This document shows positions 1 to 64,000 of a DNA stretch of 64,000 bases, piece by piece (within the stretch, counting starts at the first letter, position 1; every line of letters begins with the position of its first letter). The translations under genes were made by a program, and so were the position numbers. The notes below the pieces were generated by a model, which had not been told where the DNA came from, did not search any database, and was given only the letters and a program-made list of their open reading frames with translations. Source of the DNA: Alcaligenes faecalis (GTDB taxonomy: Bacteria; Pseudomonadota; Gammaproteobacteria; Burkholderiales; Burkholderiaceae_B); the NCBI RefSeq assembly GCF_009497775.1, contig NZ_CP031012.1, positions 2,046,001-2,110,000 of the forward strand. The letters run 5' to 3'.

Positions 1-435
1 GTCGCTATTGAACGCGTGACCGAAGTTTTGTCCATTGTGGGCCTGGACGCCGATGTGCTGGAGCGCTATCCGCATCAGTTCTCGGGTGGTCAGCGGCAAC
101 GGCTTTGTCTGGCCCGCGCCATTGTGATGGAGCCGGATGTGCTGATTGCGGACGAATCCGTGTCGGCGCTGGATGTGCTGGTGCAAGAGCAGGTGCTCAA
201 GTTGCTGGTCGATATCAAGCGCAAAACCGGCGTGGCCATCCTGTTCATTACCCATGACTTGCGTGTTGCCGCGCAGATTTCTGACCGCATCGTGGTGATG
301 CAAAAGGGTCGGATTGTGGAGGCCGGAGACCCAGGGCGTGTCATTAGCCAGCCTAGCCAGGCTTACACCCGTGAACTGGTGGAATCCGCACCCGGTGTGC
401 ATTGGGATTTTCAGAATTTTTGTGCTTATGCCTGA
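1..435 (+). CDS. Peptide/nickel-type ABC transporter ATP-binding protein (C-terminal part, 5' end outside window)
   Basis: The reading frame is open from base 1, so only the last 144 codons are present. They contain the ABC signature FSGGQRQRL, a Walker B strand ending VLIADE followed by the D-loop SALD, and the H-loop ITHD. The order and wording match DppD/DppF/OppF-type ATPases of the dipeptide/oligopeptide/nickel importer family, which energise uptake at the inner membrane. The tail is short and lacks the cysteine-rich extension seen in many DppD/OppD proteins, so a DppF/OppF-like second ATPase fits better. It is followed at 119 bp by amide- and peptide-hydrolysing enzymes on the same strand, which suggests the imported compound is an amide or modified peptide. 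Substrate cannot be read from this fragment. Confidence 0.9.
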   Translation, partial: VAIERVTEVLSIVGLDADVLERYPHQFSGGQRQRLCLARAIVMEPDVLIADESVSALDVLVQEQVLKLLVDIKRKTGVAILFITHDLRVAAQISDRIVVMQKGRIVEAGDPGRVISQPSQAYTRELVESAPGVHWDFQNFCAYA

Positions 436-554
436 TTAACACGGCTGTTGAGGCTGTGTTGATCGTGCAGGGCTAAATCCCGCTTCTGGAAAGAGGCAGG
501 GCGTACCGAATCCCGCCTAGGGCGGATCTTAATTGTTGATGGAGTTCAAATCTC

Positions 555-1490
555 ATGTCCAGGTTTGTCAATGTAGCAGCGGCTCAGTTGGGCCCTATCG
601 CACGCAACGAAACTAAAAAACAGGTGGTTGACCGCTTGCTGGCCCATTTGCATCAGGCCAAGAAAATGGATGTTGATGTGGTGGTGTTTCCCGAGCTGGC
701 ACTGACCACGTTTTTCCCGCGCTGGTTCAGCGAGGATATTTCCGATTTTGATTGTTTTTATGAAACCCAGATGCCGGGGCCGGACACTCAGCCCTTGTTT
801 GATGCCGCTGCCAAATTGCAGATTGGTTTCTACCTGGGCTATGCCGAGCTGGTCATCGAGAACGGTGTGAAGCGTCGCTTCAACGTGTCCATTCTGGTCG
901 ATAAAACCGGCACGATTGTGGGCAAGTATCGCAAGGTGCATTTGCCCGGTCACGGCCAGGATGAGCCCTGGCGTGCATTTCAGCATCTGGAGAAATACTA
1001 CTTCGAGCCCGGTCACGAGTTCGGTGTGTGGTCGGCTTTCGGGGGCGTGATGGGCATGGCCTTGTGCAACGACCGCCGCTGGTCGGAAACCTACCGTGTC
1101 ATGGGTTTGAAGGGCGTGGAAATGGTCATGCTGGGCTACAACACGCCGGTTCATAATCCGCCCGCACCGGAGCACGACGATCTGTCCATGTTCCATAACC
1201 ATCTGGTGATGCAGGCCGGGGCCTATCAGAACGGCACCTGGGTGGTGGGGGTGGCCAAGGCGGGGAGTGAAGAGGGCATCGAGATGATTGGTGGCAGCGC
1301 CATCATTGCGCCGTCTGGCGAGATTGTTGCGGCTTGCTCGACCAAGGGTGATGAGCTGGCGGTTGCCCGCTGCGATCTGGATCTGTGCCAGTCCTACAAG
1401 AGCACAACCTTCAACTTTGAGCGTCATCGTCGGCCAGAAGCGTATGGCCTGATCAGCTCGCAACGTGGAGCGGTGGTGCCATGGGCGTGA
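555..1490 (+). CDS. Carbon-nitrogen hydrolase, N-carbamoyl-D-amino-acid hydrolase-like
   Basis: A 311-residue nitrilase-superfamily amidase. The catalytic triad is visible: Glu47 in VVFPELALTTFFPRW, Lys127 in KYRKVHLPGH, and Cys171 in ALCNDRRW. Runs such as LTTFFPRW, QMPGP, LGYAELV, VKRRFN and GGYNTP-like LGYNTPVHNPP closely follow the Agrobacterium D-carbamoylase as I remember it, and its length (about 304 residues) agrees. That enzyme cleaves N-carbamoyl-D-amino acids to D-amino acid, CO2 and ammonia in the cytoplasm. GGAG lies 10 bases before the ATG. The stop overlaps the next start by 10 bp, so the two are probably translationally coupled. No hydantoinase is next to it; the natural substrate may be another carbamoyl or amide compound. 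Confidence 0.85.
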   Translation: MSRFVNVAAAQLGPIARNETKKQVVDRLLAHLHQAKKMDVDVVVFPELALTTFFPRWFSEDISDFDCFYETQMPGPDTQPLFDAAAKLQIGFYLGYAELVIENGVKRRFNVSILVDKTGTIVGKYRKVHLPGHGQDEPWRAFQHLEKYYFEPGHEFGVWSAFGGVMGMALCNDRRWSETYRVMGLKGVEMVMLGYNTPVHNPPAPEHDDLSMFHNHLVMQAGAYQNGTWVVGVAKAGSEEGIEMIGGSAIIAPSGEIVAACSTKGDELAVARCDLDLCQSYKSTTFNFERHRRPEAYGLISSQRGAVVPWA

Positions 1491-2662
1491 ACGAACATAA
1501 AAAAATGGACCTGGCCTGGGATGCGGTCAGTCTGACGCAAGCCTTTGTGCGTATCCCTAGCCTGTCCGGGCAAGAGCAGGCCATGGCGGACTTTGTGCAG
1601 CAAGTCATGCGGGAGTTGGGCTTTGACCAGATCAGCGTGGACGACAAGGGGTCGGTGTTGGGCTTTGTAGGCCCGGCCCAGGCTCCGCTGGCCCTGTTGT
1701 TTGATGCCCATATGGATGTGGTGCCTATCGCCGGAACCTGGACGGTTGAGCCTTTTGGGGCGCAGATCAAGGATGGCCGCATGTATGGGCGCGGCACCAG
1801 TGATATGAAGGCAGGCTTGGCCGCCGCCCTGTGTGGCGCGGCGGCAGCGGCTCGTAGTGGTGCCTTGAAGCAGCGTATTGCTGTGTCTGCCAGTGTGATG
1901 GAGGAAGTGATTGAAGGCTATGCCTTGTCACACGCTCTGGAGCAATGCACGCCGGCTGCTGTGGTGATTTGTGAGCCATCGCGTTTGCGCATCATGGTGG
2001 GCCAGAAAGGGCGGCAAGAGATTCTGTTGCGCTTGCAAGGCCGTCCAGCCCATGCGGCCTTGCCTCATCTGGGGGTGAATCCGATTCAGGCGGCAGCCAA
2101 GGCTATTTCTGCTTTGCAAACGCTGGATTTGCCCAAAGATGCACAAGTGGGCCAAGCTTTGCTGGTGCCTACTGACATCATTTCCGACCCGCATCCTTCC
2201 ATTTCCCTGATACCTTCGTCCGTTACGGTGCGTTTTGATCGTCGCACTTTGGTCGGAGAAAGCAGCGAATCGGTGCTGAAACAAATGGAGCAATGCTTGC
2301 AGGATGCCGGTGTGGAGGGCTTTTCGCTGGAACTGGTGGACAGTCAGGTACAAACCTATACAGGTCAGCAGGCCAGCCCGGAGCGGGACTTGCCCGCCTG
2401 GCGGCTGGATGAGTCGGCACCTTTGGCTCAAGCCATGGTGCAAGCGGTTCAGCAAGCCGGGCGTGTGGTGGAAATGGATACCTGGTGGTTTTGCACCAAT
2501 GGTTCCGAATCTGCCGGGCGGCGTGGTATTCCTACTATCGGTCTGGGGCCGGGCGAGGAGGCACAGGCACATACGGCTGATGAATCGGTAGCGATCGACG
2601 ATGTTCTGGGGGCCGAGGACATTTACGAACAGCTGTGTATCCAACTGGCGGGACAAGCGTAA
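1481..2662 (+). CDS. M20 family metallopeptidase (ArgE/DapE/YgeY-like deacylase)
   Basis: A 393-residue zinc hydrolase of the M20 family, which removes acyl groups or cleaves amides of amino acids and small peptides in the cytoplasm. Metal-site motifs are in order: FDAHMDVVP (His77, Asp79), GRGTSDMKAG (bridging Asp108), the catalytic Glu pair in MEEVIEG (141-142), and a C-terminal AHTADESV histidine. A dimerisation domain lies roughly between residues 180 and 290. The overall wording resembles YgeY-type enzymes. The start at 1481 overlaps the upstream amidohydrolase by 10 bp; an in-frame ATG at 1505 (MDLAWD) is an alternative. It sits between a carbamoylase-like enzyme and an M81 peptidase, so the set probably breaks down one imported compound stepwise. 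Confidence 0.87.
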   Translation: MGVNEHKKMDLAWDAVSLTQAFVRIPSLSGQEQAMADFVQQVMRELGFDQISVDDKGSVLGFVGPAQAPLALLFDAHMDVVPIAGTWTVEPFGAQIKDGRMYGRGTSDMKAGLAAALCGAAAAARSGALKQRIAVSASVMEEVIEGYALSHALEQCTPAAVVICEPSRLRIMVGQKGRQEILLRLQGRPAHAALPHLGVNPIQAAAKAISALQTLDLPKDAQVGQALLVPTDIISDPHPSISLIPSSVTVRFDRRTLVGESSESVLKQMEQCLQDAGVEGFSLELVDSQVQTYTGQQASPERDLPAWRLDESAPLAQAMVQAVQQAGRVVEMDTWWFCTNGSESAGRRGIPTIGLGPGEEAQAHTADESVAIDDVLGAEDIYEQLCIQLAGQA

Positions 2663-2681
2663 GAGCAATCGGAGACAAGTG

Positions 2682-4214
2682 ATGCGTATTGCAGTAGCGG
2701 GTTTTCAGCACGAGACCAATACCTTTGGCCCGGCCATGGCAACGATGGCGGACTTTGAGCATGGGGGCGGCTGGCCAGGTATGTGCCGGGCCGAGGCCAT
2801 TGAGCCCGCCTTGCGTGGGGCCAATATTCCGGCAGCCGGGTTTATGGCTGCTGCTGCACAGGCCGGGGTCGAGTGCGTCCCGCTACTGTGGGCCGCTGCC
2901 AGTCCTTCTGCGCCCGTCGAGGCCATGACTTACGAGGCAATCGTGGCGGAGATTCTGTACCGCCTGGAGCAAGTGTTGCCGGTCGATGCGGTGTATCTGG
3001 ACTTGCATGGCGCCATGGTGGCTGAGCACCGCGATGATGGGGAAGGGCATTTGCTGGTTCTGGTGCGCGAGATGGTGGGGCCGGATGTGCCAGTGGTCGC
3101 CAGTCTGGACTTGCACGCCAATGTCAGCGACACCATGCTGGCGCAGGCCGACATGCTGGTGGCTTACAAAACCTACCCGCATGTGGATATGGGGCAAACG
3201 GGCGAGCGTACTTTTCAGGCGCTGATGCGCTGTCTGCAAAGCGGTCGTCGCCCCAAGCTGGCCTGGCATCGATTGCCTTTCTTGATCCCGGCGATCTGGC
3301 AAAGCACCGAGATGGAACCGGCGGCCAGCCTGTACCGCCACTTGTCATCGCTGGAAGAAATAGAAGGCGAGGGGAGCGTGTCGTTCGCCATGGGCTTTCC
3401 TGCTGCGGACGTGCCCGAATGCGGAGCGGTCTTGTGGGCCTATGCCCAGACGCAGGAAGAAGCCGATAGCCGTTTGGCAACCTTTCTGGACGAGGTGCTT
3501 GATAAAGCCCAAGGCTTCCAAGGCAAGCTGTACGAACCGGACGAAGCCGTGCAATGGGCGCTGAGTCACCCTGGTAAAGGCCCGGTGATCATTGCCGATG
3601 CACATGACAATCCCGGCGGGGGTGCCAGCTCCGATACCTGTGGGCTCTTGCGCGCTTTGCTGAAGGCCAAGGTATCTGATGCCGCTTTAGGCTTGATCGT
3701 GGACCCGGAAAGCGCCACTCTGGTGCACCAGGCAGGGGCCGGTAAAACCATCGAACTGTCTCTGGGCGGTAAATCCGGTGTCCCCGGTGATATGCCCTTG
3801 CATGCACGCTTTTATATCGAGTCCGTATCCGATGGCCAGTTCCGCGCCACCGGCCCGTACTACGCAGGCTGTGCCATGAACCTGGGCCCCAGCGCCTGTT
3901 TGCGCATAGAAGGCGTGCGTATCGTGCTGGCCTCCTACAAGTCGCAGATGGCGGATCAAAGCATGTTCCGTTTTGTTGGAATAGAGCCGGAGCAGTTGAA
4001 GGTACTGGTCCTGAAAAGCGCCGTGCACTTCAGGGCGGACTTTGGCAGCATCAGCGACCGCATCATTGTCGGAGCAGCACCGGGAGGAGTTTCCATGCGC
4101 ACAACAGACTTGCCGTGGGAGCGTTTACCGGCAGAGCGCCTGCTGTATCCCGGTGGCCCCAGCCTGTCCCAATGGCGAATCATGCAATCAGAAGGACGGG
4201 CCTGTTCACAATAG
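2682..4214 (+). CDS. M81 family metallopeptidase, MlrC (microcystinase C)-like
   Basis: A 510-residue protein starting MRIAVAGFQHETNTF, the N-terminal metal-binding signature of the M81/MlrC family, followed by the DUF1485 region with DLHGAMV, SLDLHANVS and a D-N-P-G-G motif in ADAHDNPGGGASSDT. Length matches family members (about 500 residues). MlrC is the last enzyme of microcystin breakdown in Sphingomonas; most relatives sit in operons with peptide ABC transporters and act on unknown small peptides or amides. The frame stays open upstream to 2601, but ATG 2682 is chosen because GGAGA (2671-2675) lies six bases before it and the protein begins with the family motif there. It closes the transporter-hydrolase operon, 19 bp after the M20 gene. 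Confidence 0.88.
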   Translation: MRIAVAGFQHETNTFGPAMATMADFEHGGGWPGMCRAEAIEPALRGANIPAAGFMAAAAQAGVECVPLLWAAASPSAPVEAMTYEAIVAEILYRLEQVLPVDAVYLDLHGAMVAEHRDDGEGHLLVLVREMVGPDVPVVASLDLHANVSDTMLAQADMLVAYKTYPHVDMGQTGERTFQALMRCLQSGRRPKLAWHRLPFLIPAIWQSTEMEPAASLYRHLSSLEEIEGEGSVSFAMGFPAADVPECGAVLWAYAQTQEEADSRLATFLDEVLDKAQGFQGKLYEPDEAVQWALSHPGKGPVIIADAHDNPGGGASSDTCGLLRALLKAKVSDAALGLIVDPESATLVHQAGAGKTIELSLGGKSGVPGDMPLHARFYIESVSDGQFRATGPYYAGCAMNLGPSACLRIEGVRIVLASYKSQMADQSMFRFVGIEPEQLKVLVLKSAVHFRADFGSISDRIIVGAAPGGVSMRTTDLPWERLPAERLLYPGGPSLSQWRIMQSEGRACSQ

Positions 4215-4388
4215 CTTTGCATTTTTTACCCAAGTAGGTATACTCCTGCCTTCACGGTTTTGATGCAGATTAGCTCGGTAAAACGAGCTTTGAAAATCAG
4301 ACCGCCTGTTCAGAGAAGTGTGGATTTCGATCGGTGCCGGGATTAACTATCAATAATCTCAAATCGAAAGAAAAAATCTAAAAAACAC

Positions 4389-4417
4389 TTGCAAGAAAGG
4401 AAGAACAGGGTTATAGT
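4389..4417 (+). promoter_or_regulatory. Probable sigma-70 promoter of the tRNA-Pro gene
   Basis: TTGCAA at 4389-4394 and TATAGT at 4412-4417 are separated by 17 bases, a near-consensus -35/-10 pair. Transcription would start only a few bases before the mature tRNA 5' end at 4428. Confidence 0.65.
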
Positions 4418-4425
4418 TTAATTCT

Positions 4426-4504
<79 letters not shown>

Positions 4505-4510
4505 AATTTA

Positions 4511-4546
4511 AAAAGGCCTACAGCATTTTTGCTGTAGGCCTTTTTT
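4511..4546 (+). terminator. Intrinsic terminator of tRNA-Pro
   Basis: The perfect 10-bp stem GGCCTACAGC / GCTGTAGGCC (4515-4524, 4531-4540) has a six-base loop, an A4 run before it and T6 after it. It begins seven bases after the tRNA CCA end. Confidence 0.93.
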
Positions 4547-4879
4547 CATTGCTGCGGGGAATTCTGTTTCCACGAGCTTCTCCCTCTTCTCGCCTGTGTG
4601 CTTGTGAGCGTGTTCTGCCGGCAGTTCTAGTTCTGTTTCTGGTATGAGCAGAGTACTTACTAAAATAAAAAGTGAGTGCACATTTAAAAGCTATTTTCAT
4701 GGCATATCGGCCTCGCTTACCTTTCGGTTCTTTTCTGCTCTGATACAAGAATGAACGGAATAGCGCTCTTCGTTTATTCCCACAATTTTCCTCAATAGAT
4801 TCTGCAGCACTTATTTTTGAGCTTTGTCTCTCTTTAATCTGCTAGCATGCGATTTTAATTATTGTTCTGGAGAGCAGTA
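4547..4879. other. Gene-free gap downstream of tRNA-Pro
   Basis: No reading frame here has a credible start, ribosome site and family resemblance. The stretch is AT-richer than the flanking operons. I looked for a repeat of the tRNA 3' end that would mark an integration site in this gap and in the following 1.5 kb and saw none. It probably holds the promoter of the next gene. Confidence 0.5.
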
Positions 4880-5245
4880 GTGGACAGCGTGGATGTAGAG
4901 TTAATCAAGCGATTGAGACCGTTAGCTCGAAAAAAAGCCGAAGAGTTTTCTGATGCGCTATCCGAGGGATTGGCGCAGGATCGTAATATCCATCAATTGA
5001 GCCTGGATTTACAAGATGAGGTCCAAGCCTATCTTTTGTCGCTTCCAGAAGAAGATAGAGCAACCTTTGAGGCGCTTTACATTGAAGAGTTAAATGCACA
5101 GACAGCCATGGCTAACCAAAGTGCAACTGAAAAACTTGCCCAGGCAGAGGCTATTGAAGCCGAAGGTGCTAAATCGCAGCAAGTGATGTCTGGCATTATT
5201 GTCCTGATCGCGATATTAGTTCTTGTGTTTTTCTTGGCAAGATAG
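4880..5245 (+). CDS. Hypothetical tail-anchored membrane protein
   Basis: A 121-residue protein I do not recognise. It is mostly charged and helical (for example RKKAEEFSDALSEGL and EEDRATFEALYIEEL), with an Ala/Glu-rich stretch near residues 85-100. It ends in one hydrophobic segment of about 20 residues (MSGIIVLIAILVLVFFLA) followed by a single Arg. That layout suggests a cytoplasmic helical domain held to the membrane by its C-terminus. The GTG start at 4880 is chosen because GGAGAG (4869-4874) lies five bases before it. Base composition is AT-richer than the flanking operons. Function unknown. Confidence 0.6.
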   Translation: MDSVDVELIKRLRPLARKKAEEFSDALSEGLAQDRNIHQLSLDLQDEVQAYLLSLPEEDRATFEALYIEELNAQTAMANQSATEKLAQAEAIEAEGAKSQQVMSGIIVLIAILVLVFFLAR

Positions 5246-5349
5246 GGCACATGCTGCCTGTGCGACATCCTGTGAAGAATTAAGTGGGAACACTGTCCAA
5301 GCCGTGAGGCGGGCGTTCAACTAATTACAAGAAACTGAGGAGCCGTGAG

Positions 5350-6003
5350 ATGCGTGTTGTAAACGTTGGGGCGATTGCGTTGCTAGCATTGCTGGCCGCA
5401 TGTAAAACGAATATCAGTACTGAAATCAAACTTAGCGAGCTTGAGGGTGGTGCAGGCAAGATGCTGCCCGGTGAACTGACGGTCGAGGTTAGTGCTTGCA
5501 ATCATTATGAAGATTCTCGCAAGCCCTCTAATTCCCTGCTGGAAGCTCAGCAAGCTATTCCTGGCATATTCAAAGATGCAAAGTATGTGGAATGCTATCA
5601 GCAGCGAATGAATTCTTATGCCCGATTTGAGTTGCCTGTTGCCTTGGATGCCGCTGGTAGCGATAAGCTGTTTTCTGAGGAACATATCAATTTTCGCTCC
5701 CATGAGAATATGTTGCTCGGCTTGGTTATCCCTACTCAAATTAAAGAGCGTATTAAGTCCGCCACGAAAGGGAAGGTCGCCGCAAGTGCTTTGGTGATGA
5801 GTTTTTCGATTAAGGTCACGAATGACCTTAATCAGGATCAGCCTTTGGTAGCTTACTCTGTGTTTGCTGATGGGAAAGCGTTTGTTGCTGATAGGCTGTC
5901 GCTTCATAAAGGCAAACATATGACACTCCAGTTGTCTGATGTGTCAGTTCAAGCTGCGGTGCAAGGTAGTTATGCAATTGTGCTCGGTAGGGTTGCGCAA
6001 TAG
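5350..6003 (+). CDS. Putative lipoprotein, similar to phage-associated DUF7424-type proteins
   Basis: A 217-residue exported protein. The N-terminal signal ends in a lipobox, ALLAAC, with Cys18 as the likely lipidated residue. The mature part begins KTNISTEIKLSEL and contains SACNHYEDSRKPSNSL and a further Cys in AKYVECYQQRM. From memory these phrases resemble small lipoproteins of lambdoid prophages now called DUF7424; I could not verify this by search. GAGGAG (5337-5342) precedes the ATG by seven bases. The gene stands alone, is AT-richer than the operons on either side, and ends at a strong bidirectional terminator. It could be the relic or cargo of a mobile element next to tRNA-Pro. Role unknown. 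Confidence 0.65.
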   Translation: MRVVNVGAIALLALLAACKTNISTEIKLSELEGGAGKMLPGELTVEVSACNHYEDSRKPSNSLLEAQQAIPGIFKDAKYVECYQQRMNSYARFELPVALDAAGSDKLFSEEHINFRSHENMLLGLVIPTQIKERIKSATKGKVAASALVMSFSIKVTNDLNQDQPLVAYSVFADGKAFVADRLSLHKGKHMTLQLSDVSVQAAVQGSYAIVLGRVAQ

Positions 6004-6026
6004 AAACGCAGGCGAGGTAAGGCTGT

Positions 6027-6052
6027 AAAAAAGCCCGCAATGCGGGCTTTTT
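6027..6052. terminator. Bidirectional terminator between convergent genes
   Basis: AAAAAAGCCCGCA / TGCGGGCTTTTT forms a compact hairpin flanked by A6 and T5. It lies between the + strand lipoprotein gene and the - strand ParB-like gene and can serve both. Confidence 0.9.
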
Positions 6053-6078
6053 ATTTGACTAGATCCTGAGTGGTTTAA

Positions 6079-7389
6079 TTACCAACCCCAGCAAGTCCCC
6101 GCCGCAGGCTTGCCGCAATTGCGGTAGTTCACCGCAAACCACAGCTTGCCAGCACCCCGTGGGCTGCCGTCGGATTTAACGTCATCGCGTGGCAGTTCTT
6201 CCAAGGTGTCGCGAGCTGTTTTAGTGACGGAGTCACTGGCAGCGTCAGCTTCCAGGACGATACGGCCTAAGGCTGCCGCATCGCGGTCTTCAAAGACCAG
6301 ATCCGAGTCTTTCAGCGCCGTCATTTTCAGAGAGGCATCACGCACGGCAGCCGCGTAACTGTCGTCCGAGCCACCGGGTTTCAAGGCCTTGTTCAAAGTG
6401 CTGACAGCCAGAATCTGGGCCGGTGTGGCGGGTGGGGCCATCAGGTATTCGTCCAGCTTGGCCAGTTGGCCCTCTGAAGCCTGGCGACGCAGCCAGTCGC
6501 CCCACAGAAATTCCGCGTATTCAGGCAGATTGCCGTTGTTATAAGCAACGTCGCGGGTGAAATACGCCAGGGAGCGATAGCGGTCTTCCTGCATGCCACC
6601 GGCTTCTTTTTCGCTGGCCAGGCCAACACGGGTGGGCAGTTGTTCGACGGTAATAGCCTGGTTTTCACCATCACGCAGCCAGACCAGTTTTTCTTTGCTC
6701 ATGCGCTCCCAGAAGGCAGAGGCCTCGCGGATATCGCTGTAGTTGGCGCTGACTTTAACCCAGACGGGCAGTTTGGGGCCGCCGTCAGGGATCTCGCGCA
6801 GAGAGGAGAAAGTGTGGTGGCCATCGGTCAGGTACAGATTGCCGTCCCAGCCTACGACCACGGTTTTAAGGTTTTCTGTTTGCGAGCCCAACGGGTCTTT
6901 ACACAGATAGGTGGTGGGCTGGTCCAGGCGGGCAGCTTGAACCTCAGCAATGGTCAGAAATTTCTGGGCGCGCTCGGTGCCGCCCATATCCTCGCAGTAG
7001 TCGTCAAACTTCTTGCCGATGGTGCGATTCAGGTAGTCCAGTTGCTGCTTGGAGTTGTTAGCCCAGGTAGGGCGATCCAGATCGCCTTGCCAGCGGCCGA
7101 GCTTGTAGTAGACCTGATCGTAGCCAATGGCAGCCTGGGTGGGATGCAGTTCTTCGATGCGGACTTTGATGACATCGCCTGCTTTGCTGTCCAGATAGGC
7201 GGTGTTGCGAGGGGGTTCCGGCTCTTCAGTGACGGGTGGCGTAACGACAGGGGCTTCGGGTGAGTTATTGCCGCCTGTGCTGGAACCGCTGTCGCAGGCT
7301 GCCAAGGCCAAGGGCAGCAGGGCGATACCCAGGACACGCAGAAGCTGTTGTCGGGCGGGGACAAGAGAGTGCAAAGAAGCGAGGTTCAT
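6079..7389 (-). CDS. Exported lipoprotein with ParB-like (ParBc_2 type) nuclease-fold domain
   Basis: A 436-residue protein with a signal peptide ending in the lipobox LALAAC (Cys about residue 32), then a Ser/Gly/Pro-rich linker. The body, from about residue 68, carries phrases of the ParB/sulfiredoxin-like fold: VRIEELHPTQAAIGYDQV near its start, then DGNLYLTDGHHTFSSLRE, where DGHHT is the family hallmark. The last 20 residues contain two Cys (NYRNCGKPAAGTCWGW), probably a disulfide. Standard ParB is a cytoplasmic DNA-binding protein; this one is predicted to be outside the inner membrane, so it cannot act in chromosome partitioning. A role as secreted nuclease, phosphotransferase-like enzyme or binding protein is open. 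It is monocistronic and ends at the shared terminator. Confidence 0.78.
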   Translation of the reverse strand: MNLASLHSLVPARQQLLRVLGIALLPLALAACDSGSSTGGNNSPEAPVVTPPVTEEPEPPRNTAYLDSKAGDVIKVRIEELHPTQAAIGYDQVYYKLGRWQGDLDRPTWANNSKQQLDYLNRTIGKKFDDYCEDMGGTERAQKFLTIAEVQAARLDQPTTYLCKDPLGSQTENLKTVVVGWDGNLYLTDGHHTFSSLREIPDGGPKLPVWVKVSANYSDIREASAFWERMSKEKLVWLRDGENQAITVEQLPTRVGLASEKEAGGMQEDRYRSLAYFTRDVAYNNGNLPEYAEFLWGDWLRRQASEGQLAKLDEYLMAPPATPAQILAVSTLNKALKPGGSDDSYAAAVRDASLKMTALKDSDLVFEDRDAAALGRIVLEADAASDSVTKTARDTLEELPRDDVKSDGSPRGAGKLWFAVNYRNCGKPAAGTCWGW

Positions 7390-7632
7390 GGTCCGTTAGG
7401 GGATTTTGTTGGAAGATCCTAGATCATGAAGGATGGGTATTGCCAGAACATTGCATTCAGAAACATTCATCGCTTGTGCCGGATAGATGGCTGCTTGTTA
7501 TGATCTGGGGCGAAATTGTGACCAGCTTGCTCAGTCCCCTCCAAGGCGGACTGAATCCCGTAAACTAGCCACGCTTGAATTAAATCGATAAGTCACTTCC
7601 AGGCTGTGGGAGCTGATTCTAAAAGGTCATTG

Positions 7633-7917
7633 ATGTCGCTCTACAAAAAAGCCTGGCTGTTTACCCTGTTCAATGTTGTGCTCCTGGTCGCCTTGTATTT
7701 TGGGCTGCCGATACTGGACCGCGTCTTGGGTACGTTCGGGTTTTTGGTGTTTGGCTTCTACATTCTGGGTCAGGGCCTGGTGGCGATGACGGTTTTTAGT
7801 TGCCCGACCTGTGGCTTGTCGCCGTTCATGGGCAGCCAGAGCTTGTTCACCAGCTATTCGCCGTTTCCGCGCAAGAAGTGTGGTCAGTGCGGGCATGACC
7901 ACACTCGGACTGAGTAG
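7633..7917 (+). CDS. Small membrane protein with C-terminal zinc ribbon
   Basis: A 94-residue protein with two hydrophobic segments (about residues 7-25 and 33-55), then two Cys pairs, SCPTCG and KCGQCGHDH, spaced like a four-cysteine zinc ribbon on the cytoplasmic or periplasmic face. AAAAGG lies six bases before ATG 7633; an in-frame GTG at 7606 is a weaker alternative. Family and function are not recognised. Confidence 0.65.
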   Translation: MSLYKKAWLFTLFNVVLLVALYFGLPILDRVLGTFGFLVFGFYILGQGLVAMTVFSCPTCGLSPFMGSQSLFTSYSPFPRKKCGQCGHDHTRTE

Positions 7918-8011
7918 AGCAAGCTGCGGCCCGGCGATCCGGCGATCCGGTAGCCAGGCACAGTGATTCCTTGCTGACTCAGTCTTTGCGCAGCGGGTTT
8001 CCCTGTCTGGA

Positions 8012-8488
8012 TTAGTCCGGGTGATGGTTGTGATCCACCACCATATTGTCTCCAAAGGTGGAGAATTTGGCGGTCACCTCGGCGGGCAGTTTGGCTTCTG
8101 CTTCGCTGGTGTTCTTGACCAGGCGCTCTGCTGCTTCAGCGCTCATGCCGGCCATGGTCAGGGTCTCTACATCGTTCAAGCCATCGCCGCCGCACATATG
8201 AACACTCCATTCCCCATGGCGACTCTTCAATAGCGCACGACCACCACGCGTCAGTTGCGTCCAGCCGGCCAGGGCGTAGTCACCCTCGATCACGATAGGC
8301 TCCACCACCAGAGGCGCTTCGGGGCTGTCCCAAATCGCTTTCATGGCGTGGGAGATACGATCGGCCTCTGGAGGCGCTGCACGAGCCACGCCTGTGAGCA
8401 TGGCGAACAAGACGAGCAAAGCCACGGCGAAGAAAAGGCCATGGAGTGTCACCTTGAAGGTCCGGTGATGTTGTGAAGCTATTTTCAT
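8012..8488 (-). CDS. Copper uptake system-associated periplasmic protein (putative)
   Basis: A 158-residue protein with a signal sequence ending near ARAAPPEADR, then a small globular domain. The wording DRISHAMKAIWDSPEAPLVVEPIVIEGDYALAGWTQ resembles what I recall being annotated as copper uptake system-associated protein. The mature part has VHMCGGDGL with a single Cys and ends in a His-rich tail (DHNHHPD), both able to bind copper. It is the last gene of a - strand set: DUF2946 protein, TonB receptor, this protein. That gene order supports a joint role in copper acquisition, but the metal is inferred from context and residue content only. Confidence 0.65.
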   Translation of the reverse strand: MKIASQHHRTFKVTLHGLFFAVALLVLFAMLTGVARAAPPEADRISHAMKAIWDSPEAPLVVEPIVIEGDYALAGWTQLTRGGRALLKSRHGEWSVHMCGGDGLNDVETLTMAGMSAEAAERLVKNTSEAEAKLPAEVTAKFSTFGDNMVVDHNHHPD

Positions 8489-8656
8489 GAAAACTCCTTG
8501 TTTCTCAAGCTAATAAAGGACAGGGTGGGGCTTTCGCCCCGAGCAGAGTGCTCATCTGACTGCTTGGCAGCCTGGGGGCCGTGATCCGACATGCAAGGAT
8601 CAGCAGCTGTGATGTGACGTGCATGGCAAAGCCCTTGAAAAGATAAAAAAGCGGAA

Positions 8657-10804
8657 TCAATACTGGATCTGCACACCGGCAAAGACAGATCGCCCTGTAC
8701 CTGGCTCGAACAAGGGCGAGGAGGCGGTGGCGTAGTCCGTAATACTGGCACTGGCGATGTATCGACGATCTGTCAGGTTGCGGCCGTCTATATAGAAGGA
8801 GTAGGGGCCGCGCTCCCAGCCAGCTCGCACGCCAAGCAAGGCATAGGAACTGGTTTTGGTGGTGTTGGCGTTGTCTACGTAGTAAGCCTGCGGCACCCAT
8901 TCCACATTGGGACCAATGTGAAAGCCCGAAGGGTGCTTGTAAATAATCTCTGCGCGCAGATAGTGCTTGGGCACACCGGGCATTTGATTGTTGTTCCAGT
9001 CCTGATCGTTGTCGAACTTGAAGTTGCTGTAGGTGTAGGCGCCTTTGATGTCCAGACTGTCACTTTGCAGACCTTGCACCAACAAACCACGGGCGGCTGT
9101 CCATTGCACACCCAGCTCTATGCCCTGGTGAGTGCTGCGATCCGCGTTAACGGTCTTGTCGCAAATGTTCCAGGGCGCGCTGATGCATTGGAGCTCATTT
9201 TTGACGCGCGCATGATACAGCGAGACATCCCAGGCCACGTCCCCGCTTTCTCCTCGGGTGCCAATTTCGAAGGTGGTGGCGCGTTGAGCTTGCAGGCGAT
9301 CCAGATCATTGCTGGTCGAGAACGTCATGTCGTCAAACGTAGGCGGTTCGGCGCTGCGGGAAATATTGCCGTAGATTTGCCACTGCGGACCTGCATCCCA
9401 CAATAGCCCTAATTTGGGGTTAAAGAAGTTGTAGCTCTTGTCCCCGGATCGGGTAGTGGGCAGGCCGCCGTTGTACAGATCCTGGCGTTTGCGTTGAGCA
9501 TGCAAGTATTGCAGGCCGGTGATCAGGGATAAGTCCGAGCCTAGACTCCAGGCGTTTTCGGCATAGGCGCTCAGGTTGTTGGATCTGTCTTTGCTGGCAG
9601 ACAGTTTCTCCAGCCGTTTGCCCCCCACGTTTACCGAGTTTTTGGCATCAATTTTGCCTGCCGACCAGGTCAGGCCCAACGTGAAGCGATTGTCTCTGCC
9701 CGCAAGCGGGCTGGTGCTGACCAACCTGCCGTAAGCGCCGTAGCTGCTCGTGTCCCTATCAACAAACTGATAAATAGGGTGTCGCAACGAGCTTTGTTCA
9801 AACCAGCCGCCCAGCTCGTACTGCGTCTCTCCCATGATCAGCACTGTGCGGTTGGCAATGCGGCCACCGTCCAGGTTGAGCTGCCAGTCGTGCTCCTTGT
9901 TTTCCTTGGCGGCTTGCCGTGGATTATTCAGAGCCTGATCGCGGCTGACGGAGCCGGGAATATCCTGGTGAATCTGATAACCGCTCAGGTAAAAACGGGT
10001 TTCTGCTTGGTCTGACAAACGCCAGCCCAGGTTTGCATTTGCCCGCAGGGAGTGACCTGCACTTTGTTCTCTATAACCATCCTGGGTTTGCCAGGAGCCG
10101 GAAATCACGCCATCCAGTTTCTCGCCTGCAAAGCCGCTGCTCAGCTGCACGCGTCGCCAACCAAAACTACCCGCATCCAGGCGCCCCTGAAAGACGTCGG
10201 CATCATGGCCGGTAGGGGTCACGAAGTTGATGGCTCCGCCCAAGGTGGCGGCTCCGTATTGCAAGGCATTGGCACCTTTATAGACTTCGGTATAACGGTA
10301 GGCCGTAGGGTCGATACGATGAAAATTGCTGCTGCCGTCCGGGTCGTTCAGTGGAATGCCATCTTGGTACAGGCTGATGCCGCGCAGATGGTAATAACGT
10401 GACAGGCCCGAGCCACGTATGGACAGGCGCGCATCATCACCCCATTTGGGTTGCGCAAATACCCCCGGTGTGTAGTCGAGCATGTCTTTGACGGTAGCGG
10501 CTTTGGTATCACGCCAAGCGCTTTCGGGCACCAGAGCGACACCGCCCGCGGTTTGCTCAATGGTTTTTTGAGCAGTTTGCAGGTCCGGGACAGTCAGGCT
10601 TTTGCCACGCTCCGGAGTGACGACGACGGGGGCCAGCGTTGGCGTCTGTGCATGGGCAAGGCTGGCCCAGGAACTGGAAAACAGCAAGGCCAAAGTCAGG
10701 ACGCTGAGTCGTGCGCGTGCTGATCCTTGGGCCAATGGGACAGAGGGCAGAAAGGGGGCGGCCTGCACGGCGCATGCCTGTGCAGAAACAGAAAAGATGG
10801 ACAT
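8657..10804 (-). CDS. TonB-dependent outer-membrane receptor (FecA/PqqU-like), possible copper receptor
   Basis: A 715-residue TonB-dependent receptor. A long N-terminus leads into a signal segment ending LAHAQ. The TonB box region is APVVVTPERGKS. The plug follows: MLDYTPGVF, DARLSIRGSGLSRYYHLRGI, YKGANALQYGAATLGGAINFV. The barrel ends with the usual aromatic residue (VQIQY). The long frame begins further upstream at a TTG, but ATG 10804 is chosen because AAGG lies a few bases before it. It is flanked by a DUF2946 gene and the copper-uptake-associated gene. The plug itself is closer to FecA/YncD-type receptors than to OprC, so copper as ligand is a context-based guess. Confidence 0.85.
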   Translation of the reverse strand: MSIFSVSAQACAVQAAPFLPSVPLAQGSARARLSVLTLALLFSSSWASLAHAQTPTLAPVVVTPERGKSLTVPDLQTAQKTIEQTAGGVALVPESAWRDTKAATVKDMLDYTPGVFAQPKWGDDARLSIRGSGLSRYYHLRGISLYQDGIPLNDPDGSSNFHRIDPTAYRYTEVYKGANALQYGAATLGGAINFVTPTGHDADVFQGRLDAGSFGWRRVQLSSGFAGEKLDGVISGSWQTQDGYREQSAGHSLRANANLGWRLSDQAETRFYLSGYQIHQDIPGSVSRDQALNNPRQAAKENKEHDWQLNLDGGRIANRTVLIMGETQYELGGWFEQSSLRHPIYQFVDRDTSSYGAYGRLVSTSPLAGRDNRFTLGLTWSAGKIDAKNSVNVGGKRLEKLSASKDRSNNLSAYAENAWSLGSDLSLITGLQYLHAQRKRQDLYNGGLPTTRSGDKSYNFFNPKLGLLWDAGPQWQIYGNISRSAEPPTFDDMTFSTSNDLDRLQAQRATTFEIGTRGESGDVAWDVSLYHARVKNELQCISAPWNICDKTVNADRSTHQGIELGVQWTAARGLLVQGLQSDSLDIKGAYTYSNFKFDNDQDWNNNQMPGVPKHYLRAEIIYKHPSGFHIGPNVEWVPQAYYVDNANTTKTSSYALLGVRAGWERGPYSFYIDGRNLTDRRYIASASITDYATASSPLFEPGTGRSVFAGVQIQY

Positions 10805-10866
10805 AAAAAAACCTTGAATGACTTCGCTGAAAAGCGACTGCACAGACGGCAGTCGGCTACGAGAGA

Positions 10867-11295
10867 TCAAACAAGGTTGGCAGGGGGAGCGCGTGACCCT
10901 AGCGGCGGCCCCAGGGCGGGCAGGGGCGGCAAGCTTTGATTACGGTGTACCAAGAGCAAAGGCTGGTGAACCACCGGAGCATCCAGGCTTGCCATATCGG
11001 CGCTGGGCAAGGCTACCTGGGACAGAACCAGTGCGTAAGGGCACTTCTGAATGTCCGCATGCTCATTGGATTGCGGCGGGTCGGCCTGTTCCGTCAGGCT
11101 CATCCAGATCGTGCTGGGCGTTCCACCGGGGGCACACAGCGTGACGGAAAAGAAGCCGTCCTGCTTGCCCGAGCTATCCGGCATGTATCCCGCCGGGATC
11201 AGCGAACGGCACAGAAATGACAGGATCGCCAGGCAAAAAAGAATTTGCCAGGCTACGCCATTCTTTGCGAGAGAGCAGTGCCGTTGGACAGACAT
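10867..11295 (-). CDS. DUF2946 family protein
   Basis: A 142-residue protein with one N-terminal hydrophobic segment (ILFCLAILSFLCRSLIPAGYMP). It continues with LCAPGG, KCPYALV and a Pro-rich tail ending LGSRAPPANLV, the typical outline of DUF2946. Members of this family sit beside copper receptors and copper chaperones and are thought to be periplasmic or membrane copper-handling proteins. ATG 11295 is used; an in-frame TTG at 11313 with GAGAAG upstream is a serious alternative. It is the first gene of the - strand three-gene set, 62 bp ahead of the TonB receptor. Confidence 0.75.
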   Translation of the reverse strand: MSVQRHCSLAKNGVAWQILFCLAILSFLCRSLIPAGYMPDSSGKQDGFFSVTLCAPGGTPSTIWMSLTEQADPPQSNEHADIQKCPYALVLSQVALPSADMASLDAPVVHQPLLLVHRNQSLPPLPALGPPLGSRAPPANLV

Positions 11296-11359
11296 GGCGC
11301 GATTGTATTCCAACTGCTTCTCAATTGGATTTGATTTACCTAATGTCCGGACTCAGTAA

Positions 11360-12355
11360 TTAGTGATGGATCACGATTTTGCCAAAGCGATGGCGCTGTT
11401 GCAGATAGCGGTAGGCCTCATGGGCGTTTTTAAAATCGAAGACCTGATCGATCACGGGATGAATTCGGTGCTGGCTAATGACTCGATTCATGGCTTCCAG
11501 ATCGCTGCGGCTACCCACGCCGATGGCTTTGTAGCTGGCCTGGCTAAAGACCAGATCCATCACGTCCAGCGATTCCGCAGATTTTCCTAAGGAGCCGACC
11601 AGGGACACCTGCCCACCCGCAGCAACCGCCTTGATGGATTGTGCAATCGTCACCGGACCACCAACATCAACAATACGATTGGCACCTTCGCCATGCGTGT
11701 AGTCTCGTACAAGTTCGGACCATTCTGGCGTGTCTTTGTAGTTGAAGACCTTGTCAGCCCCTAGTTGCAGCAGCTTGTCGAACTTGTCGTCGGAAGAGGT
11801 GCTGGAAATCACGTGGGCTCCCATTGCCTTGGCCAGTTGAATGGCAAAAGTCGAGACACCACCCCCTCCTTGTGTCAGCACCGTATCACCCGCATTAATG
11901 CCTTCCAGTGCTGACCAGGCGGTCAAGGCTGCACAAGGCAGGGTTGCCGCTTCCTCAAAACTCAGGTGGGTGGGCATAAGTGACAAGGCCTCTGCCGAAA
12001 CGACTTTGTATTGAGTGAGCCAGCCATCATGCTCAATGCCATATTGTTCTCGGCCTGCATGGGCCGGTCCACCGAACCAGTTTGGGAAGAAGCTGTTGAT
12101 GACAGGGTCCCCCAACTTGAAGCGTTGCACACCGGGGCCAAGGGCATCAATGGCGCCTGCCGCATCTGATAACGGTATCGCCCCTGGTGTGCTGGGATAG
12201 CGCAACGTATCTTTCATGACCAGCAGGTCTCTGAAGTTCAAGGATGAGGCCATGATCTGAACCCGCACTTGTCCAGGACCGGGTTCAGGAATCGGTTCCT
12301 GGCGTAGTTCCAGATAGTCCAGACTGCCATATTGCGTAAAACGATAGCTGTTCAT
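11360..12355 (-). CDS. NAD(P)-dependent MDR oxidoreductase (zinc-independent alcohol dehydrogenase-like)
   Basis: A 331-residue medium-chain dehydrogenase/reductase. An N-terminal GroES-like domain (RVQIMASSLNFRDLLV) is followed by the Rossmann core with VLTQGGGGVSTFAIQLAKAMGAHVISSTSSDDK. The catalytic-zinc Cys/His ligands of classical ADHs are not present, so a quinone-oxidoreductase-like or crotonyl-CoA-reductase-like subgroup is likely. The frame runs open far upstream, but ATG 12355 is chosen: AGGAG lies six bases before it and the family N-terminus begins there. It is divergent from an AraC-type regulator 99 bp away, which is probably its controller. Substrate unknown. Confidence 0.85.
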   Translation of the reverse strand: MNSYRFTQYGSLDYLELRQEPIPEPGPGQVRVQIMASSLNFRDLLVMKDTLRYPSTPGAIPLSDAAGAIDALGPGVQRFKLGDPVINSFFPNWFGGPAHAGREQYGIEHDGWLTQYKVVSAEALSLMPTHLSFEEAATLPCAALTAWSALEGINAGDTVLTQGGGGVSTFAIQLAKAMGAHVISSTSSDDKFDKLLQLGADKVFNYKDTPEWSELVRDYTHGEGANRIVDVGGPVTIAQSIKAVAAGGQVSLVGSLGKSAESLDVMDLVFSQASYKAIGVGSRSDLEAMNRVISQHRIHPVIDQVFDFKNAHEAYRYLQQRHRFGKIVIHH

Positions 12356-12402
12356 GTTTGCTCCTGTTGATGCTTGCATGGAGCATGCTAGGCTTGGCGC
12401 TT

Positions 12403-12448
12403 CAGACGATCTATAGTTAAAAGTCTGATTTTCCTGTCCTATCGTCTG
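12403..12448. promoter_or_regulatory. Inverted repeat between divergent MDR and AraC genes (candidate operator)
   Basis: CAGACGAT (12403-12410) and its exact reverse complement ATCGTCTG (12441-12448) are separated by 30 bases, about three helix turns centre to centre. The right arm lies seven bases upstream of the AraC-type start. The spacing suits binding by a dimeric AraC-family protein. Confidence 0.45.
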
Positions 12449-12454
12449 ATCGTC

Positions 12455-13372
12455 ATGAATCCCTTCGATGAAATTCTGGATGGCATGCGCTTGCGGCATG
12501 CTTTGTATGCGTGCTTTCAACTGCGCGCGCCGTGGAGTGTCAGTTTTGACACCGGCGAGTATGCGCGGCTGCTGATTGTCAGCAAAGGGGCGTGCTATTT
12601 GCAGGGGGAGCAGCGGGCAGAGCCCGTGCTGCTGGAAGCGGATACCTGCTTGCTTATTCAACCTGGGGTGCAGTTCTCGCTGTACGACGGTGGGGGGAGT
12701 CTGTTGATTTCCTGTGACACCTTGGCTCGGTATCCGCATGGCGAGCCCATCACCCATGGTGGCGACGGTGCTTTGACTGAAATCGTGACGGCCCGCTTTG
12801 CTTTCAATAAGCTGGCTGCCGAACCCCTGTTCAATGCGCTTGGTCCCTTGGTGCATACTCGCTTGAAGGCGGAAGATGCCTACGCCATAAAAAATATCCT
12901 GCATGTACTACAGACCGAAGCGCAACATCGGGATTACGGAACTCAGCTGATTAACGCCCGCTTGATTGATGTGTTGTTTATTCAGGTGCTGCGAGCTTTA
13001 TCGCGCTGTGCCTTTTTGGGAGCGGGGCTGCTGGCGGGTATTCGAGACCCCAGGATGGCCTCGGTCTTGCAAGCTGTGCATCAGCAGATTGCGTATCCAT
13101 GGACGGTGGAGGAAATGGGGGCACTGATTGGACTGTCCCGGTCTACCTTTTCTGCTCTGTTCAAGGCAGCGCTGGGGCAAGCACCGTTGGCGTACCTGAC
13201 CGCTTGGCGTATCTATAAAGCCAAGCTTTTGCTGGCATCCGGTTCGCAGACCATAGGGGACATTGCTGCGCAGGTGGGTTATGACAATGAGTCCAGCCTG
13301 AGCCGCGCTTTTAGTCGTTTGGAAGGAGTCTCGCCCGGTGTGTGGCGTCAGAGACAAAGAGCCGAGACTTGA
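12455..13372 (+). CDS. AraC family transcriptional regulator with cupin (AraC_binding) domain
   Basis: A 305-residue regulator. Residues 1 to about 190 form a cupin-type effector domain (GACYLQGE, LLEADTCLLIQPGVQF). The C-terminal 100 residues hold two helix-turn-helix units typical of AraC/XylS: WTVEEMGALIGLSRSTFSALFKAALG and QTIGDIAAQVGYDNESSLSRAFSR. It is transcribed away from the MDR oxidoreductase gene and likely controls it. Effector unknown. Confidence 0.9.
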   Translation: MNPFDEILDGMRLRHALYACFQLRAPWSVSFDTGEYARLLIVSKGACYLQGEQRAEPVLLEADTCLLIQPGVQFSLYDGGGSLLISCDTLARYPHGEPITHGGDGALTEIVTARFAFNKLAAEPLFNALGPLVHTRLKAEDAYAIKNILHVLQTEAQHRDYGTQLINARLIDVLFIQVLRALSRCAFLGAGLLAGIRDPRMASVLQAVHQQIAYPWTVEEMGALIGLSRSTFSALFKAALGQAPLAYLTAWRIYKAKLLLASGSQTIGDIAAQVGYDNESSLSRAFSRLEGVSPGVWRQRQRAET

Positions 13373-13439
13373 TTGATGGATGGATGGCCAGATGGAACAG
13401 GCTCCGTTTTGCATAAGAGCCTGTCCTGTCTATTCCCGA

Positions 13440-14777
13440 TTACAGACTACGTCCCTTATCCAGATAGGCTTGAAACTCCACCTCGGGCACCATGCTGCCG
13501 CCGGTTCCCCAGACCAGATGGGTAGCGTTCTCCAGCTGAGCCAGTGTAAAGCCCATGCGCTGCAAATACTCTGGCGAGTTCAATACCTTTGCCATACCGG
13601 GTACACCAGCCAGGGCGGAGGGCTCCAGTTTGACCTGGTCTTTTTCGTAGGCAATGACCATCAAGCGGTACAGTTCTTCGTCCGTTACGGTGTAATAGCC
13701 GTCGATCAGACGCTGCATGGCCTTGCCCACAAACCCTGAAGGGCGCCCTACGGCCAGGCCATCGGCGGCGGTGACATTATCAATGCCGAAATCCTGCACG
13801 CTGATCTCATCATGCAAGCCGGTATACACGCCCAGCAGCATGCACGGGGAGTGTGTCGGCTCGGCAAAGAGGCAATGCACGGCATCGCCAAAAATCAGTT
13901 TCAGGCCAAAGGCCACGCCACCGGGGCCACCACCTACGCCGCAGGGCAGATAGACGAATAAGGGGTGGTCTGTATTCACCACAATGCCCGCTTGCTTAAA
14001 TTGCGCGGCCAATCGTTCGGCCGCCACGGCATAGCCCAGGAAAAGATCCGGGGAGTTTTCATCATCGACAAAGTAGCAACGTGGGTCTTGGGAGGCTTGT
14101 TCACGGCCTTGCTCCACCGCCACGCTGTAGTCGGACTGGTGTTCGACCACATTCACGCCGTTGGCTCGCAGCTTGTCTTTTTTCCATTGGCGGGCATCGG
14201 CCGACATATGGACGCTGACGTTAAAGCCCAGCTTGGCGCTCATGATGCCAATCGACATGCCCAGATTGCCGGTCGAACCGACGGCGATGGAATATTGACT
14301 GAAGAAGGCGCGGGCCTGTTCGCTGTCCAGCTGGCTGTAGTCGTCCGTCAGCGTGATCAGACCGGCTTCCAGTGCCAGGTCCTCTGCATGTTTCAGGACT
14401 TCATGGATGCCGCCACGGGCTTTGATGGAACCGGAAATGGGAAGTTCGCTATCAGCCTTCAGCCACAAGGCCCCTACATGCGCCAGCGCGTTTTCTTGAA
14501 TCAGCGTTTGGCGTAGTTGATTCAAAGGTTTGAGAGGGGATTCGATGATGCCGTTGCTGGCTGCTGTATCAGGAAAGACGGCTTTCAGATACGGTGCAAA
14601 GCGCTGCAAACGAGCACTGGCCGCCTGCACATCTTGCGCGTTCAGTCCTACATCCGCCAAGGCTTCAGAAGCGGGGGCGATGGCCGGATTGAACCAGGTG
14701 CTTTCTTTCAAGGCGATCAGATCGCGGATAAGTGGGTGGCTGGTTTGCCAGGCCTCTAGGGTTTTTCCATGGATCAT
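13440..14777 (-). CDS. dsdA: D-serine ammonia-lyase
   Basis: A 445-residue fold-type II PLP enzyme that converts D-serine to pyruvate and ammonia. The PLP-binding Lys119 sits in SGSIKARGG, close to Lys118 of the E. coli enzyme. Other family runs are [13 protein letters not shown], the phosphate-binding [10 protein letters not shown], and the N-terminal HPLIRDL and ESTWFNP. Length equals E. coli DsdA (442). AGGTG precedes the ATG. The usual dsdC activator and dsdX permease are missing nearby; it is convergent with the AraC gene. D-serine detoxification or use as carbon and nitrogen source is the likely role, alongside a D-amino acid dehydrogenase 3.5 kb away. Confidence 0.95.
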
Positions 14778-14961
14778 GTGTGCACCTGATTAATAACTGA
14801 GCTTCAAGGGTCGAGAGAGGAAAGATGCTACACGATTGTGCACGAAGAGAGAGGCAGGAACGTCAGTGAAATTCAAGGGAAGGTTTCCGGCCAGTCACAG
14901 GAGGTCATCTTGAGCTTATCAAGAAGAGATGCGCAGACCTTGAGCCCCGTCTTTTCCCGAG

Positions 14962-14999
14962 AAAAAAAAGAAACAGCCCTCATGAAGAGGGCCGTTTCA
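14962..14999 (-). terminator. Terminator of the cytochrome operon
   Basis: Read on the - strand, GAAAC-GGCCCTC / GAGGGC-GTTTC forms a 12-bp interrupted stem with a five-base loop, followed by T8. It lies 80 bp after the tsdA-like gene. The remainder of the gap between dsdA and that gene (14778-15078) holds no gene I can support; a 64-codon + strand frame at 14838-15032 runs through the hairpin and looks accidental. Confidence 0.88.
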
Positions 15000-15078
15000 T
15001 TCGCTTGGGGGAAGGCCGATCCTGAGATCTAACTGCAATCCTTCAGACTGGCTTTAAACAGGTCTTGATACAAAGACC

Positions 15079-15993
15079 TTAATAACGGGCGTCCTTGGGC
15101 TTTTTACCATTCGGCCAGTCGTTCACCTTGCCGGCAAAGTCAGGTCGTGGCATATGCGTAAAGTACTCGGCAATGTCCACAGCGTCCTGATCGTTCAGCA
15201 CACCACCCTGGCCCCAGCCTCCGTGGGAGGCCACGCTCATGGGCATGTTGTATTTGATGAACACTGCGGCCTTGAAAGTACGCGCCATGCCCGCGCCGAT
15301 ATTGAAGGACTCGTCACCCCACAATGGCGGGAACACGATATTGCCGCGTTCGTCTTTCAGACCCTGGCCTTCTTCGCCGTGACAGCTGGCACATTGAACT
15401 GCATAGAGTGCTTTACCGCGTTCAGGATTGGGGATCAGCTCATGATCCAGCGGGCCATCAATAGGCACTTGGACTTTCTGACCGGGTTGAACCCCTTGCG
15501 CCAACCACTTCATATAGGCCAGCATGCCTTGCATTTCGGGCGAATCCACCGGCACGGCCTTGCCGTTCATGGAACGCATGAAACAGCCATTGATGCGGCC
15601 CGCCAGGTCCACCATCTTGCCCGAGCGGGGCATGACTTTGGGGTAGCTGACAAAGCTGTTGATGTAGTGCGCGCCACGCGGGGCCTTGCCCTGGTCAATA
15701 TGACAGCTATTGCAGTTCATGGCAGCGCCCACATTGTCGGGCAGCAGACGGCGCGTTTCGTTCAGGAGGCGTTTGCCGTACAAAATCGCTTCGGCATCCG
15801 GGGCTTTCTCGATCAGCAGGTCCGAAGGAATGGTGTACTGGCCCACGACCTCTTTGCTTTCCACATTAATAATGGGATAAGTGGCGGGAGTCGGGCCTGT
15901 CAGGGCGGGGCTGGCCGCAAAGGCATACCAGCTTGCCGCTGCGACACCGGCAATGGCCACAGCCAGAACGGACAGGGTTTTGGCTTTACTCAT
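15079..15993 (-). CDS. tsdA: Diheme cytochrome c, thiosulfate dehydrogenase (TsdA) type
   Basis: A 304-residue exported diheme cytochrome c. An N-terminal signal/anchor covers residues 5-27. Heme sites are CNSCH (94-98) and CASCH (201-205). The stretch RINGCFMRSMNG puts Cys137 where TsdA enzymes have the unusual Cys axial ligand of the catalytic heme, and EMQGMLAYMKWLAQG follows as in TsdA. TsdA oxidises two thiosulfates to tetrathionate in the periplasm, and some members run in reverse. Its start overlaps the end of the upstream triheme cytochrome gene by 8 bp, so the pair is translationally coupled; that cytochrome probably takes the electrons in place of TsdB. Assignment rests on motifs, not on search. 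Confidence 0.82.
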   Translation of the reverse strand: MSKAKTLSVLAVAIAGVAAASWYAFAASPALTGPTPATYPIINVESKEVVGQYTIPSDLLIEKAPDAEAILYGKRLLNETRRLLPDNVGAAMNCNSCHIDQGKAPRGAHYINSFVSYPKVMPRSGKMVDLAGRINGCFMRSMNGKAVPVDSPEMQGMLAYMKWLAQGVQPGQKVQVPIDGPLDHELIPNPERGKALYAVQCASCHGEEGQGLKDERGNIVFPPLWGDESFNIGAGMARTFKAAVFIKYNMPMSVASHGGWGQGGVLNDQDAVDIAEYFTHMPRPDFAGKVNDWPNGKKPKDARY

Positions 15994-17350
15994 GGCTGGC
16001 TCCTTGAGGCTGGATATTGGGCGATTTATTGGCTACAAACTGGCGGATGTGGGCAACGTCGGCCGCCTGCACGGTGGGGGCTTGGTTGGTCCAGCTGGTG
16101 CGAATGTAGTTAACAAGATCGGCAATGTCCTGGTCGCCCAAATGGCGGAAGGCAGGCATGGTGAAGGTCATTTTGTCGACGCTGTTTTCAGGCATGCGTC
16201 CACCTTCCAAAGTCACTTGAATGACCGATTGCGGGTTGTTGGCAAAAACAGCCGAGTTGCCAGCCAGTGCCGGGAAAATACGGGGTACGCCTTTTCCGTC
16301 GGCACGGTGACAGGTCACACAGTGGGTGGCATACAACCAGGCGCCGGGCGAGGTGTATTGGCCATCCAGCTGTTTCTGTGTGGTGGTGTCAGCTTGATGC
16401 GGGATCTCGGGATTGCGGCCTTTGACGGGCGGCAAGGATTTCAGATACTGCACCATGGCCTTTTGGTCCTGAGGGCTCATGTACTGGGTGCTGTGTTCGA
16501 CCACATCGGTCATGGCACCAAAGGCCGCCACTTTATCGGTACGGCCGGTAGCAAAGAAATCCAGCAGTTCTTCTTCAGACCAGCTGGCCAGACCACGACC
16601 TTCGCCGCGCAGGCTCTTGGCGCGCCAACCGTCAATCACGGCACCGGACAGGTAGTCGTCGCCGTCTTTCAGGTTCAGCGCCAGCTCCTGATACGCCAAG
16701 CCGCGCGGCGTGTGACAGGCGCCACAGTGGCCGGGGCCCTGCACCAGGTAAGCACCCCGGTTTTTCAGATCATCCAGGCCTTCGTCAGCCACAAAAGTCT
16801 GATCGGTGGGCGCAAACATCCATTGCCAGAAAGCAATGGTCCAGCGCATCTGGAAGAGCTTGGGCAAGGTGGGGTCGGCATTTTGCTGCTTGACCGCCGG
16901 AACGCCGTTCATGAAGTAGGCGTACAAGGCATTCATGTCCTCGTCGCTCATGACCGAGTAGGATGGGTAGGGCATGGCGGGGTAGAGCGCGGCGCCATCC
17001 TTGCGTACCCCATGCTGGACGGCGGTTTTGAACTCGTCCAGGGTGTAGTTGCCTATGCCCGTTTCCTTGTCAGGCGTGATGTTGGTGGAGTAGATCGCTC
17101 CCAGCGGAGTTTGCATGGCCAGGCCGCCTGCATACTTTTGACCGCCAGGAACGGTATGACAGGCCACACAGTCGCCAGTGCGGGAGACGTAAGCTCCCTG
17201 CTTGATCAGGGCGTCATCATCCAGCTTGATGGTGTTTGCCGAGGAGGAGACGATGCTGCGTTGCGACAAAATAAGCTGAGATCCGCCATAGGCAGCCCCC
17301 AGCCCCACTAGTGCAAGGATCAGGGTCTTAGATAAGACGTTCATAGACAT
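15986..17350 (-). CDS. Triheme cytochrome c (AdhB / gluconate dehydrogenase cytochrome subunit-like)
   Basis: A 454-residue protein with a signal/anchor segment (about residues 8-28) and three heme sites: CVACH (61-65), CGACH (209-213) and CVTCH (344-348). The three-domain plan and runs such as YVSRTGDCVACHT, STNITPDKETGIGNY and GDDYLSGAVIDGW match the cytochrome subunit of membrane alcohol, gluconate and sorbitol dehydrogenases. No flavin or PQQ dehydrogenase subunit is next to it; instead it overlaps a TsdA-like gene. It probably links that enzyme to the quinone pool or a terminal oxidase. ATG 17350 and ATG 17344 are both possible starts. Confidence 0.85.
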   Translation of the reverse strand: MSMNVLSKTLILALVGLGAAYGGSQLILSQRSIVSSSANTIKLDDDALIKQGAYVSRTGDCVACHTVPGGQKYAGGLAMQTPLGAIYSTNITPDKETGIGNYTLDEFKTAVQHGVRKDGAALYPAMPYPSYSVMSDEDMNALYAYFMNGVPAVKQQNADPTLPKLFQMRWTIAFWQWMFAPTDQTFVADEGLDDLKNRGAYLVQGPGHCGACHTPRGLAYQELALNLKDGDDYLSGAVIDGWRAKSLRGEGRGLASWSEEELLDFFATGRTDKVAAFGAMTDVVEHSTQYMSPQDQKAMVQYLKSLPPVKGRNPEIPHQADTTTQKQLDGQYTSPGAWLYATHCVTCHRADGKGVPRIFPALAGNSAVFANNPQSVIQVTLEGGRMPENSVDKMTFTMPAFRHLGDQDIADLVNYIRTSWTNQAPTVQAADVAHIRQFVANKSPNIQPQGASHE

Positions 17351-17452
17351 TACCCATAATTATTAAATAAATGTGTCAAATAACTTCAAGTCACACTCAG
17401 TACGCATGGTATAGAGAGCCCAAGGGGCAAGAAACCCTTGTCCGGAGCAAAA

Positions 17453-17466
17453 TTGATCTAACTCAA
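17453..17466 (-). promoter_or_regulatory. FNR/Anr-type box upstream of the cytochrome operon
   Basis: TTGATCTAACTCAA matches the FNR consensus TTGAT-N4-ATCAA at nine of ten fixed positions. It lies about 100 bp upstream of the triheme cytochrome start. Oxygen-responsive control is inferred. Confidence 0.6.
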
Positions 17467-17971
17467 GGGTTATATATATAAGCTTATAACGGGGTTGCGA
17501 TTGTAAGCTTAAAGGGCCAGTTATATGGCGGCTGAATAGCAGACTGAGAACTAAAAGGGATGAGGGGCCAGAACAGACGATGGCGGCCAGCTGCCGGGTT
17601 TTTCGTATAGGAGGATGTGGGTCTGGTGGAGAACTTTGGAGCAGATGGAAAAGCGACGGATTGCCGCAGATTTATTGATGTTTGAATTGAGTCGGGCGGA
17701 CAAAATCAGACTGTGAGCGGGGATGGAGGTGCCCCCAAAGAGGACCTTGAAAATGCTGTTTTATATCGGAAATTTTTTACCTCCTGGCCGTAAAAGCAAA
17801 AATTATGCCAATTTTCAAGATGGCACACCAACTTTTCTGAAAACCTGTTTTGTTTGTTATTCAAATAAGGCCACGCTGCTCTTTTTGGAGGTTTTCGGAA
17901 GTCGTGTTTGAAATCCGCATCGAGTAATGTCCGATTTCTTCCAAATGTACTGCTGAGCACGGGCAGACGCT

Positions 17972-18011
17972 TTTTTGCCTTCTGACTCGTCTGGGTCAGA
18001 AGGTTTTTTTT
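17972..18011 (+). terminator. Orphan intrinsic terminator
   Basis: CCTTCTGAC / GTCAGAAGG (17978-17986 and 17995-18003) is a perfect 9-bp stem with an 8-base loop followed by T8. No + strand gene lies upstream within 4 kb, so it may end a small RNA or be left from a lost gene. Confidence 0.75.
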
Positions 18012-18303
18012 ATCCTTTTTTCGGGGAGGCAACCGCTTATGGATAGGCGAGGTTTAAAAGAGAATCCATGACGTTTGAATAATTTGGTGGCGCGATAGCC
18101 GGTTTTTGACCGTTCTTCGTGCAGTCCGATTGCATTGGCTAAAACAGCCTCCAAGCGCTTGTTTTGACATCGAAATGACTTCGGAACTGGCGTTCCATAA
18201 GGCCTGCAAGGCAGCCGGAAGTGTCCGCCTAGTAAAAACCCTCTTGGATGTTTTTTCGGGAAAGACCTACTATTAGCCCTCAATTATCGGATATGAGAAT
18301 TTT

Positions 18304-19434
18304 ATGGTGTATGACTACGTAATTGTTGGAGCCGGGATGGCTGGCGTGTCTTTGGCCTACCGTTTGCCCGAAAGTGCCCAAGTGCTGGTTCTGGAAAGAG
18401 AGTCCCATGCTGCGTATCACTCCACGGGACGCTCGGCCGCGATGTTTGTTGAAACTTACGGTACTGAAACGATTCGTGCCTTGACGGTGGCGGGCAACGA
18501 TTTTTTCAGCCATCCGCCTGCGGGCTTTAGCGATCAGCCGATTTTGCTGCCGCGCGGTGTGCTGTATGTGGGGACCGCCGAGCAACAGGGTTTGCTGGAC
18601 AGCCAGTATCAGGATTGGCATGGGCAAGGCTTGGATGTCAGCCGCTTGAGTGCTGAAGAAGCCCTGGCCATGGTGCCATGTCTGGACCCGGCGCAATTGG
18701 CCGGTGCCTTGTATGACGGCCAGGGTCAGGACATGGATGTGCATGCCTTGCACCAGGGTTTTCTGAAAGGCGCGCAAGCCAAGGGCGTGAAGTTGCGTCT
18801 GGACACGGAAGTGCTGTCGGCCAAGTGGGATGGCGAATGCTGGGAAGTGCAACTTACCTCCGAACCCACGACCTTGCGCACTCGCGTTCTGGTCAATGCT
18901 GCGGGTGCCTGGGCTGATACTTTGGCCGAGCGCTGTGGCGTGCAGGCGTTGGGCATTCAACCCAAGCGTCGTTCCGCATTCCTGTTTTCGCCGCCTGAAG
19001 GTGTGGACCATCGTGAATGGCCCGCCGTCATTGATATTGGCGAAGAGTTCTACTTCAAGCCTGATGCCGGCATGTTGCTGGGTTCGCCAGCTAATGCCGA
19101 CGACGTGGATGCCCATGATGTAGTGGCCGAAGAGCTGGATGTGGCCACCGGCATTTACCGGATTGAAGAACGCACCCAACTTCGCATTCGCCGTCCTAGC
19201 CACACCTGGGCGGGTCTGCGCAGCTTTGCTCCCGATGGTGAGCTGGTGATTGGTCAGGACGCGCAATGTCCGGGCTTTTTCTGGCTGGCTGGCCAAGGTG
19301 GCTACGGGATTCAAACCGCAGCCGGTGCGTCCTTGCTGGCGGCCAGCTTGTTGCAAAAGCAGGATCTGCCCGAGTCCTTGAAGGCCTTGAAGATTGATCC
19401 GGCTGTGGTGTCACCCGCTCGTTTCAGAACATAA
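18304..19434 (+). CDS. FAD-dependent D-amino acid dehydrogenase (DauA-like)
   Basis: A 376-residue DAO-family flavoprotein. The FAD Rossmann motif VIVGAGMAGVS opens the protein, then YHSTGRSAAMF, VLVNAAGAW and the C-terminal GLRSFAPDGELVIG and WLAGQGGYGIQTAAG. Long stretches (GIQPKRRSAF, FKPDAGMLLGSPANADDVDAHDV) match P. aeruginosa D-arginine dehydrogenase DauA as I remember it. It would oxidise D-amino acids to 2-oxo acids with electrons passed to quinone. Against DauA, the Arg pair and the Tyr near 249 are kept, but the side-chain-binding Glu87 is Val86 and His48 is Met47, so a basic substrate is unlikely. It starts a three-gene set with a transporter and a regulator. Confidence 0.87.
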   Translation: MVYDYVIVGAGMAGVSLAYRLPESAQVLVLERESHAAYHSTGRSAAMFVETYGTETIRALTVAGNDFFSHPPAGFSDQPILLPRGVLYVGTAEQQGLLDSQYQDWHGQGLDVSRLSAEEALAMVPCLDPAQLAGALYDGQGQDMDVHALHQGFLKGAQAKGVKLRLDTEVLSAKWDGECWEVQLTSEPTTLRTRVLVNAAGAWADTLAERCGVQALGIQPKRRSAFLFSPPEGVDHREWPAVIDIGEEFYFKPDAGMLLGSPANADDVDAHDVVAEELDVATGIYRIEERTQLRIRRPSHTWAGLRSFAPDGELVIGQDAQCPGFFWLAGQGGYGIQTAAGASLLAASLLQKQDLPESLKALKIDPAVVSPARFRT

Positions 19435-19469
19435 AAACAGCAGCACTTTGATCTCCCGGAGGAGAAAGC

Positions 19470-20543
19470 ATGTCGAATATAAAAAATATCCTGGGCATTG
19501 CGATGGCCTTTGTCGGTGTGGTGGTGGGGGCCGGCTTTGCATCAGGACAAGAGATATTGCAGTTTTTCAGCAGCTTTGGGTATTGGGGGCTGCTGGGAGG
19601 GGTGGTCAGTGGTCTGTGCTTCACGATACTGGGCATGGCGGTGGGGGAGCTTAGCCAGGTTTCGGTATCGCATTCCTTCAAGGAAGGTTTGTATCTGATT
19701 TGTGGGCCACGCATGGGCGTGGTGGTCGACATCATGATTACCTTCTTCATGTACGCCATTGCCGTGGTGATGTTTGCGGGCGGCGGCTCGCTGATGGAGC
19801 AGCAATGGGGCATACCAGCTGAATACGGCAGTATTGCGGTCATGCTGGTAACGGTGCTGATTGTGTTCCTGCGCGTGGATCGGGTGATGGCCTTTATTGG
19901 CAGTGTTACGCCCATCCTGGTACTGATGGTGATTTTCCTGTGTATTTACAGCTGGAATACGCGGGATCTGCCTTTGGAGGAACTGGATGTGATTGCGCAT
20001 ACCAAACCACAAGGTGCGGGTCATTGGCTGGTCGGCTCTTTGCTGTACGTGTCTTACAACATGGTGGTGGGAGCGCCGTTCCTGATGATTGCGGGTGCGC
20101 AAGCCACCTCGCGTCGCAATGCCTTGTTGGGTGGTCTGGTGGGTGGCTTGTTGCTGGGCTTTTTGATCGTGCTGATCAGTGCCGGTGTGTTTGGCCGTAT
20201 CGACACCATTGGCTCGGCCGCCTTGCCCATGCTGATGCTGGCTACCGAACAGTCCAAACTGCTGGGAACCATCATGTCCGTGGTGATTTTTGCCATGATT
20301 CTGACCACCTCGGTGGGCGTGCTGTATTCCTTCTCGGCCCGGATTTTCCCGCCCAATACCCGTAAATTCAATATTGGCACGGCGGTTGCCGGGGTGTTGG
20401 GACTGGTCGGCGCCAAGATCGGTTTCATCAATTTGGTGGGCACGGTATATCCGTTTTTCGGCTACCTGGGCTTTGTTTTGATGGCCTGGATTCTGATTGC
20501 CTGGTTCCGTTTGCGCCGCTTACAATCCAGGGATGCTACGTAA
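19470..20543 (+). CDS. YkvI family membrane transporter
   Basis: A 357-residue membrane protein with about ten hydrophobic segments and the N-terminal glycine-rich run GVVVGAGFASGQEILQFF typical of YkvI, a branch of the LeuT-fold amino-acid carriers related to branched-chain amino acid permeases. A perfect GGAGGAG precedes the ATG. It lies 35 bp after the D-amino acid dehydrogenase, so a D-amino acid is the natural guess for its substrate. The stop overlaps the next gene by 11 bp. Confidence 0.82.
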   Translation: MSNIKNILGIAMAFVGVVVGAGFASGQEILQFFSSFGYWGLLGGVVSGLCFTILGMAVGELSQVSVSHSFKEGLYLICGPRMGVVVDIMITFFMYAIAVVMFAGGGSLMEQQWGIPAEYGSIAVMLVTVLIVFLRVDRVMAFIGSVTPILVLMVIFLCIYSWNTRDLPLEELDVIAHTKPQGAGHWLVGSLLYVSYNMVVGAPFLMIAGAQATSRRNALLGGLVGGLLLGFLIVLISAGVFGRIDTIGSAALPMLMLATEQSKLLGTIMSVVIFAMILTTSVGVLYSFSARIFPPNTRKFNIGTAVAGVLGLVGAKIGFINLVGTVYPFFGYLGFVLMAWILIAWFRLRRLQSRDAT

Positions 20544-21147
20544 TGAACTGCTCAGCAAGGAACAGGTAGGAACCCGCCTGCGCCAAGCCCGACATAATCA
20601 AAAACAGACACTCAAGCAGTTGTCTGAAAAAACCGGCTTGGCGCTTTCTACCATTTCCAAAGCAGAACTGGGGCAGGTCACCTTGAGCTATGAAAAGTTT
20701 GTGGTCCTGGCCCGTGCCCTGAATATAGAAGTTGGCTCGCTGTTTGCCGTTCCCGATCAGGAAACCGAGCAGCCTTTGCCCACCACTGAAGTGGGCATTT
20801 CCAGCCACAAATCCACCGCCACCCCTGGCTACGCCACCCGTAATTACGAATACGGCCTCTTGTTTGGCGAGCTGAGCGGCAAGCACATGAACCCGATTCT
20901 GGCCGTGATTGACTCACGCGATGCCAGCGAGTTTGACGACTATATCCGTCACGCCGGACAGGAGTTTGTGATTGTGCTGTCCGGCTCTATTGCCATCCAG
21001 TTTGAAACCGGCGAAACCCTGTTTCTGGACGCCCACGAGTCGGCGTATTTTGACAGCGGCATCGGACATATTTATCTGTCCACCAGCGAAGACGACGCCA
21101 AGGTCGTCGCCGTCTGTACCAGTGGATTGCCGCCGGGGATTGTTTGA
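20533..21147 (+). CDS. XRE-cupin transcriptional regulator
   Basis: A 204-residue regulator: an N-terminal XRE helix-turn-helix (LRQARHNQKQTLKQLSEKTGLALSTISKAELG split over residues 16-47) and a C-terminal cupin with HAGQEFVIVLSGSIAIQF and DAHESAYFDSGIGHIY. This class commonly controls neighbouring amino-acid or polyamine catabolism by binding a small molecule in the cupin. ATG 20533 is used because the protein begins there in register with the family and overlaps the transporter stop; an upstream in-frame start at 20497 is possible. It likely controls the dehydrogenase-transporter pair. Confidence 0.85.
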   Translation: MLRNELLSKEQVGTRLRQARHNQKQTLKQLSEKTGLALSTISKAELGQVTLSYEKFVVLARALNIEVGSLFAVPDQETEQPLPTTEVGISSHKSTATPGYATRNYEYGLLFGELSGKHMNPILAVIDSRDASEFDDYIRHAGQEFVIVLSGSIAIQFETGETLFLDAHESAYFDSGIGHIYLSTSEDDAKVVAVCTSGLPPGIV

Positions 21148-21168
21148 ACCTGGCCGTGTCAGAAAGTG

Positions 21169-22371
21169 TCAGGCTGCTGATGCCTGTTGGGTAGAAACGC
21201 TTGAAAGATGCTTGTATCCGCCTGCAATGGTGAGCAAAGCGGCGACACCACCCCCAACGGCAACCCAGAAACCGCTGGATGGGCCATAGGCATCCACAAC
21301 CCAACCCGTTGCCGTAGAACCAAAGGCAAAGCCAAGCAGCAGCCCGGTCTGCGCATAGGTGATGCCTTCGGTTAGCTGGCTTGAAGGAACCGTGTGTTCG
21401 ATCAGACCAAAGCCGGAGATGAAGGTGGGCGACAAGGATGCGCCGGAGAGAAAGTAGAGGAAGGCCAGCAAACCGAGCGAGTTGGTAAACGGTAGTGGCA
21501 AGGTCATCAAGGTGGCGATGAGCGCTGCGTACAAGAGGCGTTGCGTCAGCGAGGATTTGAAGCTCATCGTGCCAAAAACAATACCGACCAGGAACGAGCC
21601 CACGGCATTGGCGGACAGGATGTAGGTTGCCGCTCCTTTTTGGGCCTGCGCTTCTGTCAGCGCGACAACAGCGACTTCTGCCGTACCAACGATACAGCCC
21701 ATGCCTGCAAACATGAGGGCAACAATCCACACGGCTGGATAGTTCAAGACGGAACTGGTGATAAGGCCGCTCTGGTTTTTGGTGGGCGGCTCCGTGGCTT
21801 TTTGCGATGACAGCCAAAAAGAGCCGATTGCCAGGAAGAACGCCGAACTTAATACGCCTGCTTCGGGAAACAGGCTGACGCTAAGCCCAATGCCAAAGAC
21901 GGGTCCGCAAATATAGGCAATCTCATCCACAATCGATTCAAAGGAAAAGGCAGTATGCAATTGAGGCTTGCCGCGAAACATCTCGGCCCAACGGGCACGA
22001 GATAAGGCCGCCATGCTGGGCATCACACCCGCCAGAAGTGCGCATACAAAGAAAGTCCAGATCGGCCAGTCCTGGTGGGCCGCTGCGGCCAGTCCCAACA
22101 GAGCAAGAAGGGTGACCAGTGTGGCGGGTCGCAGGACGGCTGCCTGTCCTTTCGCATCCACCCATTTCGAGATCCTGGGGGCAATGAAGGCATTGGCAAT
22201 GGCGAACAAGGCAGAGACCGCACCTGCCAACCAGTACTGTCCATGTGTTTGCGACAGCATGGCAACAATGCCAATCGTTGTCATGGGGAGCGCCAGTCTA
22301 GCCAGGGTAGAAGCGGCCATGAAGCTTTTCGCCCCAGGTGGATGAAAGATTTCTGCATACGCGTTTGACAT
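21169..22371 (-). CDS. MFS transporter (drug-efflux type)
   Basis: A 400-residue major facilitator with about twelve hydrophobic segments and motif-A-like ISKWVDAKGQAA between TM2 and TM3. The frame extends to 22491, but that would run through all four operator copies; ATG 22371 has AAGGA seven bases before it and is preferred. It is divergent from a TetR-type gene, and both promoters lie in the 166-bp gap full of repeated palindromes. This is the classical repressor-pump layout. Substrate unknown. Confidence 0.85.
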   Translation of the reverse strand: MSNAYAEIFHPPGAKSFMAASTLARLALPMTTIGIVAMLSQTHGQYWLAGAVSALFAIANAFIAPRISKWVDAKGQAAVLRPATLVTLLALLGLAAAAHQDWPIWTFFVCALLAGVMPSMAALSRARWAEMFRGKPQLHTAFSFESIVDEIAYICGPVFGIGLSVSLFPEAGVLSSAFFLAIGSFWLSSQKATEPPTKNQSGLITSSVLNYPAVWIVALMFAGMGCIVGTAEVAVVALTEAQAQKGAATYILSANAVGSFLVGIVFGTMSFKSSLTQRLLYAALIATLMTLPLPFTNSLGLLAFLYFLSGASLSPTFISGFGLIEHTVPSSQLTEGITYAQTGLLLGFAFGSTATGWVVDAYGPSSGFWVAVGGGVAALLTIAGGYKHLSSVSTQQASAA

Positions 22372-22413
22372 GGGTAGTCCTTGTTGGGTGGGGGTGAAGC
22401 TTGTAGCATTCAA

Positions 22414-22502
22414 ATACGCTACGTATGCAGTAACATACGTAGCGTATGCGAAATAATATACGCCTCGTATGTTGATACTTGTGAATGACATACGCGGCGT
22501 AT
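22414..22502. promoter_or_regulatory. Four tandem copies of a palindromic TetR operator
   Basis: The palindrome ATACG-N3-CGTAT occurs four times: 22414-22426, 22435-22447, 22458-22470 and 22490-22502. The centres are 21, 23 and 32 bases apart, roughly two, two and three helix turns. All five bases of each arm are unchanged in all four copies, while the central triplet differs (CTA, TAG, CCT, CGG). They fill the gap between the MFS and TetR genes. Confidence 0.85.
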
Positions 22503-22537
22503 GGATTTTGGGTCAGGACTGGGAGATAGGCGCATTC

Positions 22538-23128
22538 ATGGTGAGAAAACGCGATGAGATGATCAAGGAAACACGACAACGCTTATTGGAGGCAGGCAGG
22601 CTTGCCTTCGCCACAAAGGGTTATGCGGATTCCTCGATGGATGACTTTACGGCGAATGTCGGGCTGACACGCGGGGCGCTTTATCACCACTTTGGCGATA
22701 AAAAGGGCTTGCTGGAGGCGGTGATTGCGCAGATAGATCAGGAAATGTCGGCGCGCTTGCGGGTGGTTGTCAGTCAGGCTGAATCGACCTGGCAAGGCTT
22801 TATCAACGAAAGCATCGCCTATATGGAGATGGCCTTGGAGCCCGAGATTCAACGGATCGTGCTGCTGGATGGCCCGGCTGTGCTCGGTAATCCCGCGCAG
22901 TGGTCAAACCAGAATGCGTGTATTCAAAGTACAAAAAAATGTTTGGAACAACTGCAAGGTGAGGGCGTGATCAAGGCGATCGAAGCGGAGGCGATGTCCA
23001 GACTGTTAAGTGGAGCCACGCTGAATGCCGCTTTGTGGATTGCTGCAGCCGAGCAGCCTGCCGTTGAATTGGAAAAGGCCAAACAAGCATTTGTTGAACT
23101 GGCCACGGGTTTGCTGAAGAACGGATAG
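22538..23128 (+). CDS. TetR family transcriptional repressor
   Basis: A 196-residue TetR protein. The N-terminal helix-turn-helix reads TRQRLLEAGRLAFATKGYA, then DFTANVGLTRGALYHHFGDKKGLLEAVI; the remainder is the helical ligand-binding and dimerisation domain. ATG 22538 is chosen because earlier in-frame starts would place the coding region over the operators. It likely represses both itself and the divergent MFS pump. Confidence 0.9.
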   Translation: MVRKRDEMIKETRQRLLEAGRLAFATKGYADSSMDDFTANVGLTRGALYHHFGDKKGLLEAVIAQIDQEMSARLRVVVSQAESTWQGFINESIAYMEMALEPEIQRIVLLDGPAVLGNPAQWSNQNACIQSTKKCLEQLQGEGVIKAIEAEAMSRLLSGATLNAALWIAAAEQPAVELEKAKQAFVELATGLLKNG

Positions 23129-23129
23129 C

Positions 23130-24047
23130 TCAGGGCTTGTCCGTCACATCATCAAAAGCCGGCGGCAGGATGGTGTTTTGTGTGGCCGATACAGGTGGCG
23201 TGCCGTTGCTTTTCAAGGGGGCCACACAACGCGCGGTGGCGTTTTGAAAATACACGGTGCCTACCGGGCGGCCTTTCAGGCGGGCCAGTTCGGGTTTGGC
23301 TTCAATGGCTGCTTCCGACAATGGAAAGACTATGCCGCGTGTGGGGATGGTGTTGCGTGTGTTGGCACCCTCATTGCTGCCGCCTTTGAAAATCCGTACG
23401 TGGGCTGGATCACGGGTGGGGTCGGAGATGACCCATTCATGCAATCCGTTGGCCATATCCTGGATGCCCAGCGGATTGGGCGGAAAGGCGCCAGTCTTGT
23501 CTGCTTCGCTGCCTTGCTCGGGCAGATTGCGGCCTGCCTGCCATTGACCATTATCGGTGGCCCAGGGAAAGGGCTGGCCACGGCTGCGGGCGGCGTATTC
23601 CCATTCGGCTTCGGTAGGCAGGCGCATGTCCAGGCCATTGCCTTGTCCTAACCAGGCGCAAAAGGCTTCGGCTTCGTCGTAAGGCATATTGGCGGCTTGT
23701 TCGCCATCGCCTTTTACCGGCTGCCAGCGGGCAGGGCGTTTAGTTTGCTTCAGAAAGCGGTCATACAGGGCGTTACTCGCCTCTTTTTTCATGATGGAAA
23801 AGGCGTTGACCTCGACCGGATACGGGTCCAGAGCACCCTGATCCGGTTGCGCTACCCATTGCACGGATAACTCGCCGTCGGGGGCGCGCATGGGCACCTG
23901 GAAATTGCCGGCCATAAAAGAGCCGCCTTCTACCTGGATCAGTTCAGGGCCGGGTTCGGGGCCCGAGGGCAGTGACCTCAGCACCAGCAAGAGCAAGACG
24001 CTGGCAACGATGAGGGTGGCGCTGATCCGGACGGGGGTATGACGCAA
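23130..24047 (-). CDS. SUMF1 (formylglycine-generating-enzyme-like) domain protein, membrane-anchored
   Basis: A 305-residue protein with an N-terminal hydrophobic anchor (residues 8-24) and a SUMF1/FGE-sulfatase fold: VEGGSFMAGNF, MPYDEAEAFCAWL, RLPTEAEWEYAARS, LGIQDMANGLHEWV. It ends YFQNATARCVAPLK, where true FGEs have a GFRC-type motif. The second active-site Cys of FGE is missing, so formylglycine formation is unlikely. Related EgtB/PvdO/T6SS-type proteins do other oxidative or binding jobs. Neighbours give no clue. The start has no strong ribosome site. Confidence 0.75.
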   Translation of the reverse strand: MRHTPVRISATLIVASVLLLLVLRSLPSGPEPGPELIQVEGGSFMAGNFQVPMRAPDGELSVQWVAQPDQGALDPYPVEVNAFSIMKKEASNALYDRFLKQTKRPARWQPVKGDGEQAANMPYDEAEAFCAWLGQGNGLDMRLPTEAEWEYAARSRGQPFPWATDNGQWQAGRNLPEQGSEADKTGAFPPNPLGIQDMANGLHEWVISDPTRDPAHVRIFKGGSNEGANTRNTIPTRGIVFPLSEAAIEAKPELARLKGRPVGTVYFQNATARCVAPLKSNGTPPVSATQNTILPPAFDDVTDKP

Positions 24048-24202
24048 TCTTGTTTCCTTGCTCTCGACAACAGGCGAAGTGAGAGCTTTGTCGATTAATT
24101 TCGCTTATATGGCCCCGTATTATTCCATGCCTGTTTATAAGACGGGTTTGTCTGTGCGCAGAGTTTAATGATTTATTGGAATGGAGGGGGCGTCAATTAT
24201 GC

Positions 24203-24814
24203 TTATTCAGCGTTTTTGAGTGATTTTTCCGGAACAACTGACAAGGGAATGCGGATAGCCTGGCCTTCCTGAATCACAAAACCCCAGCGACTGGCATCAA
24301 ACAAGACTGGGCTGATTTCAAATACAGCGACATCCGAAACGCTTACCAAGGGGTTGATCTTGTCCGGGCCAACGGTATCCAGATCATGGGCGTAGCGATA
24401 ATCCTGTGTCGCTCGTTGATTGGGCGCTACTTTCTGGCCCGAAGGATCCATCAGAAACAGGCGTGGCCGGTGGATTTGCGGGTTCAAGGGACGTGGGCTG
24501 GTGTTGGTATAGCGGTAATGCAAGACGATAAACAGATTGTCCTGGCGCGCCGGAGTGGCCAGTTCCCCGGAGTCCAGCTGGGTCTGGCTGTGCCATTCAT
24601 CCAGATAGATATGCAGGCGAACACCCTGATAGTCGGGCGTGAACAGGACTGTCCCGTAGTTCAGAACGGGAGCTGCAGGCGGGATAGGGGGGATGCTGGG
24701 AAGGGTGCCAGGCTGCTTTTGCGTAGACAGAACCCGATCGTTTTGACTGTAGGCAGTGGCAGAACACAAGGCTAAAGCGGCGCACAGCCAAAAACGGGGC
24801 AGGGTGACAATCAT
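24203..24814 (-). CDS. Hypothetical exported protein, Ig-like (DUF4352-like) fold suspected
   Basis: A 203-residue protein with a signal peptide (LCAALALCSATAYSQ), a Pro-rich linker, and a beta-rich body: FIVLHYRYTNTSPRPLNPQIHRPRLFLMDPSGQKV is the pattern of telokin-like domains that begin with a sentence about long-term intake of ordinary structure, seen in DUF4352 proteins. ATG 24814 is chosen because the signal peptide begins there; the frame extends to a TTG at 24880. Function unknown. Confidence 0.6.
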   Translation of the reverse strand: MIVTLPRFWLCAALALCSATAYSQNDRVLSTQKQPGTLPSIPPIPPAAPVLNYGTVLFTPDYQGVRLHIYLDEWHSQTQLDSGELATPARQDNLFIVLHYRYTNTSPRPLNPQIHRPRLFLMDPSGQKVAPNQRATQDYRYAHDLDTVGPDKINPLVSVSDVAVFEISPVLFDASRWGFVIQEGQAIRIPLSVVPEKSLKNAE

Positions 24815-24885
24815 GGGTGTGAACAGGGCCGCTTCAAAAGGGGTGGGAAGGTGTTGGTGGGATGCTTTAATCGCAGGCAAAAAAT

Positions 24886-24907
24886 AAACGGCTCATGAGC
24901 CGTTTTT
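24886..24907 (+). terminator. Palindromic hairpin overlapping a gene end
   Basis: AAACGGCTCA/TGAGCCGTTT (24886-24905) is a perfect 10-bp palindrome followed by T run on the + strand. It overlaps the stop codon of the following - strand gene, where it may also stall transcription. Terminator use is uncertain as the palindrome has no loop. Confidence 0.4.
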
Positions 24908-25108
24908 CTTAACTACTTTTTTCAGATCGTCCAACTCTTTGCGCAGGGCGACAACCTCGTCACTGAGCAAACCAATAACGGCCATTTGACTTTGATACAT
25001 CTCGACCAGAGGGTGGTAGCTGATACCACGGCTGGTCAGTTCTCGACAAAGCGCGCTAAGACCGGTGCCAGCGCGCTTGGTTAAAGTAGCCATCTTCCTG
25101 TGATCCAT
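24893..25108 (-). CDS. Small hypothetical coiled-coil protein
   Basis: A 71-residue protein. The first half is basic; the second half (MAVIGLLSDEVVALRKELDDLKKVVKKN) has a clear heptad pattern of Leu/Val, so a short coiled coil is likely. CAGG lies three bases before ATG 25108; ATG 25093 is an alternative. A plasmid-mobilisation-like or regulatory role can be imagined, but nothing in the sequence decides it. Confidence 0.5.
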   Translation of the reverse strand: MDHRKMATLTKRAGTGLSALCRELTSRGISYHPLVEMYQSQMAVIGLLSDEVVALRKELDDLKKVVKKNGS

Positions 25109-25225
25109 AAGCCTGCGTCCTGATCAGTAGTTGTTCGATGTTTACATCCGTTAACCATACCAAAAATCGATGACAATAGTCGTTTTTCTTAAAACTTCTT
25201 GTATATCTGTGGTTTAGCGACAGGC

Positions 25226-26593
25226 TTAGCCCACCTGGAAGTTGCCTTCCGGATAGCGGATGCGGCTGCGTTTACGCGTGGCCAGCGAGTAAATCAGGGT
25301 CAGCGGCCCAAGTCGGCCTGCAAACATCAGCACCATGATCAGAACCTGGCTGGGCGTGGATAGCTTGTGGGTAATGCCGTGGCTCATGCCGGTGGTGCTC
25401 AAGGCCGAAGCGGCTTCAAACAGCAGGCTGGTGATGGGCATGTCCTCAAACAAGGTCAGCAGCAGGACGCTGATGAAGTACAGCGCGCCGGTAATCAGAA
25501 ACAGGGCCAGGGCTTTTTGGACGGTTTCCGGAGTCACGCTGCGCTCCATCAGGACCACTTCTTCGCGTTGGCGGATGTAGGAACGTACCGCCGCCAGCAA
25601 CACAATCAGGGTGCCGATTTTGATACCGCTGGCGGTACTGAGCGAGCCGCCACCAATCAGCATCAGCACAATCATGGTCAGTTGGGTGCTATCGCGCAGG
25701 CTGGCGATGTCCATGGTGGTGAAACCGGCTGTTCGCGTCGCGGCGTTTTGCATCCAGGCGGCTAGTGCCTGATCTCCCAGGCCCAGCATGCCCAGCGTGT
25801 TTGGATTCGTGAATTCCAGTGCCCAGAGGCTGAAAAAGCCAATCAGATTCAGGACAAGCGTGCCGATCAGGATTAGCTTTGTGTATGGCAAGAGTGTTTG
25901 CCAGCGTTTTTTCTGGCCTACGTCGGCCAGTACTGTAAAGCCTATCCCTCCCAGAATAATCAGGCCGGACAAGGTCATGACCGACACAAAATCTCCGGAA
26001 ATGGGGATCAAAGAGTCATGAAATAGCGAGAAGCCTGCATTATTGAAAGCCGTGACCGCATGGAACAGCGCACGATACAGGGCTGTGGTCCACGGTAAAT
26101 CAATAGTCCAGCGTAGAAACAGGATGGCAGCGGCGACCAGCTCAATCAGGGCCGCAATCTTGAACACCTGAAATGCCGTACTGCGGATGCGCGATACGCT
26201 GGTTTGGTTAAAGGCTTCCAGCGCCAGCGCTTGCTGGCTGACACTGATGCGCTTGTGCATGGTGATGGCGGCAATGACGGCAAAGGTCACAAAGCCCATA
26301 CCGCCAATTTGTACCAGCAGCGCCAGAACAATTTGCCCAAAGTGCGTCAAGTCAGTTGCCGGATCAATGACTGCCAGACCCGTAACGGTGACGGCCGAGG
26401 TGGCCATGAACAGCGCCTGGAAAATCCCCAGCCGGTGCTGGGCCGCTTGCGGCAGGCTCAGCAAAATGGCGCCCAGAATAATCAGGGCCATAAAGCCCAG
26501 AGCCAGCACCAGCGGTGGGCTGGCGCTCAAGGTGCGGGTATGAGGATTGACCTCAAGACGGCGAGTCAGACTATTGGGCAGCCAGTTGCGCAT
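25226..26593 (-). CDS. ktrB: TrkH/KtrB family potassium uptake channel subunit
   Basis: A 455-residue membrane protein with the four pore repeats of K+ transporters: TSAVTVTGLAV, TAFNNAGFSLF, ATRTAGFTTM and ASALSTTGMSH, each with the selectivity-filter Gly. Length is typical of KtrB rather than the longer TrkH. It imports K+ with a regulatory KtrA ring. The start lies three bases after the ktrA stop, so the two are co-translated. Confidence 0.9.
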   Translation of the reverse strand: MRNWLPNSLTRRLEVNPHTRTLSASPPLVLALGFMALIILGAILLSLPQAAQHRLGIFQALFMATSAVTVTGLAVIDPATDLTHFGQIVLALLVQIGGMGFVTFAVIAAITMHKRISVSQQALALEAFNQTSVSRIRSTAFQVFKIAALIELVAAAILFLRWTIDLPWTTALYRALFHAVTAFNNAGFSLFHDSLIPISGDFVSVMTLSGLIILGGIGFTVLADVGQKKRWQTLLPYTKLILIGTLVLNLIGFFSLWALEFTNPNTLGMLGLGDQALAAWMQNAATRTAGFTTMDIASLRDSTQLTMIVLMLIGGGSLSTASGIKIGTLIVLLAAVRSYIRQREEVVLMERSVTPETVQKALALFLITGALYFISVLLLTLFEDMPITSLLFEAASALSTTGMSHGITHKLSTPSQVLIMVLMFAGRLGPLTLIYSLATRKRSRIRYPEGNFQVG

Positions 26594-26596
26594 ACA

Positions 26597-27250
26597 TCAA
26601 ACCAGTTTGGGGGCGGCGGTACGAAGTGCTTGCAGTTGTCCAAGCAGGATCAGCAGATCCTTGGCATGCAGGGCAAAATCAGCATCGGGCTGGATGGTGG
26701 TTTGGCCACGACGTTTGACCAGCAGGACCTGCACATCGGCCATTTGCTCGCGCAGCACGTCCTTGATGGTCTGGCCATTCATATTGTCGCTGGCGGTCAC
26801 TTCTACAATGTAATCGCCATTCCCCAGGGAAATGTAATCGTTGACCATGGGGTAGCTGAGCATTTGAGCGACCCGTATACCCATCTCTTCTTCGGGGTGA
26901 ATAATTCGGTTCACGCCGATCTTGGCCAGAATCAAATGCTGGGTGTGGGAAATGGCTTTGGCCCAGATTGTCGGAACGCCAAAACTTTTCAGGTGAACCA
27001 CGCAAACCAGACAGGATTCAATATCTGCCCCAATCGCAACCAGAACTACGTCATAATTGTCCAGCCCCAGCTCTTCCAGAGCCTGGCGGTCAGTGACATC
27101 GGCAATGACGGCACGGTTTAATTGGTCCGCATATTTGTTGACCAGTTTCGGATTGGTATCCACTCCCAGTACGGAGTGTCCCATTTTCATGAGTTCCAGG
27201 GCGCAGGCCGAACCGAAGCGGCCTAATCCTATGACGGCGAACTGTGCCAT
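26597..27250 (-). CDS. ktrA: KtrA/TrkA family potassium channel regulator
   Basis: A 217-residue cytoplasmic protein with an N-terminal RCK Rossmann fold (VIGLGRFGSACALELMKMGHSVLGVD) and a C-terminal TrkA_C domain. It binds nucleotide and gates the KtrB channel. It is the first gene of the two-gene unit and is divergent from the old yellow enzyme gene. Confidence 0.92.
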   Translation of the reverse strand: MAQFAVIGLGRFGSACALELMKMGHSVLGVDTNPKLVNKYADQLNRAVIADVTDRQALEELGLDNYDVVLVAIGADIESCLVCVVHLKSFGVPTIWAKAISHTQHLILAKIGVNRIIHPEEEMGIRVAQMLSYPMVNDYISLGNGDYIVEVTASDNMNGQTIKDVLREQMADVQVLLVKRRGQTTIQPDADFALHAKDLLILLGQLQALRTAAPKLV

Positions 27251-27406
27251 AGCTTATTTGATCCGTTTGATGCTTGAAACAATTTCAAGCCAAATTAAGC
27301 GTTGATGGTATAAAGACATATCTGGTAAAAACCCTTATCGGGTATTCCCTTGGGCGCGTGTCGTTCAGGCCCTGGCGGAAACATCAATAGTGGACAGTGT
27401 AAAACA

Positions 27407-28507
27407 ATGGTTAGTTTGTTTGATCCAATCAAACTGGGTGATATTGAGCTCATGAACCGCATCATCATGGCGCCCATGACACGCGCGCGCGCCTCGGAGG
27501 GCCGTATGCCCAATGATTTGATGCGTATGTACTATTGTCAGCGGGCCAGTGCGGGGCTGATTGTAGCCGAAGCCACTTCGGTATCGCCGCAAGGCGTGGG
27601 CTATGCCCACACGCCGGGCATCTGGAGTAGTGCACAGGTGGACGCATGGCGCACGATTACCGAGGCGGTACATGCCAAGGGTGGCCGTATTGTGTTGCAG
27701 TTGTGGCATGTGGGGCGTGTGTCTGACCCGGAGTTTCTGAATGGCCAAATGCCGGTTGCGCCCAGTGCGATTGCCTGTGAGGGCACGGTCAGCCATTTGA
27801 GCCCGGAGCGTCCCTTTGTCGTGCCACGTGCCCTGCGTAGCGAAGAAATTGCCGATATTGTGGATGACTTTGCGGTTGCCGCTCAAAACGCGCTGAGCGC
27901 CGGTTTTGACGGGGTGGAGATACACGGTGCCAATGGCTACCTGATCGACCAGTTCCTGCATGACGGCTCCAATACTCGCACCGATGCGTATGGTGGTTCG
28001 ATTGAAAACCGGGCCCGCTTCCTGTTGGAAATTGTGGACGCCTGTGTCGCCATTTGGGGTGCTGGCCGAGTCGGCGTGCATTTGTCCCCGCGCGGTGGTT
28101 TGCACGGTATGAAGGATTCCGATCCGGCCCGTTTGTTCTCTTATGTGGCTTGCGAACTGGATCGACGTGATATTGCCTTCTTGTTCCTGCGTGAAAGCCC
28201 GGCTTCGGACAGCTTGTTGCCCATGATCAAATGCCAGTTTGGCGGCGCGATTATCGCCAACGAACATTTTGATTTGCCCACGGCACAGACCACTTTATCC
28301 AAAGGCATGGCAGATGCCGTGTCGTTCGGTAAGGCTTTTTTGTCCAACCCGGACTTGCCCCTGCGTTTGCAGTTGCGTGCGCCCTTGAATGGCTGGGATT
28401 GCAGCTCTTTCTATACACAAGGGCCCAAAGGCTATACGGACTATCCGTTTTTGAAGTCCAGCCCGGAATGGGATCAGCCTGTAGGTGAGGATTTGCAGGC
28501 GCATTAG
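27407..28507 (+). CDS. nemA: NADH:flavin oxidoreductase, old yellow enzyme family
   Basis: A 366-residue FMN-dependent ene-reductase. Family motifs: NRIIMAPMTRARA near the N-terminus, LQLWHVGRVSDP, and HGANGYLIDQFLHD with the substrate-binding His/Asn, then TDAYGGSIENRARF. NemA-type enzymes reduce N-ethylmaleimide, nitrate esters and other electrophiles with NAD(P)H. ATG 27407 is used since the family N-terminus (SLFDPIKLG) starts there; the ribosome site is weak. A strong terminator follows. Confidence 0.9.
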   Translation: MVSLFDPIKLGDIELMNRIIMAPMTRARASEGRMPNDLMRMYYCQRASAGLIVAEATSVSPQGVGYAHTPGIWSSAQVDAWRTITEAVHAKGGRIVLQLWHVGRVSDPEFLNGQMPVAPSAIACEGTVSHLSPERPFVVPRALRSEEIADIVDDFAVAAQNALSAGFDGVEIHGANGYLIDQFLHDGSNTRTDAYGGSIENRARFLLEIVDACVAIWGAGRVGVHLSPRGGLHGMKDSDPARLFSYVACELDRRDIAFLFLRESPASDSLLPMIKCQFGGAIIANEHFDLPTAQTTLSKGMADAVSFGKAFLSNPDLPLRLQLRAPLNGWDCSSFYTQGPKGYTDYPFLKSSPEWDQPVGEDLQAH

Positions 28508-28535
28508 TCGTGTCTGTGATGAAGTAGCCAGAAAT

Positions 28536-28565
28536 AAAAAAGCCCGTATCAAACGGGCTTTTTTA
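28536..28565. terminator. Terminator after the old yellow enzyme gene
   Basis: AAAAAGCCCGT / ACGGGCTTTTTT with a five-base loop is a compact hairpin with a T6 run; the A run before it allows function in both directions. Confidence 0.92.
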
Positions 28566-28706
28566 ATGCGCTTTGTTTTAGACCGTAGCAGCTTGGAACA
28601 GCGTGTCGTCTTTTCTTGGGATCGCTTGGTTTGCTGATGGCTGATTAGCCTGCATCAATGATGTTCTGACAGTCCAGTCTTGCCAAAGCACATTGGATCA
28701 TCGCGT

Positions 28707-29126
28707 TTAGCTACCTCGTACGACCCGAAAAGTGGCGGCAGCTTTAACCAGCAAGCGTTCCTTTTCGTCATACCCGCCACCTTCGCAGTAAGCGGTATCG
28801 CCTTCCAGATACAGGCATTGAGCCTTGAACCAGACATCGCCACGCGCGGGCAGCAGGAACTGGGAATTCATGTCTATGGTGGCCATGCCCGAGCCAGGGC
28901 GTTGTGCCCGTGCGGCGGCGCTAAGGGTGAAGTCCAGAATCGCCATCAAGGTGCCCCCGTGCACATCGGCACGGGAGTTGGCATTACAGGCTTGCCAGGG
29001 CAGGAAGGTGACGACTTCCTGCTCGGTGCTGCTAACAGTTTGCAGGCCCAGGTGCTGCATCAGGGGGATATGAGTGCCGAAAAAATCCTGTTTGGGCTGC
29101 GCCAGTTCGGCCTGCAAATGCTTCAT
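28707..29126 (-). CDS. PaaI-type hotdog thioesterase
   Basis: A 139-residue hotdog-fold protein with ADVHGGTLMAILDFTLSAAA, the active-site helix pattern of PaaI/4HBT acyl-CoA thioesterases, and a C-terminal strand LVKAAATFRVV. It would hydrolyse an acyl- or aryl-CoA. Its ATG overlaps the yqeY stop as ATGA. Confidence 0.82.
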   Translation of the reverse strand: MKHLQAELAQPKQDFFGTHIPLMQHLGLQTVSSTEQEVVTFLPWQACNANSRADVHGGTLMAILDFTLSAAARAQRPGSGMATIDMNSQFLLPARGDVWFKAQCLYLEGDTAYCEGGGYDEKERLLVKAAATFRVVRGS

Positions 29127-29584
29127 GGATTCAGCTTTTGCTTCACTTGAGCGGAAACCTGGGACATATCAGCACGGCCTGCCAGTTTGGCTTTGACCAA
29201 GCCCATGACCTTGCCCATCAGTGCGGGGCCTTGAGCGCCTTCAGCCTGAGCCTGGGTAATCGCGTCGGCAATGGCAGCATCAATTTCAGCGCTGTCGGCT
29301 TGCTGAGGCAGGTATTCCTGCAGAATCAGCAATTCGGATTTTTCTTTCTCGGCGCTTTCGGTGCGGCCAGCAGACTCAAAAGCCTGAATGGATTCGCGGC
29401 GTTGCTTGACTTGTTTTTCAATGATGCTGGTTACTTCAGCATCGCCCAGCTCGGTACGTTCGTCCACTTCGCGTTGTTTGATCGCGGCTTGCAGAAAACG
29501 CAAGGTCTCCAGGCGTCCGCTATCGCGAGCGCGCATCGCCGTTTTGATATCTTCAGCTAAACGGGTTTTGAGTGTTTGACTCAT
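29123..29584 (-). CDS. GatB/YqeY domain protein
   Basis: A 153-residue helical protein matching YqeY: LRFLQAAIKQREVDER, LEKQ-like IEKQVKQRRESIQAFESAGR, LLILQEYLPQQ and MGKVMGLVKAKLAGRADMSQVSAQVKQKL. YqeY resembles the tail domain of GatB and is thought to help tRNA-dependent amidotransfer. ATG 29584 has AGGAA six bases upstream. Confidence 0.9.
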   Translation of the reverse strand: MSQTLKTRLAEDIKTAMRARDSGRLETLRFLQAAIKQREVDERTELGDAEVTSIIEKQVKQRRESIQAFESAGRTESAEKEKSELLILQEYLPQQADSAEIDAAIADAITQAQAEGAQGPALMGKVMGLVKAKLAGRADMSQVSAQVKQKLNP

Positions 29585-29648
29585 GGTGGTTCCTGGTTGA
29601 ACGGGCAAAGCCATAGTTTAACGCAGGGCGGGGTGGGGAAAAATCCGA

Positions 29649-32600
29649 TTATTGAAAATCTCGGCTGCGTGCGACCAGATCACCAATCAGATGATTCATG
29701 GATACCAGACGGCGGGCAATCAAATGACAAACACTGCCATCGCGTTGCCAGACACCATACACACCCAGCAGGCGAGATTGAAGCAAGGCCTGGGATTGCT
29801 CCTGTGCCAGCTCTTCACGCACGATCACATTCACACTGCCGGTTTCATCTTCCAGTGTCACAAATACAGTGCCTTTTGCAGTGCCGGGGCGTTGGCGAGT
29901 GGTCACCAGACCGCAGGCCCGTGCCAGTCGCCTATCCGGGCAGGCCTGGTTGAGCTGTTCTGCGGTTGAGAATCGCAAGGGGGTCAACTGTGTGCGTAGC
30001 AAGGACAAGGGGTGACGGTTCAGGCTCAAACCCACGGCCTGATAATCACTTAATACCTCCAGCCCCACACTGGCACGCGGCAGATCCGGCGTGTGTTCCG
30101 GTGTTTCAGCATGGCTAAGCAGTCCTGCCTGACTGGGGCGTCGGGCATCCCACACACTATGACGGCGTTGGCTATAAGCACTGCGCAAGGCATGTGCTTG
30201 GGCCAGCGCTTGTTGATCGTGGGCTGACAGAGCCAGCTCCTGACGCAGGCAGGCCAGATTAAGCGTACGTTCCGGGTGGTTTTGCCGGTAATTCACGATG
30301 GCATGTGCCCCTTGCTCGCTCAAACCCTTGACCATGTGCAAGCCCAGACGTACCTGACGCGGGCTGCCCGGCTCGGAGCATACATGGCTGTCAAACAGGC
30401 TGTATTGCACATCAACAGGCAGTATCTGTACGCCATGACGACGCGCATCCTGGACCAACTGGCTGGGACCGTAAAAGCCCATGGGTTGGGAGTTCAGCAA
30501 GGCGGCCAGAAAATGATCCGGGTAACGGGCTTTCAGATAAGCGCTGAACCAGGCCAGTTTGGCGAAGCTGGCGGAATGACTTTCAGGAAAACCGTACTCC
30601 CCAAAACCACTGATCTGGTCGAACAGGCGCTGGGCAAATTCCGGGGCATAGCCTTTGGCAGCCATGCCATCCAGCAGCTCCTGTTCAAATGGCCCCAAAC
30701 CACCACGACGACGCCAGGCGGCCATGGCTCGCCGCAAGGCATCTGCTTTGTCGGCTGAAAACCCCGCTGCTTCCATGGCCAGCTCCATGGCTTGTTCCTG
30801 AAAAATAGGTACGCCCAGGGTGCGTTCCAGCACATGGCGGATTTCGGGGGCGGGGTAGTCGACTTTGCTGTGGTCGCGACGACGTTCCAGATAAGGATGC
30901 ACCATACCCCCTTGAATAGGGCCGGGCCGCACAATGGCCACTTGCACCACCAGGTCGTAAAAACACTTGGGCCGTAGGCGCGGCAACATGCTCATCTGAG
31001 CGCGGGACTCGATCTGGAATACGCCTGTGGTGTCAGCGCGCCGTATCATGCGAAAGGTTTTGGCGCTTTGCAAAGGGATGTCCTGCAAGCGGAATGGTTT
31101 TCCTTTTTGCTGACTGATACTGTCCAGACAACGACGCAAGGCGCTCAACATGCCCAAGGCCAGAATGTCGACTTTCAGAAGGCCCAACACATCCAGATCA
31201 TCCTTGTCCCATTGCACAACACTGCGTCCCGGCATGGCGGCGTTTTGAATGGGCACCAGCCTGTGCAAGGGTGTTTGTGAAATCACAAAACCGCCTGGGT
31301 GTTGTGACAGATGACGTGGGAAACCCATTAGCTGGCGGGTCAAGGACAGCCATTGATGCGCTTGCTCGGGCGGGCACTCAGGAAAACGCGCCAAGACTTC
31401 ATCCTGAATGTGGGTGTCTTTAAGCCAGGCACGATCGCATTGGATCAAGGCCTCGATCAAGGCTTGAGGAATGCTCAGCGCCTTGCCGGTATCCCGCAAG
31501 GCGCTACGGCGTCTATAAGTGGTGATCACCGCGGTTAAGGCCGCTCGTTGACGGCCATATTTGCGGTAAATGTATTGAATGACCTCTTCGCGGCGCTGGT
31601 GCTCGAAGTCCACATCAATATCGGGTGGCTCCGCTCGTGCTCGGCTGATGAAGCGCGCAAACAAGGTATGGCTGCTGGCAGGGTCAACCTCGGTAATGCC
31701 CAGGCAATAGCATACGGCCGAGTTGGCGGCGGAGCCTCGACCCTGACACAAAATCCCCTGACTGCGTGCGTAGCTGACGATGTCATGCAAGGTCAAAAAG
31801 TAGGACTCGTATTGAAGATCTGCAATCAGGCTGAGTTCATCTTCCAGGCGAGTCCGCAAGCTGTCGCTGATCCCTTTCGGGTAGCGCCTTTGCGCACCAC
31901 GTTCGGTTTCCTGCCGCAGATATTCAATGCCACTAAGTCCGGGTGGAACAATCTCGACCGGGTATTCGTACTTGATTTCGCTTAAGCAAAACTGGCACAA
32001 CTCCTGAATGTGATCGCTAGTCTCACGCAGTTCCGCCGGGTAGAGGTTGGCCAGTTGGAAGCGACTGCGTAAGTGATGTTCTGCATTGCTGGCCAGGGAC
32101 CAGCCGCATTCTTGTACAGGTGTTTTCAGGCGTATGGCGGCCAAAGTATCGTGCAAAGGCTGGCGAGAGCGCACATGCATATGGACGCCGCCCAAAGCGG
32201 CACAGCGCAAGCCACAGGCTTGTGCTGCCAGCCGGACGGCGCGTAAATGCTGCATGTCCTGATCGTGTCTATGCAGACTGATGCCTAAAAACAGGCGGCC
32301 TGCAAACAGCTCCAGCAGACGCTGCGTTTGATGATGAATGTGTTCGCTATCCAGGCCATATGCTGGCTTGTAGATGACCAGACAGTCCGGCAAAACCTCT
32401 TGTTGGGAACCTTGGCGGGCTTGCTGCAAAAAAGACCAGTCAATCGAAGCCTCCTGCTTCAAGTCCAGCGACTGATGTACGTGTGAGATGAACTGGCAGA
32501 GATTGCCGTAGCCTTCCTTGTTACGCGGCAGAATCAGCAGTTCATGGGCCTGTGCAGCCTCGCTGGCCCTTGTTTTATGGGTGGTTATTTCTGGGTTCGG

Positions 32601-32846
32601 ACTGTTCCAAGCGCCCGTAAAGCGAAATCGGCTCCCGACCAGCAGCCGGATCTCCGGATGCAGCCTGGCCTGCGCATAAGCACGCACCACACCGGCCATG
32701 GAGGCGTAATCGCACAAGGCCAGCGCCTTGTAGCCCAATTCGGCGGCGCGGCTGATCAGCTCCTCGGGGTGAGACGCACCATTCAAGAAGCTGTAATTGG
32801 ACAGGCAGTCCAGCTCGGAATACAGCAGGTCTATAGGGGGTTTCAT
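29649..32846 (-). CDS. dnaE2: Error-prone DNA polymerase DnaE2 (ImuC)
   Basis: A 1065-residue C-family DNA polymerase. The N-terminal PHP domain (SELDCLSNYSFLNGASHPEEL) is followed by the palm with PPDIDVDFEHQRREEV, which carries the catalytic Asp pair, then QEQAMELAMEAAGFSADKADALRRAMA and FPESHSASFAKLAWFSAYLKARYP. A C-terminal OB domain (FVTLEDETGSVNVIV) is present. It extends DNA past lesions in the SOS mutasome. The frame is open to 32972, but ATG 32846, which overlaps the imuB stop as ATGA, matches the family start. Confidence 0.95.
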   Translation of the reverse strand: MKPPIDLLYSELDCLSNYSFLNGASHPEELISRAAELGYKALALCDYASMAGVVRAYAQARLHPEIRLLVGSRFRFTGAWNSPNPEITTHKTRASEAAQAHELLILPRNKEGYGNLCQFISHVHQSLDLKQEASIDWSFLQQARQGSQQEVLPDCLVIYKPAYGLDSEHIHHQTQRLLELFAGRLFLGISLHRHDQDMQHLRAVRLAAQACGLRCAALGGVHMHVRSRQPLHDTLAAIRLKTPVQECGWSLASNAEHHLRSRFQLANLYPAELRETSDHIQELCQFCLSEIKYEYPVEIVPPGLSGIEYLRQETERGAQRRYPKGISDSLRTRLEDELSLIADLQYESYFLTLHDIVSYARSQGILCQGRGSAANSAVCYCLGITEVDPASSHTLFARFISRARAEPPDIDVDFEHQRREEVIQYIYRKYGRQRAALTAVITTYRRRSALRDTGKALSIPQALIEALIQCDRAWLKDTHIQDEVLARFPECPPEQAHQWLSLTRQLMGFPRHLSQHPGGFVISQTPLHRLVPIQNAAMPGRSVVQWDKDDLDVLGLLKVDILALGMLSALRRCLDSISQQKGKPFRLQDIPLQSAKTFRMIRRADTTGVFQIESRAQMSMLPRLRPKCFYDLVVQVAIVRPGPIQGGMVHPYLERRRDHSKVDYPAPEIRHVLERTLGVPIFQEQAMELAMEAAGFSADKADALRRAMAAWRRRGGLGPFEQELLDGMAAKGYAPEFAQRLFDQISGFGEYGFPESHSASFAKLAWFSAYLKARYPDHFLAALLNSQPMGFYGPSQLVQDARRHGVQILPVDVQYSLFDSHVCSEPGSPRQVRLGLHMVKGLSEQGAHAIVNYRQNHPERTLNLACLRQELALSAHDQQALAQAHALRSAYSQRRHSVWDARRPSQAGLLSHAETPEHTPDLPRASVGLEVLSDYQAVGLSLNRHPLSLLRTQLTPLRFSTAEQLNQACPDRRLARACGLVTTRQRPGTAKGTVFVTLEDETGSVNVIVREELAQEQSQALLQSRLLGVYGVWQRDGSVCHLIARRLVSMNHLIGDLVARSRDFQ

Positions 32847-34126
32847 CCAAAGACTCCGTGCAGATACCAGGCATGTTCCTGGCTCAAGTCCCGATAAACC
32901 CAATACAAGCGTCCTTGCGGACACAAACCAATAAAGTAGTCGCGTTGCTGATGCCCGGAGCCGCTCCACCAACCTGTCTGTACCCGTTCCGGGCCTTGAA
33001 CCAGGCGTAGGCGCTGATTATCCAGAAGCGGGGATTGCTGATCGTGTTGTAAAGGCTGAGCCGGGTCCAGCATCCAGCAGGGGCGTTGCAAAGCCGGACG
33101 GGTGGTATCGACAGGCTGATTGCTGGATAGGGGCAGCCATTGATTGGCTTGTTCCGGCAAATAGCTGGCCTGGGCGGCAGGCGTCAAAATCTGTTCAGCC
33201 CCCAGCCTGGCCTGTAAGCGCTCCAACAGTTGTTGATCTTGCTCTTGCCAATGACGCGCATCGGGAAACAGGCTGCTGGCATGGGTTTGACGCGGGTGTA
33301 GTTGCTGGGCTTGCAGCACCATGCTCTGTACGGCGGCATGCAATTGCAGCTGCTGGAACTGTTCTTGCCACACAGGCAGAAAGTCCTGGCTGCGCCAGCA
33401 GGACCGGGCCATCTGCAACTCCAGACGGGTGGCGGTGGGGTAGTCCTTGTATCTTTCCGTGCGCAGGACCAGCTCCAGGCGTCCACAGGCCAACTGGTAC
33501 TGATTCAGCCAGGTCTCCAGCTTGATCAGCAGGCGATTTAACGCCCGCAAGACCGTGGGCTTGTTATTGGACGGGGTGTCCATCTCCAGCTTGTGCGTAA
33601 ATTGCGGGGCGGCATGCACCCATTCCAGCGTCCAGCTTTGTGTGCCGTAGGCTTGGTCCAATTGCAGCAGCAGGGCGCGCAGCCCGCGTTGGGACAGGCC
33701 ATCGCGGGGGAGCTGATGCAACTGGCCCAGGGTATGGCAGCCCAGGCTATGCAACCACTGCAACTGGTCGGCAGGTGGTGCCAATAAGTGGATGGGTAGC
33801 GGGTTCAGGCAGGCCTGCAAACGCCGTGCGCAACGGCGCTGCTTGCGCTGGGATAAAGCCAGCAAGCAGGCCGCACGGGCGGTGGGCGCCAGGGCCAGAC
33901 AGGGCTGGGGAATCAGGGTTTGCAAGTCAGCCCGAAGCTGTTGGTACAGACGACGCAAACCACCAAACAGCCGAATGCTGGCGCTGATATTCAGTACCCA
34001 TAAATCCGCTTGAACCTTTGCCAGTTGGGGGCTGTAGCGCAGCAAAACAGCCTGAATCCCATCCTGCTGCTCGGGGCTGGCCTCAGGCGTAAGCAGGCTC
34101 TGGGGCAGTCGCAGGCACAGGTACAT
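32843..34126 (-). CDS. imuB: Y-family polymerase-like protein ImuB
   Basis: A 427-residue protein with the Y-family polymerase outline (palm-like start, helix-hairpin-helix region LHSLGCHTLGQLHQLPRDGLSQR, little-finger domain) but without the catalytic acidic residues at the N-terminus (MYLCLRLPQSLL in place of the Asp-containing start of active enzymes). This is the known state of ImuB, which acts as a scaffold that brings DnaE2 and the sliding clamp together. The reading frame overlaps imuA by 44 bp and dnaE2 by 4 bp. Confidence 0.9.
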   Translation of the reverse strand: MYLCLRLPQSLLTPEASPEQQDGIQAVLLRYSPQLAKVQADLWVLNISASIRLFGGLRRLYQQLRADLQTLIPQPCLALAPTARAACLLALSQRKQRRCARRLQACLNPLPIHLLAPPADQLQWLHSLGCHTLGQLHQLPRDGLSQRGLRALLLQLDQAYGTQSWTLEWVHAAPQFTHKLEMDTPSNNKPTVLRALNRLLIKLETWLNQYQLACGRLELVLRTERYKDYPTATRLELQMARSCWRSQDFLPVWQEQFQQLQLHAAVQSMVLQAQQLHPRQTHASSLFPDARHWQEQDQQLLERLQARLGAEQILTPAAQASYLPEQANQWLPLSSNQPVDTTRPALQRPCWMLDPAQPLQHDQQSPLLDNQRLRLVQGPERVQTGWWSGSGHQQRDYFIGLCPQGRLYWVYRDLSQEHAWYLHGVFG

Positions 34127-34820
34127 GGGACGGAATGGCCGCTGGCGGCATCAAGGTGTGGTGAGGGGCCAAGGCAATGCTGTTCTTGCAAGGAGGCCCC
34201 CGTCGTTTGCGGATATGAACATCCAGCCAAGGCTGCCCCTGCTGGTCTTGCCGAGTCTGAAGCTCCAGACGTAAAAGGGCCGGGCTGTTGGCCTGACTGT
34301 GCGCCGGACGCAAACAAAAAAACAGGCTGTCGCTATGGCTGGCCAATAGCTGCAACTGACGCAAGGCCGCTAATGGCACGTGGGCAGGCAACCAGCTCAG
34401 TACGGCAGCGCAGTGGCCGTGACGCAAGGCCTGGGCGCTGGCCCACAAAGTGTCATTCAGGTGCTGGCTGCGTATCCAGATCATGCGGGCGGGCAACGCG
34501 TTCTCTGATGAGGTGCCTTGCCGAGTTGCAGCAGGGGTGCCGCGCCACCGTTCTTGCATGGGTTGATAGGGCGGGGCGACTAAAACACGCAAGCGTTCTG
34601 CTTGCAGAGCGTTCAAGGCAGGCAATAACAAGGACAAGGCGCTGCTGTCTTGTGGTGCAAGCAGCTCGATCAGACTGCCCACAGGCCAGCCGCCTCCCGG
34701 CAATTCAGCATCCAGGGCATCAAACCCGCTGGGCAGGCAAGCGCCTGCGGCATGCGCATAATGCTTGCCCGTCCACAGGGAAGGATGAAGATCTAAAAGG
34801 GAACGAAGTGCGCTTACCAT
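34083..34820 (-). CDS. imuA: ImuA (RecA/SulA-like mutasome component)
   Basis: A 245-residue RecA-like protein starting the imuA-imuB-dnaE2 operon. LPSGFDALDAELPGGGWPVGSLIELLA is the start of the RecA-like core, though the P-loop is degenerate. It is needed with ImuB for damage-induced mutagenesis. The ATG is 18 bp from a perfect LexA box. Confidence 0.88.
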   Translation of the reverse strand: MVSALRSLLDLHPSLWTGKHYAHAAGACLPSGFDALDAELPGGGWPVGSLIELLAPQDSSALSLLLPALNALQAERLRVLVAPPYQPMQERWRGTPAATRQGTSSENALPARMIWIRSQHLNDTLWASAQALRHGHCAAVLSWLPAHVPLAALRQLQLLASHSDSLFFCLRPAHSQANSPALLRLELQTRQDQQGQPWLDVHIRKRRGPPCKNSIALAPHHTLMPPAAIPSHVPVPATAPEPAYA

Positions 34821-34837
34821 AGGTGTACTCCTGATTG

Positions 34838-34853
34838 CTGTATAAATATACAG
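34838..34853. promoter_or_regulatory. LexA (SOS) box of the imuA-imuB-dnaE2 operon
   Basis: CTGTATAAATATACAG is an exact CTG-N10-CAG palindrome with the AT-rich core of the E. coli-type LexA site. It lies 17 bases upstream of the imuA start, so LexA would block the promoter until DNA damage. It is also about 80 bp upstream of the divergent DTW gene. Confidence 0.93.
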
Positions 34854-34934
34854 TAAATCTGTTTGTCAGCAAACCAGGCATCTGTTTCAAAGCAGAACTT
34901 TTATATACTGTGGCCTTCTGTTTGGCGCTCTCGC

Positions 34935-35549
34935 ATGAATTCTTCCCCTTCCTCCCGTCCAGGCCGCTGTGCACAGTGCCAGCGGCCTTTGGCTCGTTGC
35001 TTGTGTCCCTTGATTCCTTCGATAGAAGCGGCGTGTCCTGTTCTGATTTTGCAGCATCATTCCGAAGCCCGGCATGCGCTCAATACCGCACGTCTGGCGT
35101 ATTTGGGATTGAAGGGGACGGAGCTATGGGTGGGGGAGCAATTTGATGAGCTGGAGGCCCGCTTGGCACAGGCGCATCGCCCTGTCTTGCTGTTTCCGGG
35201 GCCGCAGGCCAAGGTGGCGGGTTCAACAGGCCTGGAAGAGAAACCGGATTTGATCGTGGTGCCGGATGGCACCTGGCGCAAGGCACGCCTGATTTTGCAC
35301 AGCAATCCGGTTTTGCAAACTCTGCCGTATTGGGTGCTTCCAGAGGGAGGGGAGTCGCGCTACAGACTGCGCAAAGCGCCCGACCCTCAAGCGGTGTCTA
35401 CCTTGGAAGCCATTGTCCGGCTGATGCAGATTATGGAGCCGGAGCGGGATTTCAGCCCTTTGCTACGGCCTTTCGAGCATTTGATCGAAGAACAGATCCA
35501 GGCCATGGGCCTGGATACGTATCAGCGCAACTATCCTACTTCCAGGTGA
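34935..35549 (+). CDS. tRNA-uridine aminocarboxypropyltransferase (DTW domain)
   Basis: A 204-residue DTW-domain protein. The N-terminal Cys cluster CAQCQRPLARCLCP is followed by ILQHHSEARHALNTARLA, the DTW motif in VPDGTWRKARLIL, and YRLRKAPDPQAVSTLEAIV. TapT-type members add the acp group of SAM to a tRNA uridine (acp3U). ATG 34935 starts just before the Cys cluster; the frame extends to 34863. It converges on the next gene with a 14-bp overlap of coding ends. Confidence 0.88.
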   Translation: MNSSPSSRPGRCAQCQRPLARCLCPLIPSIEAACPVLILQHHSEARHALNTARLAYLGLKGTELWVGEQFDELEARLAQAHRPVLLFPGPQAKVAGSTGLEEKPDLIVVPDGTWRKARLILHSNPVLQTLPYWVLPEGGESRYRLRKAPDPQAVSTLEAIVRLMQIMEPERDFSPLLRPFEHLIEEQIQAMGLDTYQRNYPTSR

Positions 35550-35955
35550 AGTTCAGTTCGCGGGACTGGCCTTCAACAATGCTGGCCTGACGCTCCTGGG
35601 TTTGACCCTGATAAGTGGCAAAGACCTTGTAATTGCCGGGGCCAAGACGGATCAGGCAGTAAGGGCCGTCGATCAGGCTGTTCAGCACGGTTTGGTCGCC
35701 ACTGTTGCGGATGACCAGTTGCACATCGGAGATATAGCCGACGCGCTCGCCCTGGTTGGCTGAAAAGTTCACGGACAAGGGAAAGGTGTTGCGCACCATG
35801 CGAAACAGTTGGGCTTCATCGCTGCCTATGCCGCCGCTGATGTATTCGGTTGAACCGTAGTACTGGCTGGCAGGCAGTTCCTGGGCGTGCACAATGGGGC
35901 TGCTCAATAAGGCCAGCGACATGGCAATGCCGATCAAAGAAAGACGAGGACTCAT
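35536..35955 (-). CDS. Hypothetical secreted protein
   Basis: A 139-residue protein with a signal peptide cut near VHAQE. The mature part is beta-rich, with VQLVIRNSGDQTVLNSLIDGPYCLIRLGPGNYKVFATYQGQTQERQ, the pattern of a carboxypeptidase-regulatory-like (transthyretin-like) domain. Its start overlaps the NRDE gene stop by 4 bp, so they form a unit. Function unknown. Confidence 0.65.
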   Translation of the reverse strand: MSPRLSLIGIAMSLALLSSPIVHAQELPASQYYGSTEYISGGIGSDEAQLFRMVRNTFPLSVNFSANQGERVGYISDVQLVIRNSGDQTVLNSLIDGPYCLIRLGPGNYKVFATYQGQTQERQASIVEGQSRELNFTWK

Positions 35956-36818
35956 GAGGTTTCCTTGCTTGAAGTAGGGTGGCTAAGCGGGCCATCAATG
36001 GCCCTGTTGCTGTTATGAAAGCTGGGCCACAAAAGGGGCCAGTCATGCTGACGGGTCGGTTCTGCTTGCGGATTGAAACTGCGCTCACGCAGCATGCCGT
36101 GCCCGTGCTGATTAATGGTGATGACGGTGGTGCAACGGGTGCCGTAATCGGGGCTGACAATAAACGGGCTGCTTAACAGGCGTTCGTGTTCAAGACTTAA
36201 GCCGGTCTGGGGCAAGTCGGCATCGGCAGCGACTTCCTGATTGCGCAAACTCTGAAACAAGCCTTCTACCGCTTGCGGCGAGCCATCAAAATGCTGTGCC
36301 TGCAGGGTTTCTTTCAGGAACAGGCTTTTGGGCCAAGGCGTATTGAGCCAGGCATTACTCAGGACATGCACACCCGGTTCCAGCATGTGCGGGCTGCCAT
36401 TGGGGTGACGATTGCTGTAATAGCCCAGGCGCAAAGGCTGTTGCTTGTCAGGCCATTCCAGCACAAAAAGATTGAAGCCGGCGTAATCGGCCCCTTCCTG
36501 GGCCAACTGTTCCAGATAGTCGGCGGGACTGCGCTCATCCTTTAGAAACTGTGGAATCAACTCGCCGCGTGAGCGCTGCTTGCTGTTTTTGCTGCTGGGG
36601 GCTTCGCGGTAATTGGTCAACAGGGCCAGCCGACCACGGCCTTGCGTCAGGCCCAACCAGGTGCCTCCGGCTTGCAGGTCCCGACCCGCCAGAATCTTGG
36701 GCTCGTCCCGCCAGGGCTGAGCGGCCTGACTGGGGCGAGCATGATATTCGTCGCGATTGGCGGCAATAATCAGCGGCCAATCTGCATTAACTCCGACGGC
36801 GATATAAGCGATGCACAT
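35952..36818 (-). CDS. NRDE (TANGO2-like) family protein
   Basis: A 288-residue protein beginning MCIAYIAV and containing ANRDEYHARPS, the NRDE motif, then LAGRDLQAGGTWLGLT and ALLTNYREA. This Ntn-hydrolase-like family includes TANGO2 and bacterial homologues of unclear function, recently connected to heme handling. The next gene downstream is coupled to it by a 4-bp overlap. Confidence 0.88.
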   Translation of the reverse strand: MCIAYIAVGVNADWPLIIAANRDEYHARPSQAAQPWRDEPKILAGRDLQAGGTWLGLTQGRGRLALLTNYREAPSSKNSKQRSRGELIPQFLKDERSPADYLEQLAQEGADYAGFNLFVLEWPDKQQPLRLGYYSNRHPNGSPHMLEPGVHVLSNAWLNTPWPKSLFLKETLQAQHFDGSPQAVEGLFQSLRNQEVAADADLPQTGLSLEHERLLSSPFIVSPDYGTRCTTVITINQHGHGMLRERSFNPQAEPTRQHDWPLLWPSFHNSNRAIDGPLSHPTSSKETS

Positions 36819-36944
36819 GTGCCGATTGTAGGATGGCTATGCAGGCTTTGGTAGCCAAAGTACCGCCAAGTTCCGCTTTTTTTCTCAGTATTGAGAATGC
36901 CGTTTCAGGTTTGGGGTTCAGGGCGTGAATCCCAGGCTCACGGT

Positions 36945-37895
36945 CTATGGAAGGGTGTCGTAGTCTTGTGCCAGGCGCACGACGGTGACACCGGGCCGTA
37001 GCTGGCGCAGGGAAGGCATCACCAGGGTGCAGTTATCGTAAGGCGTCAGCAAGGGCTGGCCATCGGCTTGCCCGATTGTCGTACCTGCATCGGCCAAGGT
37101 TTCCAGACCTTGCCAGTTCTGGCTGAAACTGACTTGCATGGAAGGCGCTACCAATGCATGGGTGACTTGCAGAATGCGCTGCGTATCGGGCGAGGCTCGC
37201 CGCCAGTCCGGGGGCAAATCCTCTTCCTCCACAATCTCGGAGGCGATCAGAAAGCGGGCAATCAGATCCAGTGCGATCGCCGGCGTATCAGGATCGCCAT
37301 GAAAACCGCATTCCAATAACAAGGAGCGCGCCTCATTGGCATCTGGATCAGAGAATCGGCCGTAATCGCGCATGCGCACGCCGTCCTTATGGCCGCTATC
37401 CACAATCACATGCTCGGGGGCGCCCAGGGTTCGGGCCAGCTCGATATTGCGCGCCAGGGTGCCGGTCAATAACAAGGGGGCGCTGGGTTCATGCATGGAG
37501 TGCAGGTCCAGCAACCAGTCGGCTTGTTCCAGCCAAGGCAAGATGGCGCGTGCGCGACGCTGTTCTTGTGTCTGTGTTTGAGACAGCTTCTGCTCGCTCC
37601 AGACACGGTTCATGTCTTCGTCCACATAGCGGCTGGCATCGTGCTGTTCAGGGTCAAAGCGATCAAAGGCGTCCAGATTGCAAAAGGCCAGAATCAGTTT
37701 GCCGCGACGGGGCTGCAAGCCGCTGGCCAGCACGGCTTTCAAGGCCCAGGCCCCGCACAGTTCGTTGCCATGAATCAGGGCGCTGATCATGACGGTACGG
37801 CCTGCTTTACCCGAGTCCAGACACCAGAGGCCAGGAACGCCGGTATTGCCCTGACGCTCTTCGTGAATGTCAGGGAAGGAAAGAGAAAATTGCAT
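36945..37895 (-). CDS. Succinylglutamate desuccinylase/aspartoacylase family protein (M14)
   Basis: A 316-residue zinc hydrolase: ALIHGNELCGAWA (metal-binding His and Glu) and LLDLHSMHEPSAPL (second His) give the M14/AstE-AspA site; the Arg/Asn of substrate binding follow in FDPEQHDASRYVDEDMNR. It would cleave an N-acyl amino acid or ester. ATG 37895 has GGAG eight bases before it. It is 44 bp after a Bug-type receptor gene on the same strand, which may supply its substrate. Confidence 0.82.
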   Translation of the reverse strand: MQFSLSFPDIHEERQGNTGVPGLWCLDSGKAGRTVMISALIHGNELCGAWALKAVLASGLQPRRGKLILAFCNLDAFDRFDPEQHDASRYVDEDMNRVWSEQKLSQTQTQEQRRARAILPWLEQADWLLDLHSMHEPSAPLLLTGTLARNIELARTLGAPEHVIVDSGHKDGVRMRDYGRFSDPDANEARSLLLECGFHGDPDTPAIALDLIARFLIASEIVEEEDLPPDWRRASPDTQRILQVTHALVAPSMQVSFSQNWQGLETLADAGTTIGQADGQPLLTPYDNCTLVMPSLRQLRPGVTVVRLAQDYDTLP

Positions 37896-37939
37896 GGAAG
37901 GACTCCAGCGCCCCAGCAGCCAGCCAGGGCGCATGTGTT

Positions 37940-38929
37940 TTATTCGGCTTGCAGCTTGGCCAGTTCGACCAGACGGGCGTATTTGTCGACCTCTTTGGCC
38001 TGGAACTCTGCCGCGTTCATGCCAGGGGCGTAGAGCGTAGCCCCATTGGATTGCATCTTTTCTTGCAGGGTGGCGGATTGCAGACTGTTGTCCAAAGCCT
38101 GACGCAAGGCGTTGGTGACGGACTCAGGCAGATCCTTGGGGCCATACAAGCCAAACCAGACGTTGATATCGACCTTTTCAAAGCCGGGGGTATCGGCCAG
38201 TGGCGGGATTTCCGGGGCAGCCGGAGAGGCATGGGTTTCAGTAATGCCCAAAGGCACAATCGCCCCTGCGCGGGCTTGTGACAGACCCGAGGACAGCACA
38301 AGGTAAGCCGTATCCAGCTGACCGCTCATTAGGTCCGAAACCAGAGGGGGAACACCGCGGTAGGGCACGTGCATGGCAGTGGTGCCGGTCGAGGCGTTCA
38401 CCATTTCACCGGCCAGGTGCAAGGTGGTGCCTACACCCGAGGAACCAAAGCTGAAGGCTTCCGGTTTGGCAGCACGCAGCTTTTGCGCATAGTCTGCGGC
38501 AGAGCGAATGCCGGACTCTTTGGAGGCCGCCAGCAACAAGGGCTGGGAGGCAATCATGCCAATAGGCGTGAAGTCTTTTTGCCCGTCATAGCGTACGGCC
38601 TTGTTGATCATGCCGGCGATGATCATTTCGTTGGTCGAACCCAGCAGCAAGGTATAGCCGTCGGCTGCCGCACGCTGCACGCGTTGAGCACCAATGGTGC
38701 CCCCTGCTCCGCCTGCATTTTCGACAACGACGCTTTGGCCCAAACGGCTGCTGAGTTCTTCAGCCAGCAGGCGGGCCGTCAAATCCACGCTGCCTCCAGC
38801 GGGGTAACCCACGACCAGAGTCAGGCTGCGTGAAGGGTAGGTATCGGCGTGGCTGATCGAGGCTTGCAAGAGGCTACAGGCGCCCAGAATGCCAAGGACC
38901 AAGCTGCGCTTGGAGAAAGAAAAAGACAT
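37940..38929 (-). CDS. Bug family tripartite tricarboxylate transporter substrate-binding protein
   Basis: A 329-residue periplasmic receptor with a signal peptide cut near SHADTYPS. Family motifs are LTLVVGYPAGGSVDLTARLLAEELSSRLGQSVVVENAGGAGGTIGA and DGYTLLLGS. Bug receptors are strongly expanded in Bordetella and Alcaligenaceae and bind carboxylates. No TctA/TctB membrane genes lie next to it. It probably delivers the substrate processed by the downstream M14 enzyme. Confidence 0.92.
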   Translation of the reverse strand: MSFSFSKRSLVLGILGACSLLQASISHADTYPSRSLTLVVGYPAGGSVDLTARLLAEELSSRLGQSVVVENAGGAGGTIGAQRVQRAAADGYTLLLGSTNEMIIAGMINKAVRYDGQKDFTPIGMIASQPLLLAASKESGIRSAADYAQKLRAAKPEAFSFGSSGVGTTLHLAGEMVNASTGTTAMHVPYRGVPPLVSDLMSGQLDTAYLVLSSGLSQARAGAIVPLGITETHASPAAPEIPPLADTPGFEKVDINVWFGLYGPKDLPESVTNALRQALDNSLQSATLQEKMQSNGATLYAPGMNAAEFQAKEVDKYARLVELAKLQAE

Positions 38930-39087
38930 GATGTGCTCCCCGTTCGATGGATAGGTTTCCAGGCAGCGGCCAGTGCGCGCGCTGTGGACCTGTTTATCCT
39001 TAGTTATGAAAGGGTATTGTGTCCGCTACGGCTATTTGCGTTGTGCCGTTACAGCACATGGTCGTGCTTTTTCAGTTGGGTCTGATG

Positions 39088-40002
39088 TTAGCGGCCTTGC
39101 TGGGTGAAGGCCCAGACAGACTCCGCCAGGTCCGAGAGTGGGGCTCGGGAGCGATACAGACGAACTTCAAAGGCAATTTCATCGCCTTTGCCGCCCAATT
39201 GCACCAGCGTGCCGCGACGGCATTCATTGGCAATCATGGACAGGGGCAACCAGGCTACACCCATGCCTTTCAAGACTGAGCCCATGGCCGTATCCAGTGA
39301 ATCGCAACGCACGGTGCTGACCAGGGGATAGGGGAAATGATGCAGCTTGTCGCCCAGGATGCGGGCCATGGCCAAGCCGCCCGAATATGAAATCAAAGGA
39401 ATGCTGCGCCCGCTATCGGCATTGAGTTCATACAAGGGTGTGCCATTCTTGCGGCGCTGACAGGTGGGCACCAGCTTGTCCGTGGCAATGGTCATGTATG
39501 TCACTTGCTCGGCCAGCAGTTCAATCGACAAGGCCGGGTGTTCATAACAGCATAGAAAGTCGGTTTTGCCCTGGGCCAGCAACTTGGCCATATCGGCCAT
39601 CATGCCGGTGTTGATGTCGATAGGTACATGGGCCGACAAAGGGGCATGGCTACCTTTTTGCAGACGGCTAACCCAGTCCGTGACCAGAGTGCGTGCCAGG
39701 CTGCGGCCAGTGGCAATGCGCAAGTTGCCTTGCCCGGCCTGATCCGAGGCCTGTAATTGCCGACGAACACGGTTCAATTGCTCCAGCACTTGATTGGCCG
39801 TGTTGTAGAACACCTGTCCCTCTGGCGTCAGCGTGATGGGCAAACTGCTGCGTTCTACCAAGGGCGTTCCTACCCAGGCTTCCAAGGCCCGAATGCGACG
39901 TCCAAATGCCGGATGTGTGACGTGGCGTTGCTCTGCTGCCCGAACAAAACTGCCTGCACGAGCCAGGGTCACAAAGTCTTCAAGCAGTTTGAGCTGGGAC
40001 AC
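39088..40002 (-). CDS. LysR family transcriptional regulator
   Basis: A 304-residue regulator with an N-terminal winged helix (LLEDFVTLARAGSFVRAAEQRHVTHPAFGRRIRALEAWVG) and a periplasmic-binding-like effector domain. It lies upstream of and in the same direction as the Bug receptor gene and could control the receptor-hydrolase pair. Confidence 0.9.
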   Translation of the reverse strand: MSQLKLLEDFVTLARAGSFVRAAEQRHVTHPAFGRRIRALEAWVGTPLVERSSLPITLTPEGQVFYNTANQVLEQLNRVRRQLQASDQAGQGNLRIATGRSLARTLVTDWVSRLQKGSHAPLSAHVPIDINTGMMADMAKLLAQGKTDFLCCYEHPALSIELLAEQVTYMTIATDKLVPTCQRRKNGTPLYELNADSGRSIPLISYSGGLAMARILGDKLHHFPYPLVSTVRCDSLDTAMGSVLKGMGVAWLPLSMIANECRRGTLVQLGGKGDEIAFEVRLYRSRAPLSDLAESVWAFTQQGR

Positions 40003-40082
40003 AGAGGGGGCGCTCCTTACAAAAGGGAAGGCAGGTCAGAAACCGAAGCAGGGCGTCAAAGCATGAACAATAACAAAGCACC

Positions 40083-40128
40083 ATAAAAACGCCCCAAAAC
40101 TGGCTGGGAAGCCAAGGTTTGGGGCGTT
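40083..40128 (-). terminator. Terminator of pbpG
   Basis: AACGCCCCAAA / TTTGGGGCGTT is an 11-bp stem with an inner CTTGGC/GCCAG imperfect stem, followed on the - strand by T5. It lies 45 bp after the pbpG stop. Confidence 0.88.
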
Positions 40129-40172
40129 AGGTACTGCCAGGACTGATGCGATGTTCAGGCTCGATGGACGCC

Positions 40173-41177
40173 TTAAAGCATGGCCAGGCCGTTGGATTTT
40201 TCAACCAGATCGCGAATGCGCACGGCGTCACCAATACGCGAGTAACGACCCGAGGAATTGAGCAGCACAATCGCCACTTCACGATCCTCGATCTTGGTCA
40301 GCATGACCAGGCATTCTCCCGCTTCGTTGATGAAGCCGGTTTTGGAAACCTGAATATCCCAGTTGGCGTTCTTCACCAAACGATTGGTGTTGTTGAACAC
40401 GAGTTGGCGACCGCGTACAGGCTGCACGGAATACTGATCGTTGGTGGTGTATTGCTGGATACGGGCATGCTGGCTGGTGGCGGTCAGCAGCTTGACCAGA
40501 TCACGCGGGCTGGCCACGTTGTCGCTGGACAAGCCGGTAGGCTCCACAAAACGCGTATTGCGCATACCCAAGGCACGAGCCTTGTCATTCATGGCGCGCA
40601 CAAAGGCAGGCAGGCCACCGGGATAGCTGCGACCCAAGGCATGGGCAGCCCGGTTTTCCGAAGACATCAGCGCCAGGTGCATCATGTCGGCACGGCTCAG
40701 TTTGGAGCCAACGCTAAGACGCGAACTGGAGTATTTGACGCGGTCCACATCTTCGTCGATGATCTCCAGCATTTCATCCATGGGCAGGCCGGATTCAGCC
40801 ACGACAAGGGCGGTCATCAGCTTGGAGATGGAGGCAATGGGGCGAACCGCGTCGCTGTTTTTCTGGTACAGCACGGTGGACGATTCCAGATCCTGCACAA
40901 AGGCAATTTCCGAACGCAGGGCCGCGTGCTGGATCAGGGCGTCGTGTTTCAGGGCATTAAGTGCGCGACGGCTATCGTTTTCGCTATAGCTGATAGGCTG
41001 CAGGTTTTTTTCGAAAACCAGATGCGGCACGTTGTAGCTGATGGCGGCTGTGGCTTCATCCAGTGTGGATGGCTCGGCCAGCGCCAGTGTCTGCGCAAAG
41101 GACGAAATCGAAAAAGGCGCTAAAAATAAAACACATAGCGCACGTCGAATGAATTTATTTGTTCTGGTCTGAGGCAT
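40173..41177 (-). CDS. pbpG: D-alanyl-D-alanine endopeptidase (PBP7/8)
   Basis: A 334-residue periplasmic penicillin-binding protein of the S11 family with signal peptide (VLFLAPFSISSFAQ). Active-site motifs are SISK (116-119), SEN (173-175) and KTG (279-281). PbpG cleaves DD-crosslinks in peptidoglycan during growth. A strong terminator ends the gene. Confidence 0.9.
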   Translation of the reverse strand: MPQTRTNKFIRRALCVLFLAPFSISSFAQTLALAEPSTLDEATAAISYNVPHLVFEKNLQPISYSENDSRRALNALKHDALIQHAALRSEIAFVQDLESSTVLYQKNSDAVRPIASISKLMTALVVAESGLPMDEMLEIIDEDVDRVKYSSSRLSVGSKLSRADMMHLALMSSENRAAHALGRSYPGGLPAFVRAMNDKARALGMRNTRFVEPTGLSSDNVASPRDLVKLLTATSQHARIQQYTTNDQYSVQPVRGRQLVFNNTNRLVKNANWDIQVSKTGFINEAGECLVMLTKIEDREVAIVLLNSSGRYSRIGDAVRIRDLVEKSNGLAML

Positions 41178-41349
41178 TTTTCAGTTCCCGGTAGGCGAGA
41201 AACAGAAGGGCGAATAGAATTTATGCGCTTATGCTACCAGAAAAAATCCTCTTTATATTAGTATCTTACGGCCCAAAGTTAAAAAAAATTTAAGATGTCT
41301 GCGCGGTATCATTAAGAAACTTATTTTTATCTGTATAAAAACACAGCTT

Positions 41350-41805
41350 ATGTTTTTTTCGAAATTCCAAAATAATAAAAAACCTGTTTTTATAAACAGT
41401 TTTTTGAATCGATTTCTTGTTCCCTTTGCCCTGGTTTTGACACCGCTGGCAAGTCACGGGGCTTCCTTGGCCTGGGATGGGGAACAGCTAAGCAATGCCA
41501 TCACCACCAGCTCGCCCAGCACCCAGCAAAGCTTCCTGCCTGCCGAGGCTGTGCGTGCGCAGGCGGCAAGCATAGGCAAGGTGGAAGTCAGCTATCACCA
41601 CAATGGGCGCGCCGTTCTGAAAAGCCGCTTGTGCTTGCAAGGCGGCTCCTGCGTGGACATGAATGGTTCGGTATTAAGTACCAGAGCCTTTGTCGGTCAG
41701 GATGCGCGTCTTGGCTTTGTGTTGGTGCATGAGGTGTGGAGCTGGGCGGGCAGTACCGAACCTGTGCGTGTGCAGGCCTCGATCCGGGTGAATTACCAGC
41801 GTTAG
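41350..41805 (+). CDS. FlhE-like flagellar-associated periplasmic protein
   Basis: A 151-residue protein with a basic N-terminus and signal segment (LVPFALVLTPLASHGASL). The mature domain has LKSRLCLQGGSCVDMNG, a Cys pair, then STRAFVGQDARLGFVLVHEVW and ends IRVNYQR. The order RLC-CV-G-AF-G-F-VNY matches enterobacterial FlhE as I recall it; FlhE sits in the periplasm and guards flagellar export against proton leak. No flhB or flhA is beside it; the next genes are a MotA/MotB pair, 144 bp on. The start is uncertain, as no ribosome site is clear. Confidence 0.6.
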   Translation: MFFSKFQNNKKPVFINSFLNRFLVPFALVLTPLASHGASLAWDGEQLSNAITTSSPSTQQSFLPAEAVRAQAASIGKVEVSYHHNGRAVLKSRLCLQGGSCVDMNGSVLSTRAFVGQDARLGFVLVHEVWSWAGSTEPVRVQASIRVNYQR

Positions 41806-41948
41806 TCTGTGATTGATGAGGCAGCTTTCCAATAGACGATTTAATTCGTTTTGTACTTGATCCACCTCAAGGTCTAAGCCTAAAGAAACCCGCCGCACTG
41901 CCGATATGTAGTCCTGATGCCCATCGGGCCCATTACCAGGACTTGTGC

Positions 41949-42764
41949 ATGAACCCCTCTACTCTGATCGGCATCGTAGCCAGTGTGCTGCTGTTTGCCG
42001 TGATCTTGTTTTTTACGGCAGAAAACCCCGCCTTGTTTGTGGACCTGCCCAGTCTGGCTGTGGTGCTGGTGGGTACCTTGGCAGCGACGTTTATCAGTTA
42101 TCCCCTAAGCGAAGTTGTCCGTATTTTTGGCCTGATCGGCACCGTGCTGCGCAACGAACGTCTGTACACCCAACAGGATATGGATGAGCTGATCAATATC
42201 TCTCGTCTGTGGATGATGGGGGATATTCGTGCAGTGGAAGAGGCTTTGGAAAAAGTGGCCAACCCGTTTCTGAAAACCGGCGTTCAGCTGGTGATTGACC
42301 GGGCACCGCAGGAAGATATTGAAGACCTTTTGCAATGGCGTATCAGCCGTTTGCGTGCTCGTGAACATGCAGAGGCACAACTGTTCCGTTTGATGGCCAG
42401 CTTCGCGCCCGCCTTCGGTATGGTCGGTACGCTGATCGGTCTGGTCAATCTGATGTTCTTGCTGGGTGATGGCGACATTACGTCTATCGGTCAGCAAATG
42501 GCTCTGGCCCTGATGACGACTTTCTACGGCGTGTTGCTGTCCAATCTGGTCTTCAAACCTGTGGCGGTGAAGCTGGAGCGTCGTACCGAACAGCGTGTGG
42601 TCTTGATGAACATGATCATGCAAGGGGTGTCCATGATGAGCCAGCGCCGTGGTCCGGCCCTGATGCGTGAGACGCTGAACTCCTTCATGGCCCAGTACCA
42701 GGACGAGATCAATGACCGAGGCGGCCGCGACGATGATGCGGACCCGGCTCCGGAACGAGGTTGA
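41949..42764 (+). CDS. motA: MotA/TolQ/ExbB-type flagellar stator protein
   Basis: A 271-residue MotA-family protein with four hydrophobic segments (about 5-22, 31-50, 155-175, 185-205). Family runs include FAPAFGMVGTLIGLVNLMFLLGD and MALALMTTFYGVLLSNLVFKPVAVKLE with the Pro/Gly pattern of the ion path, and the cytoplasmic loop has REHAEAQLFRLMA. It resembles the PomA/LafT-like branch, suggesting a second or lateral-type stator. ATG 41949 has AGGA eight bases upstream. Confidence 0.85.
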   Translation: MNPSTLIGIVASVLLFAVILFFTAENPALFVDLPSLAVVLVGTLAATFISYPLSEVVRIFGLIGTVLRNERLYTQQDMDELINISRLWMMGDIRAVEEALEKVANPFLKTGVQLVIDRAPQEDIEDLLQWRISRLRAREHAEAQLFRLMASFAPAFGMVGTLIGLVNLMFLLGDGDITSIGQQMALALMTTFYGVLLSNLVFKPVAVKLERRTEQRVVLMNMIMQGVSMMSQRRGPALMRETLNSFMAQYQDEINDRGGRDDDADPAPERG

Positions 42765-42768
42765 TCCC

Positions 42769-43614
42769 ATGGCAAACACGGAGCAGGACCTGACCTTGGG
42801 CGAGCTGGCCGATCGCCAGAAAGCCTTGCAAAAGGAACTGGAGCAAGCCCGAGGAGCCAAGATCGAGCAACAACTGGCCAGCAACCTGGGCAGTCGCCGT
42901 CGCAGCCGTCCCTGGAATGATCCGGGGCTGGCGGTGCCCGAGGAAGAAGAAGCCTGGCTGACCACGTATCTGGACATGATGACCTTGCTGCTGGTTCTGA
43001 TGATTGTGATGCTGTCCTTTGCGGGCAAGCGGGCACAAACAGCGGCGCAGGGGCAAGGACAGGGAGGGGCTACGGTCGTTGCGCAAGCGGGCAAAGACGG
43101 AGCTGGTTTGCTACCTGCCGGAGCAGGCCTTTTCCCGGATTCCGGCCAGGGTGAAGGGCAAGGCCAAGGCAATCACGGTCTGAATCTGGACGGCTTGGGC
43201 GACAACATTGATGTGGTCATGAACGATCAATCCGTAAGCTTCCGCATCAATAGCGAGATTCTGTTCAATTCGGGCGGTGCGGATCTGGGGCTGGAAGGTT
43301 TGGCGGTACTACGTCAATTGGCCGCGGTACTGCAAAAATCCACCCACCCGATTGTGATTGAAGGCCATACGGACTCGGTGCCGATTCGTAGCTATCGCTA
43401 TCCCTCCAACTGGGAGCTATCCGGTGCGCGTGCAGGCAGTGTGGTGCGTTATATGGAAGCCAACGGGATTGGCAGCCAGCGCCTGAGTGCTGTCGGTTAC
43501 GCCGATACGCGGCCTTTGGGGGATAACGGCACCTCGCAAGGTCGCGCAACGAATCGACGGGTTGAAATCATTGTGCAGACTCCCCAAGCACAGCCTGAAA
43601 GCCCCGTGGAATAA
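42769..43614 (+). CDS. motB: MotB/OmpA-type flagellar stator protein
   Basis: A 281-residue protein: a charged N-terminus, one transmembrane helix (WLTTYLDMMTLLLVLMIVMLSFAG) with the ion-binding Asp as in MotB, a Gly/Gln-rich linker (QGQGQGGATVV, GQGEGQGQGNHG), and a C-terminal OmpA peptidoglycan-binding domain with EGHTDSVPIRSYRYPSNWELSGARA and RLSAVGYADTRP. ATG 42769 with GAGG eight bases before it is preferred; an in-frame ATG at 42712 would overlap motA. Together with MotA it forms a stator anchored in the wall. Confidence 0.87.
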   Translation: MANTEQDLTLGELADRQKALQKELEQARGAKIEQQLASNLGSRRRSRPWNDPGLAVPEEEEAWLTTYLDMMTLLLVLMIVMLSFAGKRAQTAAQGQGQGGATVVAQAGKDGAGLLPAGAGLFPDSGQGEGQGQGNHGLNLDGLGDNIDVVMNDQSVSFRINSEILFNSGGADLGLEGLAVLRQLAAVLQKSTHPIVIEGHTDSVPIRSYRYPSNWELSGARAGSVVRYMEANGIGSQRLSAVGYADTRPLGDNGTSQGRATNRRVEIIVQTPQAQPESPVE

Positions 43615-43623
43615 GCCCTTAAA

Positions 43624-43663
43624 ACAAAACCCCGGTTTGCGACATACAAATCGGGGTTTTTGT
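43624..43663. terminator. Terminator after motB, shared with a convergent gene
   Basis: ACAAAACCCCG / CGGGGTTTTTGT is a 9- to 10-bp stem with an AT-rich loop and T5. It lies between the + strand stator genes and the - strand symporter gene. Confidence 0.85.
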
Positions 43664-43691
43664 TGTGAGCCTGAATCCAGCGCGTTCGGGT

Positions 43692-45131
43692 TTAGTCCAG
43701 CAGGCGTGTGGAGGAAGCCAAAGTCCCCAAATCGAACTTGGGCAGATGACGGCGTAAAGGCATGATCAGAACGCTGATGACGACCGGCACAATCGCGGCC
43801 AGCAGGAAGGATTCCAGCAGGTAATCCATAGGGCCATTGGGGCGTGGGAATACGGCCAGACCGGCCACCAAACCACCGATCGTGCTGATCGTCGCCGTAA
43901 AGCCATCATAGCGGCGGCTGTACAGACCAAAGAACACTGGGAAGGCCGCAGCGGAGCACAGCAAGTCTGCCAGCAGGAACAGATACAACACGCTAAAGCC
44001 TTGCGAGGATGCATACAGCACCGGGATGGAGCAGAACCAGATCAGGGAACGCGCCAAACTCATCATTTGAGCGGTGTTGCGATGAGGCATGATGCGGCTC
44101 AAATCCACGGCAATCAGACTGGAGACCGCGCTGATCGCAGTATCGGCGCTGCTCATGACCAGGGACAGGCCCAAGGGAATCAGCAGCACCAGGAACCAGA
44201 CCGGCACGTGCGGCAAAATCACATTGAACAAGGCCACGGAGCTGTCACCGGGCGAGCCCAGGCCGACAAAGGCCAGGCCAAACAAGCCCATCAGGAAGAT
44301 GAAGGGCGCCACAAACAAGCCGCCTAGCAGGAAGCCACGACGCATGGATTTGATGTCTTTGGCGGCATAGATACGCTGCCAGTTGCCCTGGTGAAACAGG
44401 CCGGTCAGCAAGATGGCGACAAAGAACGTCAGGCCGGCTTTCACGCCCACGGGATCGCTCAGTTCGATCAGTCGTGGGGCTTCCAGCTTCACGCTGTCAA
44501 ACAACTGCACCGGGCCGCCTACGGCTTGCCAGCCAAACATTACGATCAGGAACAGCATGGGCAGGATGACAAACATCTGCACCTTGTCGGTAAAGATGGA
44601 GGCGCGCAGCCCGCCGTAGGAGGTGTAGATCAGCGTGGCCAGCAACACAATGCTGGCGGTGACCCACAGAGGAATAGGGGCAATCAGGGTGATCATCTTG
44701 GACATGGCGGTGATTTCAGCCGTCATGGAGATGAACATGTAAAACAGCATGATGACCAGGGTCAGCGCATACATGGGGCGACCGTAGCGGGCAATCACAA
44801 ACTCGCTCAGGCTGTGGCCGCGTGGCAGCAATTCGCGCATGCGTTTGCCCAGCGGAATCATGGCCAGACGGGGCGACATGGAGCCAATGGCATAGCCGAT
44901 CACGGCGCTCAAACCGCCCCAACTGGCCGCTTGTGCCGGCGAGAACAGAATCCAGGCGCCCAGCGAGGAGGCCAGTAAAGTCAGAATGGTAGCGACCGAG
45001 CTTTGGCTGTTGCGAGCCACCACAAAGTCCTCCAAGGAGCTGTTGTAGTGGCGGGCGTACAGTACCCCGGCCAAGGCAAAAGCGGCAGAAAAAACGATCA
45101 GCCACAAGAGGGTGGCGGTTTGGTCCAGCAT
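43692..45131 (-). CDS. Sodium/solute symporter under TPP-riboswitch control (putative thiamine-precursor transporter)
   Basis: A 479-residue membrane protein of the SSS (SLC5) family with about 13 hydrophobic segments. LFHQGNWQRIYAAKD and YTSYGGLRASIFTDKVQ are typical SSS runs. The frame extends upstream to 45305 through the riboswitch; ATG 45131 is preferred because GGGGAG lies five bases before it. A full TPP riboswitch lies on the same strand at 45375-45285, so thiamine pyrophosphate would turn it off. Its substrate is therefore probably thiamine, a thiamine precursor or a breakdown product. An SSS protein called ThiV was earlier tied to TPP riboswitches in Methylobacillus; whether this is an orthologue needs a tree. 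Confidence 0.85.
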   Translation of the reverse strand: MLDQTATLLWLIVFSAAFALAGVLYARHYNSSLEDFVVARNSQSSVATILTLLASSLGAWILFSPAQAASWGGLSAVIGYAIGSMSPRLAMIPLGKRMRELLPRGHSLSEFVIARYGRPMYALTLVIMLFYMFISMTAEITAMSKMITLIAPIPLWVTASIVLLATLIYTSYGGLRASIFTDKVQMFVILPMLFLIVMFGWQAVGGPVQLFDSVKLEAPRLIELSDPVGVKAGLTFFVAILLTGLFHQGNWQRIYAAKDIKSMRRGFLLGGLFVAPFIFLMGLFGLAFVGLGSPGDSSVALFNVILPHVPVWFLVLLIPLGLSLVMSSADTAISAVSSLIAVDLSRIMPHRNTAQMMSLARSLIWFCSIPVLYASSQGFSVLYLFLLADLLCSAAAFPVFFGLYSRRYDGFTATISTIGGLVAGLAVFPRPNGPMDYLLESFLLAAIVPVVISVLIMPLRRHLPKFDLGTLASSTRLLD

Positions 45132-45284
45132 GAGATCTCCCCAAAAGCCTGTTTGAACAGGCACAAACCGGCCAAGCTGGCAGGGTGCCAGAACAGGGCG
45201 CAGAAAAATGGAGGGATTGAAATGGGGCGTGTGAGCTTGTGAATGCGCCGCACAGACAAGAGCGCGCAGGCTGCCAGGCCGCGT

Positions 45285-45375
45285 TTCCTTTCCCTTCGCC
45301 GGCATGATCCGGATCAGGTTCTAAGGGTTACCGCATGAATGCGGAGTCTCAGCCCGTTAAGGACTCCCCCAGGAA
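45285..45375 (-). promoter_or_regulatory. TPP riboswitch (THI element) upstream of the symporter
   Basis: On the - strand the element has GGGGGAGTCC, then GGGCTGAGA (P3/P2 side), and the distal AACCTGATCCGGAT followed by GCCGGCGAAGGGA. Flanking TTCCT (5') and AGGAA (3') pair to close P1. All conserved TPP-contacting blocks are present in order. It lies about 150 bp upstream of the symporter ATG. Confidence 0.95.
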
Positions 45376-45450
45376 CAGGCTAGAAGAGTAGGAGAGCTTC
45401 TTTCAAATGTCAATAATACGGTTCACTGCAATTTATGCTATGGTCTGGCT

Positions 45451-45534
45451 GCGGCACGGGGTGTCCTTCTTGGAAAGGGCTGAGATAAAACCCGTCGAAC
45501 CTGATCCAGCTCATACTGGCGAAGGGATGTCCGA
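45451..45534 (+). promoter_or_regulatory. TPP riboswitch (THI element) upstream of SDR and flavin monooxygenase
   Basis: On the + strand GGGGTGTCC, GGGCTGAGA, AACCCG-like ACCCGTCG, AACCTGATCCAGCTCATACT and GGCGAAGGGA follow in canonical order. It ends 60 bases before the SDR start, so control may be at translation. It is divergent from the other TPP riboswitch, with fewer than 80 bases between the two. Confidence 0.95.
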
Positions 45535-45594
45535 ATCCATAGCCCTGCGTCCGAACTGGGCCGACATCCTCGCCGAATTTTTGCAAGGAATGTC

Positions 45595-46377
45595 ATGTCT
45601 GTGGAACACGTCTCGGAACTCTCCCAACAACTTGTCCTGGTCACCGGCGGCGCACGCGGCCTGGGGGCTTGCCTGGTACGCGCTTTTGCACGTCAAGGCG
45701 CCAAAGTTGTCATCAATTACCTGAAAAGCGAAGCAGCCGCCCAGGCGCTGGCGGGCGAGTTTCCGCAGCAATGTCTGGCCGTACAAGCGGACGTGACGGA
45801 TGCAGCGGCTGTCCAGGCCCTGTTTGCCAAGGCGCAGGCGCACTTTGGCCAGCCCATCACCACGGTCGTCAATAACGCCTTGCCCGCGTTTTCCTTCAAT
45901 GGCGATGCCCGCCCCCATGCTGATACCTTGACGTGGGCGCAGCTGAATCAGCAGTTGGAAGGCATTGTGGGCGGTGCCCTGAACACTACACAGGCTGCCT
46001 TGCCTGGAATGAAGCAGGCCGGTTTTGGCCGCATCATCAATATCGGCACAAACCTGTTCCAGAACCCCGTTGTGCCTTACCACGACTACACCGCTGCCAA
46101 GGCCGCCTTGTTGTCCATGACACGCACCTTGTCGCACGATCTGGGACCGGATCAGATCACCGTGAATATGATTTCTGGCGGTTTGCTGCGCACAACCGAT
46201 GCGTCCGCGGCCACGCCTGAAGCGGTGTTTGATTTGATTGCGGCCAGCACACCGTTGCGTCGTGTGACTACGCCGGAAGAATTTGCGGATGCGGCTTTGT
46301 TTTTTGCAGGCCCGTGGGCACGTGCAGTGACAGGTCAGAACTTGGTGGTTGACGGTGGATTGGTGAAAAACGGATGA
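45595..46377 (+). CDS. SDR family oxidoreductase under TPP-riboswitch control
   Basis: A 260-residue short-chain dehydrogenase/reductase, FabG-like. The nucleotide site is VTGGARGLGACL, with VNNALPAFS in the NNAG position and YTAAKAALLSMT for the catalytic Tyr-x3-Lys; the catalytic Ser position reads INIGTNLF with Thr. ALGDV-like DVTD shows the usual cofactor loop. It is the first gene behind a + strand TPP riboswitch and overlaps the monooxygenase gene by 4 bp. In thiamine metabolism no established step needs an SDR of this type, so the product pair points to processing of an uncommon thiamine-related compound. Confidence 0.87.
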   Translation: MSVEHVSELSQQLVLVTGGARGLGACLVRAFARQGAKVVINYLKSEAAAQALAGEFPQQCLAVQADVTDAAAVQALFAKAQAHFGQPITTVVNNALPAFSFNGDARPHADTLTWAQLNQQLEGIVGGALNTTQAALPGMKQAGFGRIINIGTNLFQNPVVPYHDYTAAKAALLSMTRTLSHDLGPDQITVNMISGGLLRTTDASAATPEAVFDLIAASTPLRRVTTPEEFADAALFFAGPWARAVTGQNLVVDGGLVKNG

Positions 46378-47666
46378 GGCAGTTGCATTTCAATTTGTTC
46401 ATTATGGGCTGCGGACATCACAAAGCAGCCTGGCGTCATCCCGATTCTCAGGTCGAACGTTTAGGCGATGTCCGATTTTACGAAGAGCTGACCCAGATTG
46501 CCGAGCGCGGCAAGCTGGACGCTATTTTCTTTGCCGATGGTCAGTCCAGCGACAACGTGTCCGATGGCCCGCGCTGGTTTCTTGAACCCTTGACCATGAT
46601 GGCTGCGCTGGCGCGAGCCACCGAGCGTATCGGTCTGATCAGCACCGTTTCCAGCACTTTTTACACGCCCTTTGTGGCAGCGCGCATGTTGTGCTCTCTG
46701 GATCATGTGTCCAAAGGGCGAATGGGCTGGAACGTGGTCACATCCATGTTTGATTCGGAAGCACGTAATCACGGCTACGAAGCCATGCCCGACCATGCCT
46801 GGCGCTATGCGCGGGCTGAAGAGTTTGTTGATACCGCATTGCAGCTGTTCGACTCCTGGAGCGACAGTGCCTTGGTCATGGACCGACAGGGTGATTACGC
46901 CAAAGTGGATCAGGTCCGCCAGATCCTGCATAAAGGTGATCACTTTCTGGTAGATGGTCCCTTGACCCTGCCGCGCTCGCCACAAGGGCAGCCCGTGCTG
47001 TTCCAGGCCGGTGCGTCTGAACAAGGCCGGGATTTGGCCGCGCGCAAAGCCGAAGCCATTTATGCCGTGGCTTATGACTTGCCCTCGGCTCAGTCCTATT
47101 ACCGCGACATCAAACGACGCGTGCGTGAAGCGGGCCGTGGCGTGGACGTGCCCGTTATGCCGGGCTTGGTGACCTATGTGGGTTCCACCATGGAAGAGGC
47201 GCGCCGCAAGCAGCAAGAGCTGGACGAATTGCTGCCCGCCGAGACTTCCTTGCGTCAGCTGGGCATGTTTGTCGGCCAGGATTGCATGAATTGGGAGCTG
47301 GATGCACCAGTGCCCCCACTGCTGCCATTGGAAAGCTTCAAGGGCCCCAAAGGGCGCTACGCTACCATGCTGCGCATTGTGGAAATGGAAAAACCGACGG
47401 TACGCCAACTGCTGGGTCGCATTGCGGCTGGCGGCGGTCATTGCACCATGGTCGGGACGCCAGAATCCATTGCCGATCAGATTGAGCAATGGTGGCGCAA
47501 CGAAGGCGCGGATGGTTTCAACCTGATGCCGCCTTCCTTGCCTAATGGCATTCGCGACTTTGTTGAGCAGGTGATTCCAGTTCTGCAAAAACGCGGTCTG
47601 TTCCGCCAGGAATACGAGCACACCACCTTGCGCGGCCATCTGGGCCTGGAGCGTCCTGCGGCCTGA
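46374..47666 (+). CDS. NtaA/SnaA/DszA-type flavin-dependent monooxygenase under TPP-riboswitch control
   Basis: A 430-residue bacterial-luciferase-like FMN monooxygenase of the NtaA/DszA group. Family runs: FNLFIMGCGHHKAAWRHP at the start, ARATERIGLISTVSSTFYTPF, GRMGWNVVTSMFDSEARNHG and FQAGASEQGRDLAARKAEAIYA. Such enzymes take FMNH2 from a separate reductase and oxidise or cleave N- or S-containing compounds, including ring opening. It is coupled to the SDR by ATGA overlap and ends at a strong terminator, so the TPP-controlled unit has exactly two genes. A pyrimidine or thiazole breakdown product of thiamine is a plausible substrate. Confidence 0.87.
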   Translation: MRQLHFNLFIMGCGHHKAAWRHPDSQVERLGDVRFYEELTQIAERGKLDAIFFADGQSSDNVSDGPRWFLEPLTMMAALARATERIGLISTVSSTFYTPFVAARMLCSLDHVSKGRMGWNVVTSMFDSEARNHGYEAMPDHAWRYARAEEFVDTALQLFDSWSDSALVMDRQGDYAKVDQVRQILHKGDHFLVDGPLTLPRSPQGQPVLFQAGASEQGRDLAARKAEAIYAVAYDLPSAQSYYRDIKRRVREAGRGVDVPVMPGLVTYVGSTMEEARRKQQELDELLPAETSLRQLGMFVGQDCMNWELDAPVPPLLPLESFKGPKGRYATMLRIVEMEKPTVRQLLGRIAAGGGHCTMVGTPESIADQIEQWWRNEGADGFNLMPPSLPNGIRDFVEQVIPVLQKRGLFRQEYEHTTLRGHLGLERPAA

Positions 47667-47678
47667 TGCCAGGAGCAG

Positions 47679-47719
47679 AAAAAGGCGGACATTTCCGTAG
47701 ACGGATTTGTCCGCTTTTT
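47679..47719 (+). terminator. Terminator of the TPP-controlled SDR-monooxygenase operon
   Basis: AAAAAGGCGGAC / GTCCGCTTTTT is an 8- to 11-bp stem with an 18-base loop that contains a small inner hairpin (TCCGTAGACGGA), followed by T5. Confidence 0.88.
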
Positions 47720-47818
47720 CCCTAGGGTGAAGGGGCTACGAAGTTCCTGAAGTTTGCTATCCTTAATGCTTTAATTGTCGCCTGCTTAACGAGCAGCGAG
47801 CTGTATAGGGATCGCACT

Positions 47819-48568
47819 ATGAAAACCGCCGTTGTCACCGGGGCCTCCTCAGGGTTTGGGGCTGCGCTTGCCCGTAAATTGGTATCTGAAGGACACACCG
47901 TGCTGGGTCTGGCGCGTCGTCAGGACAAGCTGGATGCGCTGGCCGCCGAGCTGGGCGAGCGCTTTGTGCCGGTCAGCGTGGATTTGACCGATCGTGCGCG
48001 TGCCGAAGCGGTGCTGGCCGATCTGACGGCTCGTTTTCCCAATATTGATGTGCTGATCAATAACGCCGGTTTGGCGCTGGGCGTGGACAAGGCGCAAGAC
48101 GCCAAGATGGATCAGTGGGACACCATGGTGGCTACCAATATCAGCGCGCTGCTGCACATTACGCACGCTTTGTTGCCTGGCATGGTCAAGCAAAACAAGG
48201 GGCACATCATCAATCTGGGTTCGACTGCGGGTGAATATGCCTACGCAGGCGGCAATGTGTACGGCGCCACCAAGGCTTTTGTGCATCAACTGGGTCTGAA
48301 CCTGCGTGCCGACCTGTCGGGTACGGCAGTTCGTGTGTCTACCGTGGCTCCTGGCCTCTGTTCCGGTACGGACTTCTCTACCGTTCGTCTGGGCGATAAG
48401 GATAAAGCCGCTGCGCTTTACCAGAACGTGGATGCGCTGACGCCCGACGACATCGCCAACACCATTGCCTGGATCATGAACGCGCCTGCCCATATGAACG
48501 TCAACTACATCGAGTTGATGCCTGTGGCGCAAAGCTTTGCTGGTTTGAGCGTGCATCGCAAGGCTTAA
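47819..48568 (+). CDS. ydfG: NADP-dependent 3-hydroxy acid dehydrogenase, YdfG-like SDR
   Basis: A 249-residue SDR. Cofactor motif VTGASSGFGAALA and NNAGLALG, catalytic LGSTAGEYAYAGGNVYGATKAFVHQL with Ser, Tyr and Lys in place, and the YdfG-like tail HMNVNYIELMPVAQSFAGL. YdfG reduces or oxidises 3-hydroxy acids such as L-allo-threonine and malonic semialdehyde. It has its own weak ribosome site and lies between two riboswitch-controlled units. Confidence 0.87.
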   Translation: MKTAVVTGASSGFGAALARKLVSEGHTVLGLARRQDKLDALAAELGERFVPVSVDLTDRARAEAVLADLTARFPNIDVLINNAGLALGVDKAQDAKMDQWDTMVATNISALLHITHALLPGMVKQNKGHIINLGSTAGEYAYAGGNVYGATKAFVHQLGLNLRADLSGTAVRVSTVAPGLCSGTDFSTVRLGDKDKAAALYQNVDALTPDDIANTIAWIMNAPAHMNVNYIELMPVAQSFAGLSVHRKA

Positions 48569-48630
48569 GCTTGGCGACCGGCCCTGGTCTGGCTTGATTA
48601 GACTTGGGCTCCGGTCTTACACTGCAAACG

Positions 48631-48765
48631 TCTTCAGGGCGGGGTGAAATTCCCCACCGGCGGTAAGGGAGTCACTCCCCAGCCCGCGAGCGCTTTCCCC
48701 TTGGGAAAGGTCAGCAGATCAGGTGAAAAGCCTGAGCCGACGGTAAGAGTCCGGATGAAAGAAGA
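48631..48765 (+). promoter_or_regulatory. FMN riboswitch (RFN element)
   Basis: The element begins TCTTCAGGGCGGGGTGAAA, contains CCCCACCGGCGGTAAG, AGCCCGCGAGCG, GTCAGCAGATCAGGTGAAA, GAGCCGACGGT and ends AGTCCGGATGAAAGAAGA. All conserved RFN blocks are present in order, and the TCTTC start and GAAGA end pair as P1. It lies upstream of the riboflavin synthase gene. Confidence 0.96.
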
Positions 48766-48773
48766 TGAAGCAT

Positions 48774-48810
48774 CGCTGCCTTGTGATCAAGGCAGCGGCG
48801 TGTTTTATTG
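48774..48810 (+). terminator. Expression-platform terminator of the FMN riboswitch
   Basis: CGCTGCCTTG / CAAGGCAGCG (48774-48783, 48788-48797) is a perfect 10-bp stem with a four-base loop followed by GCGTGTTTTATT. It starts nine bases after the aptamer, the usual place for FMN-induced attenuation. Confidence 0.75.
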
Positions 48811-48850
48811 CTGCCCGGAGGACGCATTGTTGAATCAAGGATGCGTTCAA

Positions 48851-48922
48851 ATGAAAAATCTGAAAATCTCCCCTGCATTAGCCGTTGGTCTTTTGCATGA
48901 ATTCTGCGAAGGAGCGTGCTGA
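48851..48922 (+). CDS. Possible 23-codon leader ORF coupled to riboflavin synthase
   Basis: ATG 48851 opens a 23-residue frame (MKNLKISPALAVGLLHEFCE plus GAC) that ends TGATG, sharing its stop with the ribC start. AAGGA lies about nine bases upstream. It sits between the riboswitch terminator and ribC, so it would be translated only when the riboswitch is open. It may be a real coupled leader or an accident; the short length gives no domain evidence. Confidence 0.4.
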   Translation: MKNLKISPALAVGLLHEFCEGAC

Positions 48923-49557
48923 TGTATACCGGAATTGTTAAAGCGGTTCGTCCTCTTACTGCGGTCAAGGCCGAGCTGGGCCGCACCGAGTTTGAAATCG
49001 ACTTCACCGACGAGTTGCTGGTGGATCTGCAACTGGGTGCCAGTGTCAGCGTGGAAGGTACATGCCTGAGCGTCACCAGTATCTCCGGCCCCAAAGTCAC
49101 CTTTGATGCGATTCCCGTCACGCTGGAGCGTACGAACCTTGGCACGCTCAAGACCGGCGATCTGGTCAATATTGAGAGATCGGCCAAGTTGAACGAAGAA
49201 ATTGGCGGCCATGTGATGGCTGGCCATATCGCAACGACGGCTGAAGTGCTGGAACTGAGCGTTACCGAGGCTGGCAACCGACTGCGTTTTCGTGTGCCAG
49301 AGGATTGGGCGAAATACGTGTTCCCGCGCGGTTTTCTGGGCGTTAATGGTTGCAGTTTGACCGTGGCGGATGTGGAAGACGGCGTTGTGACCATCAACCT
49401 GATTCCTGAAACCTTGCGCCAGACGACATTCTCCCGCTACAAGGCAGGCGATAGGCTCAATATCGAAGTGGATCAGCAGACGGTTGTTCTGGTTGATGTG
49501 CTGGAGCGCACGGTTGCAGGCACGTTGGCGCGCGTGATGCCTGGTCTGAAAGGCTGA
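48922..49557 (+). CDS. ribC: Riboflavin synthase, alpha subunit
   Basis: A 211-residue riboflavin synthase (called ribE in Bacillus). It begins MYTGIVKAV, and has the two internal repeats of the family: VEGTCLSVTSISG and NGCSLTVADVEDG, with ETLRQTTFS and EEIGGHVMAGHI. It converts two 6,7-dimethyl-8-ribityllumazines to riboflavin and a pyrimidine. ATG 48922 has GAAGGAG eight bases before it. Control by the FMN riboswitch is direct. A terminator follows. Confidence 0.95.
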   Translation: MYTGIVKAVRPLTAVKAELGRTEFEIDFTDELLVDLQLGASVSVEGTCLSVTSISGPKVTFDAIPVTLERTNLGTLKTGDLVNIERSAKLNEEIGGHVMAGHIATTAEVLELSVTEAGNRLRFRVPEDWAKYVFPRGFLGVNGCSLTVADVEDGVVTINLIPETLRQTTFSRYKAGDRLNIEVDQQTVVLVDVLERTVAGTLARVMPGLKG

Positions 49558-49574
49558 TTTACGCCTTAATGAAG

Positions 49575-49614
49575 TAAAAAGAGCTGTCAGTTTTAAGACT
49601 GGCGGCTTTTTTTT
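49575..49614 (+). terminator. Terminator after ribC
   Basis: GAGCTGTCAGT / ACTGGCGGCTT forms an imperfect 9- to 11-bp stem around TTTAAG, followed by T8. Confidence 0.8.
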
Positions 49615-49764
49615 ATGAGGGCTTTGACTGTGTCTTTTGCTGTACGGGATGCTTTGGGGGTTTGTGTACAAAGCCTGGAGTGAAACGCAGCCCGAAAGCG
49701 GATTATGGAACAGTGTGAGCCTGACCCTTTTCTTGACCTGGCATCTTGTATAGCAAAGCTGTAA

Positions 49765-50298
49765 TCACACTTGACCTAGCGCCTTCAAGACAAAATCCGC
49801 ACGCTTTTCTACGGTTGTTTTGGGCAGCGAGCTCACTTGGTATCCCAGCAGGGGATAAACACGCTCAAGGCGCTCATATTCACGCAAAGCAGCGTCCATA
49901 TCGTGGCGACGTTCTGGATCAGCCTCGTATATTTCAGGCCAGGGCGGGGTTAAAAACACCTGTGAATGATAAGGACAGGACTTGTTGAGTTCATCCAGCA
50001 GTGGCGTACCCTTTAATTCCTGCAAAGCCGCGGCCGCATCAATCAAGCCTCGATCAAAAAACACCCAGCCGCCATTTTTCGAAGCGCTGAAATAGTCATC
50101 CTGTGCGGTCTTTATCGCTTCTTTCAGAAAAGCCTCCATATCCAGCCAGGGAAGGGCAGAGCCACCACTGGCTAGTTGCTCCTGAACAATACGTCGCCCA
50201 GGTTCCTGGATAACCGTATAGCCACGATTCTGCAGCTCGGATAACAAAGTAGATTTGCCGCCACCAGAGCAGCCGGAGATAAGAACAAAAGGATTCAT
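49765..50298 (-). CDS. AAA family ATPase (AAA_28-like nucleotide kinase fold)
   Basis: A 177-residue P-loop protein. The Walker A site is ISGCSGGGKSTLL, then the conserved EPGRRIVQEQLASGG and VFFDRGLIDAAAAL. The overall outline is that of small AAA_28 ATPases of unknown function. It is monocistronic. Its upstream region carries a short tandem repeat. Confidence 0.8.
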   Translation of the reverse strand: MNPFVLISGCSGGGKSTLLSELQNRGYTVIQEPGRRIVQEQLASGGSALPWLDMEAFLKEAIKTAQDDYFSASKNGGWVFFDRGLIDAAAALQELKGTPLLDELNKSCPYHSQVFLTPPWPEIYEADPERRHDMDAALREYERLERVYPLLGYQVSSLPKTTVEKRADFVLKALGQV

Positions 50299-50744
50299 AA
50301 GCGTAGATCAGTAGAACGAGAAGACTTGCACAGGCGTATTCAAGCCCCCGAAACTGAAGCCGGATGTAGGGATGTAGGGATGTAGGGATGTAGGGTGGGG
50401 AAGTCTGGAACAGATACCCGCGAAGATCGTGTAAGTTTAACGCATTTCTGCATTTTCTATACTCGTACACCTAGCCCAGCTGGCAAGCAGACCAACTTGA
50501 AAATAATAAAATGCAATTAACGGAAAAGAACTTTCTTCATTGAAAAGATAGTCTTCAACAAAAAGAGGGCGAATTTACTTACCATCGGCTTGCTTATTGA
50601 TGTGACACCAGAGAGAAGTACAGCGATGGGGAACATTTCTGTTCTCATGCTCTTGTACCCACGCATTCACATCAAGGGCTTTCTTCAAAAACAAGTTGGA
50701 GCTTTGAACAAACAAGCCTCCAGACGCTCATAAGCAAGCCAAAG
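50299..50744. other. Intergenic region between the ATPase and ttrA, with a tandem repeat
   Basis: Besides the repeat at 50363-50394, I see no gene. A short - strand frame around 50587-50730 could be the end of a lost gene (it reads NAWVQEHENRNVPHRCTSLW before a stop), but it has no start or ribosome site and I cannot name it. Confidence 0.45.
50363..50394. repeat. Four-copy 8-bp tandem repeat
   Basis: GATGTAGG is repeated exactly four times, then decays into GTGGGG. It lies about 65 bases upstream of the small ATPase start, where copy-number change could alter expression. Confidence 0.85.
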
Positions 50745-50779
50745 AAAAACGCCGATCATCCAAAGGACAATCGGCGTTC
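50745..50779 (-). terminator. Terminator of the ttrBCA operon
   Basis: AACGCCGAT / ATCGGCGTT is a 9-bp stem with a 13-base loop, followed on the - strand by TTTTTC. It lies just after the ttrA stop. Confidence 0.85.
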
Positions 50780-50815
50780 TTATCTTTCAAGAACCTCTTG
50801 AAAGAGGGGGCGCGT

Positions 50816-53800
50816 TTAAGCCGACAACTTTTCTACCTTGGCGGGCAGGCCTTGACGCACGGCAGCGCCCGAAACCCAGTCAATCCAGACGTTGTCCTGG
50901 CCATCACCACGGGTTGGGTCGGCAAAACCCAGCTCGTTCAGGTTCACGCCAGCAGCCAGATCGCTCAAGTGGGGCATGGCCTCGCCATCAATCTGGTGCG
51001 AACGTGCACCCAGCTCGGTATGTCCAAAACCGTGCTCGATAGCGATGGCCCCGCGCATGATACCGCCGCGCACCAAAGCCACACCTTCGACAGCGCCGCC
51101 CGGTGTGCTGACGCGAATGCGATCACCGTTGCGGATGCCCATATTCTTTGCATCATCCAGATTCAAGGAAATCGGGTTGTGCGGGTGCACCTGACGCAAA
51201 CGGGACATACCGATGGACATGGAGCTCATCAAATTGGATTTGTAGGAACTCATCAGCAACGGCCACTCTTGTTCAGAGAAATGTTCACGCATTGGGCTGC
51301 CGTCGGCCAGACGGGTAGGGTACCAGGTAGGGCAACCACTCAAGCGTTCGCCCGTCATGGTGTGACGCATCTTGGCCAGATCTTCGTTCCAGACCTGCAA
51401 AGCGTTGTCGTAGCGGTTTTTCAGCTGATTCCCTTTCCAGGCGTTTTCGATTCGGTCGAATCGGCCACCACGTGTCAGCAACATTGCTACTTTGCGCTGT
51501 TCTTCAGGGTGCAGGCGCGATTGCAGATCCGGGAAGAGGCGATCTACACCCGTCATGCGCATATCGTCGTCGGATGCGTCGCCAACCGGGCGGCCAGCAC
51601 CAAAAGCAATATTGGCCATGCCACGCAGATAGAAATCCTCGGCGCGCAGCAAATCATGAGCATTGCCTGCCTTGTCTTTCAGAACGCCTTTACCAAAACC
51701 AGGCAATTCCAGACGCAAGGCAACCGCAAACAGGAAACTTTCCAGGTTGATAGGCTGGCCATCGGCCGTACGATCTACTCGTGGCTGCACCACAGGCCAA
51801 CGCAAGGTGGAGGACTTGGCGATCACGTCAGCCCAAGGCGCCGAAACACCCCAGCTTTCGTAAGTCACCGTGTCGGGCACGATGTAATCCGCGTAGGCAT
51901 TGGTTTCGTTGATGAACGGGTTCACCGAAATCGACAAAGGCAGAACAGCGGGGTCTTTCAGCTTGTGCAGCAAGGCATTTTTGAAGCCTGCAATCGCGTA
52001 GACCGGGTTGCTCATGTGGTTGATCCACACTTTGCTGGTGTAAGGGTAGCCGTTCAGGCCCGAAGCGATCATTTCGCTGCTCAAGGCACCCACAGCGGGA
52101 TACCAAGGAGCGGGAGCGGGGTACAAAGCCTCACCATTTGCTTGGCGACGCTTGAATTCGCTGGATTTCTCGTAAGCGAAGCGATGGCGCGACAAGGACA
52201 CGCCTTTGGCCGTCACTTTTCCGGGAAATTGAGCGAAGTTGTAGCGGGGGCCGGGGCCGAATGGACCAAATGGGCCGGCATCCAGCACCAAACCACCTTT
52301 CAGGTTCAGGTTACCCACCAGGGTATTCAACATGGCAATGGCGTAAGCCGTGTAGAAGCCGGAACCGTTCATGGTGCCGCCGTGTGCGTCGGCTACGGCC
52401 TGGCGACCGTAGCTGGTGAATTCACGGGCCAACTCGATCAGGGTTTCTTCTTCCATGCCGCAGCCCTTGGCGTATTCGGCAATGGATTTTTCCTGACTGC
52501 GCTCGCGCAGCATATTCAAGGCGGTACAGACGCGTACGTCCTGGCCTTCCAGTGCCACTGTGCGGTCGACAAACAGCGTGGCGCGATCCAGATCAGTATG
52601 GGCGCGCAGCTCACCTTGTTCATCCTGAACGATAAAGGGCGACTCAGTGCCTTCGGCCACTTCCCAACCCAGGTCTGTACCGCGCAAATAGCGGCCAAAG
52701 CCAGGATGTTTGGGGTCAGCAATCAGCAAATGGCTGGCGTTGGTCCAGGAAGCCGTGTTTTCGTCCTGTTCGGCAGGAGCGTGAGGCAGAGACAAATGTT
52801 CTGCATCAAAACGCTCTTGTTCCAGAATCCAGCGCAGCATGCCCATGACCAAAGACAAGTCAGTGCCAGGCAAAACAGCTTGCCAGCGGTTGCCACTGCC
52901 CGAGGCCAGGCTGGACGAGGTTGGCAAAATTGGGGAAACAACTACGTACTTGAAGGTATTTTCAGGACGCGAGCGGGCTTCTGCCAATTCACGGCCCTGA
53001 CGCTGGAAGGGGTTACCGGACTGAGCCGGTGCGGCACCAATAAACAGACCAAAACGCGCGTTTTTCCAGTCAGGCTTGCCGTGTGGCATACCCTTGATGT
53101 CACCCATGGCCGCACCCGTACCAACACGGAAGCTTTGGCCACAGTAAGAACCGTGGTTGCTGACGTTGATCGTGCCAAAAGCTTGCTCGGCAAAGCGTTT
53201 GACCAGCGGTGTACGGCCTTCGTTAGCGGCATCCGTGAACAGCAACTGGTTGGCCAGCGGGCCAAACTCGGGGTTTTGCGGGTCAATCAGAGTTTCGTGA
53301 TCCCAAATAGCACGCAAACCGTCTATATGACCTTCTTTGAACAGATCGCCGCCTTCGCAGACTTCTTCAATCAACTGTTCAAAGCTGATGCGCTCCCATT
53401 GACCCGAACCACGAGGACCAACACGCTTCAAAGGCGACAGAACACGATAAGGACTGCTGTGCTGCTCCAGCATGGAAGCACCACGGGCACAGGCGCTGGC
53501 ACGGCCTTCCAGGCCGTTTTCACCGCCCAGCATGGCGTAAACCTCGCGTACAGGCTGGTCCATGGGAGCGGACTGCGTGGTTGCCAAAGGATGGTAGGGG
53601 TTACCGGCGATACGCAGAATCTTGTTGTTCTCCGTATCAATCCGTACGCGCACACCACACTGTGTCCAGCAACCCAGACAGCTGGAAGGGCTCACAATCT
53701 GGCCGGGCTGCGTATCAAGCAGACCGGTGATCGGATCAATGCGGAACTCGGCCTGCAAGGAGTTGCCACGGGTAGCGTGTGCGGTAGGCACACCGGCGGT

Positions 53801-53941
53801 ACCTTGGCCCAGACCTTGCACCGCCTTGACCACGGTGTCGCTATAACCTGCCGCAAAAGCAGCCAGACCACCCACAGCGGCACCGCCGCGGGTCAATACC
53901 TGTCGACGCGACAGGTTAGGGGTTTCTTTTTTCTTGCTCAT
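50816..53941 (-). CDS. ttrA: Tetrathionate reductase catalytic subunit (molybdopterin)
   Basis: A 1041-residue molybdopterin oxidoreductase with a Tat signal (SRRQVLTRGG). The iron-sulfur motif is SSCLGCWTQCGV (Cys88, 91, 95), and SNHGSYCGQSFRVG carries the likely molybdenum ligand Cys. The body follows TtrA family order to the C-terminal molydopterin-dinucleotide domain. TtrA reduces tetrathionate to thiosulfate in the periplasm. It is the third gene of ttrB-ttrC-ttrA, 37 bp after ttrC, and ends at a terminator. Confidence 0.9.
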   Translation of the reverse strand: MSKKKETPNLSRRQVLTRGGAAVGGLAAFAAGYSDTVVKAVQGLGQGTAGVPTAHATRGNSLQAEFRIDPITGLLDTQPGQIVSPSSCLGCWTQCGVRVRIDTENNKILRIAGNPYHPLATTQSAPMDQPVREVYAMLGGENGLEGRASACARGASMLEQHSSPYRVLSPLKRVGPRGSGQWERISFEQLIEEVCEGGDLFKEGHIDGLRAIWDHETLIDPQNPEFGPLANQLLFTDAANEGRTPLVKRFAEQAFGTINVSNHGSYCGQSFRVGTGAAMGDIKGMPHGKPDWKNARFGLFIGAAPAQSGNPFQRQGRELAEARSRPENTFKYVVVSPILPTSSSLASGSGNRWQAVLPGTDLSLVMGMLRWILEQERFDAEHLSLPHAPAEQDENTASWTNASHLLIADPKHPGFGRYLRGTDLGWEVAEGTESPFIVQDEQGELRAHTDLDRATLFVDRTVALEGQDVRVCTALNMLRERSQEKSIAEYAKGCGMEEETLIELAREFTSYGRQAVADAHGGTMNGSGFYTAYAIAMLNTLVGNLNLKGGLVLDAGPFGPFGPGPRYNFAQFPGKVTAKGVSLSRHRFAYEKSSEFKRRQANGEALYPAPAPWYPAVGALSSEMIASGLNGYPYTSKVWINHMSNPVYAIAGFKNALLHKLKDPAVLPLSISVNPFINETNAYADYIVPDTVTYESWGVSAPWADVIAKSSTLRWPVVQPRVDRTADGQPINLESFLFAVALRLELPGFGKGVLKDKAGNAHDLLRAEDFYLRGMANIAFGAGRPVGDASDDDMRMTGVDRLFPDLQSRLHPEEQRKVAMLLTRGGRFDRIENAWKGNQLKNRYDNALQVWNEDLAKMRHTMTGERLSGCPTWYPTRLADGSPMREHFSEQEWPLLMSSYKSNLMSSMSIGMSRLRQVHPHNPISLNLDDAKNMGIRNGDRIRVSTPGGAVEGVALVRGGIMRGAIAIEHGFGHTELGARSHQIDGEAMPHLSDLAAGVNLNELGFADPTRGDGQDNVWIDWVSGAAVRQGLPAKVEKLSA

Positions 53942-53978
53942 GACGATAAGTACCTGAAAGCTAGTGAGTCTGTGAGAC

Positions 53979-55010
53979 CTAGGCCGTCAAAGACGAACGG
54001 CGGGCCGGGAACAGAGAGAGCAGGGTAGTGCTGGCGGCGAGCAAGGCAACACACAAGCCCAGCACACCCAGCATCCCCAGCAGACCATCGCTGCCTAAGG
54101 GCATGGTGTAGAGGTACAAACCGGCGCCGTATTTAGGCACACCCTGTACCGCCATGAAAATAATCCAGCGAAACACCCAGGCAGAACCGAGCATGAAAGC
54201 TGCACAGAACAAGCTATAAAGATTGCCTTGCAGGGTTTGGATAGGACGGCTGAGCATGTACAAAAGCAGCAGACCGAATGCAGAGGAACCCAGGAAGCCC
54301 AAACGCCATACGGGGTAGCTCTGGAACAGTTCCCAGGCCGAACCGAAGGAATGGCTGTAACCCATCAAACCGGAGCCAACCCAGAACAGGGCGACGACGA
54401 TCAAGGTCAGAACCACACCCAAAGACCAGCGGCGTACGTATTCCAGCGGCAAATTGGCCACGCCACCGGGCAGGAAGCGAGCCACCAACAGGATGGCACC
54501 CAAACTGGCCAGAGCAGCCGTCAAGGCGAAGTTGATAGGCAGGAATGCGGTATTCCACAAGGGACGTGAACGCAGCACCATCACTTCAAAACCGCTGTAC
54601 ACCAGAATCGACAAGGCCGAAACCAGCAGGGCCAGGCTCAACCAGCGCCACAGGGCGCGTTTGTTCAACCACCAGGCCAGCACGTTGGCCATGGATAGGC
54701 CGACGAACAGAGGCAGCAGCACAGCACCCAGCGACATCCACGACCAGGGAGTGAAATGGGCGTAGAAATGCCAGAAGCGGCCAGGTTGGTGCAAGTCAGC
54801 CAGCAAGGACACCGGAGCGGCAATGCTGCTGCACAGCAGCACAATCATCAGAGCGGGCTCCAGACGACGCAAGGCGCTATCGCCGGACCAGGCGCAACGC
54901 CACACCCATACGGTGCTGGTGGCGGCCATACCGACCAGGAAAAAGTATTGAACCGCCCAAGGTAACCAGGCAACTTCGTAGGCGGGGGTCAGAATTTCGA
55001 TAATAGACAT
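53979..55010 (-). CDS. ttrC: Tetrathionate reductase membrane subunit (NrfD family)
   Basis: A 343-residue membrane protein with about nine hydrophobic segments. WLPWAVQYFFLVGMAA, LADLHQPGRFWHFYAHFTPWSWMSLGA and PKYGAGLYLYTMPLGSDGLLGMLG are nearly the same as Salmonella TtrC as I remember it. It takes electrons from quinol and passes them to TtrB. It lies nine bases after ttrB. Confidence 0.92.
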   Translation of the reverse strand: MSIIEILTPAYEVAWLPWAVQYFFLVGMAATSTVWVWRCAWSGDSALRRLEPALMIVLLCSSIAAPVSLLADLHQPGRFWHFYAHFTPWSWMSLGAVLLPLFVGLSMANVLAWWLNKRALWRWLSLALLVSALSILVYSGFEVMVLRSRPLWNTAFLPINFALTAALASLGAILLVARFLPGGVANLPLEYVRRWSLGVVLTLIVVALFWVGSGLMGYSHSFGSAWELFQSYPVWRLGFLGSSAFGLLLLYMLSRPIQTLQGNLYSLFCAAFMLGSAWVFRWIIFMAVQGVPKYGAGLYLYTMPLGSDGLLGMLGVLGLCVALLAASTTLLSLFPARRSSLTA

Positions 55011-55019
55011 AGCGGCCCC

Positions 55020-55778
55020 TTAGAACTGATTGGTCAGACGCACACTGGCCTGGCCATCCACACCATCAACGAACTCATCTGGCAGACCGATGTAGAACAC
55101 ATGCGGGTTGGTATTCATGCCAGGTTTGAGTACGCGGATTTCCTCTTTGTGCTGTTTGAGCAGCTGGGAAATCGTGCTGGTTTCATCGTTCATATCGCCA
55201 ATAACGCGTGCGCCACCGACGCAGCTTTCCACACAGGCGGGCAACAAGCCCACTTCCAGGCGGTGCTCACAGAAGGTGCACTTGTCGGCGGTTTGTGTTT
55301 CATGGTTAATGAAACGGGCATCGTAAGGACAGGCTTGAACACAGTAGGCACAGCCAACACATCGCTCGTTGTCGACCAGCACCACACCATCTTCGCGCTG
55401 GAATGTGGCCTGTACAGGACAGACCGGCACACAGGGCGGGTTGTCGCAGTGGTTACAGAGGCGTGGCAGGCTCAGCATGGCCGCCTGCTGCTGTTCATCG
55501 AGTACCTCGTATTGCAGAACCGTAGTACGGAACTGCCCGATAGGTGGTGCATTTTCGATAGAACAGCTGACCGTACAGGCCTGGCAACCGATACATTTTC
55601 TTAGATCAACCACCATGCCGTAGCGGGCCCCATCTTTCCCACCGCTACGTCGTGGAGGTTGGCTGTTCATTGCGGCTTGAACAGGCTGGATAGGAATGAT
55701 CGTGGCCCCGGCACTCAGGCCCAGCAATTCCTTAAGAAAACGTCGCTTGCCCTTTTTGGGCTCGGCGCTTGGAATCAT
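55020..55778 (-). CDS. ttrB: Tetrathionate reductase iron-sulfur subunit
   Basis: A 252-residue periplasmic ferredoxin-like protein with a Tat-like N-terminus (KGKRRFLKELLGL). Four [4Fe-4S] sets follow: CIGCQACTVSC, CNHCDNPPCVPVC, CVGCAYCVQAC and CTFCEHRLEVGLLPACVESC. The runs PVQATFQREDG and YDARFINHETQTADKCTFC match Salmonella TtrB almost exactly. It carries electrons from TtrC to TtrA. It leads the operon behind an FNR-like box. Confidence 0.95.
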   Translation of the reverse strand: MIPSAEPKKGKRRFLKELLGLSAGATIIPIQPVQAAMNSQPPRRSGGKDGARYGMVVDLRKCIGCQACTVSCSIENAPPIGQFRTTVLQYEVLDEQQQAAMLSLPRLCNHCDNPPCVPVCPVQATFQREDGVVLVDNERCVGCAYCVQACPYDARFINHETQTADKCTFCEHRLEVGLLPACVESCVGGARVIGDMNDETSTISQLLKQHKEEIRVLKPGMNTNPHVFYIGLPDEFVDGVDGQASVRLTNQF

Positions 55779-55860
55779 GTGTTTTCCTTTTTTATGCTTG
55801 GGTTGAACCCATTTACATTATTTGTAGTTATAAGCATATGAAGAATACAAAGTTCCGGTC

Positions 55861-55874
55861 TTGATGAAGGTCAA
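55861..55874 (-). promoter_or_regulatory. FNR/Anr-type box upstream of ttrBCA
   Basis: Read toward ttrB, TTGACCTTCATCAA matches TTGAT-N4-ATCAA at nine of ten fixed positions. It lies about 83 bp upstream of the ttrB start, right for an activator site of an anaerobic operon. No ttrSR two-component genes are in the window. Confidence 0.65.
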
Positions 55875-55926
55875 AAAGAACATTTAAAGGTTGAAATGTT
55901 GACGCGCGGCTGTATTTTTCAGGCAT

Positions 55927-55958
55927 AAAAAAACGCCCCTCCAAAAAATGGAGGGGCG
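55927..55958 (-). terminator. Terminator of the FepA-like receptor gene
   Basis: CGCCCCTCC / GGAGGGGCG is a 9-bp stem with a seven-base loop, followed on the - strand by T7. It lies 31 bp after the receptor stop. Confidence 0.92.
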
Positions 55959-55988
55959 CTATATACCTTGATTGTAGACGAAAACTGC

Positions 55989-58292
55989 TTAGAACGTCCC
56001 GCTCAATCCCAGGAAGAAAGTGCGACCAGGTTGGTTGAAAGTCTGGGCTCCGGCGCCGTAAATATAGTTGGCGTTTGTCAGGTTCACACCGATGGCATTG
56101 CCGCGACGGAACAGGCGTTTGTCAAAGAGGTTATCAACCCCCGCATTGATCCGGAAATGCTTGTTGATCTTGTACTGCGTGCTAAGACCAAACAAGGCGT
56201 AAGGGGAGACCTTGTCGGTTGCAGAACCTGTCAAAGGCTGACCGTAGAAGTCATATTTAGGCGGTTTTTGCTCACCATAGAAGGTTGCCTTGGCACGCAG
56301 AGACCAATCGGCGTTCACGTTCCAGTCCAGCGTGGTGTTAATGGTGTACTTGGGAATCGTCGACAGCGCTTCACCTGTGGTCTTGTTTTTGGACTCGATC
56401 ATGTAGGTAAAGTTGGTTGACCACAGCCAGTTCTCGGCTAATGGCAATGTCAGGTTACCTTCCAGACCGGATACCACGGCTTTGGGAATGTTCTCCCATT
56501 GCAGGACCAATTGGTCTCTGTTCATGTCCCAGAAACTGGATTGTGCAAAACGACCCGCTTCCACTTTGTTGCGGTAATCGTTGTGGAAGTAAGTCAGGCT
56601 AGCTCCCAAACCATCATCGCCCACGTACTCAACACCAAGCTCTTTATTAAGGCTGGTTTCTGCTTTCAGATTCGAATTACCCTGAAGAAAACACCCAGCC
56701 TCTACAACATTAGCTGCACCTGTATTTCCCCAACAACCATTGCCCGCACTGTACAAGGTGTAGCCATCGTTACTTTGATATAAGTTGGGGGCTTTGTAAG
56801 CACGTGCGATACCTGCCTTGAGCAGCCAGTTATCGGTCACTGCATGTGACAAGTTCAAGGAAGGACTCCAATTACTACCATGTATATCGTGGTAGTCAAA
56901 ACGCAGCCCTGGGGTCACGGTTGTCTTGTCTGTGGCATAAATATTGTCCTCGACAAAGACCGAATAAATATTCGCACGTGCCTTGGGCTTATAACTTCTA
57001 GGGCTGTTTGGAACCTTTTCTGGATTGCGTGCGGCCAACTCAGAAGATTTGTCGTTCAATTCCTGCCCGACCCACTCCAGACCAAATGTGGCGTACTGCT
57101 CAATACTTCCTGTTTTGAACCGATGACTCAATTCGGTATGCGCCGTCATCGTGGTCAGATCAATAGTCCCAAAACCACCGTCTTTCACACGCAGAGGATC
57201 ATTGAAAGCGCCTTCTGTACCACCGGCCAGACCTTCCAAAATCCGATAATTACGCGTCTTTTCGTATTGGAAATAGCTCAGTGTATTCGTCTTGTCATTC
57301 CAGTCACCACGATGCGTCAGCGAGTAGCTCTGGCGATACATCTTGTTCGTCTCATCGCCCAGCTGACGTTTGACCTCGTCGTTGGTATTCGTATTCTGGG
57401 TATCACCCGTGTAGATATTGCCCTGACGGCTGTAGGAAGCCTCCAGATCCACGGTTTGGCGGCTATCAGGACGCCAGGACAGCAAACCATTGATGTCCTT
57501 GTTACGCACACCCTCACGGCCGGCTGGCAAACTGTTCGCGTTGGCACCGCCACGCTCGGTCTGGTGTCCTTTATTGATCTCCGGATCGTCCGAGTCTGTC
57601 TTGTTCAGGTTCCCGTACAGACGGAAAGACAGGGATTCGCTGATCGGGCCGCTCAAGCCAAAGCTCATGCGACGCGTTGCGCCTTCATCGCTGTGCTCAG
57701 GCAGGTTGCCATACAGGGAGTAGGTGCCCTGGAAAGTGTCTGTTGTCGGTTTGGTGATGATGTTGACCACACCACCCGCAGCACCATTACCGTAACGAGC
57801 CGCTGCCGGGCCGCGCAGCACCTCCACACGTTCGATCTGCTCCGCTGGCACCCAGTTGGTGTCACCCCGCGAATCGCGCTCGCCACGCCAGCCGAAACGC
57901 ACGGCAGAGCGGGAGCTGACGGGTTTGCCGTCAATCAGGATCATGGTGTTTTCCGGGCCCATGCCACGGATATCGATCTGGCGATTATTACCGCGCTGGC
58001 CGCTGGCCGAGTTACCGGTCAGGTTCACGCCCGGCATGGTGCGCAGCACTTCGGAAATATCGTTGGCGGGAGGGGACTTCTGGATGTCTTCGGCGGTGAT
58101 GACGGAAGAACCCAGGGTTTGCTTGAGCTCATCCTCGGCCTTGACCACGATACGGTCCAGTTCCTCGACCTGCTGCGCTTGCGTCTGATAGGGGAAGGCC
58201 AAAAACAAAGCCACTGCCAGACTGCTTAAAGGCATAAAAGATACGCCGCTAGGCACCTGGCGCTTAGCGGCGAGAGACGAGGACACCGACAT
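55989..58292 (-). CDS. TonB-dependent siderophore receptor, FepA/PfeA/BfeA-like
   Basis: A 767-residue outer-membrane receptor. The signal ends near QTQAQQ; the TonB box region is LDRIVVKAEDE. The plug carries MPGVNLTGNSASGQRGNNRQIDIRGMGPENTMILIDGKPVSSR and RVEVLRGPAAARYGNGAAGGVVNIIT, as in the enterobactin receptors FepA, PfeA and Bordetella BfeA, and the barrel ends FLGLSGTF. It imports ferric catecholate siderophores. No siderophore synthesis genes lie nearby, so it likely uses siderophores made by others. ATG 58292 is used. Confidence 0.9.
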   Translation of the reverse strand: MSVSSSLAAKRQVPSGVSFMPLSSLAVALFLAFPYQTQAQQVEELDRIVVKAEDELKQTLGSSVITAEDIQKSPPANDISEVLRTMPGVNLTGNSASGQRGNNRQIDIRGMGPENTMILIDGKPVSSRSAVRFGWRGERDSRGDTNWVPAEQIERVEVLRGPAAARYGNGAAGGVVNIITKPTTDTFQGTYSLYGNLPEHSDEGATRRMSFGLSGPISESLSFRLYGNLNKTDSDDPEINKGHQTERGGANANSLPAGREGVRNKDINGLLSWRPDSRQTVDLEASYSRQGNIYTGDTQNTNTNDEVKRQLGDETNKMYRQSYSLTHRGDWNDKTNTLSYFQYEKTRNYRILEGLAGGTEGAFNDPLRVKDGGFGTIDLTTMTAHTELSHRFKTGSIEQYATFGLEWVGQELNDKSSELAARNPEKVPNSPRSYKPKARANIYSVFVEDNIYATDKTTVTPGLRFDYHDIHGSNWSPSLNLSHAVTDNWLLKAGIARAYKAPNLYQSNDGYTLYSAGNGCWGNTGAANVVEAGCFLQGNSNLKAETSLNKELGVEYVGDDGLGASLTYFHNDYRNKVEAGRFAQSSFWDMNRDQLVLQWENIPKAVVSGLEGNLTLPLAENWLWSTNFTYMIESKNKTTGEALSTIPKYTINTTLDWNVNADWSLRAKATFYGEQKPPKYDFYGQPLTGSATDKVSPYALFGLSTQYKINKHFRINAGVDNLFDKRLFRRGNAIGVNLTNANYIYGAGAQTFNQPGRTFFLGLSGTF

Positions 58293-58477
58293 AATGAACA
58301 CCCAGCAGTAATGAGATTGATTCGTGATTATAAACAGGGTGAATCATGTTACAGGGCGTGAATCTCGTAAAACCAACACATTGGGCCGGACAAATTCAGC
58401 CAGGGCTACGCCCCGTCACTGTTACAGCAAGGGCCTGTCAGGGCTGACAGCTTGCGGAGCAAGGGGGCTGATTGTAT

Positions 58478-58765
58478 TTAGGCGCAGACGCTGCAGCCGG
58501 GGCCCATACAGGTGTGGATGACAGAATTTCGGGTGCTGGAACGGGTACCGGGCCCGGTCACATTATTGCCTGCCAGGGCTTGTTGGGGCGTCAGGCCGCG
58601 TGTGGGGCTGGCTTTGCTGAACAAGCGTCGTGGTGCGCTCAATTGCAGCAAGAGGCTGCCTTTTTCACAAGCAGGGCAGGTCTGGGGATCATTGCGGGTG
58701 GCAATGCTGCGCAAATGGCTGCTGCGTTCCAGGCAATGATTACAAAGGTAGTCGTACAAAGGCAT
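58478..58765 (-). CDS. fmdB: FmdB family zinc-ribbon protein
   Basis: A 95-residue protein opening MPLYDYLCNHC with a second Cys pair in TCPACEKGS, the FmdB/CxxC_CxxC_SSSS zinc ribbon. It lies 57 bp after formamidase FmdA on the same strand, as in Methylophilus where FmdB is thought to control or accompany FmdA. It ends in a further Cys cluster (HTCMGPGCSVCA). Confidence 0.87.
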   Translation of the reverse strand: MPLYDYLCNHCLERSSHLRSIATRNDPQTCPACEKGSLLLQLSAPRRLFSKASPTRGLTPQQALAGNNVTGPGTRSSTRNSVIHTCMGPGCSVCA

Positions 58766-58822
58766 GGCGAATCCGAGTAAAGCAAGCCCTGGCCTCGAAA
58801 AGAAGCCAGGGCCAGAGACCGA

Positions 58823-60022
58823 TCAGGTCAGGTTACAGCGTGTGCCTGGACGGCCAAAACGGGCCGCATCATTCAAGGCACCTTTAGGCAGGATATCGGT
58901 ATCAAAAATACCGGTAGGCAGTGCCAGAGAAGCGGAGCTGTTAGGCAGATCCACCACGCCGCCGTAACGGCCTTCAACCGGAGCCGCTGTCAGCAGCATG
59001 TACGCCTGCGCACGCGACAGGTCTGTCGTGCGGCTGATGTAGTCAATAGCGGCCAAACAGGCTTGACGGTAGGCAACCGTGGAATCCAGGTAGTAGTTGA
59101 CGCCTTCTTCGACACTGATGCCGGTGAAGTGCATCCACTGATCGTACTTGGGATCGTGACGGCCAGGAACGTAGATAGGCGCGGTCAGATTGTATTTGGC
59201 CATACCGCCTTTGATCAGATCAAAGCCAAGGTGGGCCGCACCGTCCATTTCAATGGCGCCACAGAAGGAGATTTCGCCGTCGCCCTGGGAGAAGTGCAAG
59301 TCACCCATGGACAGGCCTGCTCCTTTCACATAGACGGGGAAGTAAATCCGCGAGCCAATGGTCAGGTTCTTGATGTCCAGGTTGCCGCCGTGCTCACGTG
59401 GAGGCACGGTACGAGCAGCTTCTGCCGCCATGCGGTCAAATTCAGCGCCTTTCACACCGCGCAATACGGCGGTTTTGGCATCTGGCGGGTTGGCGTGGCC
59501 CTTGGGCACCAACAAGGCTTCACGGCGATTCCACTCGCGCAGCAATTCATGCGAGGGCAGGGTGCCAATCAGGCCGGGGTGCATCATGGCCGCAATGCGT
59601 ACGCCAGGGATGTGACGCGAAGTGGCGTAAACACCATGCAGGTCCCAGATGGCCTTGTCGGCTTCGGGGAAATGCTCGGCCAAAAAGCCACCGCCATTTT
59701 CCTTGGCAAAAATGCCCGAGAAACCTACAGGAGTAATGGCGCGAATATCCAGCAGATCCACCACCAGAATGTCGCCGGGCTCAGCGCCCTCTACATGGAT
59801 AGGGCCGGTCAGAGGATGAGCGCGGGTCAGATCAACGTCGCGTACGTCGTTGGCGCTGTCCGTGTTTTTGATCTGGGCGTCCAGAAAGTCCATGCATTCT
59901 AGAATCATTTCTTCGCCAGGCTTCACGCTGGTCAGGTCTGGAATGTCCGGGTGCCATCGGTTGTGCCCGATTTCAGCTTGCTCGGCCAGGGGTGCGCCGG
60001 GTTTGATTTTTATATGCTGCAT
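58823..60022 (-). CDS. fmdA: Formamidase (FmdA/AmdA family)
   Basis: A 399-residue acetamidase/formamidase with the family runs GHNRWHPDIPD, HPLTGPIHVEGAEPGDILVVDLLDI, GGGFLAEHFPEADKAIWD, HPGLIGTLPSHELL and GDLHFSQGDGEISFCGAIEMDG. It hydrolyses formamide to formate and ammonia. ATG 60022 has CGGAGA six bases before it. It is paired with fmdB and divergent from the 8-oxoguanine deaminase gene. Confidence 0.93.
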   Translation of the reverse strand: MQHIKIKPGAPLAEQAEIGHNRWHPDIPDLTSVKPGEEMILECMDFLDAQIKNTDSANDVRDVDLTRAHPLTGPIHVEGAEPGDILVVDLLDIRAITPVGFSGIFAKENGGGFLAEHFPEADKAIWDLHGVYATSRHIPGVRIAAMMHPGLIGTLPSHELLREWNRREALLVPKGHANPPDAKTAVLRGVKGAEFDRMAAEAARTVPPREHGGNLDIKNLTIGSRIYFPVYVKGAGLSMGDLHFSQGDGEISFCGAIEMDGAAHLGFDLIKGGMAKYNLTAPIYVPGRHDPKYDQWMHFTGISVEEGVNYYLDSTVAYRQACLAAIDYISRTTDLSRAQAYMLLTAAPVEGRYGGVVDLPNSSASLALPTGIFDTDILPKGALNDAARFGRPGTRCNLT

Positions 60023-60476
60023 GTGTTCTCCGAATAATGTGTGCGAGGTCCGCACAACAGCGCTTTTAATGCGCTTGGCGACATCATTAACATGACTGAA
60101 CAGGCACGGTCAAAATGTGTGGATATGCGGGTTTATATGTTTTTTTATGCCAATAAATAAATTCTTAAGCGAGTCAATGATTTAGGCTTTAAGCGATTAA
60201 AGGACAATAATCCCGACTTTTTGTCCAGAGGATAAATCCTGATTTTGAACAACTTTTTTATGTCCCGGCATGCCGTAAAAAAACGGCAGCTCTCTATATA
60301 AGAATCCTTATAGAAGACATAAGAGTTCCTGGATGGCCTAGCAAGACTCAAGGCTTGGAGCGGAAAAGAGCACGGCTATGGTTCGGCCCCAAATAACCCT
60401 TATCACAGCGGGTATATAAGTCGGCAAGTCGAACTGACAACAATAAAAAGCAAATAAAAACGCAGGAGACACAATA
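60023..60476. other. Divergent promoter region between fmdA and the purine genes
   Basis: About 450 bp, AT-rich, without a gene. It contains the inverted repeat TTAATG-N13-CATTAA (60066-60071 and 60085-60090) next to fmdA and several small hairpins such as GCCGTAAAAAAACGGC near 60270-60290. I looked for a purine or xanthine riboswitch and did not recognise one. Confidence 0.5.
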
Positions 60477-61853
60477 ATGACTAGCCGTTCCCCGATCCTG
60501 TGGATTCGCGATCCACTGGCCTGTTCAGATGCACAAGCTGCCGGTGGCGTACTGGTACAAGACAGCCGCATCATCGAAAAAGTGGCCGCCGGTCAGCAGC
60601 CCAAGCAGGCTTACGATCAAAGCTGGGATGCTTCCCGGCACGTTTTGCTGCCCGGTTTGGTGAATACTCATCATCACTTTTACCAAACCCTGACACGGGC
60701 CTATACCCCGGCACTGAATAAACCCTTGTTCCCTTGGCTGACTACCTTGTATGACGTCTGGGCCGGTCTGGACGACGAGCAAATGCAGGTGGCCAGCGAA
60801 CTGGCCATGGTGGAACTGCTGCAATCGGGCTGTACGACGGTGGCCGATCACCACTATGTGTTTTCGGGTGCCTTGCAACATGCCATTGATTGTCAGGCTG
60901 AGACGGCTCAACGCCTGGGCGTACGTGCCGCATTGACTCGTGGCTCCATGAGCGTAGGCCGTGATCAGGGTGGTTTGCCCCCGCAAAACGTCGTACAGGA
61001 CGAGCAAACCATTCTGGACGACAGCCAGCGCCTGATTCGCCAATATCACCAGCGCGAAGATGGGGCGATGATTACGCTGGCCCTGGCTCCATGCTCGCCT
61101 TTCTCTGTCAGCCGCGAGCTGATGAGCGAAAGCGCCAAGCTGGCCGAACGTGAGGACGTACGCCTGCACACCCATCTGGCGGAAACCGACGACGAAACCG
61201 CCTACTGCGAACGCCTCTTTGGCATGCGTCCACTGGATTATCTGGATCAGCAAGGCTGGCTAAGCAATCGCACCTGGCTGGCGCACGGCATTCACTTCAA
61301 CGACGAAGAAATCCAGCGCCTGGGCCGCGCAGGCACGGGTATTGCCCATTGCCCCTCGTCCAATATGGTGCTGGGCAGCGGTCTGTGCCGCACCATCGAG
61401 CTGGAAGCCGCCGGTGCTCCCGTCGGTCTGGCCGTGGACGGCTCGGCTTCCAATGATCACTCCAATCTGGCTCAAGAGATGCGACAGGCACTCTTGCTGG
61501 GCCGCCTGCGCTACGAGCCGGGTCAGGTCACCCATCAAGCCGTTATCCGTTGGGCTACTCAAGGCTCGGCCCGCTGTTTGGGGCGCGAGGACATTGGCGG
61601 CCTGAACGTGGGGCAGCAGGCCGACCTGGCCTTGTTCACCCTGGATGAATTGCGCTTTTCCGGCGCAGAAAACCCCTTGGCTGCCTTGCTGCTCTGCGGC
61701 GCAGACCGGGCCGACCGTGTGATGGTCGCCGGTCAGTGGCGCGTGGTTGACGGCCAACCCTGCGGCATTGATTTGCAAGACCTGATGCAACGCCATCAAG
61801 CCGCTGCTCGTCGTTTGCGCGACAAGGTACTGGATACCGCAGCGACAGCTTGA
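60477..61853 (+). CDS. 8-oxoguanine deaminase (amidohydrolase family)
   Basis: A 458-residue metal-dependent amidohydrolase. The first metal site is PGLVNTHHHFYQTLTRA (His65-67); the rest are HTHLAETDDE, WLAHGIHFND and VGLAVDGSASNDHSN. The wording matches Pseudomonas 8-oxoguanine deaminase, which turns 8-oxoguanine into urate and ammonia; related TrzN/AtzA enzymes dechlorinate triazines. The following permease supports a purine substrate. It has its own promoter region, and a ribosome site (CAGGAGA) before the ATG. Confidence 0.87.
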   Translation: MTSRSPILWIRDPLACSDAQAAGGVLVQDSRIIEKVAAGQQPKQAYDQSWDASRHVLLPGLVNTHHHFYQTLTRAYTPALNKPLFPWLTTLYDVWAGLDDEQMQVASELAMVELLQSGCTTVADHHYVFSGALQHAIDCQAETAQRLGVRAALTRGSMSVGRDQGGLPPQNVVQDEQTILDDSQRLIRQYHQREDGAMITLALAPCSPFSVSRELMSESAKLAEREDVRLHTHLAETDDETAYCERLFGMRPLDYLDQQGWLSNRTWLAHGIHFNDEEIQRLGRAGTGIAHCPSSNMVLGSGLCRTIELEAAGAPVGLAVDGSASNDHSNLAQEMRQALLLGRLRYEPGQVTHQAVIRWATQGSARCLGREDIGGLNVGQQADLALFTLDELRFSGAENPLAALLLCGADRADRVMVAGQWRVVDGQPCGIDLQDLMQRHQAAARRLRDKVLDTAATA

Positions 61854-61908
61854 GTTCAGTAGTGACAGGGCCTCTAGAGCCCTGCCTATTTATTTTCGGA
61901 GACATCCA

Positions 61909-63441
61909 ATGACAACACCTACAACGGCTACGGGTGCAGCGACTGCGCAGCGCCCCGAAGACGAGAATCTGGGCCTGGGCGCGAATCTGGCCTATGGCTT
62001 TCAACACGTATTGACCATGTACGGCGGCATCATTGCCGTGCCGCTGATTATTGGCGAAGCCGCGGGCCTGCCTGCCAATGAAACAGGCTTGCTGATTACC
62101 GCCTGCCTGTTCATGGGCGGCCTGGCCACCTTGCTGCAAACCCTGGGCGTGCCATTTTTTGGTTGCCGCCTGCCGCTGGTTCAAGGGGTGTCGTTTTCCG
62201 GTGTCGCCACCATGATTGCCATTCTGGGCACGGGTGGCGGTTTACCAGCGGTCTTTGGTGCCGTCATTGTGGCCTCAATAATAGGGCTGCTGATTACACC
62301 GATCTTTTCACGAGTCATCCGCTTTTTCCCACCCTTGGTAACAGGCTGCGTCATCACGACGATTGGGCTTACCTTGATGCCCGTCGCGGCATTCTGGGCT
62401 ATGGGCGGCAACCCCTCATCGCCTGATTTTGGCAGCGTTGGCAATATTTCTCTGGCCGCCATGACCTTGCTGATTGTGCTCCTGCTCAGCAAGCTGGGCA
62501 GCGCCACCATCTCGCGCCTGTCCATCTTGCTGGCCATCATCATCGGTACTGTCATCGCCGTAGCCATGGGCCATGCGGATTTCTCCGCCGTCAGCGAAGG
62601 TGAGGTCTTTGCCTTGCCCAGCCTGTTCCACTTTGGCATGCCCACTTTCCAGACTGCCGCGATCATCTCCATGTTCATTGTGATCATCGTGACGTTGGTG
62701 GAAACCTCGGCTGACATTCTGGCTGTGGGTGACATTATTGAAACCAAAGTCGACGCACGTCGTCTGGGCGATGGCCTGCGTGCCGATATGCTCTCCAGCC
62801 TGATCGCGCCTGTCTTTGGCTCCTTCACACAAAGCGCCTTTGCCCAGAACGTAGGTCTGGTGGCGGTAACCGGCGTAAAAAGCCGCTACGTCGTGGCCTT
62901 TGGTGGCTTGATTCTGATCGCGCTGGGCCTGCTGCCCATCATGGGCCGTCTGGTTGCTGCTGTTCCCCCAGCCGTACTGGGTGGTGCGGGCATGGTTCTG
63001 TTTGGCACCGTCGCTGCCAGCGGTATCCGTACCTTGGCCAAGGTGAACTATGAAAACAATATGAATCTGATCATCGTGGCCACGGCTATCGGTGCCGGCA
63101 TGATTCCTATTGTGGCTCCCAAGTTCTATGAGCACTTCCCGGTCTGGTTTGCGACGATTTTCCACTCCGGCATCAGCTCGGCTGCGCTGGTGGCAATTGT
63201 GCTGAACCTCTTGTTCAACCACTTCACCTTGGGCAATCCCGATCAGCCTTCTGTATTTGCTGCCGGTGGGGGCCGCTATCTGCGGGTTTCGGACGTGGCA
63301 AACCTGAACGAGGGTGACTACGTTGAGAACGGCAAGATCATGGACAAGGATGGCAAGGAAATCCCGGTTATTGCGGATGAACACCCTGCACCCGAACAGC
63401 CTCCTGTGCTACACACAAAACCGGGTTTAAGCGCCACCTGA
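61909..63441 (+). CDS. NCS2 family nucleobase:cation symporter (urate/xanthine permease type)
   Basis: A 510-residue membrane protein with 12-14 hydrophobic segments. NAT/NCS2 motifs: FQHVLTMYGGIIAVPLIIGEAAGL, QGVSFSGVATM, ETSADILAVGDI and the signature QNVGLVAVTGVKSR (Q-N-x-G-x4-T-G). It carries a purine, probably urate, xanthine or 8-oxoguanine, with H+ or Na+. It lies 55 bp after the deaminase. The last 60 residues form a hydrophilic tail (DVANLNEGDYVENGKI). Confidence 0.92.
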   Translation: MTTPTTATGAATAQRPEDENLGLGANLAYGFQHVLTMYGGIIAVPLIIGEAAGLPANETGLLITACLFMGGLATLLQTLGVPFFGCRLPLVQGVSFSGVATMIAILGTGGGLPAVFGAVIVASIIGLLITPIFSRVIRFFPPLVTGCVITTIGLTLMPVAAFWAMGGNPSSPDFGSVGNISLAAMTLLIVLLLSKLGSATISRLSILLAIIIGTVIAVAMGHADFSAVSEGEVFALPSLFHFGMPTFQTAAIISMFIVIIVTLVETSADILAVGDIIETKVDARRLGDGLRADMLSSLIAPVFGSFTQSAFAQNVGLVAVTGVKSRYVVAFGGLILIALGLLPIMGRLVAAVPPAVLGGAGMVLFGTVAASGIRTLAKVNYENNMNLIIVATAIGAGMIPIVAPKFYEHFPVWFATIFHSGISSAALVAIVLNLLFNHFTLGNPDQPSVFAAGGGRYLRVSDVANLNEGDYVENGKIMDKDGKEIPVIADEHPAPEQPPVLHTKPGLSAT

Positions 63442-63485
63442 GCCCATAAAAACGCTGCTAAAAGAATATAAGGTCGTACCTTTAG

Positions 63486-63521
63486 CCGCCTTGTCTCTCT
63501 AGAGAGCAAGGCGGTTTTTTT
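63486..63521 (+). terminator. Terminator after the nucleobase permease gene
   Basis: CCGCCTTG-CTCTCT / AGAGAG-CAAGGCGG is a 14-bp stem with a bulge and no loop, followed by T7. Confidence 0.9.
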
Positions 63522-63530
63522 ATCTAAGCA

Positions 63531-63558
63531 CTTGAAATATCAGGGACTAACCTCATCT
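63531..63558 (+). promoter_or_regulatory. Sigma-32 (heat-shock) promoter of hsp20
   Basis: CTTGAAA (63531-63537) and CCTCATCT (63551-63558) are 13 bases apart. The first is the exact sigma-32 -35 element; the second has one mismatch to CCCCATNT. The gene starts 74 bp downstream and codes for a small heat-shock protein. Confidence 0.75.
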
Positions 63559-63631
63559 CCTCTTACGTAGGCGACCGAGCCCACGCCTTCCATTGCAGCA
63601 GGGCTCAGCAAAGGAAAAATGGAGATCAAGC

Positions 63632-64000
63632 ATGGCAAGTCATTTGACACGTTTTAATCCCTTTGGAGATCTGGCAGGTCTGGACACGTGGCGGGATATT
63701 GAAGACATCTTCCGACGCGTCCCGGTAGTCGGTTCTCTGGCCGGAAACACACCGCCCAGCATCCGTCTGGATGTCAGCGAGAACGAAGAGGCCTATCAAG
63801 TCAGCGCAGAAGTGCCTGGCATCAACAAAGAAGACGTCCACGTCAGTGTTGAAGGCAATGTTGTTTCTATCCGCGTGGAAAGCCGTCGCACTCAGGAAGA
63901 AAAGGATGGCGATACGGTTTTGCGCAGCGAGCGCTATTACGGGGTACAAACCCGTCGCTTCAGCCTGGCGCAGGATATTGACGAGGCCCAGGCGACAGCC
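63632..64000 (+). CDS. Hsp20/alpha-crystallin small heat-shock protein (N-terminal 123 residues, 3' end outside window)
   Basis: The frame from ATG 63632 is open to the last base. It starts MASHLTRFNPFGDL and contains IRLDVSENEEAYQVSAEVPGINKEDVHVSVEGNVVSIRVE, the start of the alpha-crystallin domain, then ERYYGVQTRRFSLAQDID. GGAG lies seven bases before the ATG. The protein is an ATP-independent chaperone of unfolded proteins; the sigma-32-type promoter upstream fits. Confidence 0.93.
   Translation, partial: MASHLTRFNPFGDLAGLDTWRDIEDIFRRVPVVGSLAGNTPPSIRLDVSENEEAYQVSAEVPGINKEDVHVSVEGNVVSIRVESRRTQEEKDGDTVLRSERYYGVQTRRFSLAQDIDEAQATA

What the first reader, a model, noticed from the sequence alone, without database searches (positions are those of the whole stretch)
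43692..47666. Divergent TPP-riboswitch pair drives a symporter and an SDR-flavin monooxygenase pair: candidate new thiamine salvage system
Two complete TPP riboswitches sit back to back (45375-45285 on -, 45451-45534 on +), less than 80 bases apart. One controls an SSS-type sodium/solute symporter; the other controls a two-gene operon of an SDR and an NtaA/DszA-type FMN monooxygenase coupled by an ATGA overlap. None of the three is a standard thiamine biosynthesis enzyme. Repression by TPP implies that the products supply thiamine or a precursor. A flavin monooxygenase of this group opens or oxidises N/S-heterocycles, so the simplest model is import of a damaged or modified thiamine (or a pyrimidine or thiazole fragment) followed by oxidation and reduction to a usable precursor.
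Basis: partly seen in the sequence, partly recalled or inferred. Interest (0 to 1): 0.82.

Follow-up and report, generated by a model that had tools for sequence, protein, structure and literature searches.

The report
Vitamin B1 pyrimidine salvage module
Three bacterial genes, switched by two vitamin-B1-sensing RNAs, most likely import a vitamin B1 fragment and turn it into the pyrimidine half of the vitamin by an oxidation and a reduction not described for this vitamin in the papers we could search, and a sizeable share of the bacteria that carry them lack the standard enzyme for making that half.

Summary
Two full TPP riboswitches (69.7 and 69.3 bits) lie back to back, one before a sodium:solute symporter, one before a coupled SDR and NtaA/DmoA-type flavin monooxygenase (LLM) pair. 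The unit recurs in beta- and gammaproteobacteria, and TPP-SDR-LLM also in alphaproteobacterial, actinobacterial and Bacillota records. Three lines point to supply of the thiamine pyrimidine (HMP). (1) Carriers tend to lack ThiC: 17 of 49 against 15 of 102 non-carriers in the window's family, 8 of 12 against 9 of 139 in the Halomonas family. (2) In 12 of 12 ThiC-less carriers searched (of 17), this locus holds the only two TPP riboswitches of the genome. (3) Relatives of the SDR end TPP-controlled thiM-thiE-thiD operons; relatives of the symporter follow TenA in haloarchaea. The symporter is the known ThiV/SSSP type; the SDR-LLM pair is what is new. Best model: ThiV imports a pyrimidine vitamer, LLM cleaves at its CH2 to give the 5-aldehyde, SDR reduces that to HMP. 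Substrate and both reactions are inferred. Exceptions: the SDR-LLM side lacks a riboswitch in Achromobacter; three Caballeronia SDRs show no thiamine link.

The parts
45273..45380 (-). TPP riboswitch aptamer (THI element) in the leader of the symporter mRNA
   Evidence: RF00059, 69.3 bits, E 1.5e-11, full length; also found by the whole-genome search
45447..45544 (+). TPP riboswitch aptamer in the leader of the SDR-LLM operon
   Evidence: RF00059, 69.7 bits, E 1.2e-11, full length;
45563..45594 (+). predicted hairpin holding the AAGGA ribosome-binding site directly before the SDR start; possible OFF platform acting on translation
   Evidence: RNA fold; the SD-like site is paired (probability >0.5) in 51 of 54 analysable relatives, with differing stems. 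No control for pairing of random sites was run; energies alone are unremarkable (median z -1.4 against mononucleotide shuffles)
45143..45162 (-). predicted hairpin GCCTGTT-CA-AACAGGC followed by TTTT, just before the GGGGAG of the symporter; its 3' arm could also pair with the 5' side of the aptamer
   Evidence: RNA fold and reading of the sequence; not tested in relatives
43692..45131 (-). ThiV/SSSP-type sodium:solute symporter, 479 aa
   Evidence: PF00474 72.1 bits, cut-off 22.8; nearest plasmid-borne homologues mostly sit behind TenA in haloarchaea
45595..46377 (+). short-chain dehydrogenase/reductase, 260 aa, proposed pyrimidine-aldehyde reductase
   Evidence: NF006393 433 bits, cut-off 292; Y165 and K169 invariant and Thr at 152 in the usual Ser place in 13 of 13 aligned (which residues are catalytic is recalled)
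46374..47666 (+). FMN-dependent NtaA/DmoA-family (luciferase-like) monooxygenase, 430 aa, proposed C-N or C-S cleaving step
   Evidence: TIGR03860 512 bits, cut-off 279.7; nearest solved structure by sequence YtnJ (1yw1), E 5e-88

Best explanation
It is a TPP-repressed salvage unit for the pyrimidine half of thiamine. When TPP is scarce both riboswitches release expression. The ThiV-type symporter imports a pyrimidine vitamer, meaning a thiamine breakdown product that still carries the 4-amino-2-methyl-5-pyrimidinylmethyl group. The FMN monooxygenase oxidises the exocyclic CH2 and cleaves its bond to nitrogen or sulfur, giving 4-amino-2-methyl-5-formylpyrimidine. The SDR reduces this aldehyde to HMP, which ThiD and ThiE carry on to thiamine phosphate. 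The pair would thus do oxidatively what TenA does by hydrolysis. Shown here: the riboswitches, the gene unit, its conservation, and its association with absence of ThiC. Inferred: that the switches are OFF switches (as known for TPP riboswitches) and that the unit supplies HMP. Guessed from family chemistry: the aldehyde intermediate and the substrate (aminomethyl- or N-substituted aminomethylpyrimidine, a thioether, or the sulfonate that forms when sulfite splits thiamine).
For: Two TPP riboswitches. In 80 named loci a TPP element lies upstream of SDR-LLM in 62, and upstream of the symporter in 73 of the 73 loci where it was found. In Halomonas the symporter sits on the other side of the pair and still has its own TPP element. 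ThiC is missing in 17 of 49 carriers against 15 of 102 non-carriers in the window's family (Fisher p 0.0097; 9 of 38 against 2 of 81, p 5e-4, in genomes at least 98% complete and over 1.5 Mb), and in 8 of 12 against 9 of 139 in the Halomonas family (p 1.7e-6; 5 of 8 against 9 of 139, p 1.8e-4, without the four carriers whose ThiC state was known). ThiG matches in 149 of 151 genomes (147 over the cut-off) and strongly in 15 of the 17 ThiC-less carriers; ThiE and ThiD in 15 of 15 ThiC-less carriers searched, of 17. In 12 of 12 ThiC-less carriers searched, of 17, the only TPP riboswitches of the genome are the two of this unit. Eleven of the 17 have no TenA hit below 1e-30. Relatives of the SDR (64-66%) are the fourth gene of TPP-thiM-thiE-thiD-SDR in 6 of 13 plasmid contexts examined. 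Six of nine plasmid homologues of the symporter directly follow TenA, one follows a TenA remnant, one has its own TPP element. NtaA, DmoA, DszA and YtnJ-type enzymes cleave C-N or C-S bonds; oxidative dealkylation leaves an aldehyde or keto product (family chemistry, recalled).
Against: No substrate or activity was tested. In 17 of 17 named Achromobacter loci no TPP element was detected on the SDR-LLM side and in 9 of them the SDR is not beside the LLM. Among the 46 family loci seven lack it there, one of them outside the Achromobacter-type genera (L057, G004). Three Caballeronia SDRs (68-70%) have no TPP element or annotated thi gene near. Most carriers of the window's family (32 of 49, counting the partial ThiC hits of G004 and G025 as present) keep ThiC, the window's own genome included. 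The alphaproteobacterial, Micrococcaceae, Rhodococcus and Mesobacillus loci show SDR-LLM without the symporter nearby, so import is not always coupled. Of the ThiC-less carriers G017 has no ThiG match and G069 only a weak one. The LLM of Oligella ureolytica DSM 18253 has an in-frame stop. The genomes are related, so the Fisher tests overstate independence, and completeness is not known for the Halomonas set.
Confidence: 0.62

Rival explanations
1. The symporter takes up HMP or thiamine directly and does all the salvage; SDR and LLM serve a separate TPP-responsive need, for example repair or removal of a toxic thiamine analogue or by-product.
For: ThiV of SAR11 is the likely HMP importer (passages of PMC11452348). 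In Achromobacter only the symporter has a detected TPP element.
Against: SDR-LLM has its own TPP element in 62 of 80 named loci and also where no symporter of this type was found near (L168, L183, L188, L198, L199, L200, L213). The SDR sits in thiMED operons. The three alphaproteobacterial genomes tested (two Pseudochrobactrum, one Rhizobiales bacterium close to them) lack ThiC although no such symporter lies within 6 kb of the pair.
Confidence: 0.17
2. SDR and LLM make HMP from a cell metabolite, not from an imported vitamer: an O2- and flavin-dependent replacement for ThiC.
For: The association with absence of ThiC in two families and in the alphaproteobacterial carriers; SDR-LLM occurs without the symporter nearby.
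Against: 32 of 49 carriers in the window's family keep ThiC; the usual partner is a ThiV-type importer; building the pyrimidine needs many bonds that an LLM plus an SDR are not known to make.
Confidence: 0.08
3. The unit salvages the thiazole half or repairs oxidised whole thiamine (for example reduction of a thiamine or thiazole aldehyde).
For: The SDR also lies in one operon with thiM in rhizobia; oxidised thiamine forms are known (recalled).
Against: ThiG matches in 149 of 151 genomes of the family (147 over the cut-off), so thiazole is not what carriers lack; the gene missing more often in carriers is ThiC.
Confidence: 0.1

Closest known systems
ThiV/SSSP TPP-regulated sodium:solute symporter (Methylobacillus, SAR11, haloarchaea, algae)
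   Same: PF00474 symporter behind a TPP riboswitch; homologues 34-41% identical directly follow TenA in haloarchaea. [quoted passage not shown] other Methylobacillus and Marinobacter species carry this unit.
   Different: Here its usual partner is an SDR-LLM pair, where haloarchaea have TenA. Identity with SAR11 or M. flagellatus ThiV was not measured.
TenA / YlmB pyrimidine salvage (thiaminase II route; recalled, with passages of PMC10470507)
   Same: Supplies HMP from thiamine breakdown products; in haloarchaea TenA lies with the same type of importer.
   Different: No TenA in the unit; a flavin monooxygenase and a reductase would replace a hydrolase (inferred).
NtaA/DmoA family LLM monooxygenases (YtnJ, DszA, EDTA and DMS monooxygenases, riboflavin lyase)
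   Same: TIGR03860 above cut-off; YtnJ E 5e-88, DszA E 6e-80, riboflavin lyase E 5e-59.
   Different: Falls on one side of a branch in a tree with 16 paralogues (support 94/95, just under the tool's strong mark; 95% of bootstrap trees; long branches warned of), and is TPP-linked, which the 12 paralogue loci are not.
NF006393 / PRK08642 '3-oxoacyl-ACP reductase'
   Same: 433 bits against a cut-off of 292.
   Different: Its context is thiamine-linked in 10 of 13 plasmid contexts examined, so the FabG-like name is probably wrong for this group.
thiMED salvage operon of rhizobia
   Same: TPP-controlled; in Neorhizobium, four Rhizobium records and Gemmobacter it ends in an SDR of the same family.
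   Different: No LLM beside it there; kinases and ThiE in place of symporter and LLM.

Membership tests
TPP riboswitch (RF00059) | covariance-model match above the gathering score, full aptamer | tested here: met
   69.7 and 69.3 bits against 54.3, positions 1-105 of 105
TPP riboswitch (RF00059) | binds TPP and lowers expression | not testable with these tools
   Only predicted RBS hairpins
NtaA/DmoA FMN-dependent monooxygenase (TIGR03860) | curated score cut-off | tested here: met
   512.3 bits against 279.7
NtaA/DmoA FMN-dependent monooxygenase (TIGR03860) | nitrilotriacetate or dimethyl sulfide as substrate | not testable with these tools
   Family name only
RutA pyrimidine monooxygenase | equivalog cut-off TIGR03612 | tested here: not met
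   64.8 bits against 498.3
NF006393 SDR | equivalog cut-off | tested here: met
   433.4 against 292; also met by the thiMED-linked SDRs of L206 and L211, and by L200, L204, L213
NF006393 SDR | 3-oxoacyl-ACP reductase activity (its name) | not testable with these tools
   Contexts argue against it
ThiV/SSSP symporter | sodium:solute symporter family | tested here: met
   PF00474 72.1 bits, cut-off 22.8; below the TIGR00813 superfamily cut-off (99.6 against 184)
ThiV/SSSP symporter | TPP riboswitch upstream | tested here: met
ThiV/SSSP symporter | nearest relatives linked to thiamine genes | tested here: met
   8 of 9 plasmid homologues at E<=1e-30: 6 behind TenA, 1 behind a TenA remnant, 1 with a TPP element; the ninth (Halalkaliarchaeum, 31.5%) shows neither
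ThiV/SSSP symporter | sequence clade with SAR11 ThiV | not tested
   No SAR11 sequence was at hand
ThiV/SSSP symporter | transports HMP | not testable with these tools
   -
PanF / PutP symporters | equivalog cut-offs TIGR02119, TIGR02121 | tested here: not met
   37.3 against 328; 34.3 against 515.5
TenA-type salvage | TenA in the unit | tested here: not met
   The two TenA-family hits of the own genome are weak (E 5.7e-9 and 6.3e-4) and lie far from the window

The most novel reading that the evidence does not exclude
SDR and LLM form a route to the thiamine pyrimidine that is independent of radical-SAM ThiC and of TenA. It uses O2 and flavin, gives the 5-formylpyrimidine and then HMP, has spread between phyla, and lets ThiC be lost repeatedly. 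(In its boldest form, given 0.08 among the rivals, it makes HMP from a cell metabolite without an imported vitamer.)
Probability: 0.45. Interest if true: 0.85.

Novelty: new variant of a known kind. Interest (0 to 1): 0.76.

Why it matters
HMP auxotrophy is described as the commonest form of B1 auxotrophy in marine microbes (start of the abstract of PMC11452348, listing), and which breakdown products bacteria can use, and how they take them up, is open (passages of PMC10470507). A second enzymatic route to HMP would change how ThiC-less genomes are read, would give a function to a monooxygenase and a reductase now annotated as 'LLM oxidoreductase' and '3-oxoacyl-ACP reductase', and makes a direct prediction: Candidimonas-type bacteria, which lack ThiC and a strong TenA hit, should grow on pyrimidine vitamers by means of SDR-LLM.

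Tried and rejected
Chance riboswitch: rejected by scores and by conservation. Ordinary nitrilotriacetate or sulfur-source catabolism: same-family paralogues were fetched at 12 loci and none shows a TPP element, SDR or symporter. Plain thiamine import as the whole story: disfavoured because ThiC-less carriers mostly keep ThiG, ThiE and ThiD. A class-wide sample of 369 genomes found no further carrier at E<=1e-130, although named gammaproteobacterial carriers exist, so the unit is patchy.

Literature: I saw the listings of searches, several of them capped (13: 20 of 162 listed; 25: 20 of 75; 60: 20 of 28; 99: 10 of 47), and no title there concerns an LLM monooxygenase or SDR in thiamine salvage; one found no paper that holds 'nitrilotriacetate monooxygenase', 'thiamine' and 'riboswitch' together. 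One search (Candidimonas and thiamine) listed one paper, not read. Passages only were read of PMC3766115, PMC2258182, PMC2211319, PMC11452348, PMC4260697, PMC10881298, PMC12815266, PMC2434198, PMC10470507 and PMC12637900; no paper was read whole. The library is open-access only; the 2002 JBC paper that defined ThiV, the 2006 thiMED paper and a 2019 paper on thiamine salvage operons moved to yeasts are not held, and supplements could not be seen, so a listing of these genes as TPP targets elsewhere cannot be excluded.

Not done: structure prediction, tree of the symporter with SAR11 ThiV, search for a flavin reductase partner. Selections: the 27 of 80 named loci tested for ThiC were chosen by me, mostly outside Alcaligenaceae. 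Of 18 SDR plasmid records I examined the context of 13. Of 17 ThiC-less carriers I searched 12 for riboswitches and 15 for ThiE and ThiD. The size and completeness filters were chosen after seeing the unfiltered table. The Halomonas-family test was chosen after one search had shown three ThiC-less Halomonas carriers, so repeats it without the four carriers already known. Partial ThiC hits (G004, G025, G124; G631 and G679 in the Halomonas set) were counted as present; counting the first three as absent gives 19 of 49 against 16 of 102, p 0.0034. Carriers include three partial LLM matches at contig ends (G025, G037, G145).


Full report
OBSERVATION. The window holds two complete TPP riboswitches facing away from each other, 66 bases apart. 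The minus-strand one precedes a PF00474 symporter; the plus-strand one precedes an SDR and an NtaA/DmoA-family monooxygenase whose frames overlap by ATGA. The symporter most likely starts at 45131, since the first ATG of its frame lies inside the aptamer. Downstream lie a second SDR, an FMN riboswitch and riboflavin synthase; on the other side a MotA/ExbB-family and a MotB/OmpA-family gene. The window lies in a 4.16-Mb genome, by its LLM an Alcaligenes (99% identical to that of A. faecalis AU14). It has four TPP elements: the pair here, one before a Nudix gene and thiD, and a weak one (48.1 bits, under the gathering score) before thiC.

CONSERVATION. Of 151 genomes of the window's family (drawn evenly from a larger group) 49 have an LLM at 71% identity or more, while all other matches at E<=1e-80 are at 49% or less. 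I fetched 46 of these 49 loci (the window's own and two partial ones left out) and 12 paralogue loci. The symporter is near the LLM in 46 of 46, the SDR directly before it in 43 of 46, a TPP element before the symporter in 45 of 46 and before SDR-LLM in 39 of 46; none of the 12 paralogue loci shows any of these. A named set of 80 loci, kept as the best of 427 and partly the same genomes, spans Alcaligenes, Achromobacter, Candidimonas, Pusillimonas, Oligella, Methylobacillus, Comamonas, Oceanimonas, Oceanisphaera, Halomonas, Marinobacter, Pseudomonas, Pseudochrobactrum and a Micrococcaceae bin. There TPP precedes SDR-LLM in 62 of 80; of the other 18, 17 are named Achromobacter and one is cut by a contig end. 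The symporter was found in 73 and has a TPP element in all 73. In Halomonas it lies on the far side of the pair, convergent, with its own TPP element, so the co-regulation has survived rearrangement. SDR-LLM with a TPP element also lies on a Pseudochrobactrum plasmid, a Rhodococcus plasmid (LLM 59%) and, at 48-50% identity, a Mesobacillus plasmid. In a tree of 97 LLMs the 81 members fall on one side of a branch (94/95, just under the tool's strong mark; long branches among the paralogues).

WHAT IT SUPPLIES. In the window's family ThiG matches in 149 of 151 genomes (147 over the cut-off) and ThiC in 119. ThiC is missing in 17 of 49 carriers and 15 of 102 non-carriers (p 0.0097); 11 of these 15 non-carriers are genomes of 0.9 Mb or less or under 90% complete. 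With genomes at least 90% complete and over 1.5 Mb the figures are 14 of 45 and 4 of 88 (p 5e-5); at 98%, 9 of 38 and 2 of 81 (p 5e-4). Two genera (g22, g29) show replacement: members with the unit lack ThiC, and members without it have ThiC except one (G106). Of 27 mostly distant carriers 8 lack ThiC: three of the seven Halomonas-type genomes, a Marinobacter, three alphaproteobacteria (two Pseudochrobactrum and a Rhizobiales bacterium near them) and the Micrococcaceae bin. Prompted by this I tested the family of Vreelandella jeotgali: 8 of 12 carriers and 9 of 139 non-carriers lack ThiC (p 1.7e-6); without the four carriers already known it is 5 of 8 against 9 of 139 (p 1.8e-4). The 17 ThiC-less carriers of the window's family have a strong ThiG match in 15 (none in G017, weak in G069), and ThiE and ThiD in 15 of 15 searched. 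Eleven of 17 have no TenA hit below 1e-30, three of them with weak family hits. In 12 of 12 searched the only TPP riboswitches of the genome are the two of this unit. Most of these bacteria can make thiazole and couple it but need a pyrimidine, and this is the only TPP-riboswitch locus found in them.

INDEPENDENT LINKS OF THE PARTS. Relatives of the symporter on plasmids (9 records at E<=1e-30) directly follow TenA in 6, follow a TenA remnant in one, have a TPP element in one and show neither in one. [quoted passage not shown] both genera appear in my set through other species. A SAR11 study names ThiV as the likely carrier for its high-affinity HMP uptake (passages). Relatives of the SDR on plasmids (18 records at E<=1e-55, 13 contexts examined) are the last gene of TPP-thiM-thiE-thiD-SDR in 6 (Neorhizobium, four Rhizobium, Gemmobacter), lie with an LLM behind a TPP element in 3, lie behind a TPP element with a broken LLM in one (Exiguobacterium), and show no thiamine link in 3 Caballeronia. 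The SDR is thus linked to ThiD without the LLM and to the LLM without ThiD, as expected for an enzyme whose product feeds ThiD.

MECHANISM. NtaA, DmoA, DszA and YtnJ-type LLM enzymes use FMNH2 and O2 to cleave C-N or C-S bonds, leaving an aldehyde or keto product (recalled; the family match is). Applied to a pyrimidinyl-CH2-X compound this gives the 5-formylpyrimidine, and an SDR could reduce it to HMP, the substrate of ThiD. This is the simplest chemistry that uses both enzymes and ends at what ThiC-less carriers need. The substrate X is open. The leader before the SDR folds into a hairpin that holds the ribosome-binding site; in 51 of 54 analysable relatives an SD-like site is paired, with different stem sequences, which fits translational shut-off by TPP. 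That test had no control for pairing of random sites, and the folding energies are ordinary.

LIMITS. No TPP element was detected on the SDR-LLM side in the 17 named Achromobacter loci, and in 9 of them the SDR is not beside the LLM; one (L131) and an unnamed relative (L043) have it about 2.6 kb beyond the symporter. Most carriers of the window's family keep ThiC, so in Alcaligenes the unit is a supplement. The Oligella ureolytica LLM has an in-frame stop. Fisher tests treat related genomes as independent. The open-access library does not hold the founding papers on ThiV and thiMED.

NOVELTY. The riboswitch class, the symporter type and pyrimidine salvage are known. A TPP-controlled flavin monooxygenase plus SDR in this role did not appear in the listings named under Tried and rejected. 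I rate it a new variant of a known kind.

Noticed in passing
L036 8156-9613 (own genome C1:1798155-1799612, - strand): A TPP riboswitch (70.8 bits) precedes a Nudix-family gene that overlaps thiD by four bases; a TPP-controlled Nudix enzyme beside ThiD could cleave a thiamine-related diphosphate.
   Followed up: partly
window 45595-46377 and L206, L211: NCBI model NF006393 is named '3-oxoacyl-ACP reductase', but 10 of 13 plasmid members examined sit behind TPP riboswitches; the name is probably a mislabel for this group.
   Followed up: partly
L130 420-7275: Achromobacter pulmonis seems to carry a tandem duplication: two TPP elements, a full and a partial symporter match, and a partial and a full LLM match.
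   Followed up: no
   Followed up: no
window 48626-48770: A strong FMN riboswitch (118.9 bits) lies between a second SDR gene (47819-48568) and riboflavin synthase, so flavin and thiamine switches are neighbours.
   Followed up: no
G679 (Halomonas family), C1:489103-490445: ThiC appears in several pieces with stops, a probable ThiC pseudogene or a faulty assembly, in a genome where the unit was not found.
   Followed up: no
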